Source: Thiobacillus sp. (GTDB taxonomy: Bacteria > Pseudomonadota > Gammaproteobacteria > Burkholderiales > Thiobacillaceae). From it: a stretch of 64,000 nt of DNA. The notes below the pieces were generated by a model. It saw nothing but the letters and a program-made list of their open reading frames with translations. It did no database searches and was not told where the DNA came from. Numbering within the stretch: position 1 is the first letter of the stretch; each line of letters starts with the position of its first letter. The position numbers and the translations under genes are program-made. Shown piece after piece: positions 1-64,000 of the stretch. The stretch spans positions 62,001 to 126,000 of the forward strand of contig NZ_JAUYRI010000033.1 of NCBI RefSeq assembly GCF_030696885.1, read 5' to 3'.

Positions 1-468
1 CTCATGGCCCACACTTATCACATCTGCAATCTCGTCCGCTGTTGCAGTATTGATGTCTACATCACGTATCACGATGTTCTGCATGGCTTCTGCAAGCCTG
101 CTTTCTTCGGTCGCATCCTGGCGCGCTCGCTCCTCAGCTTCAAGCGCCCTTTGCTGCATATCGATCTCCCGCTGCTTGGCAAGGTCCCGCATTCTCTTGG
201 CGATCGCCTCGGGAGTGTTGGCGGCTCTCCATTTGGCTTCTTGCTCATTGCCCGCCATATAAGACGCCTTGTCTATGCAACGAAATTGTTCGTTTATTAA
301 ATAGCCGTCTTCCATTGCCTGATTCCGCTGCTCCAGCGTTCGCAGCGGTTCTCCATGACATGCTGCCTGATAGGCTTGGGAGTCTTGTGTCTTGGAACAG
401 CTTGCCATCAGCAAGGTTGTCGAGAGTATGGCAACGAGAATGGTGGGGCTTTGGCTTATGTTGTTCAT
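1..468 (-). CDS. Lipoprotein, function unknown (3' end beyond window)
   Basis: The frame reads leftward from an ATG at 468 and stays open to the window edge, so the C-terminus is missing. The N-terminus is a lipoprotein signal: a hydrophobic stretch ending in a Leu-Met-Ala-Ser-Cys lipobox (Cys about residue 23). The mature part is hydrophilic and charged, with a Gln/Glu/Arg-rich helical, possibly coiled-coil segment at about residues 85-130. The last visible residues (VDINTATADEIAD) resemble the opening of a ComEA-type helix-hairpin-helix, but too little is visible to call it. The stretch is visibly more AT-rich than its neighbours, which may indicate transfer. Only a weak GGAA lies upstream of the start. 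Function not recognised. Confidence 0.6.
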   Translation of the reverse strand, partial: MNNISQSPTILVAILSTTLLMASCSKTQDSQAYQAACHGEPLRTLEQRNQAMEDGYLINEQFRCIDKASYMAGNEQEAKWRAANTPEAIAKRMRDLAKQREIDMQQRALEAEERARQDATEESRLAEAMQNIVIRDVDINTATADEIADVISVGHE

Positions 469-558
469 TTGTAAATATGGCGTTTCCGAATCAAACCGGT
501 CAGCTCGTGTAGGGCACAATAATCGAAGGGTATTGCGCCGTATTTTCAATAAGCCGGC

Positions 559-2031
559 TTACGCCGTCCCGCCCACCGTCAACCCATCAATCCGCAACGT
601 CGGCTGTCCCACGCCGACCGGCACGCTTTGCCCTTCCTTGCCGCAGGTCCCCACGCCGGAATCCATTTCCATGTCGTTGCCGATCATCGAGACGCGGGTC
701 AGCACTTCGGGGCCGTTGCCGATCAGGGTGGCGCCTTTGACCGGGTAGGTGATCTTGCCGTCTTCGATCATGTAGGCCTCGGCGGCGGAAAAAACGAACT
801 TGCCGCTGGTGATGTCGACCTGGCCGCCGCCGAAGTTGACGGCGTAGAGGCCGTTCTTCACCGAGGCGATGATTTCGTGCGGGTCCTTGTCGCCATTCAG
901 CATCAGCGTGTTGGTCATGCGCGGCATGGTGAGGTGGGCGAAGGATTCGCGGCGGGCGTTGCCGGTGATCGGCATGCCCATCAGGCGCGCGTTCATCATG
1001 TCCTGCATGTAGCCGGTGAGGATGCCGTCTTCGATCAGCACAGTGCGCTGGGTGGGGTTGCCTTCGTCGTCGACGTTGAGCGAACCGCGGCGCAGCGGGA
1101 TGGTGCCGTCGTCGACGACCGTGACGCCCGGCGCAGCAACGCGTTCACCGATGCGGCCGGAAAACGCCGAGCTGCCCTTGCGGTTGAAGTCGCCTTCGAG
1201 GCCGTGGCCGATCGCTTCGTGCAGCAGGATGCCGGGCCAGCCGGAGCCGAGGACGACCGTCATGGTGCCGGCGGGCGCGGGACGCGCGTCGAGGTTGACC
1301 ATGGCCTGGTGCACGGCCTGGCGCGCGTATTTTTCCAGGATGTCATCGGTGAAATAGCTGTAGTCGAAGCGACCGCCACCGCCGCCGGAACCCTGCTCAC
1401 GGCGACCGTCCTGCTCGGCGATGACCTGCAGCGACAGCCGCACCAGCGGACGCACGTCGGCGGCGAGGTGGCCGTCGGAACGCGCGATGAAGATCACTTC
1501 GTATTCGGAGGCGAGGCTGGCCATCACCTGTTTCACGCGCGGGTCCATCGCGCGCGCTTTTTTCTCCAGCCGCTCCAGCAGCGCGACCTTGGCCGGGTCG
1601 TCCAGGCTCGCCAGCGGGTCGACCGCGTTGTAGAGCAGGCGGCCTTCGCCGCGCTTCACCATGCCAACGCTGCGGTTCTGGCCGGCGCGCGCAATCGCAC
1701 GGGTGGCGTCAGCCGCAGCGCCGAGCGCATCGAGGCTGATGTCGTCGGAATAGGCGAAGGCGGTTTTCTCGCCTGAGATCGCGCGCACGCCGACGCCCTG
1801 GTCGATGTTGAAGCTGCCCGATTTGACCTGGCCTTCTTCCAGGCTCCAGCCTTCGGAACGGCTGTACTGAAAATACAGGTCGGCGTAGTCGACGTCATGC
1901 GTGAGCAGGCGGCCGAAGACGGGTGCCAGCTTGTCGGCGTCGAGCCCGTTCGGCGTCAGCAGGGTGGACTCGGCGGACTGGAACAGCTGTTCGGCGGTCT
2001 GGAGGGGAACGAAAGCGTCGCTGGGATTCAT
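559..2031 (-). CDS. tldD: TldD metalloprotease
   Basis: Predicted zinc metalloprotease of the TldD/PmbA family. In other bacteria TldD works with TldE (PmbA) as a heterodimer that degrades or matures unfolded peptides and CcdA-like antitoxins in the cytoplasm. The length of 490 residues is normal for TldD. The family's metal-binding motif HEAIGH (HExxxH) is at about residues 271-276, and the C-terminal GTCGK segment, which contributes a metal ligand in the family, is present. It is the last gene of the yhdP-nitrilase-tldD set, 13 bp after the amidase gene. No pmbA/tldE lies in this window. Confidence 0.95.
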
Positions 2032-2044
2032 GGTGTGTCCTGGT

Positions 2045-2992
2045 TTATTTGGCGGAGGGCTCGCGCTTGGCCACCGCGCGGCGCTCGACCACTTCGACCT
2101 CGATCTGCTGGCATGTGATGAAGCGGTGCTGCAGCGCGGGCAGGCTCTTCCTGAGACTGGCCTGGTAGGCCGAGTTGATGTTGGCGATGACGACGCCGGA
2201 CCCGCGCGGCAGGCGGTCGAGCACCACGCCCCAGGGGTCGACGATCATGCTGTCGCCGTGGGTTTCGCGGCCCGACAGATGGTAGCCGCCCTGCGCCGGC
2301 GCAATCACGTAGGCGAGGTTTTCGATCGCGCGCGCGCGGATCAGCGTTTCGAAATGCGCGCGCCCGGTGGTGGCGGTAAACGCCGACGGCACCACGATGA
2401 TGTCGACGTCGGGCATCGCGCGATACAACTCGGGGAAACGCAGGTCGTAGCAGATCGACAGGCCAATGCGGCCGAACGGGCTGTTGACGACGACGACCTG
2501 GTCGCCCGGCTCGATCAGCTTGGCTTCCTGGTAACGCTCATTGCCGAGGTCGAGGCCGAACAGGTGAATCTTGTCGTAGCGCGCCACCTGCTTGCCGCGT
2601 TCGTCGTACACCAGGCAGCTGTTGCGCACCTTGTTCGCGACGCTGGCCTCCAGCGGCACCGAGCCGCCGACCAGCCAGATCTTGTGTTTTTTCGCCATGC
2701 GCGACAGGAAGGTCTGGATCGGGCCGTGACCTTCGGCCTCGCGCGCCTTCACTACATAGCTGTCTTTGATCGCCATGATGCAGAAGAATTCCGGTAGCAC
2801 GATCAGGCGCGCACCTTCCTCGACAGCCAGCTCGATCAGCCGTTCGGTCTCGGCCAGGTTGGCCGGCACATTGGGTCCGGAAGCCATCTGGATCGCTGCC
2901 ACGCGGATTGCACCGGCCTGAACAGCGGGCTTTTTCACCTGCGCACCTTTGCTACGCGTCACGCTGGGCTTGGCTGGTTTTTTCGTCGTCAT
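2045..2992 (-). CDS. Carbon-nitrogen hydrolase (nitrilase superfamily, Nit1/YbeM-like)
   Basis: A 315-residue nitrilase-superfamily amidase. The catalytic triad is visible as Glu68 (PEFF), Lys141 (YDKIHLF) and Cys181 (SICYDLRF). The overall pattern matches the Nit1/YbeM branch, whose characterised members hydrolyse deaminated glutathione; substrate here is inferred, not shown. The first 28 or so residues are a Lys/Ala/Pro-rich extension absent from typical members. It lies between yhdP (16 bp upstream) and tldD (13 bp downstream), so the three are probably co-transcribed. Confidence 0.9.
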
Positions 2993-3008
2993 GTCACTGA
3001 TTCCACGC

Positions 3009-6000
3009 TTACGGCTCCGACACCGGCGTGTCGGGTTTGGTTAATTTCTTGACGTCAGGCGTCTGCCATGGCCCCGTCACCATATATTCCCGGCTGATCG
3101 CCTCCTCGAACGGATCGCGCAACAGCTTCTGCGCAGCCAGCGCGCCCACCCCGGCGAGCGGCCCACCGATCAGGGCACCGGCCACCGCCAGGCCTTCGGA
3201 CAGCTTGGGAATCACTTTCACCCGCAACTGCACGGATTCCTGATTGAGGTCGGCCAGTCCGGACATGTTGACCTTGGCAGCCGGCCCCCGCATCCGGAAG
3301 TCATCGCTGTAAACCACCCCGCGCGCAATACGCAGCGTGGCGTTGATGTCGTCGAAGGCATAGCCTTGATTGAAGATATCACGGAAATCGAAGTTGAGCC
3401 GGCGCGGCAGCGATTGCAGGCTCAACACACCAAGCAGCTTGCCGGCACCGGGATTGACCTTGAGAAACTGCCCGCCCTGCGCCTTGAAATCGAGCTGCCC
3501 CGCCAGGGTGTCAAACGCGAAGTCTGCCGGCGAGCCCACCCAGGTGGCGTTGCCCTGAATTTCCACCCTGCCGCGCCGCACCGCGTCGGGGTAATCGAAG
3601 CGGGCTAGAAACCGCCCCGCATCCTCCACGCTCAGGTTCAGCTCGGCACGGGTTTCGCTCTGCGCCCCGGCGCGCCACAGGCCGCTCATGCGGAACACGC
3701 TGTCGGGGTGTGTCAAGTGCAGGCTATCGATCACCAGGCCCTGCGGCGCACCATGCGCCACCGCTTCCAGCCGCCCCATCGGGCGCGCCTGCAGGCGGAA
3801 GTCCTCGACCGTCAAGTCCATGCGCGGAAAATTCTCGGCAAGCAGGTTGATATGGCCTCCCGCCACGTCGTCTGCCTGCGCCCGTTCCGGTATCGTCAGC
3901 AACCTGAATTGCGCCGATATCCGGCCGGCCTGCTCTCCGGCGGGGCGATGGGTCAGCATGCCGTCGATGCCCTGCCCGGTCAGCTGGGTACGCAAAATTC
4001 CGTTGCGGCTGCGACCCTGCACGCGCACATCCTGATAGCGCCGTTCCAGCAGGTCGAGTGTTTCAAATCCCAGATCGATGGAAGTCAGCGTCAAGCCGGT
4101 CCGCGCCTCGTTATCCTCCGGCAGCAGCGCCAGCCAGCCCGACACGTCGAGTGCACGACCGCTGCCGGCTAGGCGCAGGCCCGGCTCGGTCGGCAGCGTC
4201 GCCGGTGCGCCGAAGCGAATCTCGCCGCGTTCGAAATCGCCCGCCGCATTGCTGCGCCAGACTGCGCTGACAGCCTGATCCAGCTGCACCTCGACCCGCT
4301 GCCGGTCGCCATCGGCCTCGCGCACCACGCGCAGCGGCATCGGCTGCGCGGCCGTCTTGGCCAGCGGCGCAGGCAGGCTGGAGCCCAGCCCGGCCAGATC
4401 CGATTCGACGCGCAGGCGCGCACCGGATGCCAGCAGGTCGATGCGTCCCCGCCAGTTCGTCTCCCCGCTCAGGTGTTTGCCCCAGGCCGGACCGATCCAC
4501 GGCGTCATGCCGGCCGCCGTGGCGCGGCCCTGCGCCAGAATCTGCACATCGCCGTTGCGGGTGACGGCATCGACACGCAGTGGGCCGCCAAGGAACTGGG
4601 CCACAAGATTACGTGCCGTCACGCCGTCTCCGGTGAAATCGATGTCGCCGCGCGCCCGATCAAGCCGCGACAGGCTGGGCGGGAACAGGGTATTGCCGAG
4701 AAAGGACAAGCGTCCCTGCAGCGTGGTGTCGTGGCTGTGGCGCAGCGGCACATGCAGCTTGAGCGAAAGCCGCATCGGACCGGTACCGTCGAGGGTGTCG
4801 GTAAAGCCGCGCAGGCGCGCGCCCACCGGGCTGGCATTGGCAAAGCGGATGAAATCCTGGATGGGTCCGTTGGCCTGGCCCTCGATATGCAGCTCTTCCT
4901 CGTGATGCAGCAGATCGGGGATCGACGCCTTCACCGGCGCCAGTGCCACACCGTAAATGCGCGCCCGGGTCGCCGTCAGTTCCATTTCCTTGCCCTGGAA
5001 CAGCAGGTTCGCCTCGATATCCTCGATGCGCGGCCAGCCCGCGATGTAGTCGATCACCGCACCCTTGATCGGCGCCTCGAAGCGAAACACGCCCTCGCCC
5101 TGCTCGAACGGAAACATCGCCAGATCGCCCTTGAGCGTCATCCGTGCCGCATCGGTGTGCCCCGCGACCACACCCCGCTTGACCCAGTTGAACGTGTCGT
5201 CGCCGATCACGCGCGGAAAATAGTGGTGTGCAGCCGTGCCGTCGATATGGCTCAGTCGCGCCTCCAGATCGGCAACGCCGGGGTGGCCCGCGATCAGTTC
5301 GTAGTGGCCCTTGATGGCGGCCGTCATATCGGCATTGGAAAAATCCAGCGCATCCAGCGTCAGCCGGTGGCCGCGCTTCGATTTTTTCCAGCTGCCGCGC
5401 GCCTGCAGCCGGTCGAACGCAAACGACGGTTCACGGAACCATTCGGGCAGGCTCAGGCCAAGCCGACCGGCGTCGACCTCAAATACGCCGGCGCGCGCAT
5501 CGCCTTCGATGCGCCCGCTCAGATGGGCAAGGCCAGGCAGGCCCTCGGTGGCCGCGATCCCCACCCCGCTGACGTGGGCCGCCACCTCGAAGTTGTCGAG
5601 CCCCGGCTGCGCACCGGCCCAGCGCAGCCGCAAGGTGTCGACGCGGCCCTGCGGCTGCATGGCCTGCAGTCGCGTCCGCAATGCCGCATCCATCGGCAGG
5701 TTCGGCAGCATCGCCTGCCAGTCGCCCAGCCGGAATGCCTGCGCGGTGATTTCATGCGCACGCGCGTCCCAGTACAGGCCGGCATTGAAGGGTTTGCCGA
5801 GTACGGCACCTGGCGGTGCCAGACGCAGGTTTTCGAATGTCACCCGCTGCCCGTCCGCGTCGCGGGTCCAGCGTGCGTTGCCGCGCGCCTGCGCCAGCCG
5901 CAGCGGGGGCAGGCCCTCGCCCAGCACGGTTTCGATCGATCGCAGTTCGAATCCGACGTTCGCTGCAGCCAGCTTTCCAGCGGCCACGTCGAACTGCACC

Positions 6001-6791
6001 CTGAGCGCGCCCGACCCGCGTTGCGGCTGATGAGGCAAATCCAGCCAGTTCTTCAGCGCCGGAAACGCTACGCCGGCCACGGCGAGGTGGACGGTCCCGG
6101 CCCAGGTGGCGGGATCCTTGACATCGTGGCTGGTCAGTCTCGCCTCGGCCGTCAGCGGTCGCGCCAGGCTGACCGGCGGCACGGCGCGCATCGTCATGTG
6201 GTGGGTGGCGCGTGTGTTGTCCAGCGTGAAATCGACCGCGCTCAGGATCAGCGGCGGCGCATCGACCCGCTCGTCGCGCCAGGTAAGCGTGGCACTGCTG
6301 ACCTGCACCTGCCCCTGCCGCAGCAGCCAACTGACAAAACCGCTGTCGGGGTCGGCCGGGTTGACCGGAATGCCACCGACATAGAGATGCCCGTCGGGCG
6401 CGCGCCGCACGCCGATGGCAAGCCCCTGCAGTTCGATGCGGTTAAAGCGCGGCTCAAGAAACAGCAGCGAGCGCCAGGCAAATCTTGCGTTCAGATCCGG
6501 CAAGTACAGCGCTGCGCGTCCCTGCGCATCATGCAGACGCACGCCCTGCAGCCGAAACTCGGGGCGCGCCTGCTGCCACACGCCCGACACCGCCTCCAGC
6601 GTCACCCGCTGGCCCAGCGCGCGCGACATCAGCTTCGCCACCGTATCGCGGTGGTCAGCAATGTTGGGCAACACCCAGAAATACATCAGCGCCGCCGCGA
6701 TGGAAAAACCCACCGCCCCCAGTGCGACAAGCACCGCCAGCCAGCGCGTTGCACGGCGCAGGCTTGGGGAAAACGCGGGGAGTGCTGTCAT
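3009..6791 (-). CDS. yhdP: YhdP family AsmA-like envelope protein
   Basis: About 1260 residues, close to E. coli YhdP. There is one transmembrane helix near residues 15-40, then a very long beta-rich periplasmic region ending in the conserved AsmA-like C-terminus (the LRVKVIPKLSEGL and GPWQTPDVKKL segments). Family members (with TamB and YdbH) are long bridge-like proteins needed for phospholipid transport to the outer membrane. An ATG at 6791 is preferred; an in-frame TTG lies one codon upstream. In many betaproteobacteria this gene directly follows glnE; here several other genes lie between them. Confidence 0.9.
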   Translation of the reverse strand: MTALPAFSPSLRRATRWLAVLVALGAVGFSIAAALMYFWVLPNIADHRDTVAKLMSRALGQRVTLEAVSGVWQQARPEFRLQGVRLHDAQGRAALYLPDLNARFAWRSLLFLEPRFNRIELQGLAIGVRRAPDGHLYVGGIPVNPADPDSGFVSWLLRQGQVQVSSATLTWRDERVDAPPLILSAVDFTLDNTRATHHMTMRAVPPVSLARPLTAEARLTSHDVKDPATWAGTVHLAVAGVAFPALKNWLDLPHQPQRGSGALRVQFDVAAGKLAAANVGFELRSIETVLGEGLPPLRLAQARGNARWTRDADGQRVTFENLRLAPPGAVLGKPFNAGLYWDARAHEITAQAFRLGDWQAMLPNLPMDAALRTRLQAMQPQGRVDTLRLRWAGAQPGLDNFEVAAHVSGVGIAATEGLPGLAHLSGRIEGDARAGVFEVDAGRLGLSLPEWFREPSFAFDRLQARGSWKKSKRGHRLTLDALDFSNADMTAAIKGHYELIAGHPGVADLEARLSHIDGTAAHHYFPRVIGDDTFNWVKRGVVAGHTDAARMTLKGDLAMFPFEQGEGVFRFEAPIKGAVIDYIAGWPRIEDIEANLLFQGKEMELTATRARIYGVALAPVKASIPDLLHHEEELHIEGQANGPIQDFIRFANASPVGARLRGFTDTLDGTGPMRLSLKLHVPLRHSHDTTLQGRLSFLGNTLFPPSLSRLDRARGDIDFTGDGVTARNLVAQFLGGPLRVDAVTRNGDVQILAQGRATAAGMTPWIGPAWGKHLSGETNWRGRIDLLASGARLRVESDLAGLGSSLPAPLAKTAAQPMPLRVVREADGDRQRVEVQLDQAVSAVWRSNAAGDFERGEIRFGAPATLPTEPGLRLAGSGRALDVSGWLALLPEDNEARTGLTLTSIDLGFETLDLLERRYQDVRVQGRSRNGILRTQLTGQGIDGMLTHRPAGEQAGRISAQFRLLTIPERAQADDVAGGHINLLAENFPRMDLTVEDFRLQARPMGRLEAVAHGAPQGLVIDSLHLTHPDSVFRMSGLWRAGAQSETRAELNLSVEDAGRFLARFDYPDAVRRGRVEIQGNATWVGSPADFAFDTLAGQLDFKAQGGQFLKVNPGAGKLLGVLSLQSLPRRLNFDFRDIFNQGYAFDDINATLRIARGVVYSDDFRMRGPAAKVNMSGLADLNQESVQLRVKVIPKLSEGLAVAGALIGGPLAGVGALAAQKLLRDPFEEAISREYMVTGPWQTPDVKKLTKPDTPVSEP

Positions 6792-6869
6792 CAATAAATG
6801 CTCAGGGAAAACACGATTCTATGCGCTGCCCGCACTTCGCGGCAGCAGCCGGCCTTGCGGGGAAGCGTT

Positions 6870-7268
6870 TCATTCTTCGGTGAAGCGGTGGATCAGCCGC
6901 CGGTCGCGCTTGGTCGGACGGCCCTTGATCGCCGCCGCCGGACTGGCCGTCAATGCGCGATCCTGAGCCCGCTGCTGGCGGCGCGCGATGCTGGCGGGGT
7001 CTTCCTCGTATAGCGTCTGCGCCACCGGCGCCGGGCCGCGCTGCATCGACAGCGCGCGCACCGTCAGCGTCCAGCCGGTTTCGCCGAGTTGGACTTCAAG
7101 TCGGTCGCCAGGTTTCACTTCGCGCGCAGGTTTGGTGCGCGCGCCGTTCAACTTGACGCGCCCCTGCTCGATGGCCTGGGTGGCGAGACTGCGCGTCTTG
7201 TAAAAGCGCGCGGCCCACAGCCACTTGTCGATTCGCATGACGGCAAGCGCAGTGTGTTCAGCCGGCAT
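6870..7268 (-). CDS. hslR: Hsp15-like S4-domain RNA-binding protein
   Basis: A 132-residue S4 RNA-binding protein. The S4 fold starts at MRIDKWLWAARFYKTRSLA (about residues 11-29) and is followed by a basic C-terminal tail (KGRPTKRDRR). This is the Hsp15 architecture; E. coli Hsp15 binds the free 50S subunit carrying a nascent chain and helps recycle stalled ribosomes. The start could instead be the ATG at 7238, directly before the S4 domain, which is where many homologues begin; neither start has a strong ribosome binding site. Confidence 0.88.
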   Translation of the reverse strand: MPAEHTALAVMRIDKWLWAARFYKTRSLATQAIEQGRVKLNGARTKPAREVKPGDRLEVQLGETGWTLTVRALSMQRGPAPVAQTLYEEDPASIARRQQRAQDRALTASPAAAIKGRPTKRDRRLIHRFTEE

Positions 7269-7482
7269 CGGTCATCCCGCCCTGCATCGGTGGGCAAACA
7301 TACATCGGAAAACGCCCGCGTCCGGGCGAGCAGCAGCATGCACAAATCATCGACCGCATTGTGCCGGTTTTGCCACCGCGAAACCACGTCATGCCCGATC
7401 CTGACGCGGCGCCCGGTCACGCGGGTTTCGCGTGCGCGCCACGGACCGATACAATCGGCCTCTTTTGACGCAAGGACACACC

Positions 7483-8052
7483 ATGCCCAAGATCCTCGCC
7501 CTGTCCGGCAGCATTCGCCGCGACTCCTGGAACCGCAAGCTCATACAGGCGGCCGTGGAGGCGGCCCGCGCCGCCGGCGGCGACGTCACCCTGATCGATC
7601 TCGCCGACTACCCGCTGCCGCTGATGAACGAGGACCTTGAAGCCCGCGACGGTCTGCCCGACAACGCGCAGCGACTGAAGGCGTTGTTCAAGGAACATGA
7701 CGCCCTATTGATCGCCAGCCCCGAATACAACAGCTCGATTCCGCCGCTGTTGAAGAACACGCTCGACTGGGTGTCGCGCGAATGGCAGGGCGAATCGGGG
7801 CTGGTGCCCTATCAGAACAAGGTCGCCGCCATGCTGGCCGCATCGCCCGGCAGCTTCGGCGGCATGCGCATGCTGCCCCACCTGCGCCAGGTGCTGAACA
7901 CGCTGGGCGTGCTGGTACTGCCGGGCCAGTTTTCGCTGGCGCATGCAGACAAGGCCTTCGACGAAGAGAGCGGCGCGCTGAAGTCGCCGGCGCGCCTGCA
8001 CGCGCTGGTGCTGGAACTGGTCAACATCACCGCTGCGCTGAATCGCGCCTAA
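7483..8052 (+). CDS. NADPH-dependent FMN reductase
   Basis: A 189-residue flavodoxin-fold reductase. The N-terminal FMN phosphate loop (GSIRRDSWNRKL) and the family signature around residue 82 (SPEYNSSIPPLLKNTLDW) are clear. Members reduce FMN, quinones or metal oxyanions with NAD(P)H in the cytosol; which substrate applies cannot be read here. The ATG at 7483 has an AAGGAC 7-8 bp upstream and matches the family N-terminus, so an upstream in-frame start at 7432 is rejected. A TACAAT hexamer at 7450-7455 is a plausible -10 box. Confidence 0.9.
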   Translation: MPKILALSGSIRRDSWNRKLIQAAVEAARAAGGDVTLIDLADYPLPLMNEDLEARDGLPDNAQRLKALFKEHDALLIASPEYNSSIPPLLKNTLDWVSREWQGESGLVPYQNKVAAMLAASPGSFGGMRMLPHLRQVLNTLGVLVLPGQFSLAHADKAFDEESGALKSPARLHALVLELVNITAALNRA

Positions 8053-8073
8053 AAAAATGCGCCCCGAAGGGCG
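8051..8073 (-). terminator. Distal copy of a tandem intrinsic terminator
   Basis: Read on the minus strand: a 5-bp CGCCC/GGGCG stem with a TTCG tetraloop (8073-8060), two bases, then seven T (8057-8051). It lies just after the stop of the convergent FMN reductase gene and backs up the stronger copy at 8081-8103. Confidence 0.75.
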
Positions 8074-8080
8074 GCAAGCT

Positions 8081-8103
8081 AAAAAAAGCGCCCCGAAGGG
8101 CGC
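8081..8103 (-). terminator. Proximal copy of a tandem intrinsic terminator
   Basis: Read on the minus strand: a perfect 6-bp stem GCGCCC/GGGCGC closed by a TTCG tetraloop (8103-8088), followed immediately by seven T (8087-8081). UUCG loops on G+C stems with a U-tract are a textbook intrinsic terminator. It lies 70 bp after the stop of the small gene at 8173-8421 and supports that gene being transcribed. On the plus strand there is no U-tract, so it should not terminate the FMN reductase mRNA efficiently. Confidence 0.85.
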
Positions 8104-8172
8104 AAGGAGGAGACACACGGCTGCAGAGCGGCAACCCAGGGTTGCCAACGAAACATCGCTGCTGTCGGCGGG

Positions 8173-8421
8173 TCAGGCCGGCAGGGACGGCGATCTCAGA
8201 AAGGGGGCAAGGGAAGGCGACAAGGCGGCTGCCCCACCGCTGTATGGCTGGGCGACAGCCTGCTCAGACAGCCGCTCGGCGCCCGCGGGGGCGGAAAAGC
8301 CGAATCCGGCCAGGGCGGCGGCGATCAAGGCGAGGCCGAGGGCGAGGCCCGGCACGCTGCCGGCACGGTAGGAAGAACGGGGATCGGTCGAGCGGACGGG
8401 AAACGGACATTGATGTGACAT
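8173..8421 (-). CDS. Small single-span or exported protein under c-di-GMP riboswitch control
   Basis: Encodes 82 residues. A polar N-terminal stretch of about 22 residues is followed by one hydrophobic segment (about residues 22-43) ending in small residues (APAGA), then a Ser/Ala/Pro-rich tail. It is either a signal peptide or a single membrane anchor. The ATG has an excellent AAAGGAG 7 bp upstream. Upstream lie a c-di-GMP-I aptamer and a sigma-28-like promoter; downstream are two tandem terminators. That context is why I call it real despite its size. No family recognised. Inference: a monocistronic gene tied to the motile/sessile switch. Confidence 0.7.
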   Translation of the reverse strand: MSHQCPFPVRSTDPRSSYRAGSVPGLALGLALIAAALAGFGFSAPAGAERLSEQAVAQPYSGGAAALSPSLAPFLRSPSLPA

Positions 8422-8463
8422 GGCGGGCTCCTTTAATCAAGACACTGCCTGATCGGGGTGCGA

Positions 8464-8478
8464 CGCATGCCACATGCG
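8464..8478 (-). promoter_or_regulatory. Hairpin between riboswitch aptamer and gene (possible expression platform)
   Basis: A perfect 6-bp inverted repeat (CGCATG and CATGCG, three-base loop) lies about 10 nt after the aptamer and about 35 nt before the ribosome binding site. It is not followed by a U-tract, so it is not an obvious terminator. It could be part of an alternative fold that exposes or hides the AAAGGAG. Confidence 0.4.
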
Positions 8479-8486
8479 GACTTTCT

Positions 8487-8567
8487 TGGCGGCCCCGCTG
8501 TCTTGGATTCAAGACCGGAAGCTTTGCGTCCCCGCCTCGCGACGGGTTTGCCCTTGTACAGGTTACC
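8487..8567 (-). ncRNA. Cyclic-di-GMP-I riboswitch (GEMM-I aptamer)
   Basis: On the minus strand the conserved GEMM-I elements occur in order. AGGGCAAACC is followed by a hairpin CCGTC/GGCGG capped by a GCGA (GNRA) tetraloop. Next come GGGACGCAAAGC, a TTCCGG joining segment, a second helix GTCTT/AAGAC, and the closing AGCGGGGCCGCC strand. Spacing and conserved bases match the family (Vibrio Vc2-like). The upstream GGTAACC extension may pair with the 3' strand. The RNA would start almost at the predicted sigma-28 transcription start and leads into the 82-residue gene, which begins 65 bp downstream. Whether ligand turns the gene on or off is not evident. Confidence 0.93.
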
Positions 8568-8571
8568 AACA

Positions 8572-8598
8572 GTAACGTCGATTTTTCGACAAACTTTA
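8572..8598 (-). promoter_or_regulatory. Sigma-28 (FliA)-like promoter
   Basis: On the minus strand TAAAGTTT (8598-8591) is identical to the FliA -35 consensus. After exactly 11 bp comes GACGTTAC (8579-8572), which agrees with the FliA -10 (GCCGATAA) at 5 of 8 positions and keeps the central CG. The predicted start falls at about 8565, right at the beginning of the c-di-GMP aptamer. The spacer contains a perfect inverted repeat GTCGA-AAAA-TCGAC (8590-8577). Confidence 0.65.
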
Positions 8599-8657
8599 GG
8601 CCAGGACGGGGCCCGCGCTCAAAATAATTCCCTTTTATTTCAATACCCTATCAAATG

Positions 8658-8696
8658 CCCATCAAAAAGCCCCCGAAACGGGGGCTTTTTGATGGG
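8658..8696. terminator. Bidirectional intrinsic terminator
   Basis: An 18-bp perfect inverted repeat with an AAA loop. The G+C core is CCCCCG/CGGGGG, flanked by A5 on one side and T5 on the other, so both strands give a G+C hairpin with a U-tract. It sits 15 bp after the stop of the minus-strand gene at 8711-9100, which it should terminate. It also insulates the sigma-28/riboswitch unit from read-through. Confidence 0.92.
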
Positions 8697-8710
8697 TCGG
8701 ACGTACGCCC

Positions 8711-9100
8711 TTACTGCGGCAGCAGCCGGTCCTTGGCCACGAAATACTTGCGGGCAAACGCCACCAGCTGCGCGTCGCTCGGATGATCCACAGTTTCCAC
8801 GCCGATCACGCGCGCGCTGGTCGCGGGGTCGTGGCTGTGGATGTGCTTGATCAGTTCGAGCTTGGCCTGCCCCGGTCCGACGATCAGGATCTCTGTCGCG
8901 CCGGCCAGCGCCTCGACGACCTCGTGATAATAGTGCGGGTCTTCGGCTTGGCGGCTGCCGCTGACCGAGCCCCGCTTGCGGTGCAGGTTGCGGTGCGGCG
9001 AGGCCGGGCTGACCACCGATTTCTCGACGTCATCCGGGCTGATGTGCATGATGCGGGCTTCGTTGTGGTCGAGCCAGACGACGGCATGGTAATGAGACAT
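8711..9100 (-). CDS. Conserved small protein ('translational machinery protein' type)
   Basis: Encodes 129 residues starting at the ATG at 9100, which has AAAGGAA 4 bp upstream; longer frames to 9169 lack support. The N-terminus (MSHYHAVVWLDHNEARI) and the EILIVGPGQAKLELIKHI segment resemble small proteobacterial proteins often labelled translational machinery or eRF1-like protein. The GxGxAKxxL pattern recalls the eRF1/Pelota C-domain fold. Biochemical function is unknown. It is followed by the bidirectional terminator at 8658-8696 and lies 93 bp downstream of acs, from which it could be co-transcribed. Confidence 0.75.
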   Translation of the reverse strand: MSHYHAVVWLDHNEARIMHISPDDVEKSVVSPASPHRNLHRKRGSVSGSRQAEDPHYYHEVVEALAGATEILIVGPGQAKLELIKHIHSHDPATSARVIGVETVDHPSDAQLVAFARKYFVAKDRLLPQ

Positions 9101-9193
9101 GATTTCCTTTCGCGCGTGAGTAAAAAGACCAACGGCTCTTAATATTGCGCGCTTGCGCAGTAAATTCAAGCCCCGATACGCGCCCCCGCCGCT

Positions 9194-11161
<1,968 letters not shown>

Positions 11162-11235
11162 ACAGTCTCTCCGCTGATAGAGTGTTCGTTAGGCTGTCGA
11201 TTCTAAATCAAAACCCAACCCCTCTGACCCACACC

Positions 11236-13923
11236 ATGAGCCACCCCGCCCTCGACCGCGTCGCCCGCTGTTCCCGTTATGGCCGCCGCCTGCTGGCCGC
11301 ACACGCGCAATGGGCCGACGCCCTGGCCGCACAGTTCGATCGCGCCGTGACCCGCGAGGCGATGCAGGCCTTCCTCGCCGAGCCGCCGTGCAGCGACGAA
11401 GCGGCGCTGCACCAGCGTTTGCGGCAGCTGCGCCAGCGCGTCTGGCTGATCGTCACCGCGCGCGACCTGGCCGGCAGCGCCGACCTGGCCGAGGTGACCG
11501 CCACCTGGAGCACGCTGGCCGAAGTCTGCATCGGCACGGCGCTCGACTTCCACCATGCCGCACTGGCCGCCCGCCATGGCGAGCCGCGCGACGAGAACGG
11601 CCAGCCGCAGCAGATGGTCGTGGTGGCCATGGGCAAGCTCGGCGGCGGTGAACTCAACGTGTCGTCCGACATCGACCTGATCTACCTCTACCCCGATGAA
11701 GGCGACACCGCGGCGGACGACGACACGGTCAAGCCGATCAGCAACCACGAATTCTTCATCCGCGTGGGGCGCAAGCTGACCGCCGCGCTGGGGGAAGCCA
11801 CCGCCGACGGCTACGTATTCCGCGTCGACCTGCGGCTGCGTCCATGGGGCGAGTCCGGCCCATTCGCGATGGGCTTCGCGATGCTGGAGGACTATCTGGT
11901 GGCGCAGGGCCGGCCGTGGGAGCGCTACGCCTGGATCAAGGCGCGCCCGCTGACCGGGACTCGCCACGACGAACTGATGCAGATCGTGCGGCCTTTCGTG
12001 TTCCGCAAATACCTCGACTTCGGCGCCTTTGCCGCGATCCGCGACCTGCACGTGCAGATTCGCCGCGAGGTGGCGCGCCGTGAAATGGCGCACAACGTCA
12101 AGCTCGGGCCGGGCGGCATCCGCGAAATCGAATTCACCGCGCAGGTGTTCCAGCTCATCCGCGGTGGCCAGATCGCCGCGCTGCAGCAGCGACCCACGCT
12201 CACGGTGCTGGACGAACTGGCGAAGGGCGGGCTGATGACCGAGGATGCGCAGCAGGAACTCGCCGCCGCTTACGATTTTTTGCGCCGGCTGGAACACCGC
12301 ATCCAGTATCTCGACGACGCGCAGACCCAGCAGATGCCAGACGACGCCGAATCGCAGGCGATGCTCGCCGAGGCGATGGGGTTTGCCGACCACGCCGCCC
12401 TGCTGGCCGCGCTCGACTACCACCGCAACAAGGTCACGCGCCATTTCGAGCAGGTGTTCGCGGCACCGCAGACCGACCAGATGAGCCATCCGCTGTCCGC
12501 CGTGTGCTGCGGAACGGCGAATGCCGTCACCATCCACGCGCTGCTGGAAAACGCCGGCTACGACGATCCGGAGCGGGTGCTGGCGACACTCGACGCGCTG
12601 CGTCACGGCACCGCGCGGCTGGCCGAGTCGACCCAGCTCATTCTGAATGCACTGTTGCCGCCGGCGCTCGAAGTCATCGGCAGCCAGCCCGACCCGGCGG
12701 TCACGCTGGAGCGTTTCGCCGCGCTGGTGCAGGCGATTGCGCGCCGCTCCACCTATCTGGCGCTGCTCGCCGAATACCCGGCGGCGCTGCGCCAGCTGGT
12801 GCGCCTGCTGGCAGCGAGCCCGTGGGCCGCGCAGATGATCACGCAGCAGCCGCAATTGCTGGACGAACTGATCGCGCCGCAGCACCTGATGCGTGTGCCC
12901 GACTGGACGCAACTGGCCGCGCAGTTGCACGACGAACTCGATGCCCACCCCGGCGACACCGAGGCGCAGATGGATGCGCTGCGCCGCTTCAAGCGGGCGC
13001 AGACGCTGCGCCTGCTGGCGCAGGACGTGGCCGGCCGGCTGACGCTGGAAGCGCTGTCGGATCACCTGTCGTATCTGGCCGACACGCTGTTGAATGAAAC
13101 GCTGGCGCGCTGCTGGGCCGGGCTGAAGTCGCGCCACCGCGACGAACCGCGCTTCGCCGTCATCGGCTACGGCAAGCTCGGCGGCAAAGAGCTCGGCTAT
13201 GCCTCCGACCTCGACTTGGTGTTCCTCTACGACGACGCCGACGAACGCGCGCAGGAAACCTATGCGCGGCTGGCGCAGCGCATCAACACCTGGCTGGGCA
13301 CGCTGACACCGGCCGGCATGCTCTACGAAACCGACCTGCGCCTGCGCCCGGACGGCGCCTCGGGCCTGCTGGTCAGTTCGACCGAGGCCTTCCGCGACTA
13401 CCAGCTGCACCATGCCTGGGTGTGGGAACACCAGGCGCTGACGCGCGCGCGTTTCGTCTGCGGCGACGCGGCGATCGGTGCGGTCTTCGAGGCGCTGCGC
13501 CGCGCGGTGCTGTGCCTGCCGCGCGATGCCGCAAAACTGCGCGAGGAGGTGCTGGCCATGCGCGAAAAAATGCACGCCGGCCACGTCAACGATTCCGATC
13601 TGTTCGACCTCAAGCACGACAATGGCGGCATCGTCGACGTCGAATTCAGCGTGCAGTATCTGGTGCTGCGGCACTGCGCCGCGCACCCCGAGCTCGCCGA
13701 CAACGTCGGCAACATCGCACTGCTGCTGCGTGCCGGCGCCGCCGGCCTGATTCCCGCCGACATTGCCAAGGCCGCCGCCGACGCCTACCGCGAGCTGCGC
13801 CGCCAGCAGCACGCCATCAAGCTCTCCGGCGCGGAATACGCCCGGGTGCCGCCGGCGGCCCTAGCCGGCGCCCGCGATGCGGTCCGGACACTATGGTCGC
13901 AGGTGATGTGCGATCCGCAATGA
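11236..13923 (+). CDS. glnE: Bifunctional glutamine synthetase adenylyltransferase/adenylyl-removing enzyme
   Basis: GlnE of 895 residues controls glutamine synthetase by adding or removing AMP on a tyrosine in response to PII. Two nucleotidyltransferase domains are visible: GGGELNVSSDIDLIYLY at about residue 135 (adenylyl-removing half) and GGKELGYASDLDLVFLY at about residue 648 (adenylyl-transferring half). Both Asp-x-Asp metal sites are intact. The ATG at 11236 (MSHPALDRV) is preferred over an in-frame start 54 bp upstream. Confidence 0.97.
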   Translation: MSHPALDRVARCSRYGRRLLAAHAQWADALAAQFDRAVTREAMQAFLAEPPCSDEAALHQRLRQLRQRVWLIVTARDLAGSADLAEVTATWSTLAEVCIGTALDFHHAALAARHGEPRDENGQPQQMVVVAMGKLGGGELNVSSDIDLIYLYPDEGDTAADDDTVKPISNHEFFIRVGRKLTAALGEATADGYVFRVDLRLRPWGESGPFAMGFAMLEDYLVAQGRPWERYAWIKARPLTGTRHDELMQIVRPFVFRKYLDFGAFAAIRDLHVQIRREVARREMAHNVKLGPGGIREIEFTAQVFQLIRGGQIAALQQRPTLTVLDELAKGGLMTEDAQQELAAAYDFLRRLEHRIQYLDDAQTQQMPDDAESQAMLAEAMGFADHAALLAALDYHRNKVTRHFEQVFAAPQTDQMSHPLSAVCCGTANAVTIHALLENAGYDDPERVLATLDALRHGTARLAESTQLILNALLPPALEVIGSQPDPAVTLERFAALVQAIARRSTYLALLAEYPAALRQLVRLLAASPWAAQMITQQPQLLDELIAPQHLMRVPDWTQLAAQLHDELDAHPGDTEAQMDALRRFKRAQTLRLLAQDVAGRLTLEALSDHLSYLADTLLNETLARCWAGLKSRHRDEPRFAVIGYGKLGGKELGYASDLDLVFLYDDADERAQETYARLAQRINTWLGTLTPAGMLYETDLRLRPDGASGLLVSSTEAFRDYQLHHAWVWEHQALTRARFVCGDAAIGAVFEALRRAVLCLPRDAAKLREEVLAMREKMHAGHVNDSDLFDLKHDNGGIVDVEFSVQYLVLRHCAAHPELADNVGNIALLLRAGAAGLIPADIAKAAADAYRELRRQQHAIKLSGAEYARVPPAALAGARDAVRTLWSQVMCDPQ

Positions 13924-13966
13924 TTCCTGCCATGATGACGGTTTTGACCTATCCGGAGCGTTCATC

Positions 13967-14434
13967 TTGACCCCATCGCCTAACCCGGCCCACGAGGCCT
14001 TGCGCCAGTTTCGCGTGATTTTCAGCGCGGTGCGCCAGCATTTCCAGGCCGTCGAGAAAGCCTGCGGGGTCAGCGGCGCCCAGATCTGGGCCATGTCGGC
14101 GTTGCGCCAGTCGCCCGGCATGAAAGTGTCCGAACTGGCGCAGGCCATGTCGATCCACACCTCCACCGCCAGCAACCTGCTCGACAAGATCGAGCGGGCC
14201 GGCCTGGTGCGGCGCGAGCGCAAGCACGCCGACCAGCGCGTGGTTCAGCTCTACCTCACCGAAAAGGGGGAACAGGCACTCGACAAGGCGCCGCAGCCGC
14301 TGACCGGCATGCTGACGCACGCCCTCGGCCAGCTGTCCGAAGACACCTTGAGCCGTCTGAATCAGGATCTGGCCACGCTGATCGCGCACATGGGCGCGGT
14401 CGACTACCAGGCCGCGCAAAAACCGCTGTCGTAA
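13967..14434 (+). CDS. MarR family transcriptional regulator
   Basis: A 155-residue winged-helix regulator. The MarR core runs from about residue 30 to 110: a helix-turn-helix (VSELAQAMSIHTSTASNLLDK) followed by the basic wing (GLVRRERKHADQR). The start appears to be TTG at 13967 with GGAGCG 7 bp upstream; no ATG fits better. It is 43 bp downstream of glnE on the same strand and 16 bp from the convergent DUF2062 gene. Ligand and targets are not evident. Confidence 0.88.
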   Translation: MTPSPNPAHEALRQFRVIFSAVRQHFQAVEKACGVSGAQIWAMSALRQSPGMKVSELAQAMSIHTSTASNLLDKIERAGLVRRERKHADQRVVQLYLTEKGEQALDKAPQPLTGMLTHALGQLSEDTLSRLNQDLATLIAHMGAVDYQAAQKPLS

Positions 14435-14450
14435 GCCCGTAGCCTGTGCG

Positions 14451-15002
14451 TTAACGCGCGGCGCGGCGCGCACGACGGCGCTGCCAGGCGCGCACGATGC
14501 GCATCCGCCAGGCCCAGTGCACCGCAAAATACATCACCACCGACAGCGTGATCGCCAGCGTCAGCAGGCCCAGCGCCAGCGGCGCGCCCACCGTGGCCAG
14601 GCGGTCCATCCACAGCGCCAGCCCAGTCGCCGTCTTGGCCGCCACGCGTTCGAGGTCGACTTCGGTCACCGGCACGTTGGCGTGCCCCAGCATCCAGGCG
14701 CCCAGGTGATAGGCGGCGTAATACACCGGCGCGAACGTGATCGGATTGGTCACCAGCGTGCTGCCGACGGCGGCCGGAATATTGGCGCGCAGCAGCAAGG
14801 CCGCCCCCGAGGCAAAGAGGATCTGCGCCACCGGCATCAGCAGACCGAAGAAAATCCCGATCGCGAGCCCCAGCGCAATGCCACGGCGATTCACATGCCA
14901 CAGCCGCGGGTGATGCAGCATCGGCCCCATCCACTGCAGCGCACGGTGATTGCGCAGGGTGTGCGGGTCGGGCATGAAACGGCGAAAACGCTCGGGCAGC
15001 AT
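14451..15002 (-). CDS. DUF2062 membrane protein
   Basis: A 183-residue inner-membrane protein with the DUF2062 pattern: an Arg/Pro-rich cytosolic N-terminus, HRGIALGLAIG-like first hydrophobic stretch (here NRRGIALGLAIG), TNPITFAPVYYAAYHLG in the middle, and a final helix before an Arg-rich tail. About three or four transmembrane segments are predicted. Function of the family is not established. It is convergent with the MarR gene. Confidence 0.88.
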   Translation of the reverse strand: MLPERFRRFMPDPHTLRNHRALQWMGPMLHHPRLWHVNRRGIALGLAIGIFFGLLMPVAQILFASGAALLLRANIPAAVGSTLVTNPITFAPVYYAAYHLGAWMLGHANVPVTEVDLERVAAKTATGLALWMDRLATVGAPLALGLLTLAITLSVVMYFAVHWAWRMRIVRAWQRRRARRAAR

Positions 15003-15245
15003 GATGAGGGGGTCAGACGGTTTTGGACGAAATGGGCATGTCAGCTTCTATGACGGCCTGATCGGTAGAAAGGTTTAATCCTGCCACGTAATGTTTGCGC
15101 TCATCTACCGGACTTGCAAGCGGTTGGCAGATGACGGCTGCATGACGACATGGGCGCCGCCAGCGCGCGCAATCCGGAACCTCGCGGTCATTTCATCGAG
15201 GTGTGCCAGAATTGTAAGGGTACGCCAACCGAACGGAGACCTCGC

Positions 15246-17954
15246 TTGCAAACAAACGACCGTCCGCCCCCCTGGCACAGCCTGCCCGCCAGCGACGCCC
15301 TGACTCGGCTGGATACCCCGCGCAGCGGCCTCGATCCGGCCGAGATCGAATCCCGGCGCGCGCAGTACGGCGCCAACCGACTGCCGCCGCCGCAATCGCA
15401 GCCAGCCTGGCAGCGACTGCTGCTGCAGTTCCACAATGTGCTGATCTACGTGCTGCTGGCAGCCGGCGTCATCACCGCCGTGCTCGGCCACTGGCTCGAT
15501 TCCGGCGTGATTTTCGGTGTGGTCGTCATCAATGCGGTGATCGGCTTCATCCAGGAGGGCCGCGCCGAACAGGCACTCGATGCGATCCGCGACATGCTGT
15601 CGCCGCACGCCATCGTCACCCGCGCCGGCGAACGCCATGAAATTCCGGCCGAGGACCTGGTGCCCGGCGACATCGTGCACCTGGCCTCGGGCGACCGCGT
15701 GCCGGCCGACCTTCGCCTGATCGACATCAAGAGCCTGAGGGTGATGGAAGCCGCGCTGACCGGCGAATCGCTCGCGGTCGACAAGCAGGTCGATCCGGTG
15801 GCGGAAGACGCCGCGCTCGGCGACCGCGCCAGCATGGCGTGGTCGGGCACGCTGGTCACCTACGGTCAGGGCACCGGCGTGGTAACAGCCACCGGCACCG
15901 AAACCGAGCTGGGCCGCATCAGCACCCTGCTGTCGACCGTCGAGAAACTCACCACCCCGCTGCTGAAACAGATGTCGCGCTTCGGCCAGTGGCTGGCAGG
16001 CGGCATCCTGCTGCTGTCGGCGCTGCTGTTCGGCTTTGGCGTATGGGTGCGCGACTATGCGGCGAACGACATGTTCCTCGCTGCGGTGGGCCTGGCGGTG
16101 GCGGCGATTCCCGAGGGCCTGCCGGCGATCATGACCATCACGCTCGCCATCGGCGTCACGCGCATGGCGCATCGCCACGCCATCATCCGCCGCCTGCCCG
16201 CAGTGGAAACGCTGGGCGCGGTCAGCGTCATTTGCTCGGACAAGACCGGTACGCTGACGCGCAATGAAATGACGGTGCAGATCGTCATCGACACCGACGC
16301 CAGCTTCGACGTATCGGGCAGCGGTTATGCGCCCGAGGGCGGCTTCAGCCGCGCCGGTGCGCAGGTCGATCCGGAATCGCAGCCGCTGCTGCAGGAGCTG
16401 GCGCACGCTGCCCTGCTCTGCAACGACGCCGACCTGCGCGAAACCGGCGACGGCTGGCAACTGACCGGCGACCCCACCGAAGGCGCGCTGCTGACCCTGG
16501 CGCTGAAGGCCGGGCTGGACCTGCGCCGCACCCGCGAGGCGCTGCCGCGCACCGACGTCATCCCGTTCGAGTCCGAGCACCGCTTCATGGCGACGCTCAA
16601 CCACGACCACGCCGGCCACGGCTATCTCTATCTCAAGGGCGCACCGGAGCGCGTGCTGGCGCTGTGCACCACGCAACGCGGCGCGGACGGCGACAACGCA
16701 TTCGACCCCGAGCACTGGCACGCCCGCACGGAAGCGGCCGCTTCCCAAGGCATGCGGCTGCTGGCGCTGGCGGTGCGGCGCAGCGACGACGCGACGACGC
16801 TCAACTTCGACGACATCGAGCGCGGCGACTTCACCCTGCTGGCCGTGCTGGGGCTGGCCGACCCGCCGCGCGAGGAGGCCATCCGTGCGGTCGCCGACTG
16901 CCGTGCAGCGGGCATCAAGGTCAAGATGATCACCGGCGACCACGCCGCCACCGCGCTGGCCATCGGCAAACAGCTCGGGCTGGACGAATCGGTCACCGCA
17001 ATGACCGGTGCCGAGATCGAGACCTTCGATGACGCCCGTCTGCGCGAAGTGGTGGGCGAAGTCGACGTGTTCGCGCGCGCCAGCCCGGAACACAAGCTGC
17101 GCCTGGTCGAGGCCCTGCAAAGCCTGGGCGAGGTCACCGCGATGACCGGCGACGGCGTCAACGACGCGCCGGCGCTGCGGCGCGCCGACATCGGCGTGGC
17201 GATGGGCAAGAAAGGCACCGAGGCCGCCAAGGAAGCGGCAGAAATGGTGCTGGCCGACGACAACTTCGCCTCGATCGCGCACGCGGTCGAGGAAGGCCGC
17301 ACCGTCTACGGCAACCTGAAAAAGGCCATCGTGTTCATCCTCCCCACCAACGCGGCGCAGGCCGGCATGGTGCTGATCGCGATCCTGCTCGGGCTCACCC
17401 TGCCGATCACCCCGGTGCAGATCCTGTGGGTCAACATGGTGACGGCGGTGACGCTGGCGCTGGCGCTCGCCTTCGAGCATCCCGAGCCCGAAGCCATGCG
17501 CCAGCCGCCGCGCGACCCGCGCGAACCGCTGCTGACGCGCTTCATGCTGTGGCGCATCACGTTCGTCACGGTGTTTCTGGTGGCCGGATCGCTCGGCCTG
17601 TTCCTGTGGGAACTGGAGCGCGGCATGCCACTTGAGGCGGCGCGCACCGCCGCGATCAATGCGCTGGTCATGGGCGAGATTTTCTATCTGTTCAACTGCC
17701 GCCGCCTCACCGCGCCGGTCGTCGGCTGGTCGGGCTTTTTCGGCAACCGGGCGGTGCTGATCGCGATCGGCGTGCTGATCGTGCTGCAGGGCCTGTTCAC
17801 CTACCTGCCGCTGCTGCAGTCGCTGTTCGCCACCACGCCGCTCGACCTCGCAACCTGGGGACGCATCGTCCTGTTCGGCCTCATCGTCTACAGCGTGGTT
17901 GAAATCGAAAAAGCCGTGATCCGCCGCGGCAACCGGCCCACCGCCACGCGCTGA
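15246..17954 (+). CDS. P2-type cation-transporting ATPase
   Basis: A 902-residue P-type ATPase. The phosphorylated Asp is D332 in DKTGT, and the TGES actuator loop, KGAPE nucleotide-binding motif and TGDGVNDAPAL hinge are all present. The M4 motif PEGLP and M6 motif WVNMVTA place it among P2 pumps related to Ca2+ and Na+/K+ ATPases; the ion cannot be assigned from sequence. The start is probably TTG at 15246, with GGAGAC 6 bp upstream and good agreement with family N-termini. It is followed after 6 bp by an antiporter gene, which suggests an ion-homeostasis operon. Confidence 0.92.
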   Translation: MQTNDRPPPWHSLPASDALTRLDTPRSGLDPAEIESRRAQYGANRLPPPQSQPAWQRLLLQFHNVLIYVLLAAGVITAVLGHWLDSGVIFGVVVINAVIGFIQEGRAEQALDAIRDMLSPHAIVTRAGERHEIPAEDLVPGDIVHLASGDRVPADLRLIDIKSLRVMEAALTGESLAVDKQVDPVAEDAALGDRASMAWSGTLVTYGQGTGVVTATGTETELGRISTLLSTVEKLTTPLLKQMSRFGQWLAGGILLLSALLFGFGVWVRDYAANDMFLAAVGLAVAAIPEGLPAIMTITLAIGVTRMAHRHAIIRRLPAVETLGAVSVICSDKTGTLTRNEMTVQIVIDTDASFDVSGSGYAPEGGFSRAGAQVDPESQPLLQELAHAALLCNDADLRETGDGWQLTGDPTEGALLTLALKAGLDLRRTREALPRTDVIPFESEHRFMATLNHDHAGHGYLYLKGAPERVLALCTTQRGADGDNAFDPEHWHARTEAAASQGMRLLALAVRRSDDATTLNFDDIERGDFTLLAVLGLADPPREEAIRAVADCRAAGIKVKMITGDHAATALAIGKQLGLDESVTAMTGAEIETFDDARLREVVGEVDVFARASPEHKLRLVEALQSLGEVTAMTGDGVNDAPALRRADIGVAMGKKGTEAAKEAAEMVLADDNFASIAHAVEEGRTVYGNLKKAIVFILPTNAAQAGMVLIAILLGLTLPITPVQILWVNMVTAVTLALALAFEHPEPEAMRQPPRDPREPLLTRFMLWRITFVTVFLVAGSLGLFLWELERGMPLEAARTAAINALVMGEIFYLFNCRRLTAPVVGWSGFFGNRAVLIAIGVLIVLQGLFTYLPLLQSLFATTPLDLATWGRIVLFGLIVYSVVEIEKAVIRRGNRPTATR

Positions 17955-17960
17955 CGCAGC

Positions 17961-19697
17961 ATGGATCTGATCAACCAGTTCGTCCTCGCCGGCGCCGTGC
18001 TGCTGTTGCTGGCCATCCTCGCCAGCGCGCTGTCGTATCGCATCGGCATGCCGCTGCTGCTGGTATTTCTGGCGGTCGGCATGCTGGCCGGCGAAGACGG
18101 TCCGGGCGGCATTCAGTTCGACGACAGCGGCATCGCCTACACCGTCGGCAGCGTCGCGCTCGCCATCATCCTGCTCGATGGCGGACTCAACACGCGCGCG
18201 GAGACTTTCCGCGCCAGCCTCAAGCCCGCCTCCATGCTGGCCACGCTGGGCGTGCTGGTCACCTGCGTGGTGACGGGCCTGTTCGCTGCCTGGGTGCTCA
18301 ATTTTGGCCTGCTGGAAGGCATGCTGGTCGGCGCGGTGGTCGGCTCGACCGACGCCGCGGCGGTGTTCGCGCTGCTGCACGCCAAGGGGCTGGCGCTGAA
18401 GGAGCGCGTGTCCGCCACGCTGGAAATCGAATCCGGCAGCAACGACCCGATGGCGGCGCTGCTCACCATTGTCTTTATCGAGCTGATCCTCGCCGGCCAA
18501 CGCAGCCCGGGGTGGGAGACGCTGGGCCTGCTGGCGCAGCAGATGGGCCTCGGCCTCGTTGCCGGCCTGGGCGGCGGCAGGCTGCTGGTGTGGCTGGCCA
18601 ATCGCCTGCCGCTGGAACGCGGCATGTATCCGATGCTGATCCTCGCCGGCGGACTGATGCTCTACAGCCTCACGACGGTGCTCGGCGGCAGCGGCTTCCT
18701 CGCGATCTATCTGGCCGGCGTGGTGGTGGGCAACCGCAGTCCGCGTGAGGCAACCAACATCCTGCAGGTGCACAACGGCCTGTCCTGGCTGGCGCAGATC
18801 GGCATGTTCCTGATGCTGGGCCTGCTCGCCACCCCGAGCGAACTCATCCAGCACGCGCCGGCGGCGCTTGCCATTGCGCTGGTCCTGATGTTCGTCGCGC
18901 GTCCGCTTGCGGTGTGGCTGTGTCTGCTGCCTTTCCACTTTCCGTGGCGCGAACAGGTGTTCATTTCCTGGGTCGGGCTGCGCGGCGCGGTGCCCATCAT
19001 TCTTGCCCTGTTTCCGCTGCTGGCGGGGATTCCGGAGGCCACGCTGATTCTCGACGTGGCCTTCTTCGTCGTGCTGATCTCGCTCACCGTGCAGGGCTGG
19101 ACCATCCCCGCCCTGGCCCGCCACCTGCGTCTGCAGGTGCCGCCGGCGCCCGAACCCACCGAGCGCCACGATCTGGCGGCAGGGGCGGCGAATGGACATG
19201 CACTGTTCGGCTATCGACTGACGCCCGACGCGCCGCTGCTCGGGCAGGATGCCCACGCGCTGCGCTTGCCGGGCGCTGCGCGACCCGTCGCGGTCATGCG
19301 AGACAGCGCGGCACTGGACCTGGAAGCTGCAGGCCCGCTGGCCACCGGGGATACGCTGTACGTCCTCGCCCGGGCGGAAGTAGGCGCCACCCTGAGCGAT
19401 CTGCTGGTGACGCCCGCCGCGCCGACCTACCTGGAAAAGCGCGAGTTTTATGGCGACTTTGTGCTGCGCGGGGATGCGCAGGTGGCGGCGGTGGCAGCGC
19501 AATACGATCTGCCTTTGCCGGAGGCCATGACGGGACTGACACTGGAAGATTTCCTTGCATTGAAGCTGCGCAGCCACCCGGTGGTGGGCGATCGCGTACG
19601 CCTGGGCAAGCTGGAATTTGTGGTGCGAACGGTCGCGGACGGTCACGTCACCCAGGTGGGCTTGAGGATTCCGACCCATCTCGACGAGATGTCTTGA
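17961..19697 (+). CDS. CPA1 family K+/H+ antiporter (NhaP2/CvrA-like)
   Basis: A 578-residue inner-membrane exchanger. The first 390 residues hold about 12 transmembrane helices with the CPA1 motifs GEDGPGGI and GSTDAAAVF (the Asp pair region for ion exchange). A TrkA-C-like regulatory domain follows (about 400-480), then a CorC/HlyC transporter-associated domain (about 495-578). That three-part layout is diagnostic for NhaP2/CvrA, which exports K+ in exchange for H+. It starts 6 bp after the P-type ATPase stop. Confidence 0.92.
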   Translation: MDLINQFVLAGAVLLLLAILASALSYRIGMPLLLVFLAVGMLAGEDGPGGIQFDDSGIAYTVGSVALAIILLDGGLNTRAETFRASLKPASMLATLGVLVTCVVTGLFAAWVLNFGLLEGMLVGAVVGSTDAAAVFALLHAKGLALKERVSATLEIESGSNDPMAALLTIVFIELILAGQRSPGWETLGLLAQQMGLGLVAGLGGGRLLVWLANRLPLERGMYPMLILAGGLMLYSLTTVLGGSGFLAIYLAGVVVGNRSPREATNILQVHNGLSWLAQIGMFLMLGLLATPSELIQHAPAALAIALVLMFVARPLAVWLCLLPFHFPWREQVFISWVGLRGAVPIILALFPLLAGIPEATLILDVAFFVVLISLTVQGWTIPALARHLRLQVPPAPEPTERHDLAAGAANGHALFGYRLTPDAPLLGQDAHALRLPGAARPVAVMRDSAALDLEAAGPLATGDTLYVLARAEVGATLSDLLVTPAAPTYLEKREFYGDFVLRGDAQVAAVAAQYDLPLPEAMTGLTLEDFLALKLRSHPVVGDRVRLGKLEFVVRTVADGHVTQVGLRIPTHLDEMS

Positions 19698-19834
19698 TGC
19701 CGCAACAATACTGCAACAATTCGGCGCGCTTCCATGCATTCCGAATACGGCGCTGCAGCCAGCCACTCGGGCGTACGGACGTACAGGCCGGTACCCTAGA
19801 ATGAATATGTTGACGACAAAACAAACCCAGACCG

Positions 19835-21505
19835 ATGAATGAACCGTTTGCCGAATTCGCCCTGCTGCTGATCATCACGGCCGCGGTCAGCGCACTGGCG
19901 GTGCGGCTGCGCCAGCCGGTGCTGATCGCCTACATCGCGGTGGGCATCCTGGTCGGGCCCGCCGGCTTCTCGCTGGTGACGGCACACGATCAGATCGACC
20001 TGCTGGCACAGATCGGCATCACCGTGCTGCTGTTCGTGGTGGGCCTCAAGCTCGACCTGCGCCATATCCGCCACATCGGCGCGGTCGCGCTTGCCACCGG
20101 CCTCGGGCAACTGACCTTCACCATTCTGTTCGGCTTCTTCATCATCATCGCGCTCGGCAAAGGCTGGATGGAGGCGCTTTACGTCGCGGTAGCGCTGACG
20201 TTTTCCAGCACCATCATCGTGGTCAAGCTGTTGTCCGACAAGCGCGAGCTCGACTCGCTGCATGGCCGCATCGCGGTCGGGTTTCTGATCGTGCAGGACC
20301 TCGCCGTGGTAATCGCGATGATGGTCATGAGCGGGATCGGCGGCATGGACGAGGGCACCGGGGGCGGCACCCTGGCCCTGACCCTGCTGGCACGGCTGGC
20401 CGGCGCCGCACTGCTGCTGTTCATCCTGATGCGCTATGTGCTGCCGCGCATCGTCCATACCCTGGCGCGCTCGCAGGAGCTGCTGCTGATTTTCGCCATC
20501 GCCTGGGGCACCGCGCTGGCAGCACTGGGCGAGACCGCCGGCTTCAGCAAGGAGGCCGGCGCATTTCTCGCCGGCTTCTCGCTGGCGTCAACGGCATACC
20601 GGGAAGCGATCAGCGCGCGACTGGCAAGCATCCGCGATTTTCTGCTGCTGTTCTTTTTCCTCGACCTCGGCTCGAAACTCGACTTTTCCACGCTCGGCGA
20701 CGAGATCGTCACCTCGATCGTGCTGTCGCTGTTCGTGCTGATCGGCAACCCGCTGATCGTGATGGCGATCATGGGCTACATGGGCTATCGCAAGCGGACC
20801 GGCTTTCTCGCCGGACTCACGGTGGCGCAGATCTCGGAGTTCTCGATCATCTTCGTCGCCATGGGCATCAGCCTCGGACATATCGGCAACAACGCGCTCG
20901 GGCTGACCACGCTGGTCGGCCTCATCACGATCGCGCTGTCGTCCTACATGATCATCTATTCGCACCGTTTGTATACCTGGATGGCGCCGTGGCTGGGTGT
21001 GTTCGAACGCCTGCACCCTTTTCGCGAACTGGCGGTCGAGCATGCACAACGTAACAACGTGCAGCCCGACATCATCGTTTTCGGCCTCGGACGCTATGGC
21101 AGCCGGCTGGCCCATACGCTCAAGCAGCAGGGCATCAGGGTATTGGGCGTGGATTTCGACCCCGAGGTGGTGCGGGCGTTGCAGAATCAGGGCATGGATG
21201 CACGCTTCGGCGATGGCGAAGCGCCCGACTACATCGAAAGTCTGCCTATTGCACACACGCCATGGGTCGTCAGCACCCTGCCCGACTATGCGTCCAACTT
21301 CGCGCTGCTGCATGCGCTGAAGGAGCAGCATTACGACGGTCATATCGCCATCGTGGCGCGCGATGAAAACGAGGCCGCCCGTCTGGGCAAGCTCGACAAC
21401 ATCGAAGTCATTCACCCGTTCAACCAGGCTGCAGATTTTGCCGCGCTCGATCTGGCTGCCCGCATCGCTTCCGCAGAACTGTCCGCTAACAAGGAATCGC
21501 CATGA
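19835..21505 (+). CDS. CPA2 monovalent cation:proton antiporter with TrkA-N domain (Kef-like)
   Basis: A 556-residue Kef-type transporter. About 12 transmembrane helices fill residues 1-385, and a Rossmann TrkA-N (RCK) domain begins at about 411 with IIVFGLGRYGSR (GxGxxG nucleotide motif). The membrane part resembles K+/H+ or Na+/H+ antiporters of the CPA2 group rather than glutathione-gated KefB/C; no KefF/KefG partner is present. The stop overlaps the start of the universal stress protein gene (ATGA), so the two are translationally coupled. Confidence 0.92.
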   Translation: MNEPFAEFALLLIITAAVSALAVRLRQPVLIAYIAVGILVGPAGFSLVTAHDQIDLLAQIGITVLLFVVGLKLDLRHIRHIGAVALATGLGQLTFTILFGFFIIIALGKGWMEALYVAVALTFSSTIIVVKLLSDKRELDSLHGRIAVGFLIVQDLAVVIAMMVMSGIGGMDEGTGGGTLALTLLARLAGAALLLFILMRYVLPRIVHTLARSQELLLIFAIAWGTALAALGETAGFSKEAGAFLAGFSLASTAYREAISARLASIRDFLLLFFFLDLGSKLDFSTLGDEIVTSIVLSLFVLIGNPLIVMAIMGYMGYRKRTGFLAGLTVAQISEFSIIFVAMGISLGHIGNNALGLTTLVGLITIALSSYMIIYSHRLYTWMAPWLGVFERLHPFRELAVEHAQRNNVQPDIIVFGLGRYGSRLAHTLKQQGIRVLGVDFDPEVVRALQNQGMDARFGDGEAPDYIESLPIAHTPWVVSTLPDYASNFALLHALKEQHYDGHIAIVARDENEAARLGKLDNIEVIHPFNQAADFAALDLAARIASAELSANKESP

Positions 21506-22392
21506 CCCGAACCCTGCTCGCCGCCACCGATTTTTCCGCCCCTGCGCGGCACGCACTGGAGCGTGCCGCGATGCTTGCGCAGGCGCATCCGGATGCCCGC
21601 CTCACCCTCGCCCATGTCGTCAGCCAATCGGCATTCGATACGCTGCGCCGCATGCTGCCGGGAAACGCCGCCGCGCTTGAAACCCAGGTGCTCACCCAGG
21701 CGGAAAAAGCCTTGAGCGAACTGGCAGCCAACCTGGCTGCGCATCACCCCTGCACCATCGACACCGTGCTGGCACAGGGCGCGGCACTGACCGCACTGGT
21801 TGAGCTCGCCGACACGCGCCAAATCGACCTGATGGTCATGGGCGTGCGCGGCGCGCATTTCGTGCGCGAACTGCTGATCGGCTCGACCACCGAACGCGTG
21901 CTGCGCAAATCGCGGCGCCCACTGCTGGCAGTCAAGCAGCGGCCGCAATCGCCCTACCGGCGCATTCTGGCGCCGGTCGACTTTTCCGCGCACGCCGCCG
22001 CCGCCATCAACGCCGCCCACGCCTGGCTGCCCGACGCCGACATCGTGCTGTTTCATGCGTTCGAGGTCGAACTGGAGTCCACCTTCCGCCTCGCCGGCAT
22101 GGAGGACGACAAGATTCACGCCTACCGCATTCAGGCACGCGAAGCGGCGATCGCCGAAATGGACGCCTTCGTCGCCCAGCTGCAGGTGCCGGCCAGCCGG
22201 CTGACGCGTCATTTCGAGCATGGGGCGCCGACCCTGCGGATTATCGGGCACGAGCAAACGATGGACGCCGACCTGATCGTGATGGGCAAGCGCGGCCAGT
22301 CGATGGTGGAGGAACTGCTGCTCGGCAGCGTGACCAAACATGTGCTGGCGCACTCAAGCAGCGATGTGTTCATCGCCGGCCCAGCGAACTAG
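21502..22392 (+). CDS. Tandem universal stress protein
   Basis: A 296-residue protein made of two UspA domains (about 1-145 and 150-296). Each ends in the ATP-binding pattern G-2x-G-9x-G-S/T: MGVRGAHFVRELLIGST in domain 1 and MGKRGQSMVEELLLGSV in domain 2, so both halves may bind nucleotide. It is translationally coupled (ATGA) to the Kef-like antiporter. USP domains bound to antiporters are known to regulate transport; such a role here is inference. AAGGAA precedes the start. Confidence 0.92.
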   Translation: MTRTLLAATDFSAPARHALERAAMLAQAHPDARLTLAHVVSQSAFDTLRRMLPGNAAALETQVLTQAEKALSELAANLAAHHPCTIDTVLAQGAALTALVELADTRQIDLMVMGVRGAHFVRELLIGSTTERVLRKSRRPLLAVKQRPQSPYRRILAPVDFSAHAAAAINAAHAWLPDADIVLFHAFEVELESTFRLAGMEDDKIHAYRIQAREAAIAEMDAFVAQLQVPASRLTRHFEHGAPTLRIIGHEQTMDADLIVMGKRGQSMVEELLLGSVTKHVLAHSSSDVFIAGPAN

Positions 22393-22400
22393 ATACGCAC

Positions 22401-23096
22401 ATGCCCAATACACCGCCCGGACGCCGCAATCCGCACCTGTTCCGCTACCTGCTGATCGGTTTTTTCACCGTCGCCCCGCTGTGGGTAACCTGGCTGGTAT
22501 TCGATTTCCTGTTCGGTCTGCTGGCCAGCCCCGGCGTGCCTTTTCTCAAGGGGCTGGCGGCCCTGTTACGACCGCTGTCCGACACGCTATCGAACTGGCT
22601 GCTCGACAGCGACGTGCAGTACGCGCTGTCTGCCCTGTTCACGCTGGCCGCGCTGTACCTGATTGGCCTCCTGGCTTCGTTCGTGGTTGGCAAGAGAGTC
22701 ATCGCCACGCTCGAATACTGGGTCGGCCGGCTACCATTGGTGCAGACCATCTACGGCGCCACCAAGCGTTTCCTGCATACCGTCAGCAAGCCGCCGGTGC
22801 AGGGCCAGCGCGTAGTGTTAATCAGCTTTCCCTCGCCGGAGATGAAGGCCGTGGGCCTGATCACCAAGGTGATGCGGGACGCCGTCAGCGGTGAAGAACT
22901 GGCAGTCGTCTACGTGCCCACTTCACCCAACCCGACCTCGGGCTATATCGAAATCCTGCCGCTGGCCGACGTGGTGATGACCGACTGGACCATGGAAGAA
23001 GCGATGAGCTTCGTCATGACCGGCGGCACCAATGCGCCCGATACGGTGCGTTTCAGGAATCCGCCCCGCGCGGCAGACCTGCCGCCTGCGCCATGA
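22401..23096 (+). CDS. DUF502 membrane protein
   Basis: A 231-residue DUF502 protein: two transmembrane helices (about 15-38 and 73-95) followed by a soluble domain with the family pattern PLVQTIYGATKRFL and the GYIEILPLADV segment. Homologues are widespread in bacteria and plants (COV-like) with no established biochemical role. It starts 8 bp after the universal stress gene, and its stop overlaps the mrpE-like start (ATGA), so it appears to be the first gene of the Mrp-like locus. Confidence 0.9.
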   Translation: MPNTPPGRRNPHLFRYLLIGFFTVAPLWVTWLVFDFLFGLLASPGVPFLKGLAALLRPLSDTLSNWLLDSDVQYALSALFTLAALYLIGLLASFVVGKRVIATLEYWVGRLPLVQTIYGATKRFLHTVSKPPVQGQRVVLISFPSPEMKAVGLITKVMRDAVSGEELAVVYVPTSPNPTSGYIEILPLADVVMTDWTMEEAMSFVMTGGTNAPDTVRFRNPPRAADLPPAP

Positions 23097-23593
23097 AGCT
23101 TACGCTCGCCACCGTCCGCGCCGTGCTCTGGCGCAGCGCCCTGTTCGCCGTATTGTGGTGGGCACTGACCGACGGTCGCCCCGACAGTTGGGGGGTGGGC
23201 AGCGTCAGCGTCGCGTTCGCCACCACGGTCAGTATTTACCTGCTGCCGCCCGTCAACACCTATGTCTCGCGCATCGGCCTGCTGCGATTTCTCGTCTTCT
23301 TCATCGTGCAATCACTGCGCGGCGGTGCGCAGGTTGCGGGGTTCGCGCTACGTCCCCGCATGGGGCTGCGGCCCGGCTTTCACGAAATCGACCTGCGGCT
23401 ACCCGAGGGCATCGGCCGGGTGCTGCTGGCCAACACGCTGAGCTTGCTGCCGGGCACCTTGAGCGTGGAACTGCAGGGCAATCGTCTGTGTCTGCATGTA
23501 CTCGATGAGCGGGCACCGACGGAAACCGAGGTACGCGCCGCCGAAAGCCGCCTCGCGGACCTGCTCGGCCTCACCCTGCACACGACTGGATGA
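23093..23593 (+). CDS. Mrp-like antiporter subunit E (locus 1)
   Basis: A 166-residue MrpE/MnhE/MbhA-type subunit. There are N-terminal membrane spans, then the conserved LPEGIGRVLLANTLSLLPGTLSVEL stretch in two recognisable blocks (LLANTLSLLPGT and a cytosolic tail beginning NRLCLHVLDE). It overlaps both neighbours by 4 bp. It belongs to a multi-subunit monovalent-cation/proton antiporter in the inner membrane. Confidence 0.9.
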   Translation: MKLTLATVRAVLWRSALFAVLWWALTDGRPDSWGVGSVSVAFATTVSIYLLPPVNTYVSRIGLLRFLVFFIVQSLRGGAQVAGFALRPRMGLRPGFHEIDLRLPEGIGRVLLANTLSLLPGTLSVELQGNRLCLHVLDERAPTETEVRAAESRLADLLGLTLHTTG

Positions 23594-23865
23594 ATTTAAC
23601 CCTCACGCTCGCCGTATTCCTGCTGCTGAACCTGCTGGTTGCCCTGATCCGGGTGGCGCGCGGCCCGACGCCGGCGGACCGCCTGCTGGCCGCCCTGCTG
23701 TTCGGCACCACCGGGGTGGCAATCCTGCTGCTGCTGGCCGATGCGATGAGCCAGACTGCATTCATCGACGCCGCCCTTGTGTTTGCCCTGCTGGCGGCGA
23801 TCAGCGGCGCCGCGTTCGCGCGGCGCGCCTGGCGCGAGGAGGTGCCGGACGATGAGTCTCGTTGA
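23590..23865 (+). CDS. Mrp-like antiporter subunit F (locus 1)
   Basis: A 91-residue, three-helix protein with the MrpF/MbhB pattern RVARGPTPADRLLA early and FIDAALVFALLAAISG in the last helix. Its start overlaps the subunit E stop by 4 bp, and its end overlaps the subunit G start. Confidence 0.9.
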   Translation: MNLTLTLAVFLLLNLLVALIRVARGPTPADRLLAALLFGTTGVAILLLLADAMSQTAFIDAALVFALLAAISGAAFARRAWREEVPDDESR

Positions 23866-24163
23866 GGGCGCGAGCCTGGCGCTGCTGATTGCCGGCGCGG
23901 CGTTCTTCTTCGCCGGCACCGTCGGCCTGTTGCGCTTCCCCGATGTCTACACCCGCCTGCACGCGCTCGCCAAGGCCGACAACCTCGGCCTCGGCCTCGT
24001 CGTGCTCGGCCTCTTGCTGCGCGCGCCGGGCTGGGCGACGGGCATCAAGCTGGTGCTGATCTGGCTCTTGGCGCTGCTCGCCAGCGCAACGGTCGGCTTC
24101 CTGATTGCCCGCCGCGCGCGCCGCCACGGCATCGCGCCCTGGCGGGCGGGAGACCGCGAATGA
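23852..24163 (+). CDS. Mrp-like antiporter subunit G (locus 1)
   Basis: A 103-residue MrpG/MbhC-type subunit. The hallmark GLLRFPDVYTRLHALAKADN is at about residues 23-42, with three hydrophobic segments. The ATG at 23852 overlaps subunit F by 14 bp; an in-frame upstream start at 23777 would bury it further in F and is rejected. Confidence 0.9.
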   Translation: MSLVEGASLALLIAGAAFFFAGTVGLLRFPDVYTRLHALAKADNLGLGLVVLGLLLRAPGWATGIKLVLIWLLALLASATVGFLIARRARRHGIAPWRAGDRE

Positions 24164-24417
24164 GTGCGGCGCTCGCCTTCGATCTGCTGATCATCGCCGC
24201 CTTGGTGTGGAGCGCGGCGCGCGCACTCACCGTCGCCGACCTGTTCCGCGGCGTGGTGCTGTTCATCGTGTTCGGGTTGTTGATGGCGCTGGCCTGGGCG
24301 CGGCTCGGCGCGCCCGACATCGCACTCGCCGAAGCCGCGATCGGCGCCGGGCTGACCGGCGCGCTGCTGCTCGACGCCGTCGGCCACCTGCGCGCCAAGC
24401 GGGAGCCCGAGGCATGA
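24160..24417 (+). CDS. MbhD/DUF4040-type antiporter subunit
   Basis: An 85-residue membrane protein with three hydrophobic segments and the motif GAPDIALAEAAIGAGLTGALL, typical of MbhD/DUF4040. In Mrp systems this segment is normally part of the large MrpA subunit; in membrane-bound hydrogenases it is a separate gene, as here. It overlaps its neighbours by 4 bp on both sides. Confidence 0.85.
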   Translation: MSAALAFDLLIIAALVWSAARALTVADLFRGVVLFIVFGLLMALAWARLGAPDIALAEAAIGAGLTGALLLDAVGHLRAKREPEA

Positions 24418-25070
24418 GACGCGTGCTGCCGGTCGCCATCGTCGCGCTCGCCGCCCTGTTCGGCGTGGCGCTCGCCGCCGCGATGCTCGAGCTGCCGCCG
24501 CACGCGGTGCGCCTGCCCGACGACGTCGCGGCAAACATTGCAGCCAGCGGCGTGGCGCACCCGATCACCGCGGTGCTGCTGAATTTCCGCGGCTACGACA
24601 CCCTGCTCGAAATCGCCGTGCTGCTGCTCGCGCTGTTCGGCGTGCTGGCGCTGGTGAAGCCGCACGCGGCGCGCGCCGCGCATCCGGCACATCCGCTGCT
24701 GCAGACGCTGGCGCGCCTGCTCGCGCCCTTGATGGTGCTGGTCGCGGGCTACCTGCTGTGGGTCGGCGCCATCGCACCGGGCGGCGCGTTCCAAGCCGGT
24801 GCGGTACTCGCCGCCGCTGGCGTGCTGCTACGCCTCGCCGGACTGCTGCCGGCGTGGGTGGCGCCCACGCTGCTGCTGCGCGTCGGGCTCGCGCTAGGTC
24901 TCCTGGTATTCGTCGCGGTCGCCGCGGCGGTGCTCGGCCACGCCACCCTGCTCACCTATCCGCCCGCGTTGGCTGGCGGCCTGATCCTGATGGTCGAGGC
25001 GGCGCTGACGCTGTCGATCGGGCTCACACTTGCCGCGCTCTACCTCGCCAGCACCGAGGTGCGGCCGTGA
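24414..25070 (+). CDS. MbhE-MnhB fused antiporter subunit
   Basis: A 218-residue membrane protein. The N-terminal half has the MbhE-like NFRGYDTLLEIAVLLLALFG motif (about residues 60-79). The C-terminal half is an MnhB/MbhF domain with PGGAFQAGAVLAAAGVLLRL in the position of the usual PGGGFxxGxxxA motif. Start is the ATG at 24414, overlapping the MbhD-like gene. It is a separate gene here, whereas in locus 2 the same domains are fused to MrpA. Confidence 0.87.
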   Translation: MRRVLPVAIVALAALFGVALAAAMLELPPHAVRLPDDVAANIAASGVAHPITAVLLNFRGYDTLLEIAVLLLALFGVLALVKPHAARAAHPAHPLLQTLARLLAPLMVLVAGYLLWVGAIAPGGAFQAGAVLAAAGVLLRLAGLLPAWVAPTLLLRVGLALGLLVFVAVAAAVLGHATLLTYPPALAGGLILMVEAALTLSIGLTLAALYLASTEVRP

Positions 25071-25387
25071 GCGTCGGCCTGCTTTATGCGCTAGCGGGGG
25101 CGGCGCTGTTCGCCATTGGGCTCGCGGGCCTGCTGGCATTGCCGCATCTGTTGCGGAAAATCCTCGCCTTCAACATCCTCGGCAGCGGCGCCTTCCTGAT
25201 CCTGGTCGGCCTCGGCCAGCGCGACGGCAGCGTCGACCCGGTGCCGCAGGCGATGGTGCTCACCGGCATCGTCGTCGCCATCGCCGCCACCGCGCTTGCC
25301 CTGGCGCTGGCGCGGCAACTGCTCGAACGCACCGGCCGCATGCAGTTGCCGGAAGACCGCGCCGACGCGGAGACCGACGATGCGTGA
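25067..25387 (+). CDS. Mrp-like antiporter subunit C (locus 1)
   Basis: A 106-residue NuoK-like MrpC/MbhG subunit. It starts with GTG at 25067, overlapping the previous stop (GTGA). Conserved features are RKILAFNILGSGAFLIL in helix 2 and DPVPQAMVLTGIVVAIAATALALAL in helix 3, in two blocks. It is followed 6 bp later by a gene on the opposite strand, which interrupts the otherwise continuous locus. Confidence 0.9.
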   Translation: MSVGLLYALAGAALFAIGLAGLLALPHLLRKILAFNILGSGAFLILVGLGQRDGSVDPVPQAMVLTGIVVAIAATALALALARQLLERTGRMQLPEDRADAETDDA

Positions 25388-25393
25388 AACGGT

Positions 25394-26002
25394 TTACAGA
25401 CCTTCGAATGCGTCGGCCGGGCGGCGGGTCACGAACACCGTGCCGAGCCGGTCGTTCAACCCCATTACCGGCACCACCAGCAGCAGCGTGCCGTCTGCCT
25501 CGCTGCGCACCGTCACCTGCGGCAGCAGCAGCGCTTCCGGCGGCACCAGCGTGCTCGCTTCCGCGCCCAGATGGCGACGGTCGGTCGACACCGCGATCTT
25601 GCCGTCGACGCCCGCGAGCAACGCGCGTTCGGTGCCGGGCAACTTGACGATCTCGGTGAAGAACTGGTCGACCTGGTCGAGGTTGTTGCGGATCATCTCG
25701 CCGCGCACCGCCCACGCCAGCGCCGTGCCAAATTCGCGCAACGATGCCTCGGACGCCGCCCCCGCGCGGGTACGCAGCTGGCCGAGCAGCGCCTGCCGGT
25801 CATTGTCGGCCTGCGCCGTCATCGCCGCGCGGTCGGTTTCCAGTTTCGCCACCAGCCGTTTCTGCGCCAGGCTCTGCCAGGCGAAGCTGATCGCCCACAG
25901 GATCACGAGCGCGAGGCTCACCCACAGCGGCAGCTTGACGGCGGTGAGCTTACCCAGGACGCCGGTGGAGGCGTTCGCGGAAAAATCGTTCGGTTCGGAC
26001 AT
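25394..26002 (-). CDS. Membrane-anchored periplasmic protein, sensor-like, function unknown
   Basis: A 202-residue protein with a cytosolic N-terminus, one transmembrane helix (about residues 22-42), a short coiled coil (about 48-75), and a C-terminal domain. That domain has a PAS/Cache-like look (LLAGVDGKIAVSTDRRHLG, then PVMGLNDRLGTVFV). No kinase, GGDEF or HAMP domain follows, so it is at most a sensory module. GAGGAG lies 7 bp before the ATG at 26002. It sits between subunits C and D of the Mrp-like locus on the opposite strand. No family recognised with confidence. Confidence 0.7.
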   Translation of the reverse strand: MSEPNDFSANASTGVLGKLTAVKLPLWVSLALVILWAISFAWQSLAQKRLVAKLETDRAAMTAQADNDRQALLGQLRTRAGAASEASLREFGTALAWAVRGEMIRNNLDQVDQFFTEIVKLPGTERALLAGVDGKIAVSTDRRHLGAEASTLVPPEALLLPQVTVRSEADGTLLLVVPVMGLNDRLGTVFVTRRPADAFEGL

Positions 26003-26068
26003 GGTGTGCTCCTCAGGACGGGGTGAAACGAACAGGCTGCGACTGCAGTTCAGTATGGCAGGAATTCG

Positions 26069-27529
26069 ATGACGGATTGGCTCGATCCCCTGCCCTGGCT
26101 GATCGTGCTGCCGCTGGTGTGGGGCACGCTCGCTTTCGTGCTCGGCCCCGGGCGCGGCGCGCGTCTCGCCATCGTCGCGCTGGTTTTGCAGATGCTGCTC
26201 GCGCTGCAACTTGCGGCGCAACTCGTCGACGCCGGTGCGCGCGCCTACGCGGTCGGCGGCTGGGGCGCGCCGCTCGGCATCGATCTCTACGCCGACGGGC
26301 TGGCCGCCGTGATGCTGCTGTTGACGCAGGCGGTCGCGCTGCCGCTGGCAGTTTACGCGCGCGGCTACTTCGCTGCGACCACAAAAGGGCGCGATTTGTT
26401 CTGGCCGATCACCGGGCTCATGCTCGCCGCACTCAACGCGCTGTTCGTGTCCGCCGACCTGTTCAATATCTATGTCACGCTGGAACTGCTCGGGCTCGCC
26501 GCAGTGGGTCTGGTGGCGATCGCCGGCGGCACTGCGCCGGTGACCGCGGCGCTGCGATACCTGCTGGCGACGCTGCTTGGCTCCGGCGCGTATCTCTTGG
26601 GCGTGGCGCTGATCTACGGCACCTACGGCAGCGTATCGCTCGAGGTGCTGGCGCCGCTGATCACGGACGAGGCACCGTTTGCCGTCACGCTGGCCGCCGC
26701 GCTGATGCTGCTCGGTCTGATGCTGAAGACCGCGCTCTTCCCATTCCACTTCTGGTTGCCGCCCGCGCACGGCGGCGCGCCGGCGCCGGTGTCGGCGCTG
26801 CTCTCGGCGCTTGTCATCAAGGCCTCGTTCTATCTCGTCGTGCGGTTATGGCTCGACCTGTTCGAGCCGTTGACCACGGTCGACGCCGCGCAGCTGATCG
26901 GCGCGCTGGGCGCAGCCGCGATCATCTGGGGCTCGCTGCTCGCATTGACGCAGACACGGCTGAAAATGCTCGTCGCCTATTCGACCGTAGCGCAGATCGG
27001 CTATCTGTTCCTGTTGTTCCCGCTCGCCACGCTGACGCTGCCGGCCGCTGCCGACAGCGCCTTGCAGGGCGGCGTAATGCAGGCCTTGGCGCACGGGCTC
27101 GCCAAGGCGGCGATGTTCGCCGCCGCCGGCAGCATGATCGTCGCCACCGGGCGCGACGACATCAACCGCCTCGGCGGCGTCGGCGCGCGCCTGCCGCTGA
27201 CCCTATTCACCTTCGGCATGGCCGGCGTCACGCTGATGGGCCTGCCGCCGTCGGGCGGTTTTTCGGCCAAGTGGCTGCTGCTGCAGGCCGCGCTGGAATC
27301 CGGTCAATGGTGGTGGGTCGCGGTGATGGTCGTCGGTGGGCTGCTCACCGCGGCCTATGTGTTCAAGGTGCTGCGCCGCGCCTTCCTGCCGGTGGCCGAG
27401 GGCGACAGCGTCACGCCGGTGCCGCGCGTGCTCGAATTCAGCGCCTTCGCGCTGGCGCTGGCGTCCATCCTGCTGGGCGTGTTCGGCGCGCCGCTGATGG
27501 ACCTGCTCGCGGTCGGGAGAGGCGCATGA
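26069..27529 (+). CDS. Mrp-like proton-pumping subunit D, copy 1 (locus 1)
   Basis: A 486-residue NuoN/MrpD-type antiporter with about 14 transmembrane helices. The helix-7/8 region is canonical: KTALFPFHFWLPPAH, then APAPVSALLSALVIK, and KMLVAYSTVAQIGYL follows. These keep the Lys and His residues used for proton translocation. The ATG has AGGAA 5 bp upstream. Its stop overlaps the next D-like gene (ATGA). Its location in the inner membrane and role in Na+ or K+/H+ exchange are inferred from the family. Confidence 0.92.
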   Translation: MTDWLDPLPWLIVLPLVWGTLAFVLGPGRGARLAIVALVLQMLLALQLAAQLVDAGARAYAVGGWGAPLGIDLYADGLAAVMLLLTQAVALPLAVYARGYFAATTKGRDLFWPITGLMLAALNALFVSADLFNIYVTLELLGLAAVGLVAIAGGTAPVTAALRYLLATLLGSGAYLLGVALIYGTYGSVSLEVLAPLITDEAPFAVTLAAALMLLGLMLKTALFPFHFWLPPAHGGAPAPVSALLSALVIKASFYLVVRLWLDLFEPLTTVDAAQLIGALGAAAIIWGSLLALTQTRLKMLVAYSTVAQIGYLFLLFPLATLTLPAAADSALQGGVMQALAHGLAKAAMFAAAGSMIVATGRDDINRLGGVGARLPLTLFTFGMAGVTLMGLPPSGGFSAKWLLLQAALESGQWWWVAVMVVGGLLTAAYVFKVLRRAFLPVAEGDSVTPVPRVLEFSAFALALASILLGVFGAPLMDLLAVGRGA

Positions 27530-29037
27530 TCGCCGACACCTGGCTGCCGGTCGCGGTGGTGCTGAGTTCCCTGGTGCCGGGGTTGTTCATTTTCTTCCTC
27601 GCCGAATCGCGCGTGCGGCTCCGCACCACGCTCAACCTCGTCGGCGCCTTCGCCAAGCTGGCGCTGATCGGCGTCATGCTGTGGGGCGTGCTGCACGACC
27701 ACGAGTACGTGTTCACCCACACCGTGTTGCCCGGTCTTGATCTGGTGCTCAAGGCCGACGCGCTGGCGATGCTGTTCGTCACCCTGTCCGCAGTGCTATG
27801 GCTGTTCACCACCCTGTACGCGATCGGCTATCTGGAAGGCGCACCGAACCGCAGCCGCTTCTTCGGCTTCTTCAGCCTGTGCGTCACCGCCACGGTCGGC
27901 GTGGCGATGGCGGGCAACCTGTTCACCTTCTTCCTGTTCTACGAACTGCTGACGCTCGCCACCTATCCGCTGGTGGTTCACCGCGGCACCGAGAAAGCAC
28001 TGCGCGCCGGCCATATCTACCTTGCCTACACGCTCGGCGGCGGCGCGCTGCTACTAATCGGCACGGTGTGGCTGTATGGCCTGGCCGGGCAGGTCGACTT
28101 TGCGCCGGGCGGCACGCTGTCCACGCTGCCACCGGACACTGCCGGACAATTGCAGATCATTTTCCTGCTGCTGATCGCCGGCGTCGGCGTCAAGGCCGCG
28201 CTGGTGCCGCTGCATGGCTGGCTGCCGCTGGCGATGGTGGCGCCGGCGCCGGTGTCGGCGCTGCTGCACGCGGTCGCCGTGGTGAAGGCCGGCGCCTTCG
28301 GCATCGTGCGCATCGTCTACGAGGTCTACGGCATCGAGTTCGCGCAGTCGCTCTCGCTGCTGCTGCCGCTGGCGATCGTCGCCTCGATCACCATCCTCTG
28401 GGGCAGCCTGCGCGCGCTGTTTCAGGACGATCTGAAAAGGCGCCTCGCCTATTCCACCGTCAGCCAGGTGGCCTACATCGTGCTCGGCGTCACGCTGTTC
28501 GGCCCAGTCGGCACGATCGGCGGCATCGTCCATCTGGTGCACCAGGGCATCATGAAAATCACGCTGTTCTTCTGCGCCGGCAACTACGCGGAGACGCTGG
28601 GCATCCACAAGGTGAGCGAAATGGACGGCGTCGGCCGCCGCATGCCTTGGACCACGCTCGCCTTCACGATCGGCGCCTTCGGCATGATCGGCGTGCCGCC
28701 GCTCGCCGGCTTCATCAGCAAGTGGTACCTCGGGCTGGGCGCGCTCGAGGCCGGCATGCCGTGGGTGCTGGCGGTGCTTGCGGTTTCGAGCCTGCTGAAC
28801 GCCGCCTATTTCCTGCCCATCCTGCACCGCGCCTGGTTCCGTCCGCCACCCGAAACCTGGCCGCACGAGCACATCCCGCTGCGGCGCGGCTGGGAAACCG
28901 CGCCGCTGCTGCTGTTGCCACCGATGGCCACGGCCGCCGCAACGCTGATCGTCGGCCTGTTCGCCGCCAGCGCGTTCAGCCCGCTCGACTGGGCCACGCT
29001 CATTGCCGGACGCGAGTATCTGCAATGGACACCCTGA
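27526..29037 (+). CDS. Mrp-like proton-pumping subunit D, copy 2 (locus 1)
   Basis: A 503-residue antiporter-like protein. The conserved core reads VKAALVPLHGWLPLAM, then APAPVSALLHAVAVVKAG and RRLAYSTVSQVAYI, closer to NuoL/MrpA-N-type subunits than copy 1 (LHGWLP, HAVAVVKAG). It lacks the long NuoL C-terminal helix. It overlaps copy 1 by 4 bp and copy 3 by 13 bp. In a complex lacking MrpA, this protein may take the place of the MrpA N-terminal half; that is inference. Confidence 0.9.
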   Translation: MIADTWLPVAVVLSSLVPGLFIFFLAESRVRLRTTLNLVGAFAKLALIGVMLWGVLHDHEYVFTHTVLPGLDLVLKADALAMLFVTLSAVLWLFTTLYAIGYLEGAPNRSRFFGFFSLCVTATVGVAMAGNLFTFFLFYELLTLATYPLVVHRGTEKALRAGHIYLAYTLGGGALLLIGTVWLYGLAGQVDFAPGGTLSTLPPDTAGQLQIIFLLLIAGVGVKAALVPLHGWLPLAMVAPAPVSALLHAVAVVKAGAFGIVRIVYEVYGIEFAQSLSLLLPLAIVASITILWGSLRALFQDDLKRRLAYSTVSQVAYIVLGVTLFGPVGTIGGIVHLVHQGIMKITLFFCAGNYAETLGIHKVSEMDGVGRRMPWTTLAFTIGAFGMIGVPPLAGFISKWYLGLGALEAGMPWVLAVLAVSSLLNAAYFLPILHRAWFRPPPETWPHEHIPLRRGWETAPLLLLPPMATAAATLIVGLFAASAFSPLDWATLIAGREYLQWTP

Positions 29038-30644
29038 TCCTCGTCAGCCTCGCACTGCCGCTGCTGCTCGCGCTGCTCGTGGCGCTGCCGCGCAGCCGCG
29101 CCGTTGCACTGGCCCTCGCGCCGGGGGCGCCGCTGCCCGCACTGGTACTCGCGCTCGCCGCGCGTGAGCCGCTGTTATTCGAACTACCCGACGTGCTCAC
29201 CGGCCTGCAATTGGGCGTGGACGACACCGGTCGCGTGTTCCTGCTGTTCACGTCGCTGATCTGGCTCGCCGCTGGCTGGTACGCGCGCGGTTGGCTCGCC
29301 GACGATCCGCGCCGCGCGCGCTTCGCCGTGTTCTTTCTGCTGACCCAGGCCGGCAATCTCGGCGCCTGCCTCGCGCTCGACGCCGCAGGTTTTTATGCCT
29401 TCTACGCGCTGATGAGCTTCGCCGCCTACGGCCTCGTCGCGCACGACAACAACGCCGTCGCGCGGCGCGCCGGCCGCGTCTATCTGGTGCTGGCCGTCGC
29501 GGGCGAAATGCTGATTCTCTCGGGCCTGCTGCTCGCGCTCGGCCTCGCGCCCGACCATCCGTGGGCGGTCGCCTGCCTCCTCCTCGGCTTCGGCGTGAAG
29601 GTGGGACTGCCGTTGTTGCACGTCTCGCTGCCGCTCGCTTACGCCGCGGCGCCCGCGCCCGCCGCGGCGGTGCTCGCCGGCGCCATGATCAAGGCGGGAT
29701 TGCTCGGCTGGCTGCGCTTCCTGCCGCTCGGCGACGCCGCGCTGCCGGACGCCGGTCAGATCCTGATGCTGGCAGGCGGCGCGGCCATCGTCGGCGGCAG
29801 CGTGATCGGCCTGATGCAGCGCCAGCCCGGCGCGATCCTCGCCTATTCGAGCGTCGCCCAGATGGGCCACTTCGCGCTCGGCGTTGGCGCGGGACTCGTC
29901 GCGCCCGAACTGTGGCCGCTCATCGCCGCCGCGCTCGTCGTCTACGCCGCCCACCATGCCCTCGCCAAGGCGGCACTATTCCTTGGCCTCGGCGTCGTCG
30001 CGCGCCACGGCGCAAGCTTCATCCATCTCGCCGGCCTCGCGCTGCCCGCGCTCGCGCTTGCCGGCGCGCCTTTCAGCAGCGGCATGCTCGCCAAGCTCGG
30101 CCTCAAGGACGCACTCGCCCCGCTGCCCGCGCCGTGGGCCGACGTATTGCCGGTACTGCTCGCCGTCGGCGTGCTCGGCACCGCGCTGCTGATGGCGCGG
30201 TTTCTGGTACGGGTCCGCGAAGCGCCCACTGCTGGCGGCGCACCGGCATCGCTGTGGGCGCCGTGGCTGCTGATGCTTGCGGGCGTCGCCGGGATGACGG
30301 CAGGCCTTGCGCCGTCGGCAAGCTGGACCGCGGCCTTGCAACCGGGCGTGCTCCTTTACGCCCTGTGGCCGATCCTCGCCGCTCTCGTCCTGACCGTAAT
30401 CGCCCTGAGGCTGCGTCTGCGCGCGCCGCAGATTCCGGCAGGCGACCTGCTCGTGCCCTTCGAGCGCCTGCTGGCTACCCTCGCGCGGCGCCTCGCCCAC
30501 CTGCGTCCCCCTGCGCTGCCCACGTTGCCCACCCACGCTGCGCGTCGCCCGCCGCGCCTGGAATCGCGCCTGCGCGCCTGGCCCTTGGCCGGTGCGTTGT
30601 GGCTGGCGCTGCTCGCCGGTTTCATCGTACTGCTGGCCCGCTGA
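29025..30644 (+). CDS. Mrp-like proton-pumping subunit D, copy 3, divergent (locus 1)
   Basis: A 539-residue membrane protein of the same superfamily but divergent. The core region reads VKVGLPLLHVSLPLAYA, then APAPAAAVLAGAMIKAG and ILAYSSVAQMGHFALG. The Lys and His residues are kept, but the usual WLP is SLP and the PVSALL block is AAAVLA. The C-terminus carries an Arg/Pro-rich linker (about 475-515) before a last hydrophobic helix, unlike typical MrpD. The ATG at 29025 lies inside the end of copy 2. It ends the locus. Confidence 0.85.
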   Translation: MDTLILVSLALPLLLALLVALPRSRAVALALAPGAPLPALVLALAAREPLLFELPDVLTGLQLGVDDTGRVFLLFTSLIWLAAGWYARGWLADDPRRARFAVFFLLTQAGNLGACLALDAAGFYAFYALMSFAAYGLVAHDNNAVARRAGRVYLVLAVAGEMLILSGLLLALGLAPDHPWAVACLLLGFGVKVGLPLLHVSLPLAYAAAPAPAAAVLAGAMIKAGLLGWLRFLPLGDAALPDAGQILMLAGGAAIVGGSVIGLMQRQPGAILAYSSVAQMGHFALGVGAGLVAPELWPLIAAALVVYAAHHALAKAALFLGLGVVARHGASFIHLAGLALPALALAGAPFSSGMLAKLGLKDALAPLPAPWADVLPVLLAVGVLGTALLMARFLVRVREAPTAGGAPASLWAPWLLMLAGVAGMTAGLAPSASWTAALQPGVLLYALWPILAALVLTVIALRLRLRAPQIPAGDLLVPFERLLATLARRLAHLRPPALPTLPTHAARRPPRLESRLRAWPLAGALWLALLAGFIVLLAR

Positions 30645-30787
30645 GCGCGACGCAGGAACTGGCCGAGGCAGAATAAGGTCTCTTTGCAAGGCCGCATGTA
30701 GATTCATACCAGTGCGACGCTACGTCTGGCCCCGCCTGCTAACATGGTTTGCAGCAAAACTGATATTGATAACGGATGGAGACCCCC

Positions 30788-31882
30788 ATGACGATTCGCT
30801 ACGTTTTTGCATTGACCGGTCTGCTCGCAGCGTTTGCCTTGCAGGCCGCCACACCCGGCCAGGCCCCCGCCCGCACCGGCACCTACTACGGCGCCCAGGC
30901 CACCGAGTATCCCGCGTGGTTCAAGGAAAGCTTCCTGGTACTACGCGACGACGTGAAGGAAGCCGCCAAGGCCAACAAGCGCGTCATGCTGCTGTTCAAC
31001 CAAGACAACTGTCCCTATTGTTCGGCGCTGGTCGAACGCAATCTTTCGCAGCGCGAAATCGAAACCACGATGCGTGAAAAATTCGACGTCATCGCGATGA
31101 ACCTGTGGGGCGACCGCGAAGTCGTCGGGCTCGACGGCAAGACCTACACCGAAAAATCCTACGGCGCGGCGATGAAGGTGCAGTTCACCCCCAGCCTGAT
31201 GTTCCTCGACGAGCAGGGCGAGATCGTGCTGCGCTTGAACGGCTACGTGCCGCCGGCGCGCATGCAGGCCGCGCTCGACTGGGTCGGTGGCAAGATGGAA
31301 AAGAAAACGGCCTTCCGCGACTTTGTTGCCGAGCGCGAGAAGGGCGCGCCCAAAAAGAGCTCGGGCGAGATGATCTCGCAGGAATTTTTCCTCAAGAACG
31401 TCACCGATCTGCGCCGCAAGGGCCAGGGCGCCAAGCCGCTCGCCGTGTACTTCGAACAGAAGGACTGCCCCGACTGCGAGGTGTTGCACCACCGCGTGAT
31501 CGCCGACCCAGAAGTGAGGAAGGCGCTGGCGAAATTCGACAACGTGCGCTTCGACATGTGGTCGCGCGAGATGATCACCACCCCCGACGGCAAGCGCATG
31601 GCGGTGCGCGACTGGGTGCGCGAGCTCGGCGTGAACTACGCGCCCGGCATCGTGCTGTTCAACCCCGCCGGCAAGGAAGTCATCCGCTGGGAGTCCGCGT
31701 TCCGCGTGTTCCATACCATGGGCATGTTCGATTACGTCAGTGGCAAGGACTACCAGAAGGAGCCGAGCTTCCAGCGCTACCTCGCCGGGGTGACCGAGCA
31801 CGTCCGTGAGCAGGGCCGCGACGTCAACATCTACCGCTACGCCGACGAACCGCTGGCGATGCCGGTGCGGCACGTGCGCTGA
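30788..31882 (+). CDS. Periplasmic double-thioredoxin protein (SoxW-like)
   Basis: A 364-residue exported protein with a signal peptide of about 20-25 residues. It has two thioredoxin-fold domains: the first with C-P-Y-C at residues 75-78, the second with C-P-D-C at residues 227-230. In both, the Cys pairs are intact and each domain keeps a later cis-Pro region (FTPSLMF and YAPGIVLF). This layout resembles SoxW-type thioredoxins of sulfur oxidisers and could supply reductant to periplasmic partners. The ATG at 30788 has GGAGA 6 bp upstream; a start 12 bp earlier would place the ribosome binding site inside the gene. Confidence 0.8.
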   Translation: MTIRYVFALTGLLAAFALQAATPGQAPARTGTYYGAQATEYPAWFKESFLVLRDDVKEAAKANKRVMLLFNQDNCPYCSALVERNLSQREIETTMREKFDVIAMNLWGDREVVGLDGKTYTEKSYGAAMKVQFTPSLMFLDEQGEIVLRLNGYVPPARMQAALDWVGGKMEKKTAFRDFVAEREKGAPKKSSGEMISQEFFLKNVTDLRRKGQGAKPLAVYFEQKDCPDCEVLHHRVIADPEVRKALAKFDNVRFDMWSREMITTPDGKRMAVRDWVRELGVNYAPGIVLFNPAGKEVIRWESAFRVFHTMGMFDYVSGKDYQKEPSFQRYLAGVTEHVREQGRDVNIYRYADEPLAMPVRHVR

Positions 31883-31889
31883 TTGGGCG

Positions 31890-32801
31890 TCACGCCTCGT
31901 GGCGCTGGCGCTGCATTTGCAGCGGCAGTGCTGCGGCATGCCCCGACTTGTCCTGTCCGGCATACATAGTGAGGTGCGGAAACGGAATCTCGATGCCGGC
32001 GGCGTCGAAGGCCTTTTTCAGATGGTAGAGGTAGGCGCGCCGCACCCCCCACTGCTCGAGCGGCTTGACCTTGAAGCGGCAGCGGATCACCACCGCGGAA
32101 TCCGCCCAGTTGTCGACGCCGGCAATTTCCAGATCGTCCTCGATCTTGCCGGCATACTCGGGATCGGCACGCAGCGCCACGCCGACTTCGCGCATTACGG
32201 CATAAACCTCGTCGACGTCCTCGCGGTAGGCCACGCCAATGTCGATCACGGCATAGGCAAAGCCGCGGCTGCGGTTGGTGACGCTGTCGATGGTGCCATT
32301 CGGCACGTAATGCACGCTGCCCTCGTAATCGCGCAGACGGATGTAGCGCAGCGTCATTTCCTCGACCAGCCCGCCCTTGCCGGCCACTTCCACCACGTCG
32401 CCCTGGCGCACCTGGTTTTCCAGCAACAGGAACAGCCCGGTGAAATAATCCTTGACCAGGCTTTGCGCGCCGAAACCGATGGCGATGCCGAGCACGCCCG
32501 CCGCAGCGAGGATCGGTGCAATCGAAATGCCGAGCTCGGACAGCACCAGCATGCCGGTGACCAGGGTGATGATCACCGCGATGGCGTAGCGGAACACCTG
32601 CTCCAGCGTGTTCAGCCGCTTGACGCGTTCAAAATCGGCCAGTCCGCCCGCCTGCATGCGCGCGCGCAGACGCGCCAATCCTTTGCGTGACAGCCGCAGC
32701 GCCAGCCACGCCAGCGCCAGGATGATGACGACATTCACCAGCGTGAGTGCGAGGCCGCGCCATTCGCCCAGTTGCGCCTGCATTAAATCCAGATACGACA
32801 T
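31890..32801 (-). CDS. MscS family mechanosensitive channel
   Basis: A 303-residue small-conductance channel. After two or three membrane helices comes the pore-lining helix (ILAAAGVLGIAIGFGAQSLV) and the beta domain (VRQGDVVEVAG and VHYVPNGTIDSVTNRSRG). The length is close to E. coli MscS. The gene starts 14 bp after the sucrose synthase stop, so it is probably the last gene of the sucrose operon. MscS channels open on hypo-osmotic shock and release small solutes, fitting a role in dumping accumulated sucrose (inference). A frame extending to 33044 is a shadow of sucrose synthase. Confidence 0.92.
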   Translation of the reverse strand: MSYLDLMQAQLGEWRGLALTLVNVVIILALAWLALRLSRKGLARLRARMQAGGLADFERVKRLNTLEQVFRYAIAVIITLVTGMLVLSELGISIAPILAAAGVLGIAIGFGAQSLVKDYFTGLFLLLENQVRQGDVVEVAGKGGLVEEMTLRYIRLRDYEGSVHYVPNGTIDSVTNRSRGFAYAVIDIGVAYREDVDEVYAVMREVGVALRADPEYAGKIEDDLEIAGVDNWADSAVVIRCRFKVKPLEQWGVRRAYLYHLKKAFDAAGIEIPFPHLTMYAGQDKSGHAAALPLQMQRQRHEA

Positions 32802-32815
32802 CGAGTGCTGCCCTT

Positions 32816-35203
32816 TCAGTGTTCGCCCACGGCGCGTGCCAGCGGTCGGTATTGCAGGTGGTGAAACAGTTGCAGGTAGCGGCCGGCCTCGCCACGCTCC
32901 AGGTTGCTGACGAACTTCCAGAACCCGTAGATGCGCGACAGCGTCATCATGCGCTCGGCATACAGCTGCCAGGTATAGCGTGCCGCCACCCGCGCCAGCG
33001 CGCCCTCGGACACGCGCTGCCATTTTGCCGGATCCTGTTCGCATTGCTGCAGGAAATCGGCCATCGCCGTCGCGGCGGCCGCGCCCTCGTTGGGATCGAT
33101 ATGAAATCCGGAGATGCCGTGCTGGATGATTTCCAGCGGGCCGCCGTAGCGGGTGGCGAACACCGGCAGACCGGACGCCATCGCCTCGATCAGCGTGAGG
33201 CCGAAAGCCTCGAACAAGGCGGGCTGCACAAAAAGGCCGCGGCGATCGGCGACATGCCGATACAGCTCGCCGGCCAGGTTCTTGTCGAGGCGGGCGCCGA
33301 GCCAGCGCATGCGGCCGTCCAGCCGGTACTGGTCCATCAGGCCGTGCATGCGGTCGATCTCCGCCCGTTCTTCCTCGTCATCCGAGGCGGCGGCATCGAC
33401 ATGGCCGCCGATCACCAGCAGGTTGGCGGACTCGGACAGACGCTCGCAGGCGCCAAACCATTCGGTCAGGCCGGACAGATTCTTGATGCGGTCGAGCCGC
33501 GCCATGGTGAAGAGCAGCGGCTTGTCGGGATCGTCGAAGTGGCCGCGATACGGCACGCCGGGGTCGGGCGCGTAGAGCATCCTGTCGATCTCGGGCATCA
33601 GCGAATGCATGCGGCGCGCCGTCTCGGTGTAGGGGAAATACACCGTGGCATCGGCGCCCGGCGACACGATATTGAACTTGGGATCGAACAGGTCGATACC
33701 GTTGACCACGCGGTACAGCCCCGGCATCGTGAACGCGCGGTAACTTTCGTACTGGCCGATGCTGTCCGGCGTGCCGGCGATTTCCTGGTAGGTGCTGGTG
33801 ATGATGAAGTCGGCGTGGTTCATGCCGATGATGTCCGCGGTGTACTGGCAGGCGAAGTGATAGGCCGCTTCGTTGCCCTCCCAGTACAGGGCCGAGTGCA
33901 GGTACTTGGTTTGCTCCAGCGCATGGGCGATGTTGCACTGCGTAACGCCCATGCGCGTCGACAGCAGGCTGGCAACCAGGTTGCCGTCGGAATAGTTGCC
34001 GATGATCAGGTCCGGGCGGCCGCCGAATTTTGCCAGAACCTCATGCTCGACATCATGCGCGAAGGTTTCCAGATACGGCCAGATCTCGAAGCGCGACACC
34101 CATTGCTGGACAACCTCGCCGTTGGCATGGTGGAAAGGCACCCGCACGATCCACGCATGGTCGGTGCCCTGGATTTTTTCCAGCGACTGATCGCAGGTGG
34201 TGCCGTCGGCTTCGGGGATCAGGCGGGTGACGACGACGATCTGCGGGTCGACCGTCACGCCCTGGATCGCCATGCGCGCGCGCATCTCGTGTTCCAGCGC
34301 GCGCACCTGGTCGAGGATATAGACCACCTGGCCGCCGGTGTCGGGACGGCCCAGCACATTGTCCTGACCGAAATAGCCGTGCGGCGACACAATCAGCAGG
34401 CGCGAGATCATCGGGATGCGTGCAAGAAAGGCCTCCAGCACGGCAGGCGACGGCGCCTCCAGAATGTCGACCAGCTGGCTCATGGTCTCGCTCGCCCGGC
34501 CCGCCGTCGCGCCCCAGCCGGGCTCGAATCCCAGCGCACCCAGCGCCGCCGCGCACGCCGACCACGGCGAGTCGGGGTCGAGCGCATCGAGCTGCTGGCG
34601 CGCGCCGCGCAACGCATTGCGCAAAGTCTCCACATCGCCGATATGCGGCGCCAGCATCAGCTGCTGGCCGTCGATCTTGTGCATGCGCAGAAAATGCAGC
34701 AGCTTGGCCTGTCCCACCTCGGGTCGGGTGAACATCGCGCTCGCCAGCGCCCGGTTGAGATGCAGCACGCCCTGCCCGATCGAACGCGTTTCCTGCAGCC
34801 GCGGCACATGGCGGCCGAAGGGTTCGAAATCGATTTCCAGCACGCTGTCGCCCGAGATCGCCGGCTTCACCAGCGTCTCCTTGAACGCCAGAAACTCGCT
34901 CACCGATACGCGCTCCGGCACCAGCTGTTCCAGGTGCATGCGCAGGTAATGCCAGCGGCCGGCACCCTCGCGCAGCGCGAAATAGGCCCACGGCTGCTGG
35001 AACACGCCTTCCTGAAAGTGCCGCACCGCCTGATGCAGGGGTGAGCCCTTCAGGTCGGTCTCATAGTCGCGTGCCAGCGCATCGAACACATGGCACAGGT
35101 CGCTCTGCAGCAGCAGCGCGCGATCTTCGGCAAAGCAATGGCGCAGGTAGGCGCCCACCGGATCACGGTGGTCCACCGTCCAGGTTTTCAAAGCATCGAT
35201 CAT
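32816..35203 (-). CDS. Sucrose synthase
   Basis: A 795-residue GT-B glycosyltransferase (GT4) with the sucrose synthase layout. There is an N-terminal regulatory domain (about 1-240), then the fructose/UDP-binding half beginning [33 protein letters not shown], and the NDP-binding half with ARLDRIKNL and the E-x7-E motif ([14 protein letters not shown]). It reversibly converts sucrose plus NDP to NDP-glucose plus fructose. The ATG at 35203 has GGAGG 5 bp upstream. It lies 34 bp after the sucrose-phosphate synthase stop. Bacterial enzymes often prefer ADP over UDP; preference here is not shown. Confidence 0.95.
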
Positions 35204-35237
35204 GCGACCTCCGGGGTCTTGGAATATGGATATGGGA

Positions 35238-37400
35238 TCAGGCGGCCTGTGGCTGCGGGACGGGCAAGGGCTCCCCGACAAAACCGTAATGCGCCATGCC
35301 TTCGAGAATGCCGGACGCGCACGGCGTGTCGGCGAAATACACCTGGTCCATGCCGCGCAGCTTCTCCAATTCGACGCTGTGGTTGGACACCACGACGGCC
35401 TGCGTGTCGCCCACCAGCATTTCCAGGTCGTTGCCGGAATCGCCCGCCACCAGGAAAGCGCGCAGCGGCAAACTCCATTTATAGGCCAGATAGCGGATGG
35501 CCTGCCCCTTGGACGCGCGGATCGGCAGCACGTCGAGATAGGCCTGATGTGAATAAATCAGGTTGGCGCGCAGGCGATGCTCGCGCAGCCGTATGTCGAT
35601 CTGGCGCAGGCTGGGCATGGTGGCCGGGTCGACATTAAAGCTCAGCTTGTATTCGCTTTGCTGGTCGCCCGACTGCAGCGTGAGGCCGGGCAGATCCTCG
35701 AACAATGCAGCCAGTGCGTCGCGCCGCCACAGATGCTGGATATGGCGTTGCCATCCGACATCGGGACGGAGCTCGGGGCCGTAATGGATCTCGCTGCCGA
35801 CCGCGGTGATCAGCACATCGGGCAGCGGCACCCGCGCCTGTCGCAACTCCGCGAGCGCGCTCGGCAGGTGGCGCCCGGTGGCCACCCCGAAGCCGTCGCT
35901 GGGCGGCCGCTCGCGCAGCACGCGCACCAGTGCGGCGAGTCCGGCGCGGTCGCCGATCAGGGTGTTGTCGATGTCGCTCACCAGCATGCGCTGCACGTAA
36001 GGCATGGGGTTGTGATGCAGCTGCTGTGCCACGCGTTCGCGCCGCACCTGCTTGCGGCTGCGGTAGACCACGCGGTCGATCGCCCGCAGATATTTGTCGA
36101 CGTGGGCATCCCATGTGTAATGGTGCGTCACGCCGTTGATGCCGCGCCGCGCATAGCGCTGCCAGGTGCGCGCGTCCGACACCACGGCGAGCAGGCCGCG
36201 CGCAATGTCGGCGGGATCGAGCGGGTCGACCAGCACGCCGTTTTCGCAATGCGCCAGGATGTCGGGCGGGCCGCCGTCACGGGTGGCCACCACCGGCAGG
36301 CCGCTCGCCGCTGCCTCGATCAGCGTCAGGCCGAACGGCTCGGTCAGCGCCGGATTGACGAACACGCCACGCCGCTGCGCCGCCAGCCGGTACAGCGCGG
36401 GGATGTCGTCCGACTGATGCTGCTTCGGCAGCGCGACGCTGCCCCACAAGTCGTAGCGGTCGACGTCGAGCAGCAGGTCCTTCAATACATCGGCCTGTGC
36501 CTCGTCCAGCGTACGGATGTCGTCGCGATTGCCGGCGACGATCGCGAGGTTGGCGCGTTCGCGCAGTTCGGGCGATTCGCCGTAAGCGGCCACCAGCCGG
36601 CCCAGGTTCTTGCGCACTTCGGGACGGCAGATGGCGAGGATGAGCGGTTTTTTCGGCTGCGTGAGAAAGCGGTCGACCAACGCCGGCACGTGCGGCGGAA
36701 TCGGCTCGCGTCCGGGCGGCGCAAAGCGCGAGGTATCGGTGCCGGGCGCAATCACCACCATGCGCGACGGCTGGTGATGATGGTAGAGGCCGTACTGCTC
36801 GACGCTTTCCTGCGCCGTGCTGGTCACCACCAGCGAAGCCTGCGCCAGCGCCGCTTCTTCGGCGGCGATGCGACGCACAAAATTGAACTGCCGTTCGATC
36901 GTCTGCGCTCGGCGGCCATGGTCGAGCAGGCGCTGGCGCTTGCAGCGCCCGAGCGAATGCCCGGTGTGCACCAGCGGGATGCCGAGCAGCTGCGACAGCT
37001 GCACGCCGACATGGCCGGCATCGGCGTAATGGCTGTGGATGATGTCGGGCAGGCGCGGCTGTTGCCGCAGATGGCTGATGGTGCGATCGACCAGCTGGTC
37101 GAGATGGTTCCACAGGCTTTCCTTGCGCAGGTAGCGCCGCGGGCCGCACGGCAATCGCACCAGGCGGGCGCGCTCTCCCAGCATTTCAGTCGGTGCCGCA
37201 TAGTCCGTCGACACTGCGGGGTCGTCGATCAGGCGCGTCAGCACGTCGACCTGCTCGACCCGCGGATGCCGCCCCAGCGCCCGCGCCAGTTCGATCACAT
37301 ACAGTGTCTGTCCGCCGGTGTCGGCGTCGCGCCCAAGCTCCAGGTCGTGCCCGCGCATCAGGCCATGCACACTCAGCATCAGCACGTAGAGATCACGCAC
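35238..37400 (-). CDS. Sucrose-phosphate synthase with C-terminal phosphatase domain
   Basis: A 720-residue bifunctional-looking enzyme. Residues 1-460 are a GT4 transferase ([38 protein letters not shown]). Residues about 470-715 are a HAD phosphatase with the nucleophile motif SDIDNTLIG and the [10 protein letters not shown] metal motif, like sucrose-phosphate phosphatase. Together they would make sucrose-6-phosphate from UDP-glucose and fructose-6-phosphate and dephosphorylate it. The start is GTG at 37400 with GGGAGGGG 4 bp upstream, overlapping the end of the fructokinase region by close spacing (10 bp). Confidence 0.93.
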
Positions 37401-37410
37401 GCACCCCTCC

Positions 37411-38367
37411 CTATTCAAGTTTCCAGCCGCGTATGAACGGCTGGTAGAAATCCGGTGTATCCGGCACTGCGCCACGGATCTGGCACAGCGCGCGGGCAAA
37501 TGCATCGGCGCGCGCCAGGCTCATCGCGAGCGGCCATCCGCGCAGCATGCCGAGCATGAAAATCGCAGCGAAGCCGTCACCTGCACCCACGGTGTCAACC
37601 AGGTGCGGCAGCGGCTCGCCGGCCACCGCTTCAATCCGGCCAGCGTGGTCGAGCGTCCAGGCGCCCTCGGCGCCGCACGTCACCACCACGCGCTCCAGCG
37701 CGAACCCCGACACCAGCACGCCGGCCCGCGCCCGGGGCGTGGCGCCATCGAGCGCGAGCAGGTCGCTGATGCGGATCAGTTCATCCTCGTTGAGCTTGAC
37801 CACATGGGCCTGCTGCAACGACCAGCGCAACGTGTCCGGGTCCACCCAGGGATCGCGCAGATTGACGTCGAGAAACGCGCAGGCGTCGACCGCGCCAAGC
37901 AGCGCATGCAAGGCACGACGTGAATCGCTGCGTTGGGACAGCGTACCGAAGTAGATGATCCGCGGATGTGAGGACAGGCCCACCATGCGCGCCAGACTCG
38001 GGTGAATGTGGTCGTAGGCCTGATCCGACAGGATGTCAAAGGCATGCCCACGCTCGGTTTCAGTGACCTTGACGCGGCCGGTCGGGCGCCCCGGATCGCG
38101 CTGCACGCCTTGCATGTCCAGCCCGCGTTCGGTCATCGCCTGCAGCAGCTGGTCGCCCAGCGCATCCTTGCCGGCGCGTGTCACCAGCACCGGATCCGCC
38201 CCCAGCGCGCGCAGATGGCACGCCACATTGAAGGGCGCCCCGCCCAGCACGCTGCGGTCCCGGAACTGGTCGACCAGGGTTTCGCCAAAGGCGATCACGC
38301 TCTGGTCTGCCACAGGCAAGCTGTCGTCGAACGGTCGCATCGTGCGCATTTCAGTCGGCGTATTCAT
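37411..38367 (-). CDS. Fructokinase (PfkB family)
   Basis: A 318-residue ribokinase-fold sugar kinase. The substrate loop GGAPFNVACHLRALG is at about residues 42-56, and the catalytic/ATP motif DTVGAGDGF is at about residues 264-272 with Asp as general base. Its position as first gene of the sucrose operon supports fructose as substrate: it would rephosphorylate fructose released by sucrose synthase. The ribosome binding site is weak; alternative internal Met codons at residues 7 and 10 exist. Confidence 0.9.
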   Translation of the reverse strand: MNTPTEMRTMRPFDDSLPVADQSVIAFGETLVDQFRDRSVLGGAPFNVACHLRALGADPVLVTRAGKDALGDQLLQAMTERGLDMQGVQRDPGRPTGRVKVTETERGHAFDILSDQAYDHIHPSLARMVGLSSHPRIIYFGTLSQRSDSRRALHALLGAVDACAFLDVNLRDPWVDPDTLRWSLQQAHVVKLNEDELIRISDLLALDGATPRARAGVLVSGFALERVVVTCGAEGAWTLDHAGRIEAVAGEPLPHLVDTVGAGDGFAAIFMLGMLRGWPLAMSLARADAFARALCQIRGAVPDTPDFYQPFIRGWKLE

Positions 38368-38911
38368 GGTTCACGTTCACCAAAACAATATTGAACAATA
38401 ATTTAACTAGGGCGGCCTGCCCGGACAAAGATTCCCTTCAAATCACGTCATTCAGCTTGAAAATCAGGCTGAACAAGAATCGCTGTGATGGAACAGCGTC
38501 AGCCGCCCTGTCCAGGAAGACTGCTCGTATTTCAACACCACGCGCCGAAACAGGCTCTGAGTGAAGGCGCTGGCAGAACATTTGGGGGAGCGGCAGCAGG
38601 CTGCGCGGGGACGCGCATCCACCCGGACATCCCACGGACCAGCGCAGGCGACGGGCGGAGCGCTTATTTATATTTGCACAAAACATTATTGCTGCGCAAG
38701 CCTGGCCGCCAAGTTGCGCGCCCCCCAGGACCTAGGCACCTGCGAGACAAACGGCCTTGACCCTTGGTGGCGCGCGGGTTAACGTCGCAACACTTCACTA
38801 CGACGCACGCGCGATGGACGTCCCACACACGCCCTGCCCCGACCTGCCCCGAATCGCCGCGCGCCTTCCCGTTTCTTCCGCCCCCGCTTCTCGCGTTCCG
38901 TTCGTCCATTC
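38368..38911. promoter_or_regulatory. Divergent intergenic region, sucrose operon and GGDEF-EAL gene
   Basis: No credible gene. The first 40 bp next to fructokinase are AT-rich, with the palindrome CAATATTG and a repeated AACAATA (38384-38401), a likely promoter/operator area. At 38450-38472 an inverted repeat TTCAGCTTGA/TCAGGCTGAA with an AAA loop could form a 10-bp hairpin. A second AT-rich patch (38661-38697) may hold the promoter for the downstream plus-strand gene. The last 130 bp are pyrimidine-rich with no obvious ribosome binding site for the GGDEF-EAL gene. Confidence 0.45.
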
Positions 38912-41900
38912 ATGAGCGGCTGGGCCAACTCCCATCTCGGGCTGATCTATCAGGTATACGGTCTGGCCTTTTTCACGCTGGGCGTGGTGGCGTACGTGCT
39001 GCCGCGGCAGGACACCACCCTGCGTTTTGCGCGCGACCTGTGGCTGCTGGCCCTGTTCGGCCTGCTGCACGGCGTGCTCGAATTCGTCGAATGGGAACGG
39101 CTGACCCGGCCCAGCCTCGCGCTCGCCACACTGAGTCCCGTGCTGCTCGCCGTCTCCTATGTGCCGCTGCTGGAATTCGGCCGCCGCACGCTGGCGCGCA
39201 GCGGCGTGCGGCTGCCTGCCGTATGGGTGTACGGCGTAGCGGCACTGGGGGTCGTCGCGCTGGCTGTGGTCATTTCCCCGACACTGGCCGTCCTCGAGGC
39301 GGGCTCGCGCTATTTTGTCGGCCTGCCCGGCGCCCTGCTGAGCGGCTGGAGCTTGTTCGCGCTGCGGCGCAGCATGATGGCCTCTGCCCGGGCCGACGGC
39401 ACACCTAATCATGCACACTGGCTCACCGCACTCGCAACCGCCCTTATCGGCTATGGCATCCTCACGCCCGTCGTCTCGCCGGGATCCGAACTGGCCATCC
39501 AGGTACCCAACACAGCAGACTTTGTTGCCGTCACCGGCGTGCCGATCCAGCTCTTGCGCGCGGGCAGCGCGGTGCTTGCCACGCTGGCGCTCATCATGCT
39601 GGTGCGCGAGGCCGGCAGCCGCAGCCACAACAACCTGCAACGCATCCTGGGCACCCTCAGCGGCCTCGTCTATCGCTGCAACAATGACCGCAACTGGTCC
39701 TTCGTCTACCTCGCTGGCAATGTCGAGGAGCTGACCGGCTACACCACGGATGATTTCATGGTCCGCCGCCGCATCACCATGGGCGGACTGATCCATGGCG
39801 ACGATGCCCGCCGGGTGTGGGACACCGTGCAAACGGCACTCGGCGAGCAGCGCGATTTCGAGCTGTCGTACCGGATCCAGGCGCGCGACGGCGCCCTACG
39901 CTGGGTCTACGAACGCGGTCGCGGCATCTACGACCGCGACGGCCGGCTGCGCTACCTGGAAGGCCACGTCACCGACGCCACCGCGCTGATGCGGGCCAAC
40001 GAATCCCTGCGTATCAAGGACGCCGCCATCGAGTCGTCGATCAATGCCATCGCCATTTCCGGCATGGATGGGCAGATCACCTATGTCAACCCCGCCTATC
40101 TCGCGCTCTGGGGGATGGACAGCGCGGACGAGGCGCTCGGCCATTACCCGCACGAATTCATGGCCGACGCACAGCAGGCCCAGACCGGGATCGCGGCGCT
40201 GACGCGCGATGGCCTGTGGCAAGGAACGATCCGGGCACGGCGGCGCGACGGCAGCTGTTTCGATGCGCAGGTTTCCGCCAACCAGGTGCGCGACGAGGCC
40301 GGCACGCCGATCTGCATGATGGCGTCGTTCATCGACATCACCGAACAGCTGCGCGCCGACCGCGCGCTGCGCGAAAGCGCCGAGCGGCTGAGCCAGAGTC
40401 AGGCCATGGCGCATGTCGGCAGCTGGGAATGGGACATCGCCAGCGGCGCGCTCACCTGGACCGACGAGCACTACCGCATCTACGGCTACGAGCCGGGCGC
40501 CGTCGCCGCCACGTTCGAGCTGTTCATCAACGCGATCCACCCCGAGGACCGCGACCGGGTGGTGGCGCAGGTCAACCATGCGATGCGCGAGCACACGCCC
40601 TACGCAACCGAATTTCGCATCCGCCGCCCCAATGGCGAAATCCGCATCACCACGGCGCGCGGCGAAGTGCGCCGCGATGCCAGCGGCACCCCGCGGCAGA
40701 TGTACGGCATGAGCCAGGACGTGACTGCGCGGCGGATGGCCGATGAGGCTACCCGGACCGCGCGCCGCCAACTACAGGCGGTGATCGACGCCGCCACCCA
40801 GGTTTCGATCATCGCCACCGACGAAAACGGACGGATCACGCTGTTCAACCAGGGCGCGGAACGAATGCTCGGCATGCGGGCGGAAGACATGGTCGACAAG
40901 CAGACGCCGCAGGTCTTCCACGCCGCCGCCGAACTGGCGACGCGCGCCGAGCAGCTGGGCCGCCAGTACGGCCGGCCGTTGCAGGGGATGGACGTGTTTT
41001 TCGAACCGGTCCGGCACGGCGACCTGGTCCCGCAGGAATGGACCTACATCCGCAGCGACGGCGTGCGCCTGACCGTTAACCTGGGGGTGACGGCACTGCG
41101 CGACGAGAGCGGCCACATCACGGGCTATCTCGGCATTGCCACCGACGTCACCGCGCGCGCCGAACTGCTGGCACGCTTGAACAAGATCGGCCGCAATGCG
41201 CCCGGCATGATTTTCCAGTTCCAGATGCGGCCGGACGGCAGTTCATGCTTTCCCTACGCCAGCGAAGGCATCCGCGACATCTTCGGCGTGGCGCCCGAGG
41301 AGGTCGCCAGCGACGGCGCCATCGTCTTTGAATACAAGCACCCGGACGACCTGCCGCGCATCAGCGACTACATCCAGCGCTCAGCGCGTGAACTCACGCC
41401 CTGGCAACTGCGATACCGCATTAACCATCCGCTCAAGGGTGAAATCTGGGTGGAAGGCCGCGCCTCGCCCGAGCGCCTGCCCGACGGCAGCGTGCTGTGG
41501 CACGGCGTGATCTTCGACATCACCGAGCAGAAACAGACCGAACTGGCGCTGGCGCGCAGCCTGGAAGAGCTGCGCGCCTCCGAGCAGCGCCAGCACGAAC
41601 TGCTGGCGCTGACCCAACGTGAGCAGGGCCGCATGGCCGCGCTGCTGTCGGGGATGAGCATCGGCATCCTGTTCGAGGACCGCGAGGGCCGGGTCGAATA
41701 CGTCAACCCGTCGTTCCGCCACATGTGGGCGATCAAGGACGACATCGAACTGGTGGGGCGCCCGACCCGGGCCGTGCTCGATCACTCGACCCATCGCTTC
41801 GCGCGCCCAGACCACGCCTCCAAGCACATCCTGCATGTGCTCGACACGCACGAGATCAGCGAGCGCTTCGAGGTCGACCTCTATGACGGCCGCATCCTCA

Positions 41901-43276
41901 CCCAGCTGTCCTATCCGGTGTCCGACCCCGACGGCCGCGTGATCGGCCGGCTGTGGATCTACGAGGACATCACCCACGAGCGGCAGACCGCGCAGCAGCT
42001 GATCTACCTGGCCGAGCACGACGCGCTGACCGGCCTCTACAACCGCCACCGTTTCCAGGACCATCTGGAGCGCATGATCAGCGCCTCGTCGCGCAGCGGT
42101 GCGCGCTTCGGTCTGCTGTATTTCGATCTGGACGAATTCAAGACCATCAACGACACCTTCGGCCACCGCGCCGGCGACACCGTGCTGGTGCGGGCGGCAG
42201 GCGAAGTCGCCAGCCTGGTACGCGGCGGCGAAATGTTCGCGCGCGTCGGCGGCGACGAGTTCGCCATCCTGGTCGAACTCCTTCGCGGCGACGAAGCGGT
42301 GCAGCTGGCCGAACGCGTGGTGCACGCCATCGCGGCGATTCCCTTCCGCTTCCGCGGCAGCAACCTGCGCCTGACCGTCAGCATCGGCATCGCGCTGTTC
42401 TCCGAGCACGGCGACAACGCCGAGGATCTGGTCGCGCATGCCGATACCGCGATGTATCAGGCAAAAGACAGCGGCAAGAACACCTGGGCCGTCTACGACG
42501 CCAGCCGCAACGTGGCCGAAGCCATGCTGGCGCGCATGACCTGGAGCAGCCGCATTGCGCAGGCGCTCGCACAGGGCGGGCTGGAACTGCACTTCCAGGG
42601 CATTTACCACACCCGCGACGGCAGCCTCAGTCATCTGGAGGCGCTGGTGCGGATGCAGGATCCGCTCGATCCCACGCGCCTGATCATGCCCGGCCAGTTC
42701 ATCCCGATCGCCGAGAAAAACGGCCAGATTCTCGAAATCGACCGCTGGGTGATTCGCCGCAGCATCGAGACGCTGGCCAGCCATCCCGACCTGGCGGCGC
42801 TGGCGGTCAACATCTCCGGCCGCAGCTTCGACGAACCCACGCTGCCGCACTACATCCAGGAACAGCTGCAGGCACACGGCGTCGCGCCGAAGCGGCTGAT
42901 CATCGAACTGACCGAGACCGCGGCCGTGTCCGAAATGCAGGATGCGCAACGCTTCATCGAGGCACTGCAGCAGACCGGTTGTCTGATTTGTCTCGACGAT
43001 TTCGGCTCCGGCTTTTCCACCTTCGCCTACCTCAAGTACCTCAGCGTGCAGATCCTCAAGATCGACGGCATGTTCATCCGCGACCTGCCCAACAACCGCG
43101 ACAACCAGGCCTTCGTCAAGGCGATGATCGACGTCGCCCGCGGCCTCGGCAAGGTCACGGTGGCGGAGTTCGTCGAGGATGCCGCGACGCTCGACATGCT
43201 GGCGCAGTTTGGCGTCGACATGGCGCAGGGCTATCACCTCGACCGGCCGACGGCCACGCATCCCAGCCTCGACTGA
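38912..43276 (+). CDS. Membrane multi-PAS diguanylate cyclase/phosphodiesterase (GGDEF-EAL)
   Basis: A 1454-residue sensor. About seven transmembrane helices (residues 1-235) lead into roughly six PAS/PAC repeats (about 245-1010), several of the PAS_3 type. A GGDEF domain follows with intact GGDEF at about residue 1113, then an EAL domain starting at LEALVRM (about residue 1242). EAL catalytic signatures are present: NISGRS, ELTET, DDFGSGFS and the Lys and Glu in KVTVAEFVED. Both synthesis and breakdown of c-di-GMP are therefore possible; which dominates cannot be told. Start is ATG at 38912 without a clear ribosome binding site. It is a single gene, divergent from the sucrose operon. Confidence 0.94.
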   Translation: MSGWANSHLGLIYQVYGLAFFTLGVVAYVLPRQDTTLRFARDLWLLALFGLLHGVLEFVEWERLTRPSLALATLSPVLLAVSYVPLLEFGRRTLARSGVRLPAVWVYGVAALGVVALAVVISPTLAVLEAGSRYFVGLPGALLSGWSLFALRRSMMASARADGTPNHAHWLTALATALIGYGILTPVVSPGSELAIQVPNTADFVAVTGVPIQLLRAGSAVLATLALIMLVREAGSRSHNNLQRILGTLSGLVYRCNNDRNWSFVYLAGNVEELTGYTTDDFMVRRRITMGGLIHGDDARRVWDTVQTALGEQRDFELSYRIQARDGALRWVYERGRGIYDRDGRLRYLEGHVTDATALMRANESLRIKDAAIESSINAIAISGMDGQITYVNPAYLALWGMDSADEALGHYPHEFMADAQQAQTGIAALTRDGLWQGTIRARRRDGSCFDAQVSANQVRDEAGTPICMMASFIDITEQLRADRALRESAERLSQSQAMAHVGSWEWDIASGALTWTDEHYRIYGYEPGAVAATFELFINAIHPEDRDRVVAQVNHAMREHTPYATEFRIRRPNGEIRITTARGEVRRDASGTPRQMYGMSQDVTARRMADEATRTARRQLQAVIDAATQVSIIATDENGRITLFNQGAERMLGMRAEDMVDKQTPQVFHAAAELATRAEQLGRQYGRPLQGMDVFFEPVRHGDLVPQEWTYIRSDGVRLTVNLGVTALRDESGHITGYLGIATDVTARAELLARLNKIGRNAPGMIFQFQMRPDGSSCFPYASEGIRDIFGVAPEEVASDGAIVFEYKHPDDLPRISDYIQRSARELTPWQLRYRINHPLKGEIWVEGRASPERLPDGSVLWHGVIFDITEQKQTELALARSLEELRASEQRQHELLALTQREQGRMAALLSGMSIGILFEDREGRVEYVNPSFRHMWAIKDDIELVGRPTRAVLDHSTHRFARPDHASKHILHVLDTHEISERFEVDLYDGRILTQLSYPVSDPDGRVIGRLWIYEDITHERQTAQQLIYLAEHDALTGLYNRHRFQDHLERMISASSRSGARFGLLYFDLDEFKTINDTFGHRAGDTVLVRAAGEVASLVRGGEMFARVGGDEFAILVELLRGDEAVQLAERVVHAIAAIPFRFRGSNLRLTVSIGIALFSEHGDNAEDLVAHADTAMYQAKDSGKNTWAVYDASRNVAEAMLARMTWSSRIAQALAQGGLELHFQGIYHTRDGSLSHLEALVRMQDPLDPTRLIMPGQFIPIAEKNGQILEIDRWVIRRSIETLASHPDLAALAVNISGRSFDEPTLPHYIQEQLQAHGVAPKRLIIELTETAAVSEMQDAQRFIEALQQTGCLICLDDFGSGFSTFAYLKYLSVQILKIDGMFIRDLPNNRDNQAFVKAMIDVARGLGKVTVAEFVEDAATLDMLAQFGVDMAQGYHLDRPTATHPSLD

Positions 43277-43310
43277 GGCCGCATCACACGGGTCCGATGC
43301 GGGCCACAGG

Positions 43311-43339
43311 TTCTGGGTGGCCGCAAGTCACGCTAGAAT
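43311..43339 (+). promoter_or_regulatory. Possible sigma-70 promoter of Mrp operon 2
   Basis: TTCTGG (43311-43316) and TAGAAT (43334-43339) are separated by 17 bp, 48 bp upstream of mrpA. The -10 agrees well with consensus, the -35 poorly. Confidence 0.4.
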
Positions 43340-43387
43340 GTCGCGTCCGTCGGCCCCTGTACCGGCTTCAACCCCACGCTCTGATCG

Positions 43388-46186
43388 ATGACGCTGTTCT
43401 TCGCCGTAATGACCCCGTTCGTAGGCGCAGCCCTGGTTGCGCTGGCGTCCCGCTTCGGCCGCTCGCATTCGGCGTGGGCGGCCGGCGCCGTCACGCTGGC
43501 GGCGCTGGCGCTGCTGGCGCCGTCCGCGCACCTGCCCTTCGCCGGCGAGATGCTGATCCAGCAGCGCGACTGGATACCCGCGCTGGGACTCAACCTGTCC
43601 TTCCGCCTCGACGGCCTCGCGCTGCTGTTCGCCGGGCTGATTCTGGGCATCGGCCTGCTGATCGTGCTGTACGCGCGCTACTACCTGTCCGAGCGCGACA
43701 GCATGGGACGCTTCTACAGCTATCTGATGCTGTTCATGGGCTCGATGCTCGGCATCGTGCTGTCGGAAAACCTGATCCAGCTGCTGATCTTCTGGGAGCT
43801 CACCAGCCTGTCGTCCTTCCTGCTGATCAGCTACTGGCAGCATCGCGAGGAAGCCCGCCACGGCGCGCGCATGGCGCTGGCGGTCACCGGGCTGGGCGGC
43901 TTCGCGATGCTCGGCGGCTTCCTGCTGCTCGGCCACATCGTCGGCAGCTACGAACTCTCGGACGTGTTCGCTTCCGGCGACCTGATCCGAGAACATCCGC
44001 TTTACGTGCCGACGCTGCTGCTGATCCTGCTCGGCGTGTTCACCAAGTCGGCGCAGTTCCCCTTCCACTTCTGGCTGCCGCACGCGATGGCCGCGCCCAC
44101 CCCGGTGTCGGCCTACCTGCATTCGGCGACCATGGTGAAGGCCGGCGTGTTTCTGCTGGCGCGCCTGTGGCCCGTGCTGTCGGGCACGCCGGAATGGTTC
44201 TGGCTGGTGAGCGGCGCGGGGCTCGCCACGCTCCTGCTCGGCGCCTACGTCGCGCTGTTCAAGCATGACCTGAAGGGGCTCCTGGCCTATTCGACCATCA
44301 GCCACCTTGGCCTGATCACCCTGCTGTTCGGCCTGTCGACGCCGCTCGCCGCGGTGGCCGGTGTATTCCACATCATCAACCACGCCATCTTCAAGGCTTC
44401 GCTGTTCATGGCGGCCGGCATCATCGATCACGAATCCGGCACCCGCGACATGCGGCGGCTGAACGGCCTGTGGAAGTTCATGCCCTATACCGCGACCCTG
44501 GCCATGGTGGCGGCCGCCGCGATGGCGGGCGTGCCGCTGATGAACGGCTTCCTGTCGAAGGAAATGTTCTTCGCCGAGGCGGTGCACATTGCCGAAGGCC
44601 ATATCGGCGGTTGGCTGCTGCCCGCGCTGGTCACCCTGGCCGGCGCTTTTGCGGTGGCCTATTCGATCCGCTTCATCCACGACGTGTTCTTCAACGGCGA
44701 GCCGGTCGATCTGCCGAAGACGCCGCATGAGCCACCGCGCTGGATGAAAGTGCCGGTGGAAATCCTGGTGGTGCTGTGCCTGGTGGTGGGCATCGCGCCC
44801 GCGCTCACCGTCGCGCCGCTGTTGGCCGTGGCGGCCGAGGGCACGCTGCAGGCCGCGCTGCCCGAGTATCACTTGGCCCTGTGGCACGGCATCAACCCGG
44901 CGCTGGTCATGAGTCTGTTCGCGCTGGTGGGCGGCGCGCTGCTCTATCTCTCGCGCCATCCGCTGACAGCGTGGCATGAGCGCACCCTCGATCGCATCGA
45001 CGCGCGCATCGCTTTCAACGCGCTGCAGGATGGCTTGTTCGCCCTCAGCCGCGGCATCACGCGGCTGATCGACACCGGTTCGCTGCAGCGCCAGGTGTTC
45101 CTGTTCCTGCTGGCCGCGCTGACGCTAGGCATCGTGCCCTGGCTGGCGAACGACACGCCGCTCACCGGCAACCGCGAAGGCCTGCCGCTCGACGCCGTCA
45201 GCCTGATCGCCGCCGGCGCCCTGATCGTCGCCACCTTCGCTACCGTGTGGTGGCACCGCCAGCGCTTCATCGCGCTCATCACCATCGGCGTGGTGGGCCT
45301 GGTGGTGTCGCTCGCCTTCATCAAGTTCTCCGCCCCCGACCTCGCGCTGACCCAGTTGTCGGTCGAGATCGTCACCATTGTTTTGCTGCTGCTGGCGCTC
45401 TACTTCCTGCCGCAGCAGGCGGCACCGGAAAAAGACCGCGGACGCGTGTGGCGCGACGGCGTGATCGCGCTGGTGGCTGGCAGCGGTGCCGCAGCGCTGG
45501 CGTGGGCGGTGCTGACCCGGCCCTACGACACCATCGCCGGCTACTTCCTCGAAAACAGCAAGCCGGGCGGCGGCGGCACCAACGTGGTCAACGTCATCCT
45601 GGTCGACTTCCGCGGCTACGATACGCTCGGCGAAATCACCGTGCTGGCGCTGGCCGGCCTTGGCATCGTGGCGCTGCTGCAGGGCCTGCAGCTGAACGCG
45701 CCGAGCCGCGATGCCGCCGGCCGCAGCTGGGATGCCGATGCCCACCCGGCGATCATGGCCACGCTCACCCGCATCCTGCTGCCGCTGGCGCTGCTGGTGG
45801 CGGTGTTCATCCTGTTGCGCGGCCACAACCAGCCGGGCGGCGGCTTCATCGCCGGCCTCATCACCGCGGTGGCGCTGATCGTGCAGTACCTCGCCAACGG
45901 CGCCGCGTGGACCCACCAGCGCATGGCATCCGACAGCCATCCGATGATCGCCTGGGGCTTGGGCATCGCGACCTTCACCGGTCTGGCGAGTTGGGCCTTC
46001 GACCATCCCTTCCTCACCTCGACCTTCGGCTACATGAACTGGCCGGTGGTCGGAAAATTCGAGCTCGCCTCGGCGATGGTGTTCGACCTTGGCGTCTTCC
46101 TCGTCGTCGTCGGCGCCACGCTGATGATCCTCACCGGCCTCGGCAGCCTGCACCGCGGCGAACCCCGCACTAAGGAGGCCCGCTGA
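43388..46186 (+). CDS. Mrp antiporter subunit A with fused B domain (locus 2)
   Basis: A 932-residue MrpA-type subunit. A NuoL-like antiporter domain (TKSAQFPFHFWLPHAM, TPVSAYLHSATMVKAG, GLLAYSTISHLGLI) spans residues 1-500. It is followed by MbhD/DUF4040 (FSAPDLALTQLSVEIVTIV), MbhE-like (NVILVDFRGYDTLGEITVLALAG) and an MnhB domain (NQPGGGFIAGLITAVALI) near the C-terminus; each is quoted only in part. This is the fused A-B arrangement of group 2-like Mrp operons. It forms the core of a seven-subunit-equivalent Na+(K+)/H+ antiporter in the inner membrane. Confidence 0.95.
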   Translation: MTLFFAVMTPFVGAALVALASRFGRSHSAWAAGAVTLAALALLAPSAHLPFAGEMLIQQRDWIPALGLNLSFRLDGLALLFAGLILGIGLLIVLYARYYLSERDSMGRFYSYLMLFMGSMLGIVLSENLIQLLIFWELTSLSSFLLISYWQHREEARHGARMALAVTGLGGFAMLGGFLLLGHIVGSYELSDVFASGDLIREHPLYVPTLLLILLGVFTKSAQFPFHFWLPHAMAAPTPVSAYLHSATMVKAGVFLLARLWPVLSGTPEWFWLVSGAGLATLLLGAYVALFKHDLKGLLAYSTISHLGLITLLFGLSTPLAAVAGVFHIINHAIFKASLFMAAGIIDHESGTRDMRRLNGLWKFMPYTATLAMVAAAAMAGVPLMNGFLSKEMFFAEAVHIAEGHIGGWLLPALVTLAGAFAVAYSIRFIHDVFFNGEPVDLPKTPHEPPRWMKVPVEILVVLCLVVGIAPALTVAPLLAVAAEGTLQAALPEYHLALWHGINPALVMSLFALVGGALLYLSRHPLTAWHERTLDRIDARIAFNALQDGLFALSRGITRLIDTGSLQRQVFLFLLAALTLGIVPWLANDTPLTGNREGLPLDAVSLIAAGALIVATFATVWWHRQRFIALITIGVVGLVVSLAFIKFSAPDLALTQLSVEIVTIVLLLLALYFLPQQAAPEKDRGRVWRDGVIALVAGSGAAALAWAVLTRPYDTIAGYFLENSKPGGGGTNVVNVILVDFRGYDTLGEITVLALAGLGIVALLQGLQLNAPSRDAAGRSWDADAHPAIMATLTRILLPLALLVAVFILLRGHNQPGGGFIAGLITAVALIVQYLANGAAWTHQRMASDSHPMIAWGLGIATFTGLASWAFDHPFLTSTFGYMNWPVVGKFELASAMVFDLGVFLVVVGATLMILTGLGSLHRGEPRTKEAR

Positions 46187-46533
46187 TGGAAGCGCTCATC
46201 GCCCTCGTCATCGGCGTGCTCACCGCGGGCGGCGTGTTCCTCGCGCTGCGCGGCCAGACCTTTCCGGTGGTGCTCGGGCTCACCCTGATGTCCTACGCCG
46301 TCAACCTGTTCCTGTTCGTCATGGGGCGCCTCGCCATTGGCGTGCCGCCGGTGATCAGCGACGCGGCCCAGGGCTACACCGACCCGCTGCCGCAGGCGCT
46401 GGTGCTCACCGCCATCGTCATCAGCTTCGGCATGACCGCTTTCGTCATCGTGCTGTCGCTCAAGGCGCGCGCCGAACTCGGCAACGACCATGTCGACGGT
46501 CACCACGAAGATAGCCCCGAGGGCCGGCATTGA
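46186..46533 (+). CDS. Mrp antiporter subunit C (locus 2)
   Basis: A 115-residue NuoK-like subunit with three transmembrane helices and the motif DPLPQALVLTAIVISFGMTA. The start shares one base with the preceding TGA, with AAGGAGG upstream. The C-terminus is acidic and His-rich (DHVDGHHED). Confidence 0.93.
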   Translation: MEALIALVIGVLTAGGVFLALRGQTFPVVLGLTLMSYAVNLFLFVMGRLAIGVPPVISDAAQGYTDPLPQALVLTAIVISFGMTAFVIVLSLKARAELGNDHVDGHHEDSPEGRH

Positions 46534-48050
46534 TGAACGCGCTCGCCCATCTGCCCATCCTGCCGGTGGTGCTGCCGCTTTTAATCGGCATCCTGCTGCT
46601 GGCGCTGCGCAGCGCGCCGCTCGCGCTGCAGCGCGGCATCAGCCTCGCCGCCGCGCTGGCGCTGATCCCGCTGGCGCTCGCGCTCAACGACGCGACCGCC
46701 GACGGCACCCATCTCGTCTACCTGCTCGGCAACTGGGTGGCGCCCTACGGCATTGTGCTGGTGGCCGACCGGCTGGCAGCGTGGATGCTGCTGACCACGG
46801 CCCTGCTCGCGGTGTTTGCGCTGGGCTATGCCGTGCGCGGCATCGACACCCAGGGCCGGCATTTCCACGTGCTGTTCCAGCTGCAGTTGTTCGGTCTGAA
46901 CGGCGCCTTCCTCACCGGCGACCTGTTCAACCTGTTTGTCTTCTTCGAGATTTTGCTGCTCGCCTCCTACGGTCTGGTGCTGCACGGCGGCGGCCGCCAT
47001 CGGGTCAAGGCCGGCCTGCATTACGTCGTCATCAACCTGGTCGGCTCGACCCTGTTCCTGTTCGCCGTCGGCACCCTGTACGGCGTCACCGGCACGCTCA
47101 ACATGGCCGACCTCGCGGTCAAGCTGGCCGCGACGCCGGCGGAGCACGCGGCGCTGGTGCAATCCGCCGCCCTGCTGCTGTTCGGCGTATTCGCGTTGAA
47201 AGCCGCGCTGCTGCCGCTCTACCTGTGGCTGCCCGCCGCCTACGCCCACACCAGCGCCCCGGTAGCGGCGCTGTTCGCGATCATGACCAAGGTCGGCGCC
47301 TACAGCATCCTGCGCGTCTATAGCCTGATGGCCGGCGAAGCGGCCGGGCCGCTGACCGATCTGCTCGACGCCTGGCTGGCGCCGCTCGCACTCATTACGC
47401 TGGCGCTCGGCATGGCCGGCGCCGTGGCCAGCACCTCGCTCAAGCAGCAGGCGGCCTATCTGGTGGTGGCCTCGATCGGCACCCTGCTGCTGGCCTTCGG
47501 CCTGGGCAGCGCCGGCGCGCTCGCCGCCGGTCTCTACTACCTGCCGCACTCCACCTTCGCCGCGGCCGCGCTGTTCCTGCTGGCCGACAGCATCGCCCGC
47601 GCGCGCGGCGAACGCGACGACCGCTTCGAGTCCGGCCCCGCCCTGCCGCGCGCACGCCTGCTGGGCGGGCTGTTCTTCATCGTCGCCGTGGCCATCACCG
47701 GGCTGCCGCCGCTGTCGGGCTTCCTCGGCAAGTTCATGCTGCTGCAGGCCGCGCTCGACTCGCCGCTGCTGCCGTGGGTGTGGGGCGTGGTGCTGGTCAC
47801 CGGTCTGGTGAGCGTGATCGCGCTGGCGCGCAGCGGCAGTCTGCTGTTCTACCGCACCTACACCGCGCACGACTCGGCGGCGCTGACCTCGCCCGCGAAC
47901 GCGGCGCTGGCGCCGGTGGTCGGCCTGCTCGGACTGCTTATCGGTATGGTGATCTGGGCCGGGCCGCTGTCCGATCACGCCGCAGCCATCGCGGCGCAGC
48001 TGCTGGACCCGCGCCAATACATCGACGCCGTGCTGGGAGGACGGGGATGA
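46533..48050 (+). CDS. Mrp antiporter subunit D (locus 2)
   Basis: A 505-residue MrpD. The core reads LKAALLPLYLWLPAAYAHTS, then APVAALFAIMTKVGAY and KQQAAYLVVASIGTLL. His in the usual FHFWLP motif is replaced by Tyr (LYLWLP), as in other fused-AB type operons. The ATG at 46533 is used; a TTG one codon upstream is less likely. It overlaps subunit C by one base and E by 4 bp. Confidence 0.93.
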   Translation: MNALAHLPILPVVLPLLIGILLLALRSAPLALQRGISLAAALALIPLALALNDATADGTHLVYLLGNWVAPYGIVLVADRLAAWMLLTTALLAVFALGYAVRGIDTQGRHFHVLFQLQLFGLNGAFLTGDLFNLFVFFEILLLASYGLVLHGGGRHRVKAGLHYVVINLVGSTLFLFAVGTLYGVTGTLNMADLAVKLAATPAEHAALVQSAALLLFGVFALKAALLPLYLWLPAAYAHTSAPVAALFAIMTKVGAYSILRVYSLMAGEAAGPLTDLLDAWLAPLALITLALGMAGAVASTSLKQQAAYLVVASIGTLLLAFGLGSAGALAAGLYYLPHSTFAAAALFLLADSIARARGERDDRFESGPALPRARLLGGLFFIVAVAITGLPPLSGFLGKFMLLQAALDSPLLPWVWGVVLVTGLVSVIALARSGSLLFYRTYTAHDSAALTSPANAALAPVVGLLGLLIGMVIWAGPLSDHAAAIAAQLLDPRQYIDAVLGGRG

Positions 48051-48544
48051 GACGCCTGCTGCCGCACCCGCTGCTGAGCCTGTCGCTCGCCCTCCTGTGG
48101 CTGCTGCTGGTCAACGAGTTCTCCGCCGGCGCGCTCGTACTCGGCGCGCTGCTCGGCTGGCTGATTCCCTTCGCCACTTCGCGCTTCTGGCCGGAACGGA
48201 TCCGCATTCGCCACACTGGCGTCCTGCTGCGCTTTCTCGGCGTGTTCTTCATCGACATCGTGCGCGGCAGTTTCCTGGTCGCCTGGCTGATCCTCAAGGG
48301 CCCCAAACGCCTGCGCCCGGCCTTCGTCGAGGTGCCGCTGGCGCTGAAGACCGATCTGGCGATCGGCCTGCTGGCCAACACCATCTCGCTGACGCCGGGC
48401 ACGGTGTCGGCCAATCTGAGCGCGGACAAGCGCACCCTGATCGTGCACACGCTCGACACCGGCGACGCGGCCGCGCTGGTCGCCGAAATCAAGCAGCGCT
48501 ACGAGACGCCGCTGAAACAGGTATTCGAAGAGGAGAACGCATGA
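48047..48544 (+). CDS. Mrp antiporter subunit E (locus 2)
   Basis: A 165-residue MrpE. Two N-terminal hydrophobic segments are followed by GLLANTISLTPGTVSANL and a cytosolic tail. It is clearly paralogous to the subunit at 23093-23593 but differs throughout. GGGAGG is upstream of the ATG, which overlaps the subunit D stop. Confidence 0.92.
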   Translation: MRRLLPHPLLSLSLALLWLLLVNEFSAGALVLGALLGWLIPFATSRFWPERIRIRHTGVLLRFLGVFFIDIVRGSFLVAWLILKGPKRLRPAFVEVPLALKTDLAIGLLANTISLTPGTVSANLSADKRTLIVHTLDTGDAAALVAEIKQRYETPLKQVFEEENA

Positions 48545-48813
48545 TGCTGGAGACCGTCATCCCGATCGCCTATGCGTTGGTCGCCCTGGCCTTCCTGCTG
48601 AGCTTCTGGCGGCTGATCCAGGGCCCGGACGCGCCCGACCGCATCCTCGCGCTCGACACCCTGTACGTGAACACCATCGCGCTCCTGGTGCTGCTCGGTA
48701 TCCACCTCGGCAGCGCGATCTATTTCGAGGCGGCGCTCTTGATCGCAATGATGGGCTTTGTCGGCACCGTGGCGCTGTGCAAGTATCTGCTGCGCGGCGA
48801 CATCATCGAATGA
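48541..48813 (+). CDS. Mrp antiporter subunit F (locus 2)
   Basis: A 90-residue, three-helix MrpF with the motif RLIQGPDAPDRILALDTL and a C-terminal ALLIAMMGFVGTVALCKYL. Two adjacent ATG codons (48541, 48544) could serve as start; AGAGGAG lies just upstream. Confidence 0.92.
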   Translation: MMLETVIPIAYALVALAFLLSFWRLIQGPDAPDRILALDTLYVNTIALLVLLGIHLGSAIYFEAALLIAMMGFVGTVALCKYLLRGDIIE

Positions 48814-48826
48814 GGACCGGGCAACC

Positions 48827-49186
48827 ATGATCGACATCCTGCTGTCCCTGCTGATTCTCACCGGCGCGATCTTCACCTTGATCGGCTCGCTCGGGCTGGC
48901 GCGCCTGCGCGATTTCTACACCCGCCTGCACGGCCCCACCAAGGCCACCACGCTGGGCGTCGGCTGCCTGCTGATCGCCTCCGCCGTGCACTTCAGCGTG
49001 CGCGAGGAAGGCGTCAGCCTGCACGAAGTGCTGGTCACGCTTTTCCTCTTCATCACCGCGCCGGTCTCCGCGCACCTGCTCGCCAAGGCGGCGCTGCACC
49101 TGAAGGTCAAGTCGCTCGCCGCCCTCCCCGCTCAGGACACCTCGACCGCGCCGGACCCGGCCCTGCAGCGCGATCCGGCGGATTGA
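48827..49186 (+). CDS. Mrp antiporter subunit G (locus 2)
   Basis: A 119-residue MrpG with the signature GLARLRDFYTRLHGPTKATT at about residues 23-42 and three hydrophobic segments. The C-terminal 20 residues are polar. It is the last gene of the operon, 13 bp after subunit F. Confidence 0.92.
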   Translation: MIDILLSLLILTGAIFTLIGSLGLARLRDFYTRLHGPTKATTLGVGCLLIASAVHFSVREEGVSLHEVLVTLFLFITAPVSAHLLAKAALHLKVKSLAALPAQDTSTAPDPALQRDPAD

Positions 49187-49229
49187 CTGCACGTATATTC
49201 GCGCCGCGGCCGCAATCAGGCCGGGAACC

Positions 49230-49244
49230 CGGACAGTCTGTCCG
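49230..49244. repeat. Perfect inverted repeat between Mrp operon 2 and nfeD
   Basis: CGGACA and TGTCCG with a GTC loop. No U-tract follows, so it is not a clear terminator. A run of seven T lies 44 bp further on, next to the nfeD start. Confidence 0.5.
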
Positions 49245-49311
49245 ATTTCGGATCAGCCGCTTCAAGCCTCGCAGCCGGGGCAGGATCTTTTTTTAGGTCT
49301 AGAGTGAAGCC

Positions 49312-50691
49312 ATGGCCGACCCGCTGCGCTTCCTGTCCCGACTTGTCCTGTTTACCTGCCTGACGCTGCTGCTGGCCGCCCCAGCGAGTGCGTCGGTGGT
49401 GCGGGTGCTGACGGTGCAGGGGGCGATCAGCCCGGCCAGCGCCGACTATCTGCTGCGCGGCATCAAGAAGGCGAACGACGACCAGGCGCATCTGATCGTG
49501 ATCGAGATGGACACTCCGGGCGGGCTCGATACTGCGATGCGCGACATCATCAAGGCCATTCTGGCTTCCAGGGTTCCGGTGGCGACCTATGTCTCGCCGC
49601 AGGGTGCCCGCGCCGCCAGCGCCGGCACCTACATCCTGTATGCCAGCCACATCGCGGCGATGGCGCCAGCCACCAACCTGGGCGCGGCGACACCGGTCGA
49701 GCTGGCGCCGGCGGGCGGCGACAAGCCGGCCGCGCCGGACAAGCCCGACGCAACCCCGCCGGGCGATCCGAAAATGCGCAAGGCGGTGCATGACGCCGCC
49801 GCCTACATCCGAGGGCTGGCCGAGCTGCGCGGACGCAATGTCGAATGGGCCGAACGGGCCGTGCGCGAAGCCGTCAGCCTGCCAGCGTCCGACGCGCTGA
49901 AGCTGAAGGTGGTCGACCTGGTGGCGACCGATCTCGGCGACCTGCTGCGACAGGTCAACGGCCGCGCCATCCCAATGGAAAGCCGGCCGATGGATGGCCA
50001 GCAGACGGGTGGCCGGAGCGTCACCCTCGACACCGCGCAGGCCGAAATCGAGCGCGTCATGCCCGACTGGCGCAGCCGCCTGCTGGCGGTGATCGGCGAC
50101 CCCGGCATTGCCTACATCCTGATGCTGCTCGGCATCTACGGGCTGATCTACGAATTCTCCAATCCCGGCATGCTGTTTCCCGGCGTGGTCGGCGGCATCT
50201 GCCTGCTGCTCGCGCTGTTCGCGCTGCAGGTCATGCCGATCAGCTATGCCGGGCTGGCGCTGATCATCCTCGGCATCGTGCTGATGATCTCGGAAGCCTT
50301 CATTCCCAGCTTCGGCGCGCTGGGGCTGGGCGGCATCGTCGCCTTCATCATCGGCTCGGTGATGCTGATCGACACTGACCTCCCGGGCTACGGCATCCCG
50401 TGGATGCTGATCGTTCCGGTGGCCTTGGCGAGCGCGCTGTTCAGCTTCTTTGTCGCCGGTATGGCGATCCGGGCGCGGGCGCGGCCGGTGGTCACCGGCG
50501 CGGAACAAATGATCGGCGCCACTGGCGAAATTCTGGAGGACCTGGAGCATGAAGGCTGGGCACGCGTCCACGGCGAGCAGTGGCGGGTGCGCAGCGCGGT
50601 ACCGCTGCAACGCGGCAGCCGGGTGCAGGTGCGCGCCCGGCACGATCTGATACTCGACGTGGAAGCGGAAAAGGAGAATGGACATGTTTGA
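49312..50691 (+). CDS. NfeD-family membrane serine protease (ClpP class)
   Basis: A 459-residue long-form NfeD. After a signal peptide (about residues 1-27) comes a ClpP-like protease domain with the nucleophile Ser in the [13 protein letters not shown] segment and a candidate Lys partner in [11 protein letters not shown]. Four or five transmembrane helices (about 260-400) and a C-terminal OB-fold domain follow. Characterised members (archaeal 1510-N) cleave hydrophobic regions of stomatin. The downstream slipin gene overlaps it by 8 bp, the classical NfeD-stomatin pair. Confidence 0.92.
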
Positions 50692-51442
50692 ATTCGGCTG
50701 GATCACCCTCGTCTTTGTCATCATCGCGCTGCTGGTCGCCAGCATCCGCATCCTGCGCGAGTACGAGCGCGGCGTGGTGTTCATGCTGGGACGCTTCTGG
50801 AAAGTGAAGGGGCCGGGGCTGATCATCATCATTCCCGGCATCCAGCAGATGGTGCGGGTCGACCTGCGCACGGTGGTGTTCGACGTGCCGAGCCAGGACG
50901 TGATCTCGCGCGACAACGTCTCGGTCAAGGTCAACGCGGTGGTGTATTTCCGCGTCATCGATCCGGCCAAATCCATCCTGCAGGTGGAGGATTACCTGGT
51001 CGCCACCAGCCAGCTGGCGCAGACCACGCTGCGCGCAGTGCTGGGCAAGCACGAACTCGACGACATGCTGGCCGAGCGCGAACGCCTGAACCAGGACATC
51101 CAGCAGTTGCTCGACGCGCAGACCGACGCCTGGGGCATCAAGGTATCCAACGTCGAGATCAAGCACGTCGACATCGACGAAACCATGGTGCGCGCGATCG
51201 CCAAGCAGGCCGAGGCCGAGCGCGAACGGCGCGCCAAGGTGATCCATGCCGAGGGCGAGCTGCAGGCCTCGGAAAAACTGCTGGCCGCCGCCGAGGTCCT
51301 CGCCGGCCGGCCGCAGGCGATGCAGCTGCGCTATCTGCAGACGCTCGCCAACATCGCTGGCGACCGCACCAATACCATCGTCTTCCCGATGCCGGGGGAA
51401 TTGATGAACCTGATGATGCGCAGCGGCAAGCCCGGCGAATAG
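50684..51442 (+). CDS. Slipin (stomatin/SPFH family)
   Basis: A 252-residue SPFH protein: one N-terminal transmembrane hairpin (about 5-25), the SPFH domain from [20 protein letters not shown], and an Ala/Glu-rich coiled coil ([19 protein letters not shown]). Slipins form membrane microdomain rings. The ATG at 50684 has AAGGAG at good spacing; the ATG two codons upstream would place AAGGAG one base from the start. It overlaps nfeD by 8 bp, implying translational coupling. Confidence 0.94.
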
Positions 51443-51599
51443 CCGCCTGAAAAAACCACGCGGAATGCAGGGTTACGGTGGCATGCCGGCCCGCATCACG
51501 GTATGCTCAGCGCCAATCCCGAACGCATTCGGGAACCTGTGGGGTACGTATCCACTCAGTACCAGCACACTGTTTCGCAATTCTTCAAGAGGAGGTCAG

Positions 51600-52265
51600 A
51601 TGAACCCGCAAGTCACCACCCTGGGCCGCAGCCAGTCTGCGGCGCTGTCGACCAACAAGGTTGTCAGAAACACCTACATGCTGCTGTCGATGACGCTGGC
51701 GTTCGCCGCGTTGACCGCCGGCGTCTCCATGTCGCTGAACCTGCCGCATCCCGGCCTCATCATCACCCTGGTGGGCTACTTTGGCCTGCTGTTCCTGACC
51801 AGCAAGTTCCGTAACAGCGGTCTGGGCATCGCCTTTGTGTTCGCCCTGACCGGTTTCATGGGCTACACGCTGGGCCCGATCCTCAACATGTACCTGTCGC
51901 TCCCCAACGGCGGGCAGGTGGTGATGATGGCGATGGGTGGCACTGCCGCGATCTTCCTCGGGCTGTCGGCCTACGTGATGACGACCCGCAAGGACTTCAG
52001 CTTCATGGGCGGCTTCCTGATGGTCGGCATCCTGGTCGCCTTCCTCGCCGGTCTCGGTGCCATCTTCTTCCAGATGCCCGGCCTGTCGCTGGCGGTCTCC
52101 GCGATGTTCGTACTGCTGATGTCCGGCCTCATCCTGTATGAGACCAGCAACATCATCCACGGCGGCGAGACCAACTACATCATGGCGACGGTCACGCTGT
52201 TCGTGTCGATCTTCAACCTGTTCACCAGCCTGTTGCACCTGCTGGGTTTTGCCAGCAACGATTAG
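51600..52265 (+). CDS. Bax inhibitor-1 family membrane protein (YccA-like)
   Basis: A 221-residue protein with seven hydrophobic helices and the BI-1 signature (MSGLILYETSNIIHGG near the end, aspartate-free variant). E. coli YccA is an FtsH substrate that modulates that protease; BI-1 proteins can also act as Ca2+ leak channels. A strong AGAGGAGG lies upstream of the ATG. The 157-bp leader contains a short hairpin (TCCCGAA/TTCGGGA at 51520-51534). Confidence 0.92.
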   Translation: MNPQVTTLGRSQSAALSTNKVVRNTYMLLSMTLAFAALTAGVSMSLNLPHPGLIITLVGYFGLLFLTSKFRNSGLGIAFVFALTGFMGYTLGPILNMYLSLPNGGQVVMMAMGGTAAIFLGLSAYVMTTRKDFSFMGGFLMVGILVAFLAGLGAIFFQMPGLSLAVSAMFVLLMSGLILYETSNIIHGGETNYIMATVTLFVSIFNLFTSLLHLLGFASND

Positions 52266-52278
52266 TATCGTGACGGGC

Positions 52279-53070
52279 ATGACGAAAACGGCACCGAACG
52301 CGGTGCCGTTTTTCATTGACACCCACTGCCATTTTGACGCGGCCGAGTTCGACGCCGACCGCGACGCCGAATACGCGCGCGCCGTCGCCGGTGGCGTCGG
52401 CACCCAGATCGTTCCGGCCGTCAGCCGCGACAATTTCGCCGCGGTGGCCGCCACCTGCGCACGCTATCCGGGCTGCCTGCCGGCCTGGGGGCTGCACCCG
52501 ATGTACATCCACCAGCACCGCCCCGAGCATCTGGCTGACCTGCGCGCGCAGATCGAGACACAGCGCCCAGTCGCAGTGGGCGAAATCGGCCTCGATCTGT
52601 TCGTCAAAGACCTCGACTACGCCACCCAGGAGTACTTCTGCGTCGAGCAGCTGAAGATCGCGAAGGACCATGACCTGCCGGTGCTGCTGCACTGCCGCAA
52701 AGCCAACGATGAATTGCTCAAGCACTTGCGCAGGATCGGTGTGCGCGGCGGCATCGCGCATGCCTTCAACGGCAGCCCGCAGCAGGCCAAGGAATTCATC
52801 AAGCTGGGATTCAAACTGGGATTCGGCGGCGCTTTTACCTGGCCGCGCGCCAACAACCTGCGTCGGTTGGCGGCCGACCTGCCGTTGGACGCGATCGTGC
52901 TGGAAACCGACAGTCCCGACATTCCGCCGGTGTGGATCGGCCGCGGCCGCAACGCGCCGGGCGAACTGCCGCGCATTGCGCAGGTGCTGGCCGAATTGCG
53001 CGGGCTGGAGGTCGACGCAGTGGCGCAGGCCACGACGCGCAACGCCCGCGAACTTTTCCGCCTGGATTAG
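52279..53070 (+). CDS. TatD family metal-dependent hydrolase
   Basis: A 263-residue TIM-barrel hydrolase. The metal site DTHCHFD is near the N-terminus, followed by Glu in VGEIGLD, LHCRKA and ETDSPD, the standard TatD set; family members act as 3'-5' exonucleases or DNases. The ATG at 52279 has no clear ribosome binding site. A GTG at 52303 is an alternative and would leave the terminator at 52288-52313 mostly outside the gene. Confidence 0.92.
   Translation: MTKTAPNAVPFFIDTHCHFDAAEFDADRDAEYARAVAGGVGTQIVPAVSRDNFAAVAATCARYPGCLPAWGLHPMYIHQHRPEHLADLRAQIETQRPVAVGEIGLDLFVKDLDYATQEYFCVEQLKIAKDHDLPVLLHCRKANDELLKHLRRIGVRGGIAHAFNGSPQQAKEFIKLGFKLGFGGAFTWPRANNLRRLAADLPLDAIVLETDSPDIPPVWIGRGRNAPGELPRIAQVLAELRGLEVDAVAQATTRNARELFRLD
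52288..52313 (+). terminator. Intrinsic terminator overlapping the start of tatD
   Basis: A perfect 9-bp stem (ACGGCACCG and CGGTGCCGT) with an AACG loop, running straight into five T (52309-52313). It lies 22 bp after the stop of the Bax-inhibitor gene, as expected for its terminator, yet sits inside the first codons of tatD. Confidence 0.85.
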
Positions 53071-53078
53071 ACAGGCCT

Positions 53079-53432
53079 TCAGTCAGCGTAGCCGAAATTG
53101 CCCACCCACTCGCCGCGACGGTAGTCGATGCTGAGCCAGTTGGGCACGTAGGGGCGCGGATTTTCCAGCGGGAAACGTTCCGAGGGTGGCGCGGCGCCGC
53201 CTTCGGCCACGCTGCACTTGCGCGTCATGATGGGCTTGAAGCGCACGGCGAGGCAGTCGCCGGCCGGCGTGGTGTCGTCGAGCGCCTCGCCGAAATACAC
53301 CCGCTTGCGTAGCAGACAGGAAAACAGCAGTTCCATCTCGGCCACCAGCGGCGTTGCACGCCGAGCCAGCGCTTTTTGCGCCGCGGCGCTCAGGCGGATT
53401 TCCAGTGCTTTGTCGTGCAGGGTGATGTGCAT
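53079..53432 (-). CDS. Conserved hypothetical protein
   Basis: A 117-residue soluble protein starting at the ATG at 53432 (MHITLHDKALEI), with GAGGGAG 6 bp upstream. It contains CLLRKRVYF in the middle and a basic/aromatic C-terminus (NWLSIDYRRGEWVGNFGY). Two Cys residues are present, without a metal motif. No family function recognised. It is convergent with tatD (8 bp apart). Confidence 0.75.
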   Translation of the reverse strand: MHITLHDKALEIRLSAAAQKALARRATPLVAEMELLFSCLLRKRVYFGEALDDTTPAGDCLAVRFKPIMTRKCSVAEGGAAPPSERFPLENPRPYVPNWLSIDYRRGEWVGNFGYAD

Positions 53433-53492
53433 GCCGGGCTCCCTCACAAGTTCCTACCGGTTTTATCGGCCACGATCGGGACCGACTTCAGT

Positions 53493-54563
53493 TCAGCCGC
53501 CGCCGGGCGGGCGCTCGAGGCGCCGGGTCTCGCCCACGCGCAGCACAAAGAACGCGTCCTCCGCCAGCCCGGCGGCCTGGCGCGCGGCCGCCAGATCGTG
53601 CGGCGCCTGGTCGAGCGCCTCGTCGGCCATCTCGAACGCGCCCCAGTGCACGCCCAGCGACTGGCGGGCGCCGAGGTCGCGGTGGATTTGCACCGCTTCC
53701 GCCGGGTCGACGTGCTGCGCCCGCATGAACCAGCGCGGCGCATAGGCGCCGATCGGCAGCGCAGCGAGATCGAAGGGGCCGAGGCGACGCGCGGTTTCCT
53801 TGAAATCGCCCGAATAGCCAGTATCGCCGGCAAAGTAGAAATTGAGGTCGGGCGCACGGATCGCCCAGCCGCCCCACAGGGTGCGGTTGCGGTCGAACAG
53901 GCTGCGCGCGCTCCAGTGCTGGACCGGCGTCAGGGTGAAGCGCACGCCGCCCAACTCGCCCTGTTCCCACCAGTCGAGTTCGGTGACGGTGTCGATGCCG
54001 AGGTCGGCAAACCAGGCTTTCAGCCCCAGCGGCACGAAAAAATGCAGGCTGCCGCCGCTGCGCTGGTGCAGTAGCCGCACGCTGTCGACGTCGAGGTGGT
54101 CGTAATGACTGTGCGAGATTACCACCGCATGAATCGCCGGCAGGTCCGACAGCGCTACGCCCGGCGGATGAAAACGTTTCGGCCCGGCAAAGCCGACCGG
54201 CGACGCGCGCTCGGAAAAATGTGGATCGGTCAGCACGTTGATGCCGCCCAGCCGCACCAGCACCGTGGCATGGCCAATCCAGGTGACACTAGGATTGCCC
54301 GCGGGCGTCTGCAGCAGCGCCAGATCGGGCGCCACCCGCCAGTCGCGGTGGGACGCGGCCGGTGGAGGCGGCAAGCCGGCCGTGCGGCGCGCCCATTGCC
54401 AGCGCCAGAAGCCCTCCCCGATGCGGGCATCCGGATCGATGTTGCGAAAGCCGTCCGGCGTGTGGTGCGGTCGGGCCGGGTCGTAGCGGGGATTGGCATG
54501 CATGCCGCAGCCGGTCAGCAGCAGCACGCACAGGCCGGCGAGGCCGACGGCCGCCGCGTTCAC
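53493..54563 (-). CDS. Lipoprotein metallo-beta-lactamase-fold hydrolase
   Basis: A 356-residue protein with a lipoprotein signal (lipobox Leu-Thr-Gly-Cys, Cys about residue 19) and a metallo-beta-lactamase domain. The metal motif SHSHYDHLD (HxHxDH) and the later GDTGYSGDFKE are visible. The pattern resembles the NAPE-PLD/UlaG-like branch, but no substrate can be assigned. The start is GTG at 54563, overlapping the stop of the upstream methyltransferase gene (GTGA). Confidence 0.87.
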   Translation of the reverse strand: MNAAAVGLAGLCVLLLTGCGMHANPRYDPARPHHTPDGFRNIDPDARIGEGFWRWQWARRTAGLPPPPAASHRDWRVAPDLALLQTPAGNPSVTWIGHATVLVRLGGINVLTDPHFSERASPVGFAGPKRFHPPGVALSDLPAIHAVVISHSHYDHLDVDSVRLLHQRSGGSLHFFVPLGLKAWFADLGIDTVTELDWWEQGELGGVRFTLTPVQHWSARSLFDRNRTLWGGWAIRAPDLNFYFAGDTGYSGDFKETARRLGPFDLAALPIGAYAPRWFMRAQHVDPAEAVQIHRDLGARQSLGVHWGAFEMADEALDQAPHDLAAARQAAGLAEDAFFVLRVGETRRLERPPGGG

Positions 54564-55033
54564 AGCCAGCGCCTCACCTGCGCCCGGTAGGCGCGGTACG
54601 CGTCGCCGAACTTTGCCTCCAGATGCGCTTCCTCGTGGCGAATCACGCCGTAGCGCAGCAGCACCCAGATCAGCGGCGCGAACAGCAGCGGCCAGAATGT
54701 CGCCAGCAGCATCGACACGCCCCCAAGGATGAACCAGTCGCCGACATAGATCGGATTGCGGCTGAAGCGGAATGGCCCGCCGGTGCACAGGCTGGACGCC
54801 GCCTTGTAGGGATTGACCGTGGTGCGGTGGCGCCAGAACGTCAGCAGCGTCCAGAAGAACAGCAGCAGCCCGATGCCCACCAGCATCCAGCCCAATGGCC
54901 GCGTCGCCAGGCCCCAGTCGAGCGGCAAGGCATGGACATGGCGATCGAGCCACCAACCGCCGATCAGGGCGGCAGCATACGGCGCGGGCGGCAGGATCCA
55001 GGTACGGGGGCGCGAGTGGGTTAAGTCAGTCAT
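54560..55033 (-). CDS. Isoprenylcysteine carboxyl methyltransferase-like membrane protein
   Basis: A 157-residue integral membrane protein with the ICMT/phospholipid-methyltransferase pattern: GPFRFSRNPIYVGDW in the middle and a C-terminal HEEAHLEAKFGDAYRAYRAQV. These residues bind S-adenosylmethionine in the family. The natural substrate in bacteria is unclear. It starts at the ATG at 55033 and is translationally coupled to the lipoprotein hydrolase. Confidence 0.88.
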   Translation of the reverse strand: MTDLTHSRPRTWILPPAPYAAALIGGWWLDRHVHALPLDWGLATRPLGWMLVGIGLLLFFWTLLTFWRHRTTVNPYKAASSLCTGGPFRFSRNPIYVGDWFILGGVSMLLATFWPLLFAPLIWVLLRYGVIRHEEAHLEAKFGDAYRAYRAQVRRWL

Positions 55034-55106
55034 GCGGTTCTGCGGCGTGAAACGGTTTCTGCATGATACGCCGCGCGGGCCGGCTCCAGCCCGGCCCCGC
55101 ATGCGG

Positions 55107-55664
55107 TCAACATGGAGATGCATCCAGTTGCTGGCATTCGCCAATCGCGCCTGCGCCTTGCGTATAACGATCCAGTAAACGACCCAGCGCCGAGGGCGTG
55201 GTCCAGCCAGAGCGCTCGATGCTGTCGAACGGCGGGACGCCGGCAATCAGGTTATGCACGGCCACGGCACAAAACAGGGGTGGCGTGGGCCCGGTCTGCT
55301 GCACGCGCTGCGCAATCACCGCAAAGGTGTCGGGCGCCAGGCGAAACCGGTACATCCGAATTTTCAGGCCATCGATCGTCTGGTAGCGCGCGTAATCCGC
55401 CAACGTCGGCCCGTCCCAGCTTTTGTCCTGGCCGCGCACGCCGAAATAGCTGCCCGCCGGATCGATTAATTTGTTGCCGGCGAACAGGCCCGCATGGTTG
55501 CCGCCGAACGCGTTGTCATTGACGACGACGACCACCTCGTTCGGCGCCGGCTCGGCAACGCTGACCGCCACATCGGGCGTGGGATGCGCGTTCCAGTTGG
55601 GCGCCTCCTGGGCATGCAACATGCCCGTGCCCAGCAGGCAAAGCAGAACAAGCCCGCGTTTCAT
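55107..55664 (-). CDS. Exported protein, possible permuted NlpC/P60-like enzyme
   Basis: A 185-residue protein with a clear signal peptide (cleavage about residue 18, LHAQ). The mature part has NHAGLFAG (about residue 56), like the His box of permuted NlpC/P60 or LRAT-type thiol hydrolases. Later comes FCAVAVHNLIAG (about residue 132), which could supply the Cys. This order (His before Cys) fits the permuted family (YiiX-like), but the similarity is weak. No function assigned. Confidence 0.7.
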   Translation of the reverse strand: MKRGLVLLCLLGTGMLHAQEAPNWNAHPTPDVAVSVAEPAPNEVVVVVNDNAFGGNHAGLFAGNKLIDPAGSYFGVRGQDKSWDGPTLADYARYQTIDGLKIRMYRFRLAPDTFAVIAQRVQQTGPTPPLFCAVAVHNLIAGVPPFDSIERSGWTTPSALGRLLDRYTQGAGAIGECQQLDASPC

Positions 55665-55705
55665 GCGGCACGGCTGGCGCGATTGTGTCTCACCCGCATG
55701 TGCGG

Positions 55706-56353
55706 TCAGCGCAAATCCGATTGCGCCACGGCGCGCAGAAACTCATTGCGCTGCTGGTCGCTGGACCTGAAGCAGCCGGTGAAGGCCTGCGTCACCACGC
55801 GCTCGTCGCCGCGCCGGTCCTCGCCCAGCAGCAGGCACAGCTGCTCGGCCTCGATGATGCACGCCGCGCCCTGCGCCTGGCCGTGCGTCACCAGCGCCTC
55901 GGCGATGTCGCGCGTCATCCATTCCTGGTAGGTGAAGCGGTGGCCGATGGCGTCGACCATGCGCGCGATGCGGCCGAATCCGTGCAGGCGCCCGCCGGGA
56001 ATGTAGGCGACATGTGCCACCCCGCGAAACGGCACCAAGTGGTGTGGGCACACGCCGTGCACCGCGATGCCGCGCACCACCACCATGTCGTCGCGGTCGT
56101 CGGCAAAGCCTTCGCCCAGCGCCGCCGCGGGTTCGATCGCGTAGCCGCCGAGCAGACGCTTTTGCCACAGCTCGCGCACCCGCTCGGCGGTGCGCCCGGT
56201 GTGTACCGAATCCGGCGCCACCCCGCAGGCGGCGAGCATGGCGTTGACCGCCTGCTCGAACGCCACCGGGTCGAACGCACCGACCTGCGGAATGCCGAGG
56301 CTGCCGCCGGCGCGCGGCACATGACAGTCGTCGTGGTCGCAGCGGTCGGTCAT
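55706..56353 (-). CDS. folE: GTP cyclohydrolase I
   Basis: A 215-residue GTP cyclohydrolase I, which makes dihydroneopterin triphosphate from GTP for folate synthesis. Zinc ligands C102, H105 (VCPHHLVPF) and C173 are present, as are the signatures YIPGGRLHGFGRIARMV and the C-terminal GCFRSSDQQRNEFLRAV. The N-terminus is unusually Cys/His-rich (residues 5-11). Its ATG overlaps the stop of the dienelactone hydrolase gene by 4 bp. Confidence 0.93.
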   Translation of the reverse strand: MTDRCDHDDCHVPRAGGSLGIPQVGAFDPVAFEQAVNAMLAACGVAPDSVHTGRTAERVRELWQKRLLGGYAIEPAAALGEGFADDRDDMVVVRGIAVHGVCPHHLVPFRGVAHVAYIPGGRLHGFGRIARMVDAIGHRFTYQEWMTRDIAEALVTHGQAQGAACIIEAEQLCLLLGEDRRGDERVVTQAFTGCFRSSDQQRNEFLRAVAQSDLR

Positions 56354-57135
56354 TGCTTGAGCGTCGCCTTCAGGAACTCCAGCGTGCGCGTCCACGAGTC
56401 GTTGTCGGCCGCGTTGTCGTACTTGAGCGGCAGGTTGAACTGCGCGGCATAACTGTCGGCCTCGCGGTTGGTGAAGGTGTGCTTCACACCGGGATAGCTC
56501 ACGAACATGTAGTCGGCCTTGGCATTGTCCATTTCGGTCTTGAACGCATCGACCTGCTCCGGCGGCACGATGGGATCGGCGTCACCATGGAAGACGCGAA
56601 TCTTCGCCTTGATCTCGCCGGGCTTGGGCGAGACGTCACTCGCCAGCACACCGTGGTAGCTGACCACCGATTTCAGCGGCATTCCCGCGCGCGCCATGTT
56701 GAGCACCACGCCGCCGCCGAAGCAGTAACCCAGCGCGGCGATCTCGCCTTTTTTCACATTGGGCTGCCTGTCGAGAAACGCGCGAGCGGCATCGAAACGT
56801 GCGTAAGCCAGCGGCGGATTGCGGTTCACGTTGCCGGCCAGCGCGCCGGCATCCTTGGGATTGTCCGCAACCTGCCCGTCGCCGTACATGTCGACCACCA
56901 TCGCCACGTAGCCCTCTTCCGCCAGCATCCGCGCGCGTTTTTTCGCGTAGTCGTTGGCGCCCCACCATTCCGGCACCACCAGCACGCCGGCGCGCCGGCC
57001 CTTGACGGCATCGTCATACGCCAGATAGCCCTTCATGGCAGTCTCGCCCGCCTTGTAGGTGACATCTTTGCCGACCACCGCAGCGAGGGCGGACGAGGTG
57101 AAAAACAACAATGACAGCGCAAGTGCGGTTTTCAT
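56350..57135 (-). CDS. Exported dienelactone hydrolase family protein
   Basis: A 261-residue alpha/beta hydrolase with an N-terminal signal peptide (about residues 1-18). The dienelactone hydrolase triad is present: Cys138 in GYCFGG, Asp187 in HGDADPIVP and His219 in GVKHTF, with Glu56 (PEWWG) at the position that activates the Cys. The export signal suggests a periplasmic enzyme; its natural substrate is unknown. GGAGA precedes the start. Confidence 0.9.
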   Translation of the reverse strand: MKTALALSLLFFTSSALAAVVGKDVTYKAGETAMKGYLAYDDAVKGRRAGVLVVPEWWGANDYAKKRARMLAEEGYVAMVVDMYGDGQVADNPKDAGALAGNVNRNPPLAYARFDAARAFLDRQPNVKKGEIAALGYCFGGGVVLNMARAGMPLKSVVSYHGVLASDVSPKPGEIKAKIRVFHGDADPIVPPEQVDAFKTEMDNAKADYMFVSYPGVKHTFTNREADSYAAQFNLPLKYDNAADNDSWTRTLEFLKATLKQ

Positions 57136-57306
57136 GGGCGTCTCCGGGCGTTAAGCGGTCGCGATGCGACCGGGTTGATCAAGCCTCAAAGCATACCGCG
57201 GCGGCAGGCGCAATAACAACCGCATTCCCACCACGGCCATGCGCGCATGCTGTGCGCGATGGCGGTCCGGCGTACACTCGCGGCTCCACCCGCACGCCCG
57301 ACTGCC

Positions 57307-58029
57307 ATGACCGACCCCATCCGCCTTGCCAAGCGCGTCGCCGAACTGCGCGCCTGCTCGCGCCGCGAAGCCGAGCAGTTGATCACCGGCGGTTGGGTGA
57401 AAGTGGATGGCATCGTGATCGAGGAACCGCAGTTCCGCGTCACCGACCAGATTATTGAGATCGATCCGCAGGCTGATCCCGCTCAGGCCGAGCCGGTTAC
57501 GTTGCTGCTGCACAAGCCCCCTGGCTTTCAATCGACCGATGGCGAGCAGTCGGCATCGCAGTTGCTCACCCCCGCCACCCTGTGGAGCGAAGCGGCCTCC
57601 GGCATCCACCCGCTGAAAAAGCATTTCACCCGGCTCGCCTTGTGCGTGCCCCTGGAGCCTTCCGCCAGCGGCCTGCTGGTCTTCACCCAGGACTGGCGCG
57701 TGGCGCGCAAGCTGACCGAGGATGCGGCCACGCTGGAACACGAAGTCATTGTCGAGGTTGCGGGCGAACTCGCGCCCAACGGACTCAAGCGTCTGAACCG
57801 GGGCATTCCCTATCAAGGCCGCACCCCGGCCGCCATCAAGGTCAGCTGGCAAAACGAAACCCGATTGCGGGTGGCGCTGAAAGGCGCACAGCCGGGGCAG
57901 ATCGCGCATCTGTGCGAAGCCGTCGGCCTGCAGGTACTGTCGATGAAACGGATCCGGCTCGGCCGCGTTCCGCTGGGAAAACTGCCGTCCGGGCAGTGGC
58001 GCTATCTGCGCGAAGACGAACGCTTTTGA
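57307..58029 (+). CDS. Divergent RluF/RsuA-type pseudouridine synthase-like protein
   Basis: A 240-residue protein with an N-terminal S4 domain (about 1-60) and a pseudouridine synthase fold (LLLHKPPGFQS at about 66, then LEPSASGLLVFTQDW at about 116). The catalytic Asp of the usual RLDxxTxGL motif is replaced by Glu117, and the preceding Arg by Pro. It could be an inactive RNA binder or use Glu. The basic C-terminal segment (MKRIRLGRVPLGKLPSGQWR) is normal for the family. Confidence 0.82.
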   Translation: MTDPIRLAKRVAELRACSRREAEQLITGGWVKVDGIVIEEPQFRVTDQIIEIDPQADPAQAEPVTLLLHKPPGFQSTDGEQSASQLLTPATLWSEAASGIHPLKKHFTRLALCVPLEPSASGLLVFTQDWRVARKLTEDAATLEHEVIVEVAGELAPNGLKRLNRGIPYQGRTPAAIKVSWQNETRLRVALKGAQPGQIAHLCEAVGLQVLSMKRIRLGRVPLGKLPSGQWRYLREDERF

Positions 58030-58110
58030 GCGGCGCCCCTGAAGCGGGTTTGCATCCTGCCGCCACACGTTCCATGATGCAGTCATGCCATCGATGCGGG
58101 AGCGAACGCC

Positions 58111-58536
58111 ATGAATACGAATGCCTCTCCAGCCGGGACCCGACGCCAGTTCAGCCGCATTGAATTCGACGCCGGCGTTGTCCTCAACACCTTCCCCGGC
58201 CGACACGAATGCCGGCTGGTGGACATCTCGCTGAAAGGCGCGCTGGTCGAGCGCCTGCTGCCCTGGCAGGTCCGCCTCGGCGACCCGTGCAGCCTCGTCG
58301 TTCACCTGTCAAAAAACGGCCCCGCCATCCACATGTCGGGCGAGATCGCCCATGTGGAACAGGGCCGGCTCGGCATGCACTGCACGGAAATCGACCTCGA
58401 AAGCGTCACCAATCTGCGGCGCCTGGTGGAATTGAACCTGGGCGACGAAGCCGCGCTGCAGCGCGAGCTTTCCGCCATGGTCGGCATCGACGCGGCAGGC
58501 ATCGACGCCCCCGTCCCGCCCGACGCGCCGACCTAA
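58111..58536 (+). CDS. PilZ domain protein (predicted c-di-GMP receptor)
   Basis: A 141-residue cytosolic protein. The PilZ c-di-GMP signature is complete: RxxxR as Arg12 to Arg16 and DxSxxG as Asp38-Ile-Ser-Leu-Lys-Gly43. A GGGAG ribosome binding site precedes the ATG. The final 40 residues form a helix and an Ala/Pro-rich tail. Together with the GGDEF-EAL protein and the c-di-GMP riboswitch it provides a receptor in the same window. It converges on hemW, overlapping its end by 4 bp. Confidence 0.9.
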   Translation: MNTNASPAGTRRQFSRIEFDAGVVLNTFPGRHECRLVDISLKGALVERLLPWQVRLGDPCSLVVHLSKNGPAIHMSGEIAHVEQGRLGMHCTEIDLESVTNLRRLVELNLGDEAALQRELSAMVGIDAAGIDAPVPPDAPT

Positions 58537-59711
58537 TCCGGCAGAAACAGCGCCAGCAGGTCGTTCAGAAAACGCTGCCCCGGCAGCGTCGGCCGGAGCC
58601 GGGTCGCATCGCGCTCGAGCAGGCCCTGCGCACGCGCCCGCTCAAGCGCTGCAGTGCAGACGATCAAGGGCAGGCCGGTGCGTTCCTCGAACAAGGCGGC
58701 GGGCACGCCTTCAGTCAAGCGCAACACATTCATCATGAACTCGAACGGCAGGTCTGCGCGCGTGAGAACGCGGACGTCGGCCACATGGGCATCAGCCTGC
58801 ACCGCATCCATGTATTGCTGCGGATGCTTCACGCGCATCTGCCGCACGATGCGGTCGTGGAAACTGAGCTTGGAATGGGCGCCGGCACCGATCCCGAGGT
58901 AGTCGCCGAACTGCCAGTAGTTGAGGTTGTGGCGACTGGCGTGGCCAGGCCGGGCATAGGCCGAGGTTTCGTAGTGCTGCATGCCGGCGTCGCGTAGCCG
59001 CGTGTCGATCGCCTGCTGCATGTCGGCGGCGAGGTCGTCATCCGGCAACCTGGGCGGCGCGGTGTGGCCGAACGGCGTATTGGGCTCGAGCGTCAGGTGA
59101 TAGGCCGACAGGTGTGGCGGCTGGAAAGTCAGCGCGCAGTCGATGTCCGCCAGCGCCTCGTCCAGCGTCTGGTCGGGCAGCGCATACATCAGGTCGAGGT
59201 TGAAGGTGTCGAAATGGGTGGCGGCGAGTTCGGTGGCGCGGCGTGCCTCGGCATCGTCATGGATGCGTCCCAGCGCCTTGAGATGGCGCGGATTGAAGCT
59301 CTGGATGCCGAGCGATACACGCGTCACGCCCGCGGCGCGGAAGCCGGAGAACTTGGCCGCTTCCACGGTGCCGGGGTTGGCCTCGAGCGTGATTTCCGCA
59401 TTCGGCATCAGCTGTGTCAGGGTACGCACGCCGGTCAGGATGCGGTCGATGCCATCGGCCGAAAACAGGCTGGGCGTACCGCCGCCGAAAAATACCGTGT
59501 GGACTCTGCGACCCCAGATGTCGGGCAGCGCGCGTTCCAGGTCCAGCAGCAACGCGTCGATATAAGCCGCCTCGGGGAGCGTTGGCGCCGCGTGCGAATT
59601 GAAGTCGCAATACGGGCATTTCTTCACGCACCACGGCAGGTGGATGTAGAGCGACAGCGGCGGCGACACCTTGAGGCCGCCGTTGGCGAGATGGATGACG
59701 CTTTCAGCCAA
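58533..59711 (-). CDS. hemW: Radical SAM heme chaperone HemW
   Basis: A 392-residue radical SAM protein. The cluster motif CVKKCPYCDFN is at about residues 28-38; Phe in place of a fourth Cys separates HemW from coproporphyrinogen dehydrogenase HemN. HemW binds heme and delivers it to membrane proteins. The C-terminal HemN-C-like domain is present. The start is TTG at 59711, overlapping rdgB by 8 bp with GAGACGG upstream; an alternative GTG at 59669 would match shorter homologues. Confidence 0.92.
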   Translation of the reverse strand: MAESVIHLANGGLKVSPPLSLYIHLPWCVKKCPYCDFNSHAAPTLPEAAYIDALLLDLERALPDIWGRRVHTVFFGGGTPSLFSADGIDRILTGVRTLTQLMPNAEITLEANPGTVEAAKFSGFRAAGVTRVSLGIQSFNPRHLKALGRIHDDAEARRATELAATHFDTFNLDLMYALPDQTLDEALADIDCALTFQPPHLSAYHLTLEPNTPFGHTAPPRLPDDDLAADMQQAIDTRLRDAGMQHYETSAYARPGHASRHNLNYWQFGDYLGIGAGAHSKLSFHDRIVRQMRVKHPQQYMDAVQADAHVADVRVLTRADLPFEFMMNVLRLTEGVPAALFEERTGLPLIVCTAALERARAQGLLERDATRLRPTLPGQRFLNDLLALFLPD

Positions 59712-60294
59712 ACCGTCTCAGCTTGTCGGCCAGTTCGCGAAGCGCCTGGCCGCGATGCGAGATGGCATTTTTCTCATCTTCGCCCAGCTCGGCGCCGGTC
59801 TTGCCCAGTTGCGGCAGCAGGAAATACGGGTCGTAGCCAAAGCCGCCCTCACCACGCGGGGTATCGATGATTTCTCCGTGCCAGCGGCCCTCGGCGATCA
59901 GCGGTTCGGGGTCGTCGCCGTAGCGCACCAGCACCATCACGCAGTAGTAGTGCGCGCGCCGGTTCGCCTGTCCGACAAGTGCGGCGATCAGCTTTTCGTT
60001 GTTGCGCGCATCGGATTTCGGCTCGCCCGCATAGCGCGCGGAGTACACCCCAGGTGCGCCATTGAGTGCCGCGACGCAGATTCCGGAATCGTCGGCCAGT
60101 GCCGGCAGGCCGGTGTGTTCGCTGGCGTGGCGCGCCTTGGCGAGGCAGTTCTCGATGAAGGTGACATGCGGCTCGGGACATTCAGGAACGCCGAAGTCGG
60201 ACTGCGGCGCCGCGGTGATGGCGAGCGGTTCGAGTATGCGCGCGATCTCGCGCAGCTTGCCGGCGTTGCCGGAAGCGATGACGAGCTTTCTCAT
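59704..60294 (-). CDS. rdgB: Non-canonical purine NTP pyrophosphatase
   Basis: A 196-residue RdgB/HAM1-type pyrophosphatase that removes dITP, XTP and ITP. Motifs: [10 protein letters not shown] at the N-terminus, [18 protein letters not shown] and SHRGQAL. Its ATG overlaps the rph stop by 4 bp. Confidence 0.95.
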
Positions 60295-61022
60295 GCCGCC
60301 AGCGCCCGGTGCTGGGCCAGGGTGATCTCGGCGATGCCGGCGGTGGCGAGGTCGAGCAGGGCCTCGAGGGTGGCACGCGAAAACGGCGCGCCTTCGGCGG
60401 TGCCCTGCACTTCGACCATGCCGCCGGTGCCGGTCATCACCACGTTCATGTCGGTGTCGCAGCCGAAGTCCTCGACATAGTCGAGGTCGAGCACCGGCTG
60501 GCCCTGGAACACGCCGACCGAGACGGCGGCGATGCTGTCGGTGAGCGGGGTTTCGCTCAGCGCGCCGCTTGCAAGCAGACCGGCGACCGCGTCGGCCACC
60601 GCCACCCAGGCGCCGCAAATGCTGGCACAGCGGGTGCCACCGTCGGCCTGTAGCACGTCGCAGTCGATGTGCAGGGTGCGCTCGCCGAGCTTCTTCAGGT
60701 CGACCACGGCCCTGAGGCTGCGCCCGATCAGGCGCTGGATTTCCTGGGTGCGACCGGACTGCTTGCCGCGCGCGGCTTCGCGGTCGGTGCGGGTGTGGGT
60801 AGAGCGCGGCAGCATGCCGTATTCGGCGGTCACCCAGCCTTCGCCGCTGCCTTTCTTGTGTGGCGGAATCTTGTCGAGCACGCTGGCGGTGCACAGCACC
60901 CGGGTGTCGCCCATCGAAACCAGCACCGAGCCTTCGGCGTGCTTGGTGAACTGGCGGTTGAAAGTCAGCGTGCGCAGCGCGTTGGGCGCGCGGCCGCTGG
61001 GGCGAACAATCGGGTTGGACAT
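60291..61022 (-). CDS. rph: Ribonuclease PH
   Basis: A 243-residue phosphorolytic exoribonuclease that trims tRNA 3' ends. Signatures: [11 protein letters not shown] at the start, [14 protein letters not shown], the phosphate-binding [15 protein letters not shown] and [11 protein letters not shown]. Full length, no frameshift (unlike E. coli K-12). Third gene of the kinase-phosphatase-rph-rdgB-hemW run. Confidence 0.96.
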
Positions 61023-61096
61023 GGCGGAGGGCTCAAAACGGAAAGCGCGATTTTACCGCGCCGCGCGCGTGCCGCCGCAGTTCCCCGGCAAACCGC

Positions 61097-62005
61097 CTAC
61101 TTGCTGGAAATTTTCTGGATGGCCTGCTGGATTTCAGCGATGGCGCGTTCGATCTCGTCGTCCGACACCGCCGGCGTACCGGGCACCGGACGCAACGCAT
61201 TGATCTGCGTGGTGACGCCGCCGTCCGGCAGCGCCAGGGTGGAAATGGAATCCTTGCTCGGCATCCGCGCCTCGCCCCAGGTCATCGCGATCAGGCTGAG
61301 ATTGTCGCCGTGCTCGCCGCCGCGAAATTCGGCGTGGTCCATCAGGTGGCGCACCGCATCCTCCAGCGTGTAGGCATGCAGCAACGCGGCCACTTCGGGA
61401 ATGCTGACCATGCCCCAGATGCCATCGGTGCACAGCAGCATCGTATCGGCGTCGTGCAGCGGAATCGGCGCACCGCATTCGACATGCGGCGCGACGTAGC
61501 CGCCCAGGCAGTTGGAGACCTTGTTGCGCTCCGGGTGATGCCCCGCCTCCTCCTCGCTGATAATGCCGTCCCGCACCAGCTGGGCGACCGCGGTATGGTC
61601 TTCGGTGCGCGCAATCAGGCTGCCATCGCTGAACAGGTAAAAGCGCGAATCGCCCACGTGCGACCAGTAGACCGTGTTGTCCTGCACCACCGCCACGACC
61701 AGGGTGGTATGGGGGATTTCCAGCAGGTCCTGTTCGACCGCGTAATCGTTGATTGCATAGTGTGCGCGCTCGCCGGCTTCGGTCAGGAACAGCATCGGAT
61801 CGTCCAGCCGCGGCTTGGCGTGCTTCTGGAACTGCTCGGTCAGCGTCTGCACCGCGATCTGCGCGGCAATCTCACCGTGCATGTGGCCGCCCATGCCGTC
61901 GGCCACCACCATCAGCAGGGCCTCGCGACTGTAGGAATAGGCAACCCGGTCCTGGTTGTTCTTGCGCCCGCCCTGGCGGGATGCCTGGTAAATGGTGAAT
62001 TTCAT
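61097..62005 (-). CDS. PP2C-type protein phosphatase
   Basis: A 302-residue PPM/PP2C Ser/Thr phosphatase. Metal-binding motifs: NNQDRV near residue 17, VADGMGGH at about 35-42, LLCTDGIWG and GEHGDNLSLI. The last 40 residues are a helical tail. It follows the kinase gene by 9 bp, so the pair forms a reversible phosphorylation module. Confidence 0.93.
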   Translation of the reverse strand: MKFTIYQASRQGGRKNNQDRVAYSYSREALLMVVADGMGGHMHGEIAAQIAVQTLTEQFQKHAKPRLDDPMLFLTEAGERAHYAINDYAVEQDLLEIPHTTLVVAVVQDNTVYWSHVGDSRFYLFSDGSLIARTEDHTAVAQLVRDGIISEEEAGHHPERNKVSNCLGGYVAPHVECGAPIPLHDADTMLLCTDGIWGMVSIPEVAALLHAYTLEDAVRHLMDHAEFRGGEHGDNLSLIAMTWGEARMPSKDSISTLALPDGGVTTQINALRPVPGTPAVSDDEIERAIAEIQQAIQKISSK

Positions 62006-62014
62006 GAAAACTCT

Positions 62015-62959
62015 CTAAAACAATTCCTTGCGCAGCGAACGCTTGATGCTGGAAAGCAGCGAGGCGCGCGGCGGCGTCATCGCAGTACGGTCCATCAGCA
62101 CCTTTTGCAGGCTGAACACGCTCTGCGGGCGCTCCATGTAGTTGAGCTTGAGGCAGTGGTCGATGGTTTCGAGCAGCTGGTCAGAATAAGCGCCGCGCCA
62201 GTTCTCCTGTGCCGGCATCAGCTTGTCGTTGAGCAGGCGCGCATCGGCCGCCTGCGGCGGATAGCCGGCCAGACAAGCATACAGGCTGGCGCCGATGCTG
62301 TAGATATCGGTCCACGGCCCTAGCCGCTCGCGGTTGTGATACTGCTCGGGTGCGGCGAAACCGGGCGTGTACATGGGCTGCAGCTTGCTTTCCTCCTGCG
62401 AGAGCGTCTGCCGCGCCGCACCAAAATCGATCAGCACCGGCGACCCGTCGAGGCGAACGTAGAGGTTGGACGGCTTGATGTCCAGATGCAGCAGCTTGTG
62501 CGTATGCACCTCGCGCAGGCCATTCAACAACTGCGCGAACACGCGCCGGATGAAGCTTTCGCGGATGGTGCCGCGGTTGGCCTGGATGTGCTGCTGCAGG
62601 GTCTTGCCGCGTTCGAAGCGCATCACCATGTAGACGGTGTCGTTGGCGCGGAAGAAGTTGGTCACCCGGATGACGTTGGGATGGTCGATGCGCGCCAGCG
62701 CGCGGCCTTCCTCGAAGAAGCACTTCAGGCCATGGCGGAAAATGTTGTTGTTCTCGGTCGAGCTGGCCTGCACGATGACCGAGCCCTCGGTGCGCAGCAC
62801 CAGCGCGCCCGGCAGGTATTCCTTGATCGCCACCGACTGGTTGTCGTCGTCGCGCGCCAGGTAGACCATGCTGAAGCCGCCGCCGCCGATCTTGCGGACG
62901 ATGGTGTATTCGTTGAGCCGGTATCCGTTGGGGAGCGGCTGGTTAGGTTGAGTCGCCAT
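62015..62959 (-). CDS. Serine/threonine protein kinase
   Basis: A 314-residue Hanks-type kinase. ATP loop GGGGFSMVY, Lys in VAIKEYLP, catalytic loop HLDIKPSNL and DFGAA (DFG) are all intact, followed by the APEQY substrate segment. No transmembrane helix or sensor domain follows, so it is cytosolic. The ATG at 62959 is chosen; an in-frame ATG at 63034 would add a basic N-terminus with no ribosome binding site support. Confidence 0.93.
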   Translation of the reverse strand: MATQPNQPLPNGYRLNEYTIVRKIGGGGFSMVYLARDDDNQSVAIKEYLPGALVLRTEGSVIVQASSTENNNIFRHGLKCFFEEGRALARIDHPNVIRVTNFFRANDTVYMVMRFERGKTLQQHIQANRGTIRESFIRRVFAQLLNGLREVHTHKLLHLDIKPSNLYVRLDGSPVLIDFGAARQTLSQEESKLQPMYTPGFAAPEQYHNRERLGPWTDIYSIGASLYACLAGYPPQAADARLLNDKLMPAQENWRGAYSDQLLETIDHCLKLNYMERPQSVFSLQKVLMDRTAMTPPRASLLSSIKRSLRKELF

Positions 62960-63065
62960 AGTCGAACGTCTATTATCTTTTCTTTTATGCCTGTGGGTCG
63001 GCTCTGCCGATGGCGCGCCGGATCCAACCGGCAATCCTCATTTATAACCCAATTCAAGAGCTTAC

Positions 63066-63932
63066 ATGACAGCCAGCATGACCGGGTTCGCCGCCCGCAG
63101 CCTCAACTCCGATCATGCCAGTGTCAGCGTTGACCTGCGCAGCGTCAACCAGCGCTATCTGGAACTGCATTTCCGCCTGGCCGACGAATTCCGTCCGCTG
63201 GAGCCGCAACTGCGCGAGCTGCTCAATCAGCGCCTGGCCCGGGGCAAGGTCGAATGCCGGATCGGCCTGGTGCTGCCGTCTGTAGCCTCGCTGGATAACG
63301 GCCTGAACCCGGCCATTCTTGAGCGTCTGGTGCACTGGCAGGACGAGGTGCTGCCGCGCCTGCCGGGCGCCGCCCCGCTCTCCGTGCACGAGGTGCTGCG
63401 TTGGCCCGGCGCGGTGCAAACCGCCGCCCTGTCGCAGGACGCGCTGAACGAGGCGGCGCTGGCCGCGATGGGCGCGGCCCTCGACGACCTGGTGGACAGC
63501 CGCCGGCGCGAGGGCCTCCGCCTGCGCCAGCACATTCTCGACCGCCTGGCAGCCGCCGAAGCCCAGGTGGACGGCCTCAAGCCGCTGCTGCCGGCGCTGG
63601 CCGCCACCCAGCGCGAAAAGCTGGCCGAACGACTGCGCGACGCGCTCGGTGAGGCCGGCCACGAGCGGCTGGCGCAGGAAGTCGCACTGGCGGCGCAAAA
63701 AGCCGACATCGACGAGGAATGTTCGCGCCTCGTCACCCACTTCACCGAGGTGCGGCGCGTGCTCGACCAGGCCGGCGCGGTTGGCAAACGGCTCGACTTC
63801 CTGATGCAGGAACTCCACCGCGAGGCCAATACGCTGGGTTCGAAGTCGGTGGCGGTCGAAACCTCGCGCGTCTCGCTTGAACTCAAGGTGCTGATCGAGC
63901 AGATGCGCGAACAAGTCCAGAATATCGAATAA
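63066..63932 (+). CDS. yicC: YicC family endoribonuclease-like protein
   Basis: A 288-residue YicC protein; E. coli YicC helps degrade small RNAs. Motifs: MTGFAA near the start, VDLRSVNQRYLELHFRL and the C-terminal REANTLGSKSVAVE plus KVLIEQMREQVQNIE. It diverges from the kinase operon and precedes gmk by 18 bp, the usual order. Confidence 0.94.
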   Translation: MTASMTGFAARSLNSDHASVSVDLRSVNQRYLELHFRLADEFRPLEPQLRELLNQRLARGKVECRIGLVLPSVASLDNGLNPAILERLVHWQDEVLPRLPGAAPLSVHEVLRWPGAVQTAALSQDALNEAALAAMGAALDDLVDSRRREGLRLRQHILDRLAAAEAQVDGLKPLLPALAATQREKLAERLRDALGEAGHERLAQEVALAAQKADIDEECSRLVTHFTEVRRVLDQAGAVGKRLDFLMQELHREANTLGSKSVAVETSRVSLELKVLIEQMREQVQNIE

Positions 63933-63950
63933 CCCCGCAACGGAGCCTCC

Positions 63951-64000
63951 ATGACCCCCTCCCCCCATCAAGGCGTGCTGTACATCGTCAGTGCCCCGTC
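63951..64000 (+). CDS. gmk: Guanylate kinase, N-terminal fragment (cut by window edge)
   Basis: Only the first 16 codons are visible. The ATG at 63951 follows a GGAG and leads into GVLYIVSAPS, the start of the guanylate kinase P-loop. Position after yicC supports the call. Confidence 0.88.
   Translation, partial: MTPSPHQGVLYIVSAP

Follow-up and report, generated by a model that had tools for sequence, protein, structure and literature searches.

Organization of the Locus

The window analysed here is a stretch of 64,000 nt from a Thiobacillus sp. genome (3.0 Mb, 99.8% complete, labelled G000), and all position numbers are those of this window. On the minus strand, between 8598 and 8060, a sequence-only reading had described a FliA-like promoter, a complete GEMM-I aptamer directly behind it, a small single-span protein with a strong ribosome binding site and two terminators, with a bidirectional terminator upstream. 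A −35-like element of a sigma-28-type promoter, TAAAGTTT, is read directly at 8591–8598 (minus strand), and a −10-like element, GACGTTAC, is found at 8572–8579 (minus strand) after a spacer of 11 nt. T[AC]AAGT is retained in relatives at the former position, and relatives mostly show G[ATC]CGTTA at the latter. From this arrangement, transcription would be expected to start near 8565 on the minus strand. An inverted repeat within the promoter, GTCGAAAAATCGAC (8590–8577), was considered as a regulator site with FleQ-like half-sites and was rejected, since the repeat is broken in several relatives whose promoter ends are retained.

The aptamer (8484–8561, minus strand) is followed by the expression platform and ribosome binding site (8422–8483), which by direct reading include AAAGGAG at 8434–8428, and by an open reading frame of 82 codons (8421–8173) for a single-span protein of 82 aa, as had been described. 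The translation divides into two parts. Codons 1 to 46 (8284–8421) form a conserved leader, a signal-sequence region that is homologous to the N-terminus of a subtilase and is the selected part of the microprotein; codons 47 to 82 and the stop codon (8173–8283) form a variable tail that is unconserved among relatives. As read from the sequence, the leader comprises a cytoplasmic stretch of 24 residues (CPFPVRSTD..R..YR.G..PG), then a membrane span, and last an end that resembles a signal-peptidase site. The 82-aa product has no match in Pfam or NCBIfam.

Two tandem UUCG-loop intrinsic terminators with terminator-like stems (8103–8088 and 8073–8060, minus strand) end the unit, and an inverted repeat of 18 bp, accompanied by runs of A and T and read directly at 8658–8696, is a probable bidirectional terminator insulating it from the upstream gene; both findings agree with the sequence-only reading. 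This upstream gene, here called BAE-like (8711–9169, minus strand, 152 aa), has no Pfam match above the cut-off. On the other side lies a convergent gene for an NADPH-dependent FMN reductase (7432–8052, plus strand, PF03358). Both flanking genes serve as syntenic markers: among 37 regions the FMN reductase gene is found on the same side in 31, the BAE-like gene in 21, and both in 19.

A c-di-GMP-I Riboswitch Directly Behind the Promoter

The aptamer at 8561–8484 matches RF03167 (c-di-GMP-I-GGC) over the full model (1–80) with 64.9 bits, the gathering score being 59. The check proposed earlier, a search with the parent family RF01051 on the minus strand, gave 62.3 bits (gathering score 35; model 1–87), this match being the lower-scoring overlap within the same clan. 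The aptamer thus resembles the Rfam c-di-GMP-I riboswitches in full-length matches above curated cut-offs, and the locus differs from them in its target gene, a protease leader. In c-di-GMP-I structures, a G in the ligand pocket distinguishes c-di-GMP from cGAMP as ligand. The focal aptamer has this G (GGC before AAAC), which points to c-di-GMP rather than cGAMP.

In G000, two aptamers exceeded the cut-offs and a further match was weak, and RF03167 matches were present in 30 of 41 genomes, G000 included. Outside the aptamer, no conserved fold appeared in the consensus fold of 28 of the 30 aptamer-bearing leader RNAs (G023 and G046 were omitted, as they fall outside the promoter pattern used for cutting the RNAs), and the direction of the switch could not be read from these 28 RNAs. 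Some sequences suggested that the 3′ end of the aptamer might pair with a GGCAG further downstream; this idea was discarded, as inspection of the alignment showed no covariation.

Homology of the Small Protein to the Leader of a Subtilase

We read the DNA at 51 of the 54 RF03167 places together with the frames behind them. In several genomes the same promoter, aptamer and protein start (M..HCPFPVRSTD and alike) run into long frames. The 82-aa product and the entire G007 protein of 610 aa were used to search 56 genomes of the genus, and 36 regions plus the window were read. This gave 39 leader copies in 36 of the genomes: 13 long copies (two of them open at a contig end), 4 partial copies, 20 short copies of 44–84 aa and 2 copies fused to another protein. 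In the relatives with the long form, promoter, aptamer and the first ~46 residues lead into a thermitase-like subtilase of ~610 residues. The long protein of G007 comprises a propeptide, a Peptidase_S8 domain (PF00082) and Ig-like domains, and thermitase (1thm) is the best solved relative of the long protein. The focal protein shares up to 71% identity with the protease leaders over 47–65 residues, the cytoplasmic stretch included.

The sequence-only reading had not recognised the protein. Its description as small and single-span stands, and the protein can now be placed as the N-terminal leader of a subtilase of which relatives still have the full-length form; the conservation of the frame in related genomes, which had been left to be checked, is confirmed. 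While the long form resembles thermitase-type subtilases in propeptide and catalytic domain and carries Ig-like repeats, the focal gene lacks all three and has the leader alone. As the 82-aa product contains no PF00082 catalytic domain, it is by its sequence not a subtilase, merely a homologue of a subtilase leader. Only one other match to the protease was found in G000, and this is distant (30% identity).

In G364, which belongs to another family, promoter, aptamer and leader are followed by a frame of 649 codons whose start resembles that of the protease. This suggests that the long form is ancestral. The leaders of two long copies, G011 and G063a, are strongly diverged. Homologous records that bear names are mostly from Thiobacillus, T. 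thioparus DSM 505 among them, and among the matches listed the named proteins are called "hypothetical protein", one with a protease-like piece being called thermitase. A Thiobacillus-type locus is also present in a MAG record titled Rhizobium sp. (JAIBEL010000007.1, L175), which is probably mislabelled.

The unit is dispensable, since no copy was found in 20 of the 56 genus genomes, some of which are incomplete. Neither promoter nor aptamer nor leader had left a relic at the 19 sites that we examined beside the FMN reductase gene (17 of the 20 copy-less genomes plus G019 and G043, whose fusions lie elsewhere). The BAE-like gene accompanies 15 of these empty sites, and some of the stretches were short (498 bases in G050).

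Long and Short Forms Have Interchanged Repeatedly

A tree of the two flanking genes from 33 genomes implies at least 10 interchanges between long and not-long forms, and 5 (short) or 6 (long) of the changes are required by branches with good support. The backbone of the tree is weak and the long and short labels cluster no more than they do after shuffling, so the number of changes is approximate; either frequent change or tree error could produce unclustered labels. Intermediates are visible: G003 retains residues 1–162 of the protease, and G012 and G021 retain residues 1–87 and 174–221. Tandem arrangements of one long and one short copy occur in G044, G045 and G063, and duplication may thus be the source of some short copies.

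An aptamer over a cut-off accompanies 30 of the 39 leader copies (long 13/13, partial 4/4, short 13/20, fusions 0/2). Of the seven short copies lacking an aptamer, four (G020, G051, G055 and G057) retain promoter and open leader. The claim that promoter, riboswitch and protein form a single regulated unit stands in so far as the three are conserved in relatives, and it needs to be qualified in that the unit is divisible, with 7 of 20 short copies lacking an aptamer above threshold.

Apparent Exchange of the Leader with Ordinary Signal Peptides

An ordinary Sec signal peptide consists of an n-region, a hydrophobic core and a signal-peptidase site, and the sequence of the n-region is unconserved. 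The leader has such a core and an A-x-A-like end, but its n-region (residues 1–24) shows a mean identity of 74%. In another exported family, most of the 101 members start with an apparent ordinary signal peptide, and seven (P0121–P0123, P0125, P0126, P0140 and P0204) start with this leader instead. The replacement in 7 of 101 proteins argues that the leader seems to be an exchangeable export signal, with a cytoplasmic part that is unusually conserved.

In the two fusions (L141 and L144, in G019 and G043), the leader heads an unrelated protein of 274–277 aa with a double-glycine-like LDRMRGGF motif, and most relatives of this fusion protein have an ordinary signal peptide in the position of the leader. 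A likeness of the R...R and G.S..G residues of the leader to a PilZ motif was too weak and was left out.

Selection on the Leader and Slow Change of the Control Region in Short or Broken Copies

Selection was assessed in five pairs of short or broken copies, with 32 substitutions in the leader. Leader codons 2–46 carry 23 synonymous and 9 nonsynonymous changes over 177 and 498 sites, respectively (pN/pS 0.14, binomial p 9e-8). The tail carries 18 synonymous and 29 nonsynonymous changes (pN/pS 0.62, p 0.075), and leader and tail differ with a Fisher p of 0.0056. For comparison, pN/pS of the FMN reductase gene is 0.10 over five pairs. Two of the pairs are not clean short-only pairs, as G044b/G045b stand beside a full protease and G012/G021 are recently broken; without these two, the leader p is 7e-6 and the Fisher p is 0.042. 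The sisterhood of G016 and G041 is weakly supported on the tree.

In four pairs we also counted changed sites along the locus. Promoter, aptamer and platform change slowly in these lineages of short or broken copies, with 1 of 108, 8 of 307 (5 of them in one pair) and 5 of 271 sites changed. In the leader, 5 of 360 sites are changed at codon positions 1 and 2 and 17 of 180 at position 3; in the tail, the corresponding numbers are 22 of 220 and 14 of 110. The 3′ flank has 54 of 348 sites changed, 41 of the 54 stemming from one pair, hence the tail was taken as comparator. By these substitution rates control region and leader behave as a working gene, and the tail does not. The focal lineage has no close sister and can be compared over long distances only (codons 2–35: pN 0.15–0.24, pS 0.41–0.58); residues 36–46 of the focal protein have drifted.

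A public protein set yielded 194 matching clusters of this size among the 7989 best candidates scored. All 120 clusters listed of these 194 keep the leader, most of them with unrelated tails, whose ends are not necessarily true stops; protease-like pieces follow the leader in 14, and one other tail is common to 3. In 117 of the 120 clusters, which were compared in pairs, mean identity is 71% for the leader and 13% for residues 47–70, and Cys5 is present in 117 of 117. For 27 long-form clusters, a biased sample since the search used words of one leader, the values are 78% and 24%; leaders of short forms thus show no greater conservation than those of long forms. As the short copies were found by leader homology, the universal survival of the leader is partly a matter of ascertainment. 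The leader nevertheless looks to be selected at the amino-acid level after truncation, and not to be junk.

These data support the view that the unit is probably the surviving regulatory head of a secreted-protease gene, and that the leader most likely is a working membrane microprotein. Alternatively, the locus may be a decaying pseudogene: the short frame would be what erosion has so far spared at the 5′ end of a protease gene after its breakage, and promoter and aptamer would still be there only owing to the recency of the breaks. The parallel truncations with visible intermediates would fit such decay, and so would the drifting tails, the missing aptamer in 7 of 20 short copies, the 20 of 56 genomes without a copy and the protease-like pieces still present in 14 of the 120 clusters listed. 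We nevertheless regard it as unlikely: where both members of a pair share a truncation, the tail changes several times faster than leader, promoter, aptamer and platform, the leader is kept throughout the 120 clusters listed, and promoter and open leader are kept in four of the seven aptamer-less short copies.

A leader that heads an exported protease and replaces the signal peptide in members of another family should also export the tail behind it, which raises the question of whether the tail past the signal-peptidase site is the product, a short secreted peptide for which the leader merely provides export. This is very unlikely, given that the tails evolve near-neutrally and are mostly unrelated across the clusters listed, and that the conserved cytoplasmic stretch exceeds the needs of an export signal. 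The slow change of aptamer and platform in the pairs would likewise be expected if the 5′ transcript, with aptamer and the start of the frame, acted as a regulatory RNA and the frame were of little matter. A function at the RNA level is highly improbable, however, since third positions of the leader change freely and positions 1 and 2 hardly change, and all seven aptamer-less short copies retain the leader. Finally, a novel envelope protein under sigma-28 and c-di-GMP, resembling the protease leader by convergence of signal sequences, is hardly credible: it reads as a stand-alone frame with its own ribosome binding site and terminators and has no Pfam or NCBIfam match, but the extent of identity to the protease leaders, which includes the cytoplasmic stretch, together with the same promoter, aptamer and neighbours and the intermediates already contradicts this idea.

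Sigma-28-Type Promoters and Flagella

The consensus for sigma-28 (FliA) promoters is TAAAGTTT and GCCGATAA with a spacer of 11 nt. The focal promoter shares the −35 element and the spacer exactly, while its −10 element, GACGTTAC, agrees in 5 of 8 positions (GNCGTTAC as against GCCGATAA). With the 11-nt spacer, 31 of the 39 leader copies reach a score of at least 11 of 12 in a scoring pattern derived from these same sequences. The promoters of G015 and G065 fit with a 12-nt spacer as read from the sequences, G046 and G060 score 10, and no promoter was found for G019, G043, G044b and G045b in this scoring of the 39 copies. The FliA-like promoter claimed earlier is thus present in its elements and kept in relatives, but the hexamers occur at chance level genome-wide: TAAAGT-N15-CGNTA has 6 sites in G000 versus 9 for the reversed control, and the genome-wide scan was discarded as proof of a sigma-28 regulon, being unusable alone.

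In the genus, TTAACTTT-N11-GACGATT lies upstream in 27 of 30 flagellin-type loci, in the same layout as the focal promoter, which indicates that a GACG-type −10 element is at home in this genus. Two genes of G000 exceed the cut-off for FliA-family sigma factors (TIGR02479); a match is present in 56 of 56 genus genomes and is over the cut-off in 55. Most genomes have two such genes, and several genomes without a flagellin match show just one, plus a divergent FliF. A sigma-28-type factor, possibly the product of either gene where there are two, would use the focal promoter.

The unit does not track flagella. Among the 56 genus genomes it occurs in 7 of 11 without and in 29 of 45 with a flagellin match, thus without association; that it is also present in genomes without a flagellin match sets it apart from known sigma-28 (FliA) promoters. 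The AND-type control at the motile/sessile switch proposed in the sequence-only reading is at this stage a hypothesis.

The pairing of promoter and aptamer recurs at other loci, a finding that goes beyond the earlier claims and lends the sequence-only reading additional support. All 21 DUF1631-type riboswitch loci examined (one assigned by Pfam, the others by the same protein start) carry a sigma-28-like promoter 46–47 nt before the aptamer, with an 11–12-nt spacer and 12–15 of 16 matches versus about 9 in mononucleotide shuffles. For aptamers before the tested DUF1540-type and PEP-CTERM-like proteins, promoter scores were no better than those of shuffles.

G000 itself has a second strong c-di-GMP-I aptamer (G000:C15:110972-111064, L031) before a 747-aa DUF1631 protein, and 46 nt upstream of this aptamer lies a near-consensus sigma-28 promoter, TCAAGTTT-N11-GCCGATAG. 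Other c-di-GMP-I aptamers (L038, L040 and L044) precede short Cys-rich proteins of the DUF1540 type (L040 by Pfam) and have no sigma-28-like promoter. Weak c-di-GMP-I-like matches below the cut-off (31.7 and 37.8 bits) are found before PEP-CTERM-like exported proteins (G000:C19:36637, L032, and L048). G000 also contains a second flagellar-like gene set (G000:C24:88324 and G000:C28:194030; L159 and L145) with a divergent FliF and its own FliA. By our reading of the sequences, apparent genes for FliG/H/I, FliO-R, FlhB, FlhA and FlhF belong to it. The set persists in relatives without a flagellin match and is possibly a flagellin-less export system.

Discussion

In our interpretation, a sigma-28-type RNA polymerase would transcribe the unit and the aptamer would be the first part of the RNA to fold. 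The aptamer is predicted to bind c-di-GMP, and binding may alter expression of the leader frame. The leader would insert in the membrane with its conserved part on the cytoplasmic side. In the probable ancestral form, it would export a thermitase-like subtilase with Ig-like domains; G000 and many relatives would have lost the protease body and retained promoter, leader and, mostly, aptamer. We infer an independent role for the microprotein.

Neither the riboswitch class nor the promoter type is new. As far as a search of the open-licence literature shows, three findings are new: where the protein comes from, that it has survived as a leader under selection, and that sigma-28-type promoters are repeatedly paired with GEMM-I aptamers in the genus. 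Among open-licence papers, judged by titles and the starts of abstracts, we recognised none on this leader, on a c-di-GMP riboswitch of Thiobacillus, on a subtilase controlled by a GEMM aptamer or on DUF1631 in connection with c-di-GMP. The accessible part of one paper mentions GEMM and FliA, but apart (PMC2996986). The nearest known system is ZmpI (CD2830) of Clostridioides difficile, which the accessible part of its description presents as a secreted zinc metalloprotease repressed by c-di-GMP via a class-I riboswitch (PMC4591827). Common to both loci are a class-I c-di-GMP aptamer before a secreted protease and a link of surface proteolysis to c-di-GMP; ZmpI is an intact zinc metalloprotease, whereas the focal locus is of the subtilase type and has the leader alone left (PMC4591827, accessible part). 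By analogy with this protease only, we lean towards the view that high c-di-GMP lowers expression of the focal unit.

Signal sequences are usually seen as disposable, and here one seems to have outlasted the exported protein several times, with its control region. A more far-reaching formulation, for and against which we see the chances as balanced, is that of a signal sequence turned gene: a membrane microprotein of 46 residues, whose cytoplasmic part has CPFPV as an invariant motif, would have arisen from a subtilase leader, been repeatedly freed from the enzyme and been kept by selection along with its sigma-28-type promoter and, in most cases, the c-di-GMP riboswitch, and the pairing of promoter and GEMM-I, shared with the unrelated DUF1631 gene, would be a recurrent dual-input circuit. 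Microproteins under riboswitch control would in this view form a new family, linked to the decision of the cell to swim or to settle, and the repeated pairing would represent a compact natural two-input switch. The natural truncation series makes the function of the leader alone testable. The locus is also a warning for annotation, as a reading from sequence alone mistakes the short form for an orphan.

Beyond the genus, in other families of the order, c-di-GMP-I aptamers (L151 in G040 and L152 in G036) precede apparent S8 proteases with unrelated leaders, so control of proteases by GEMM-I may extend beyond Thiobacillus.
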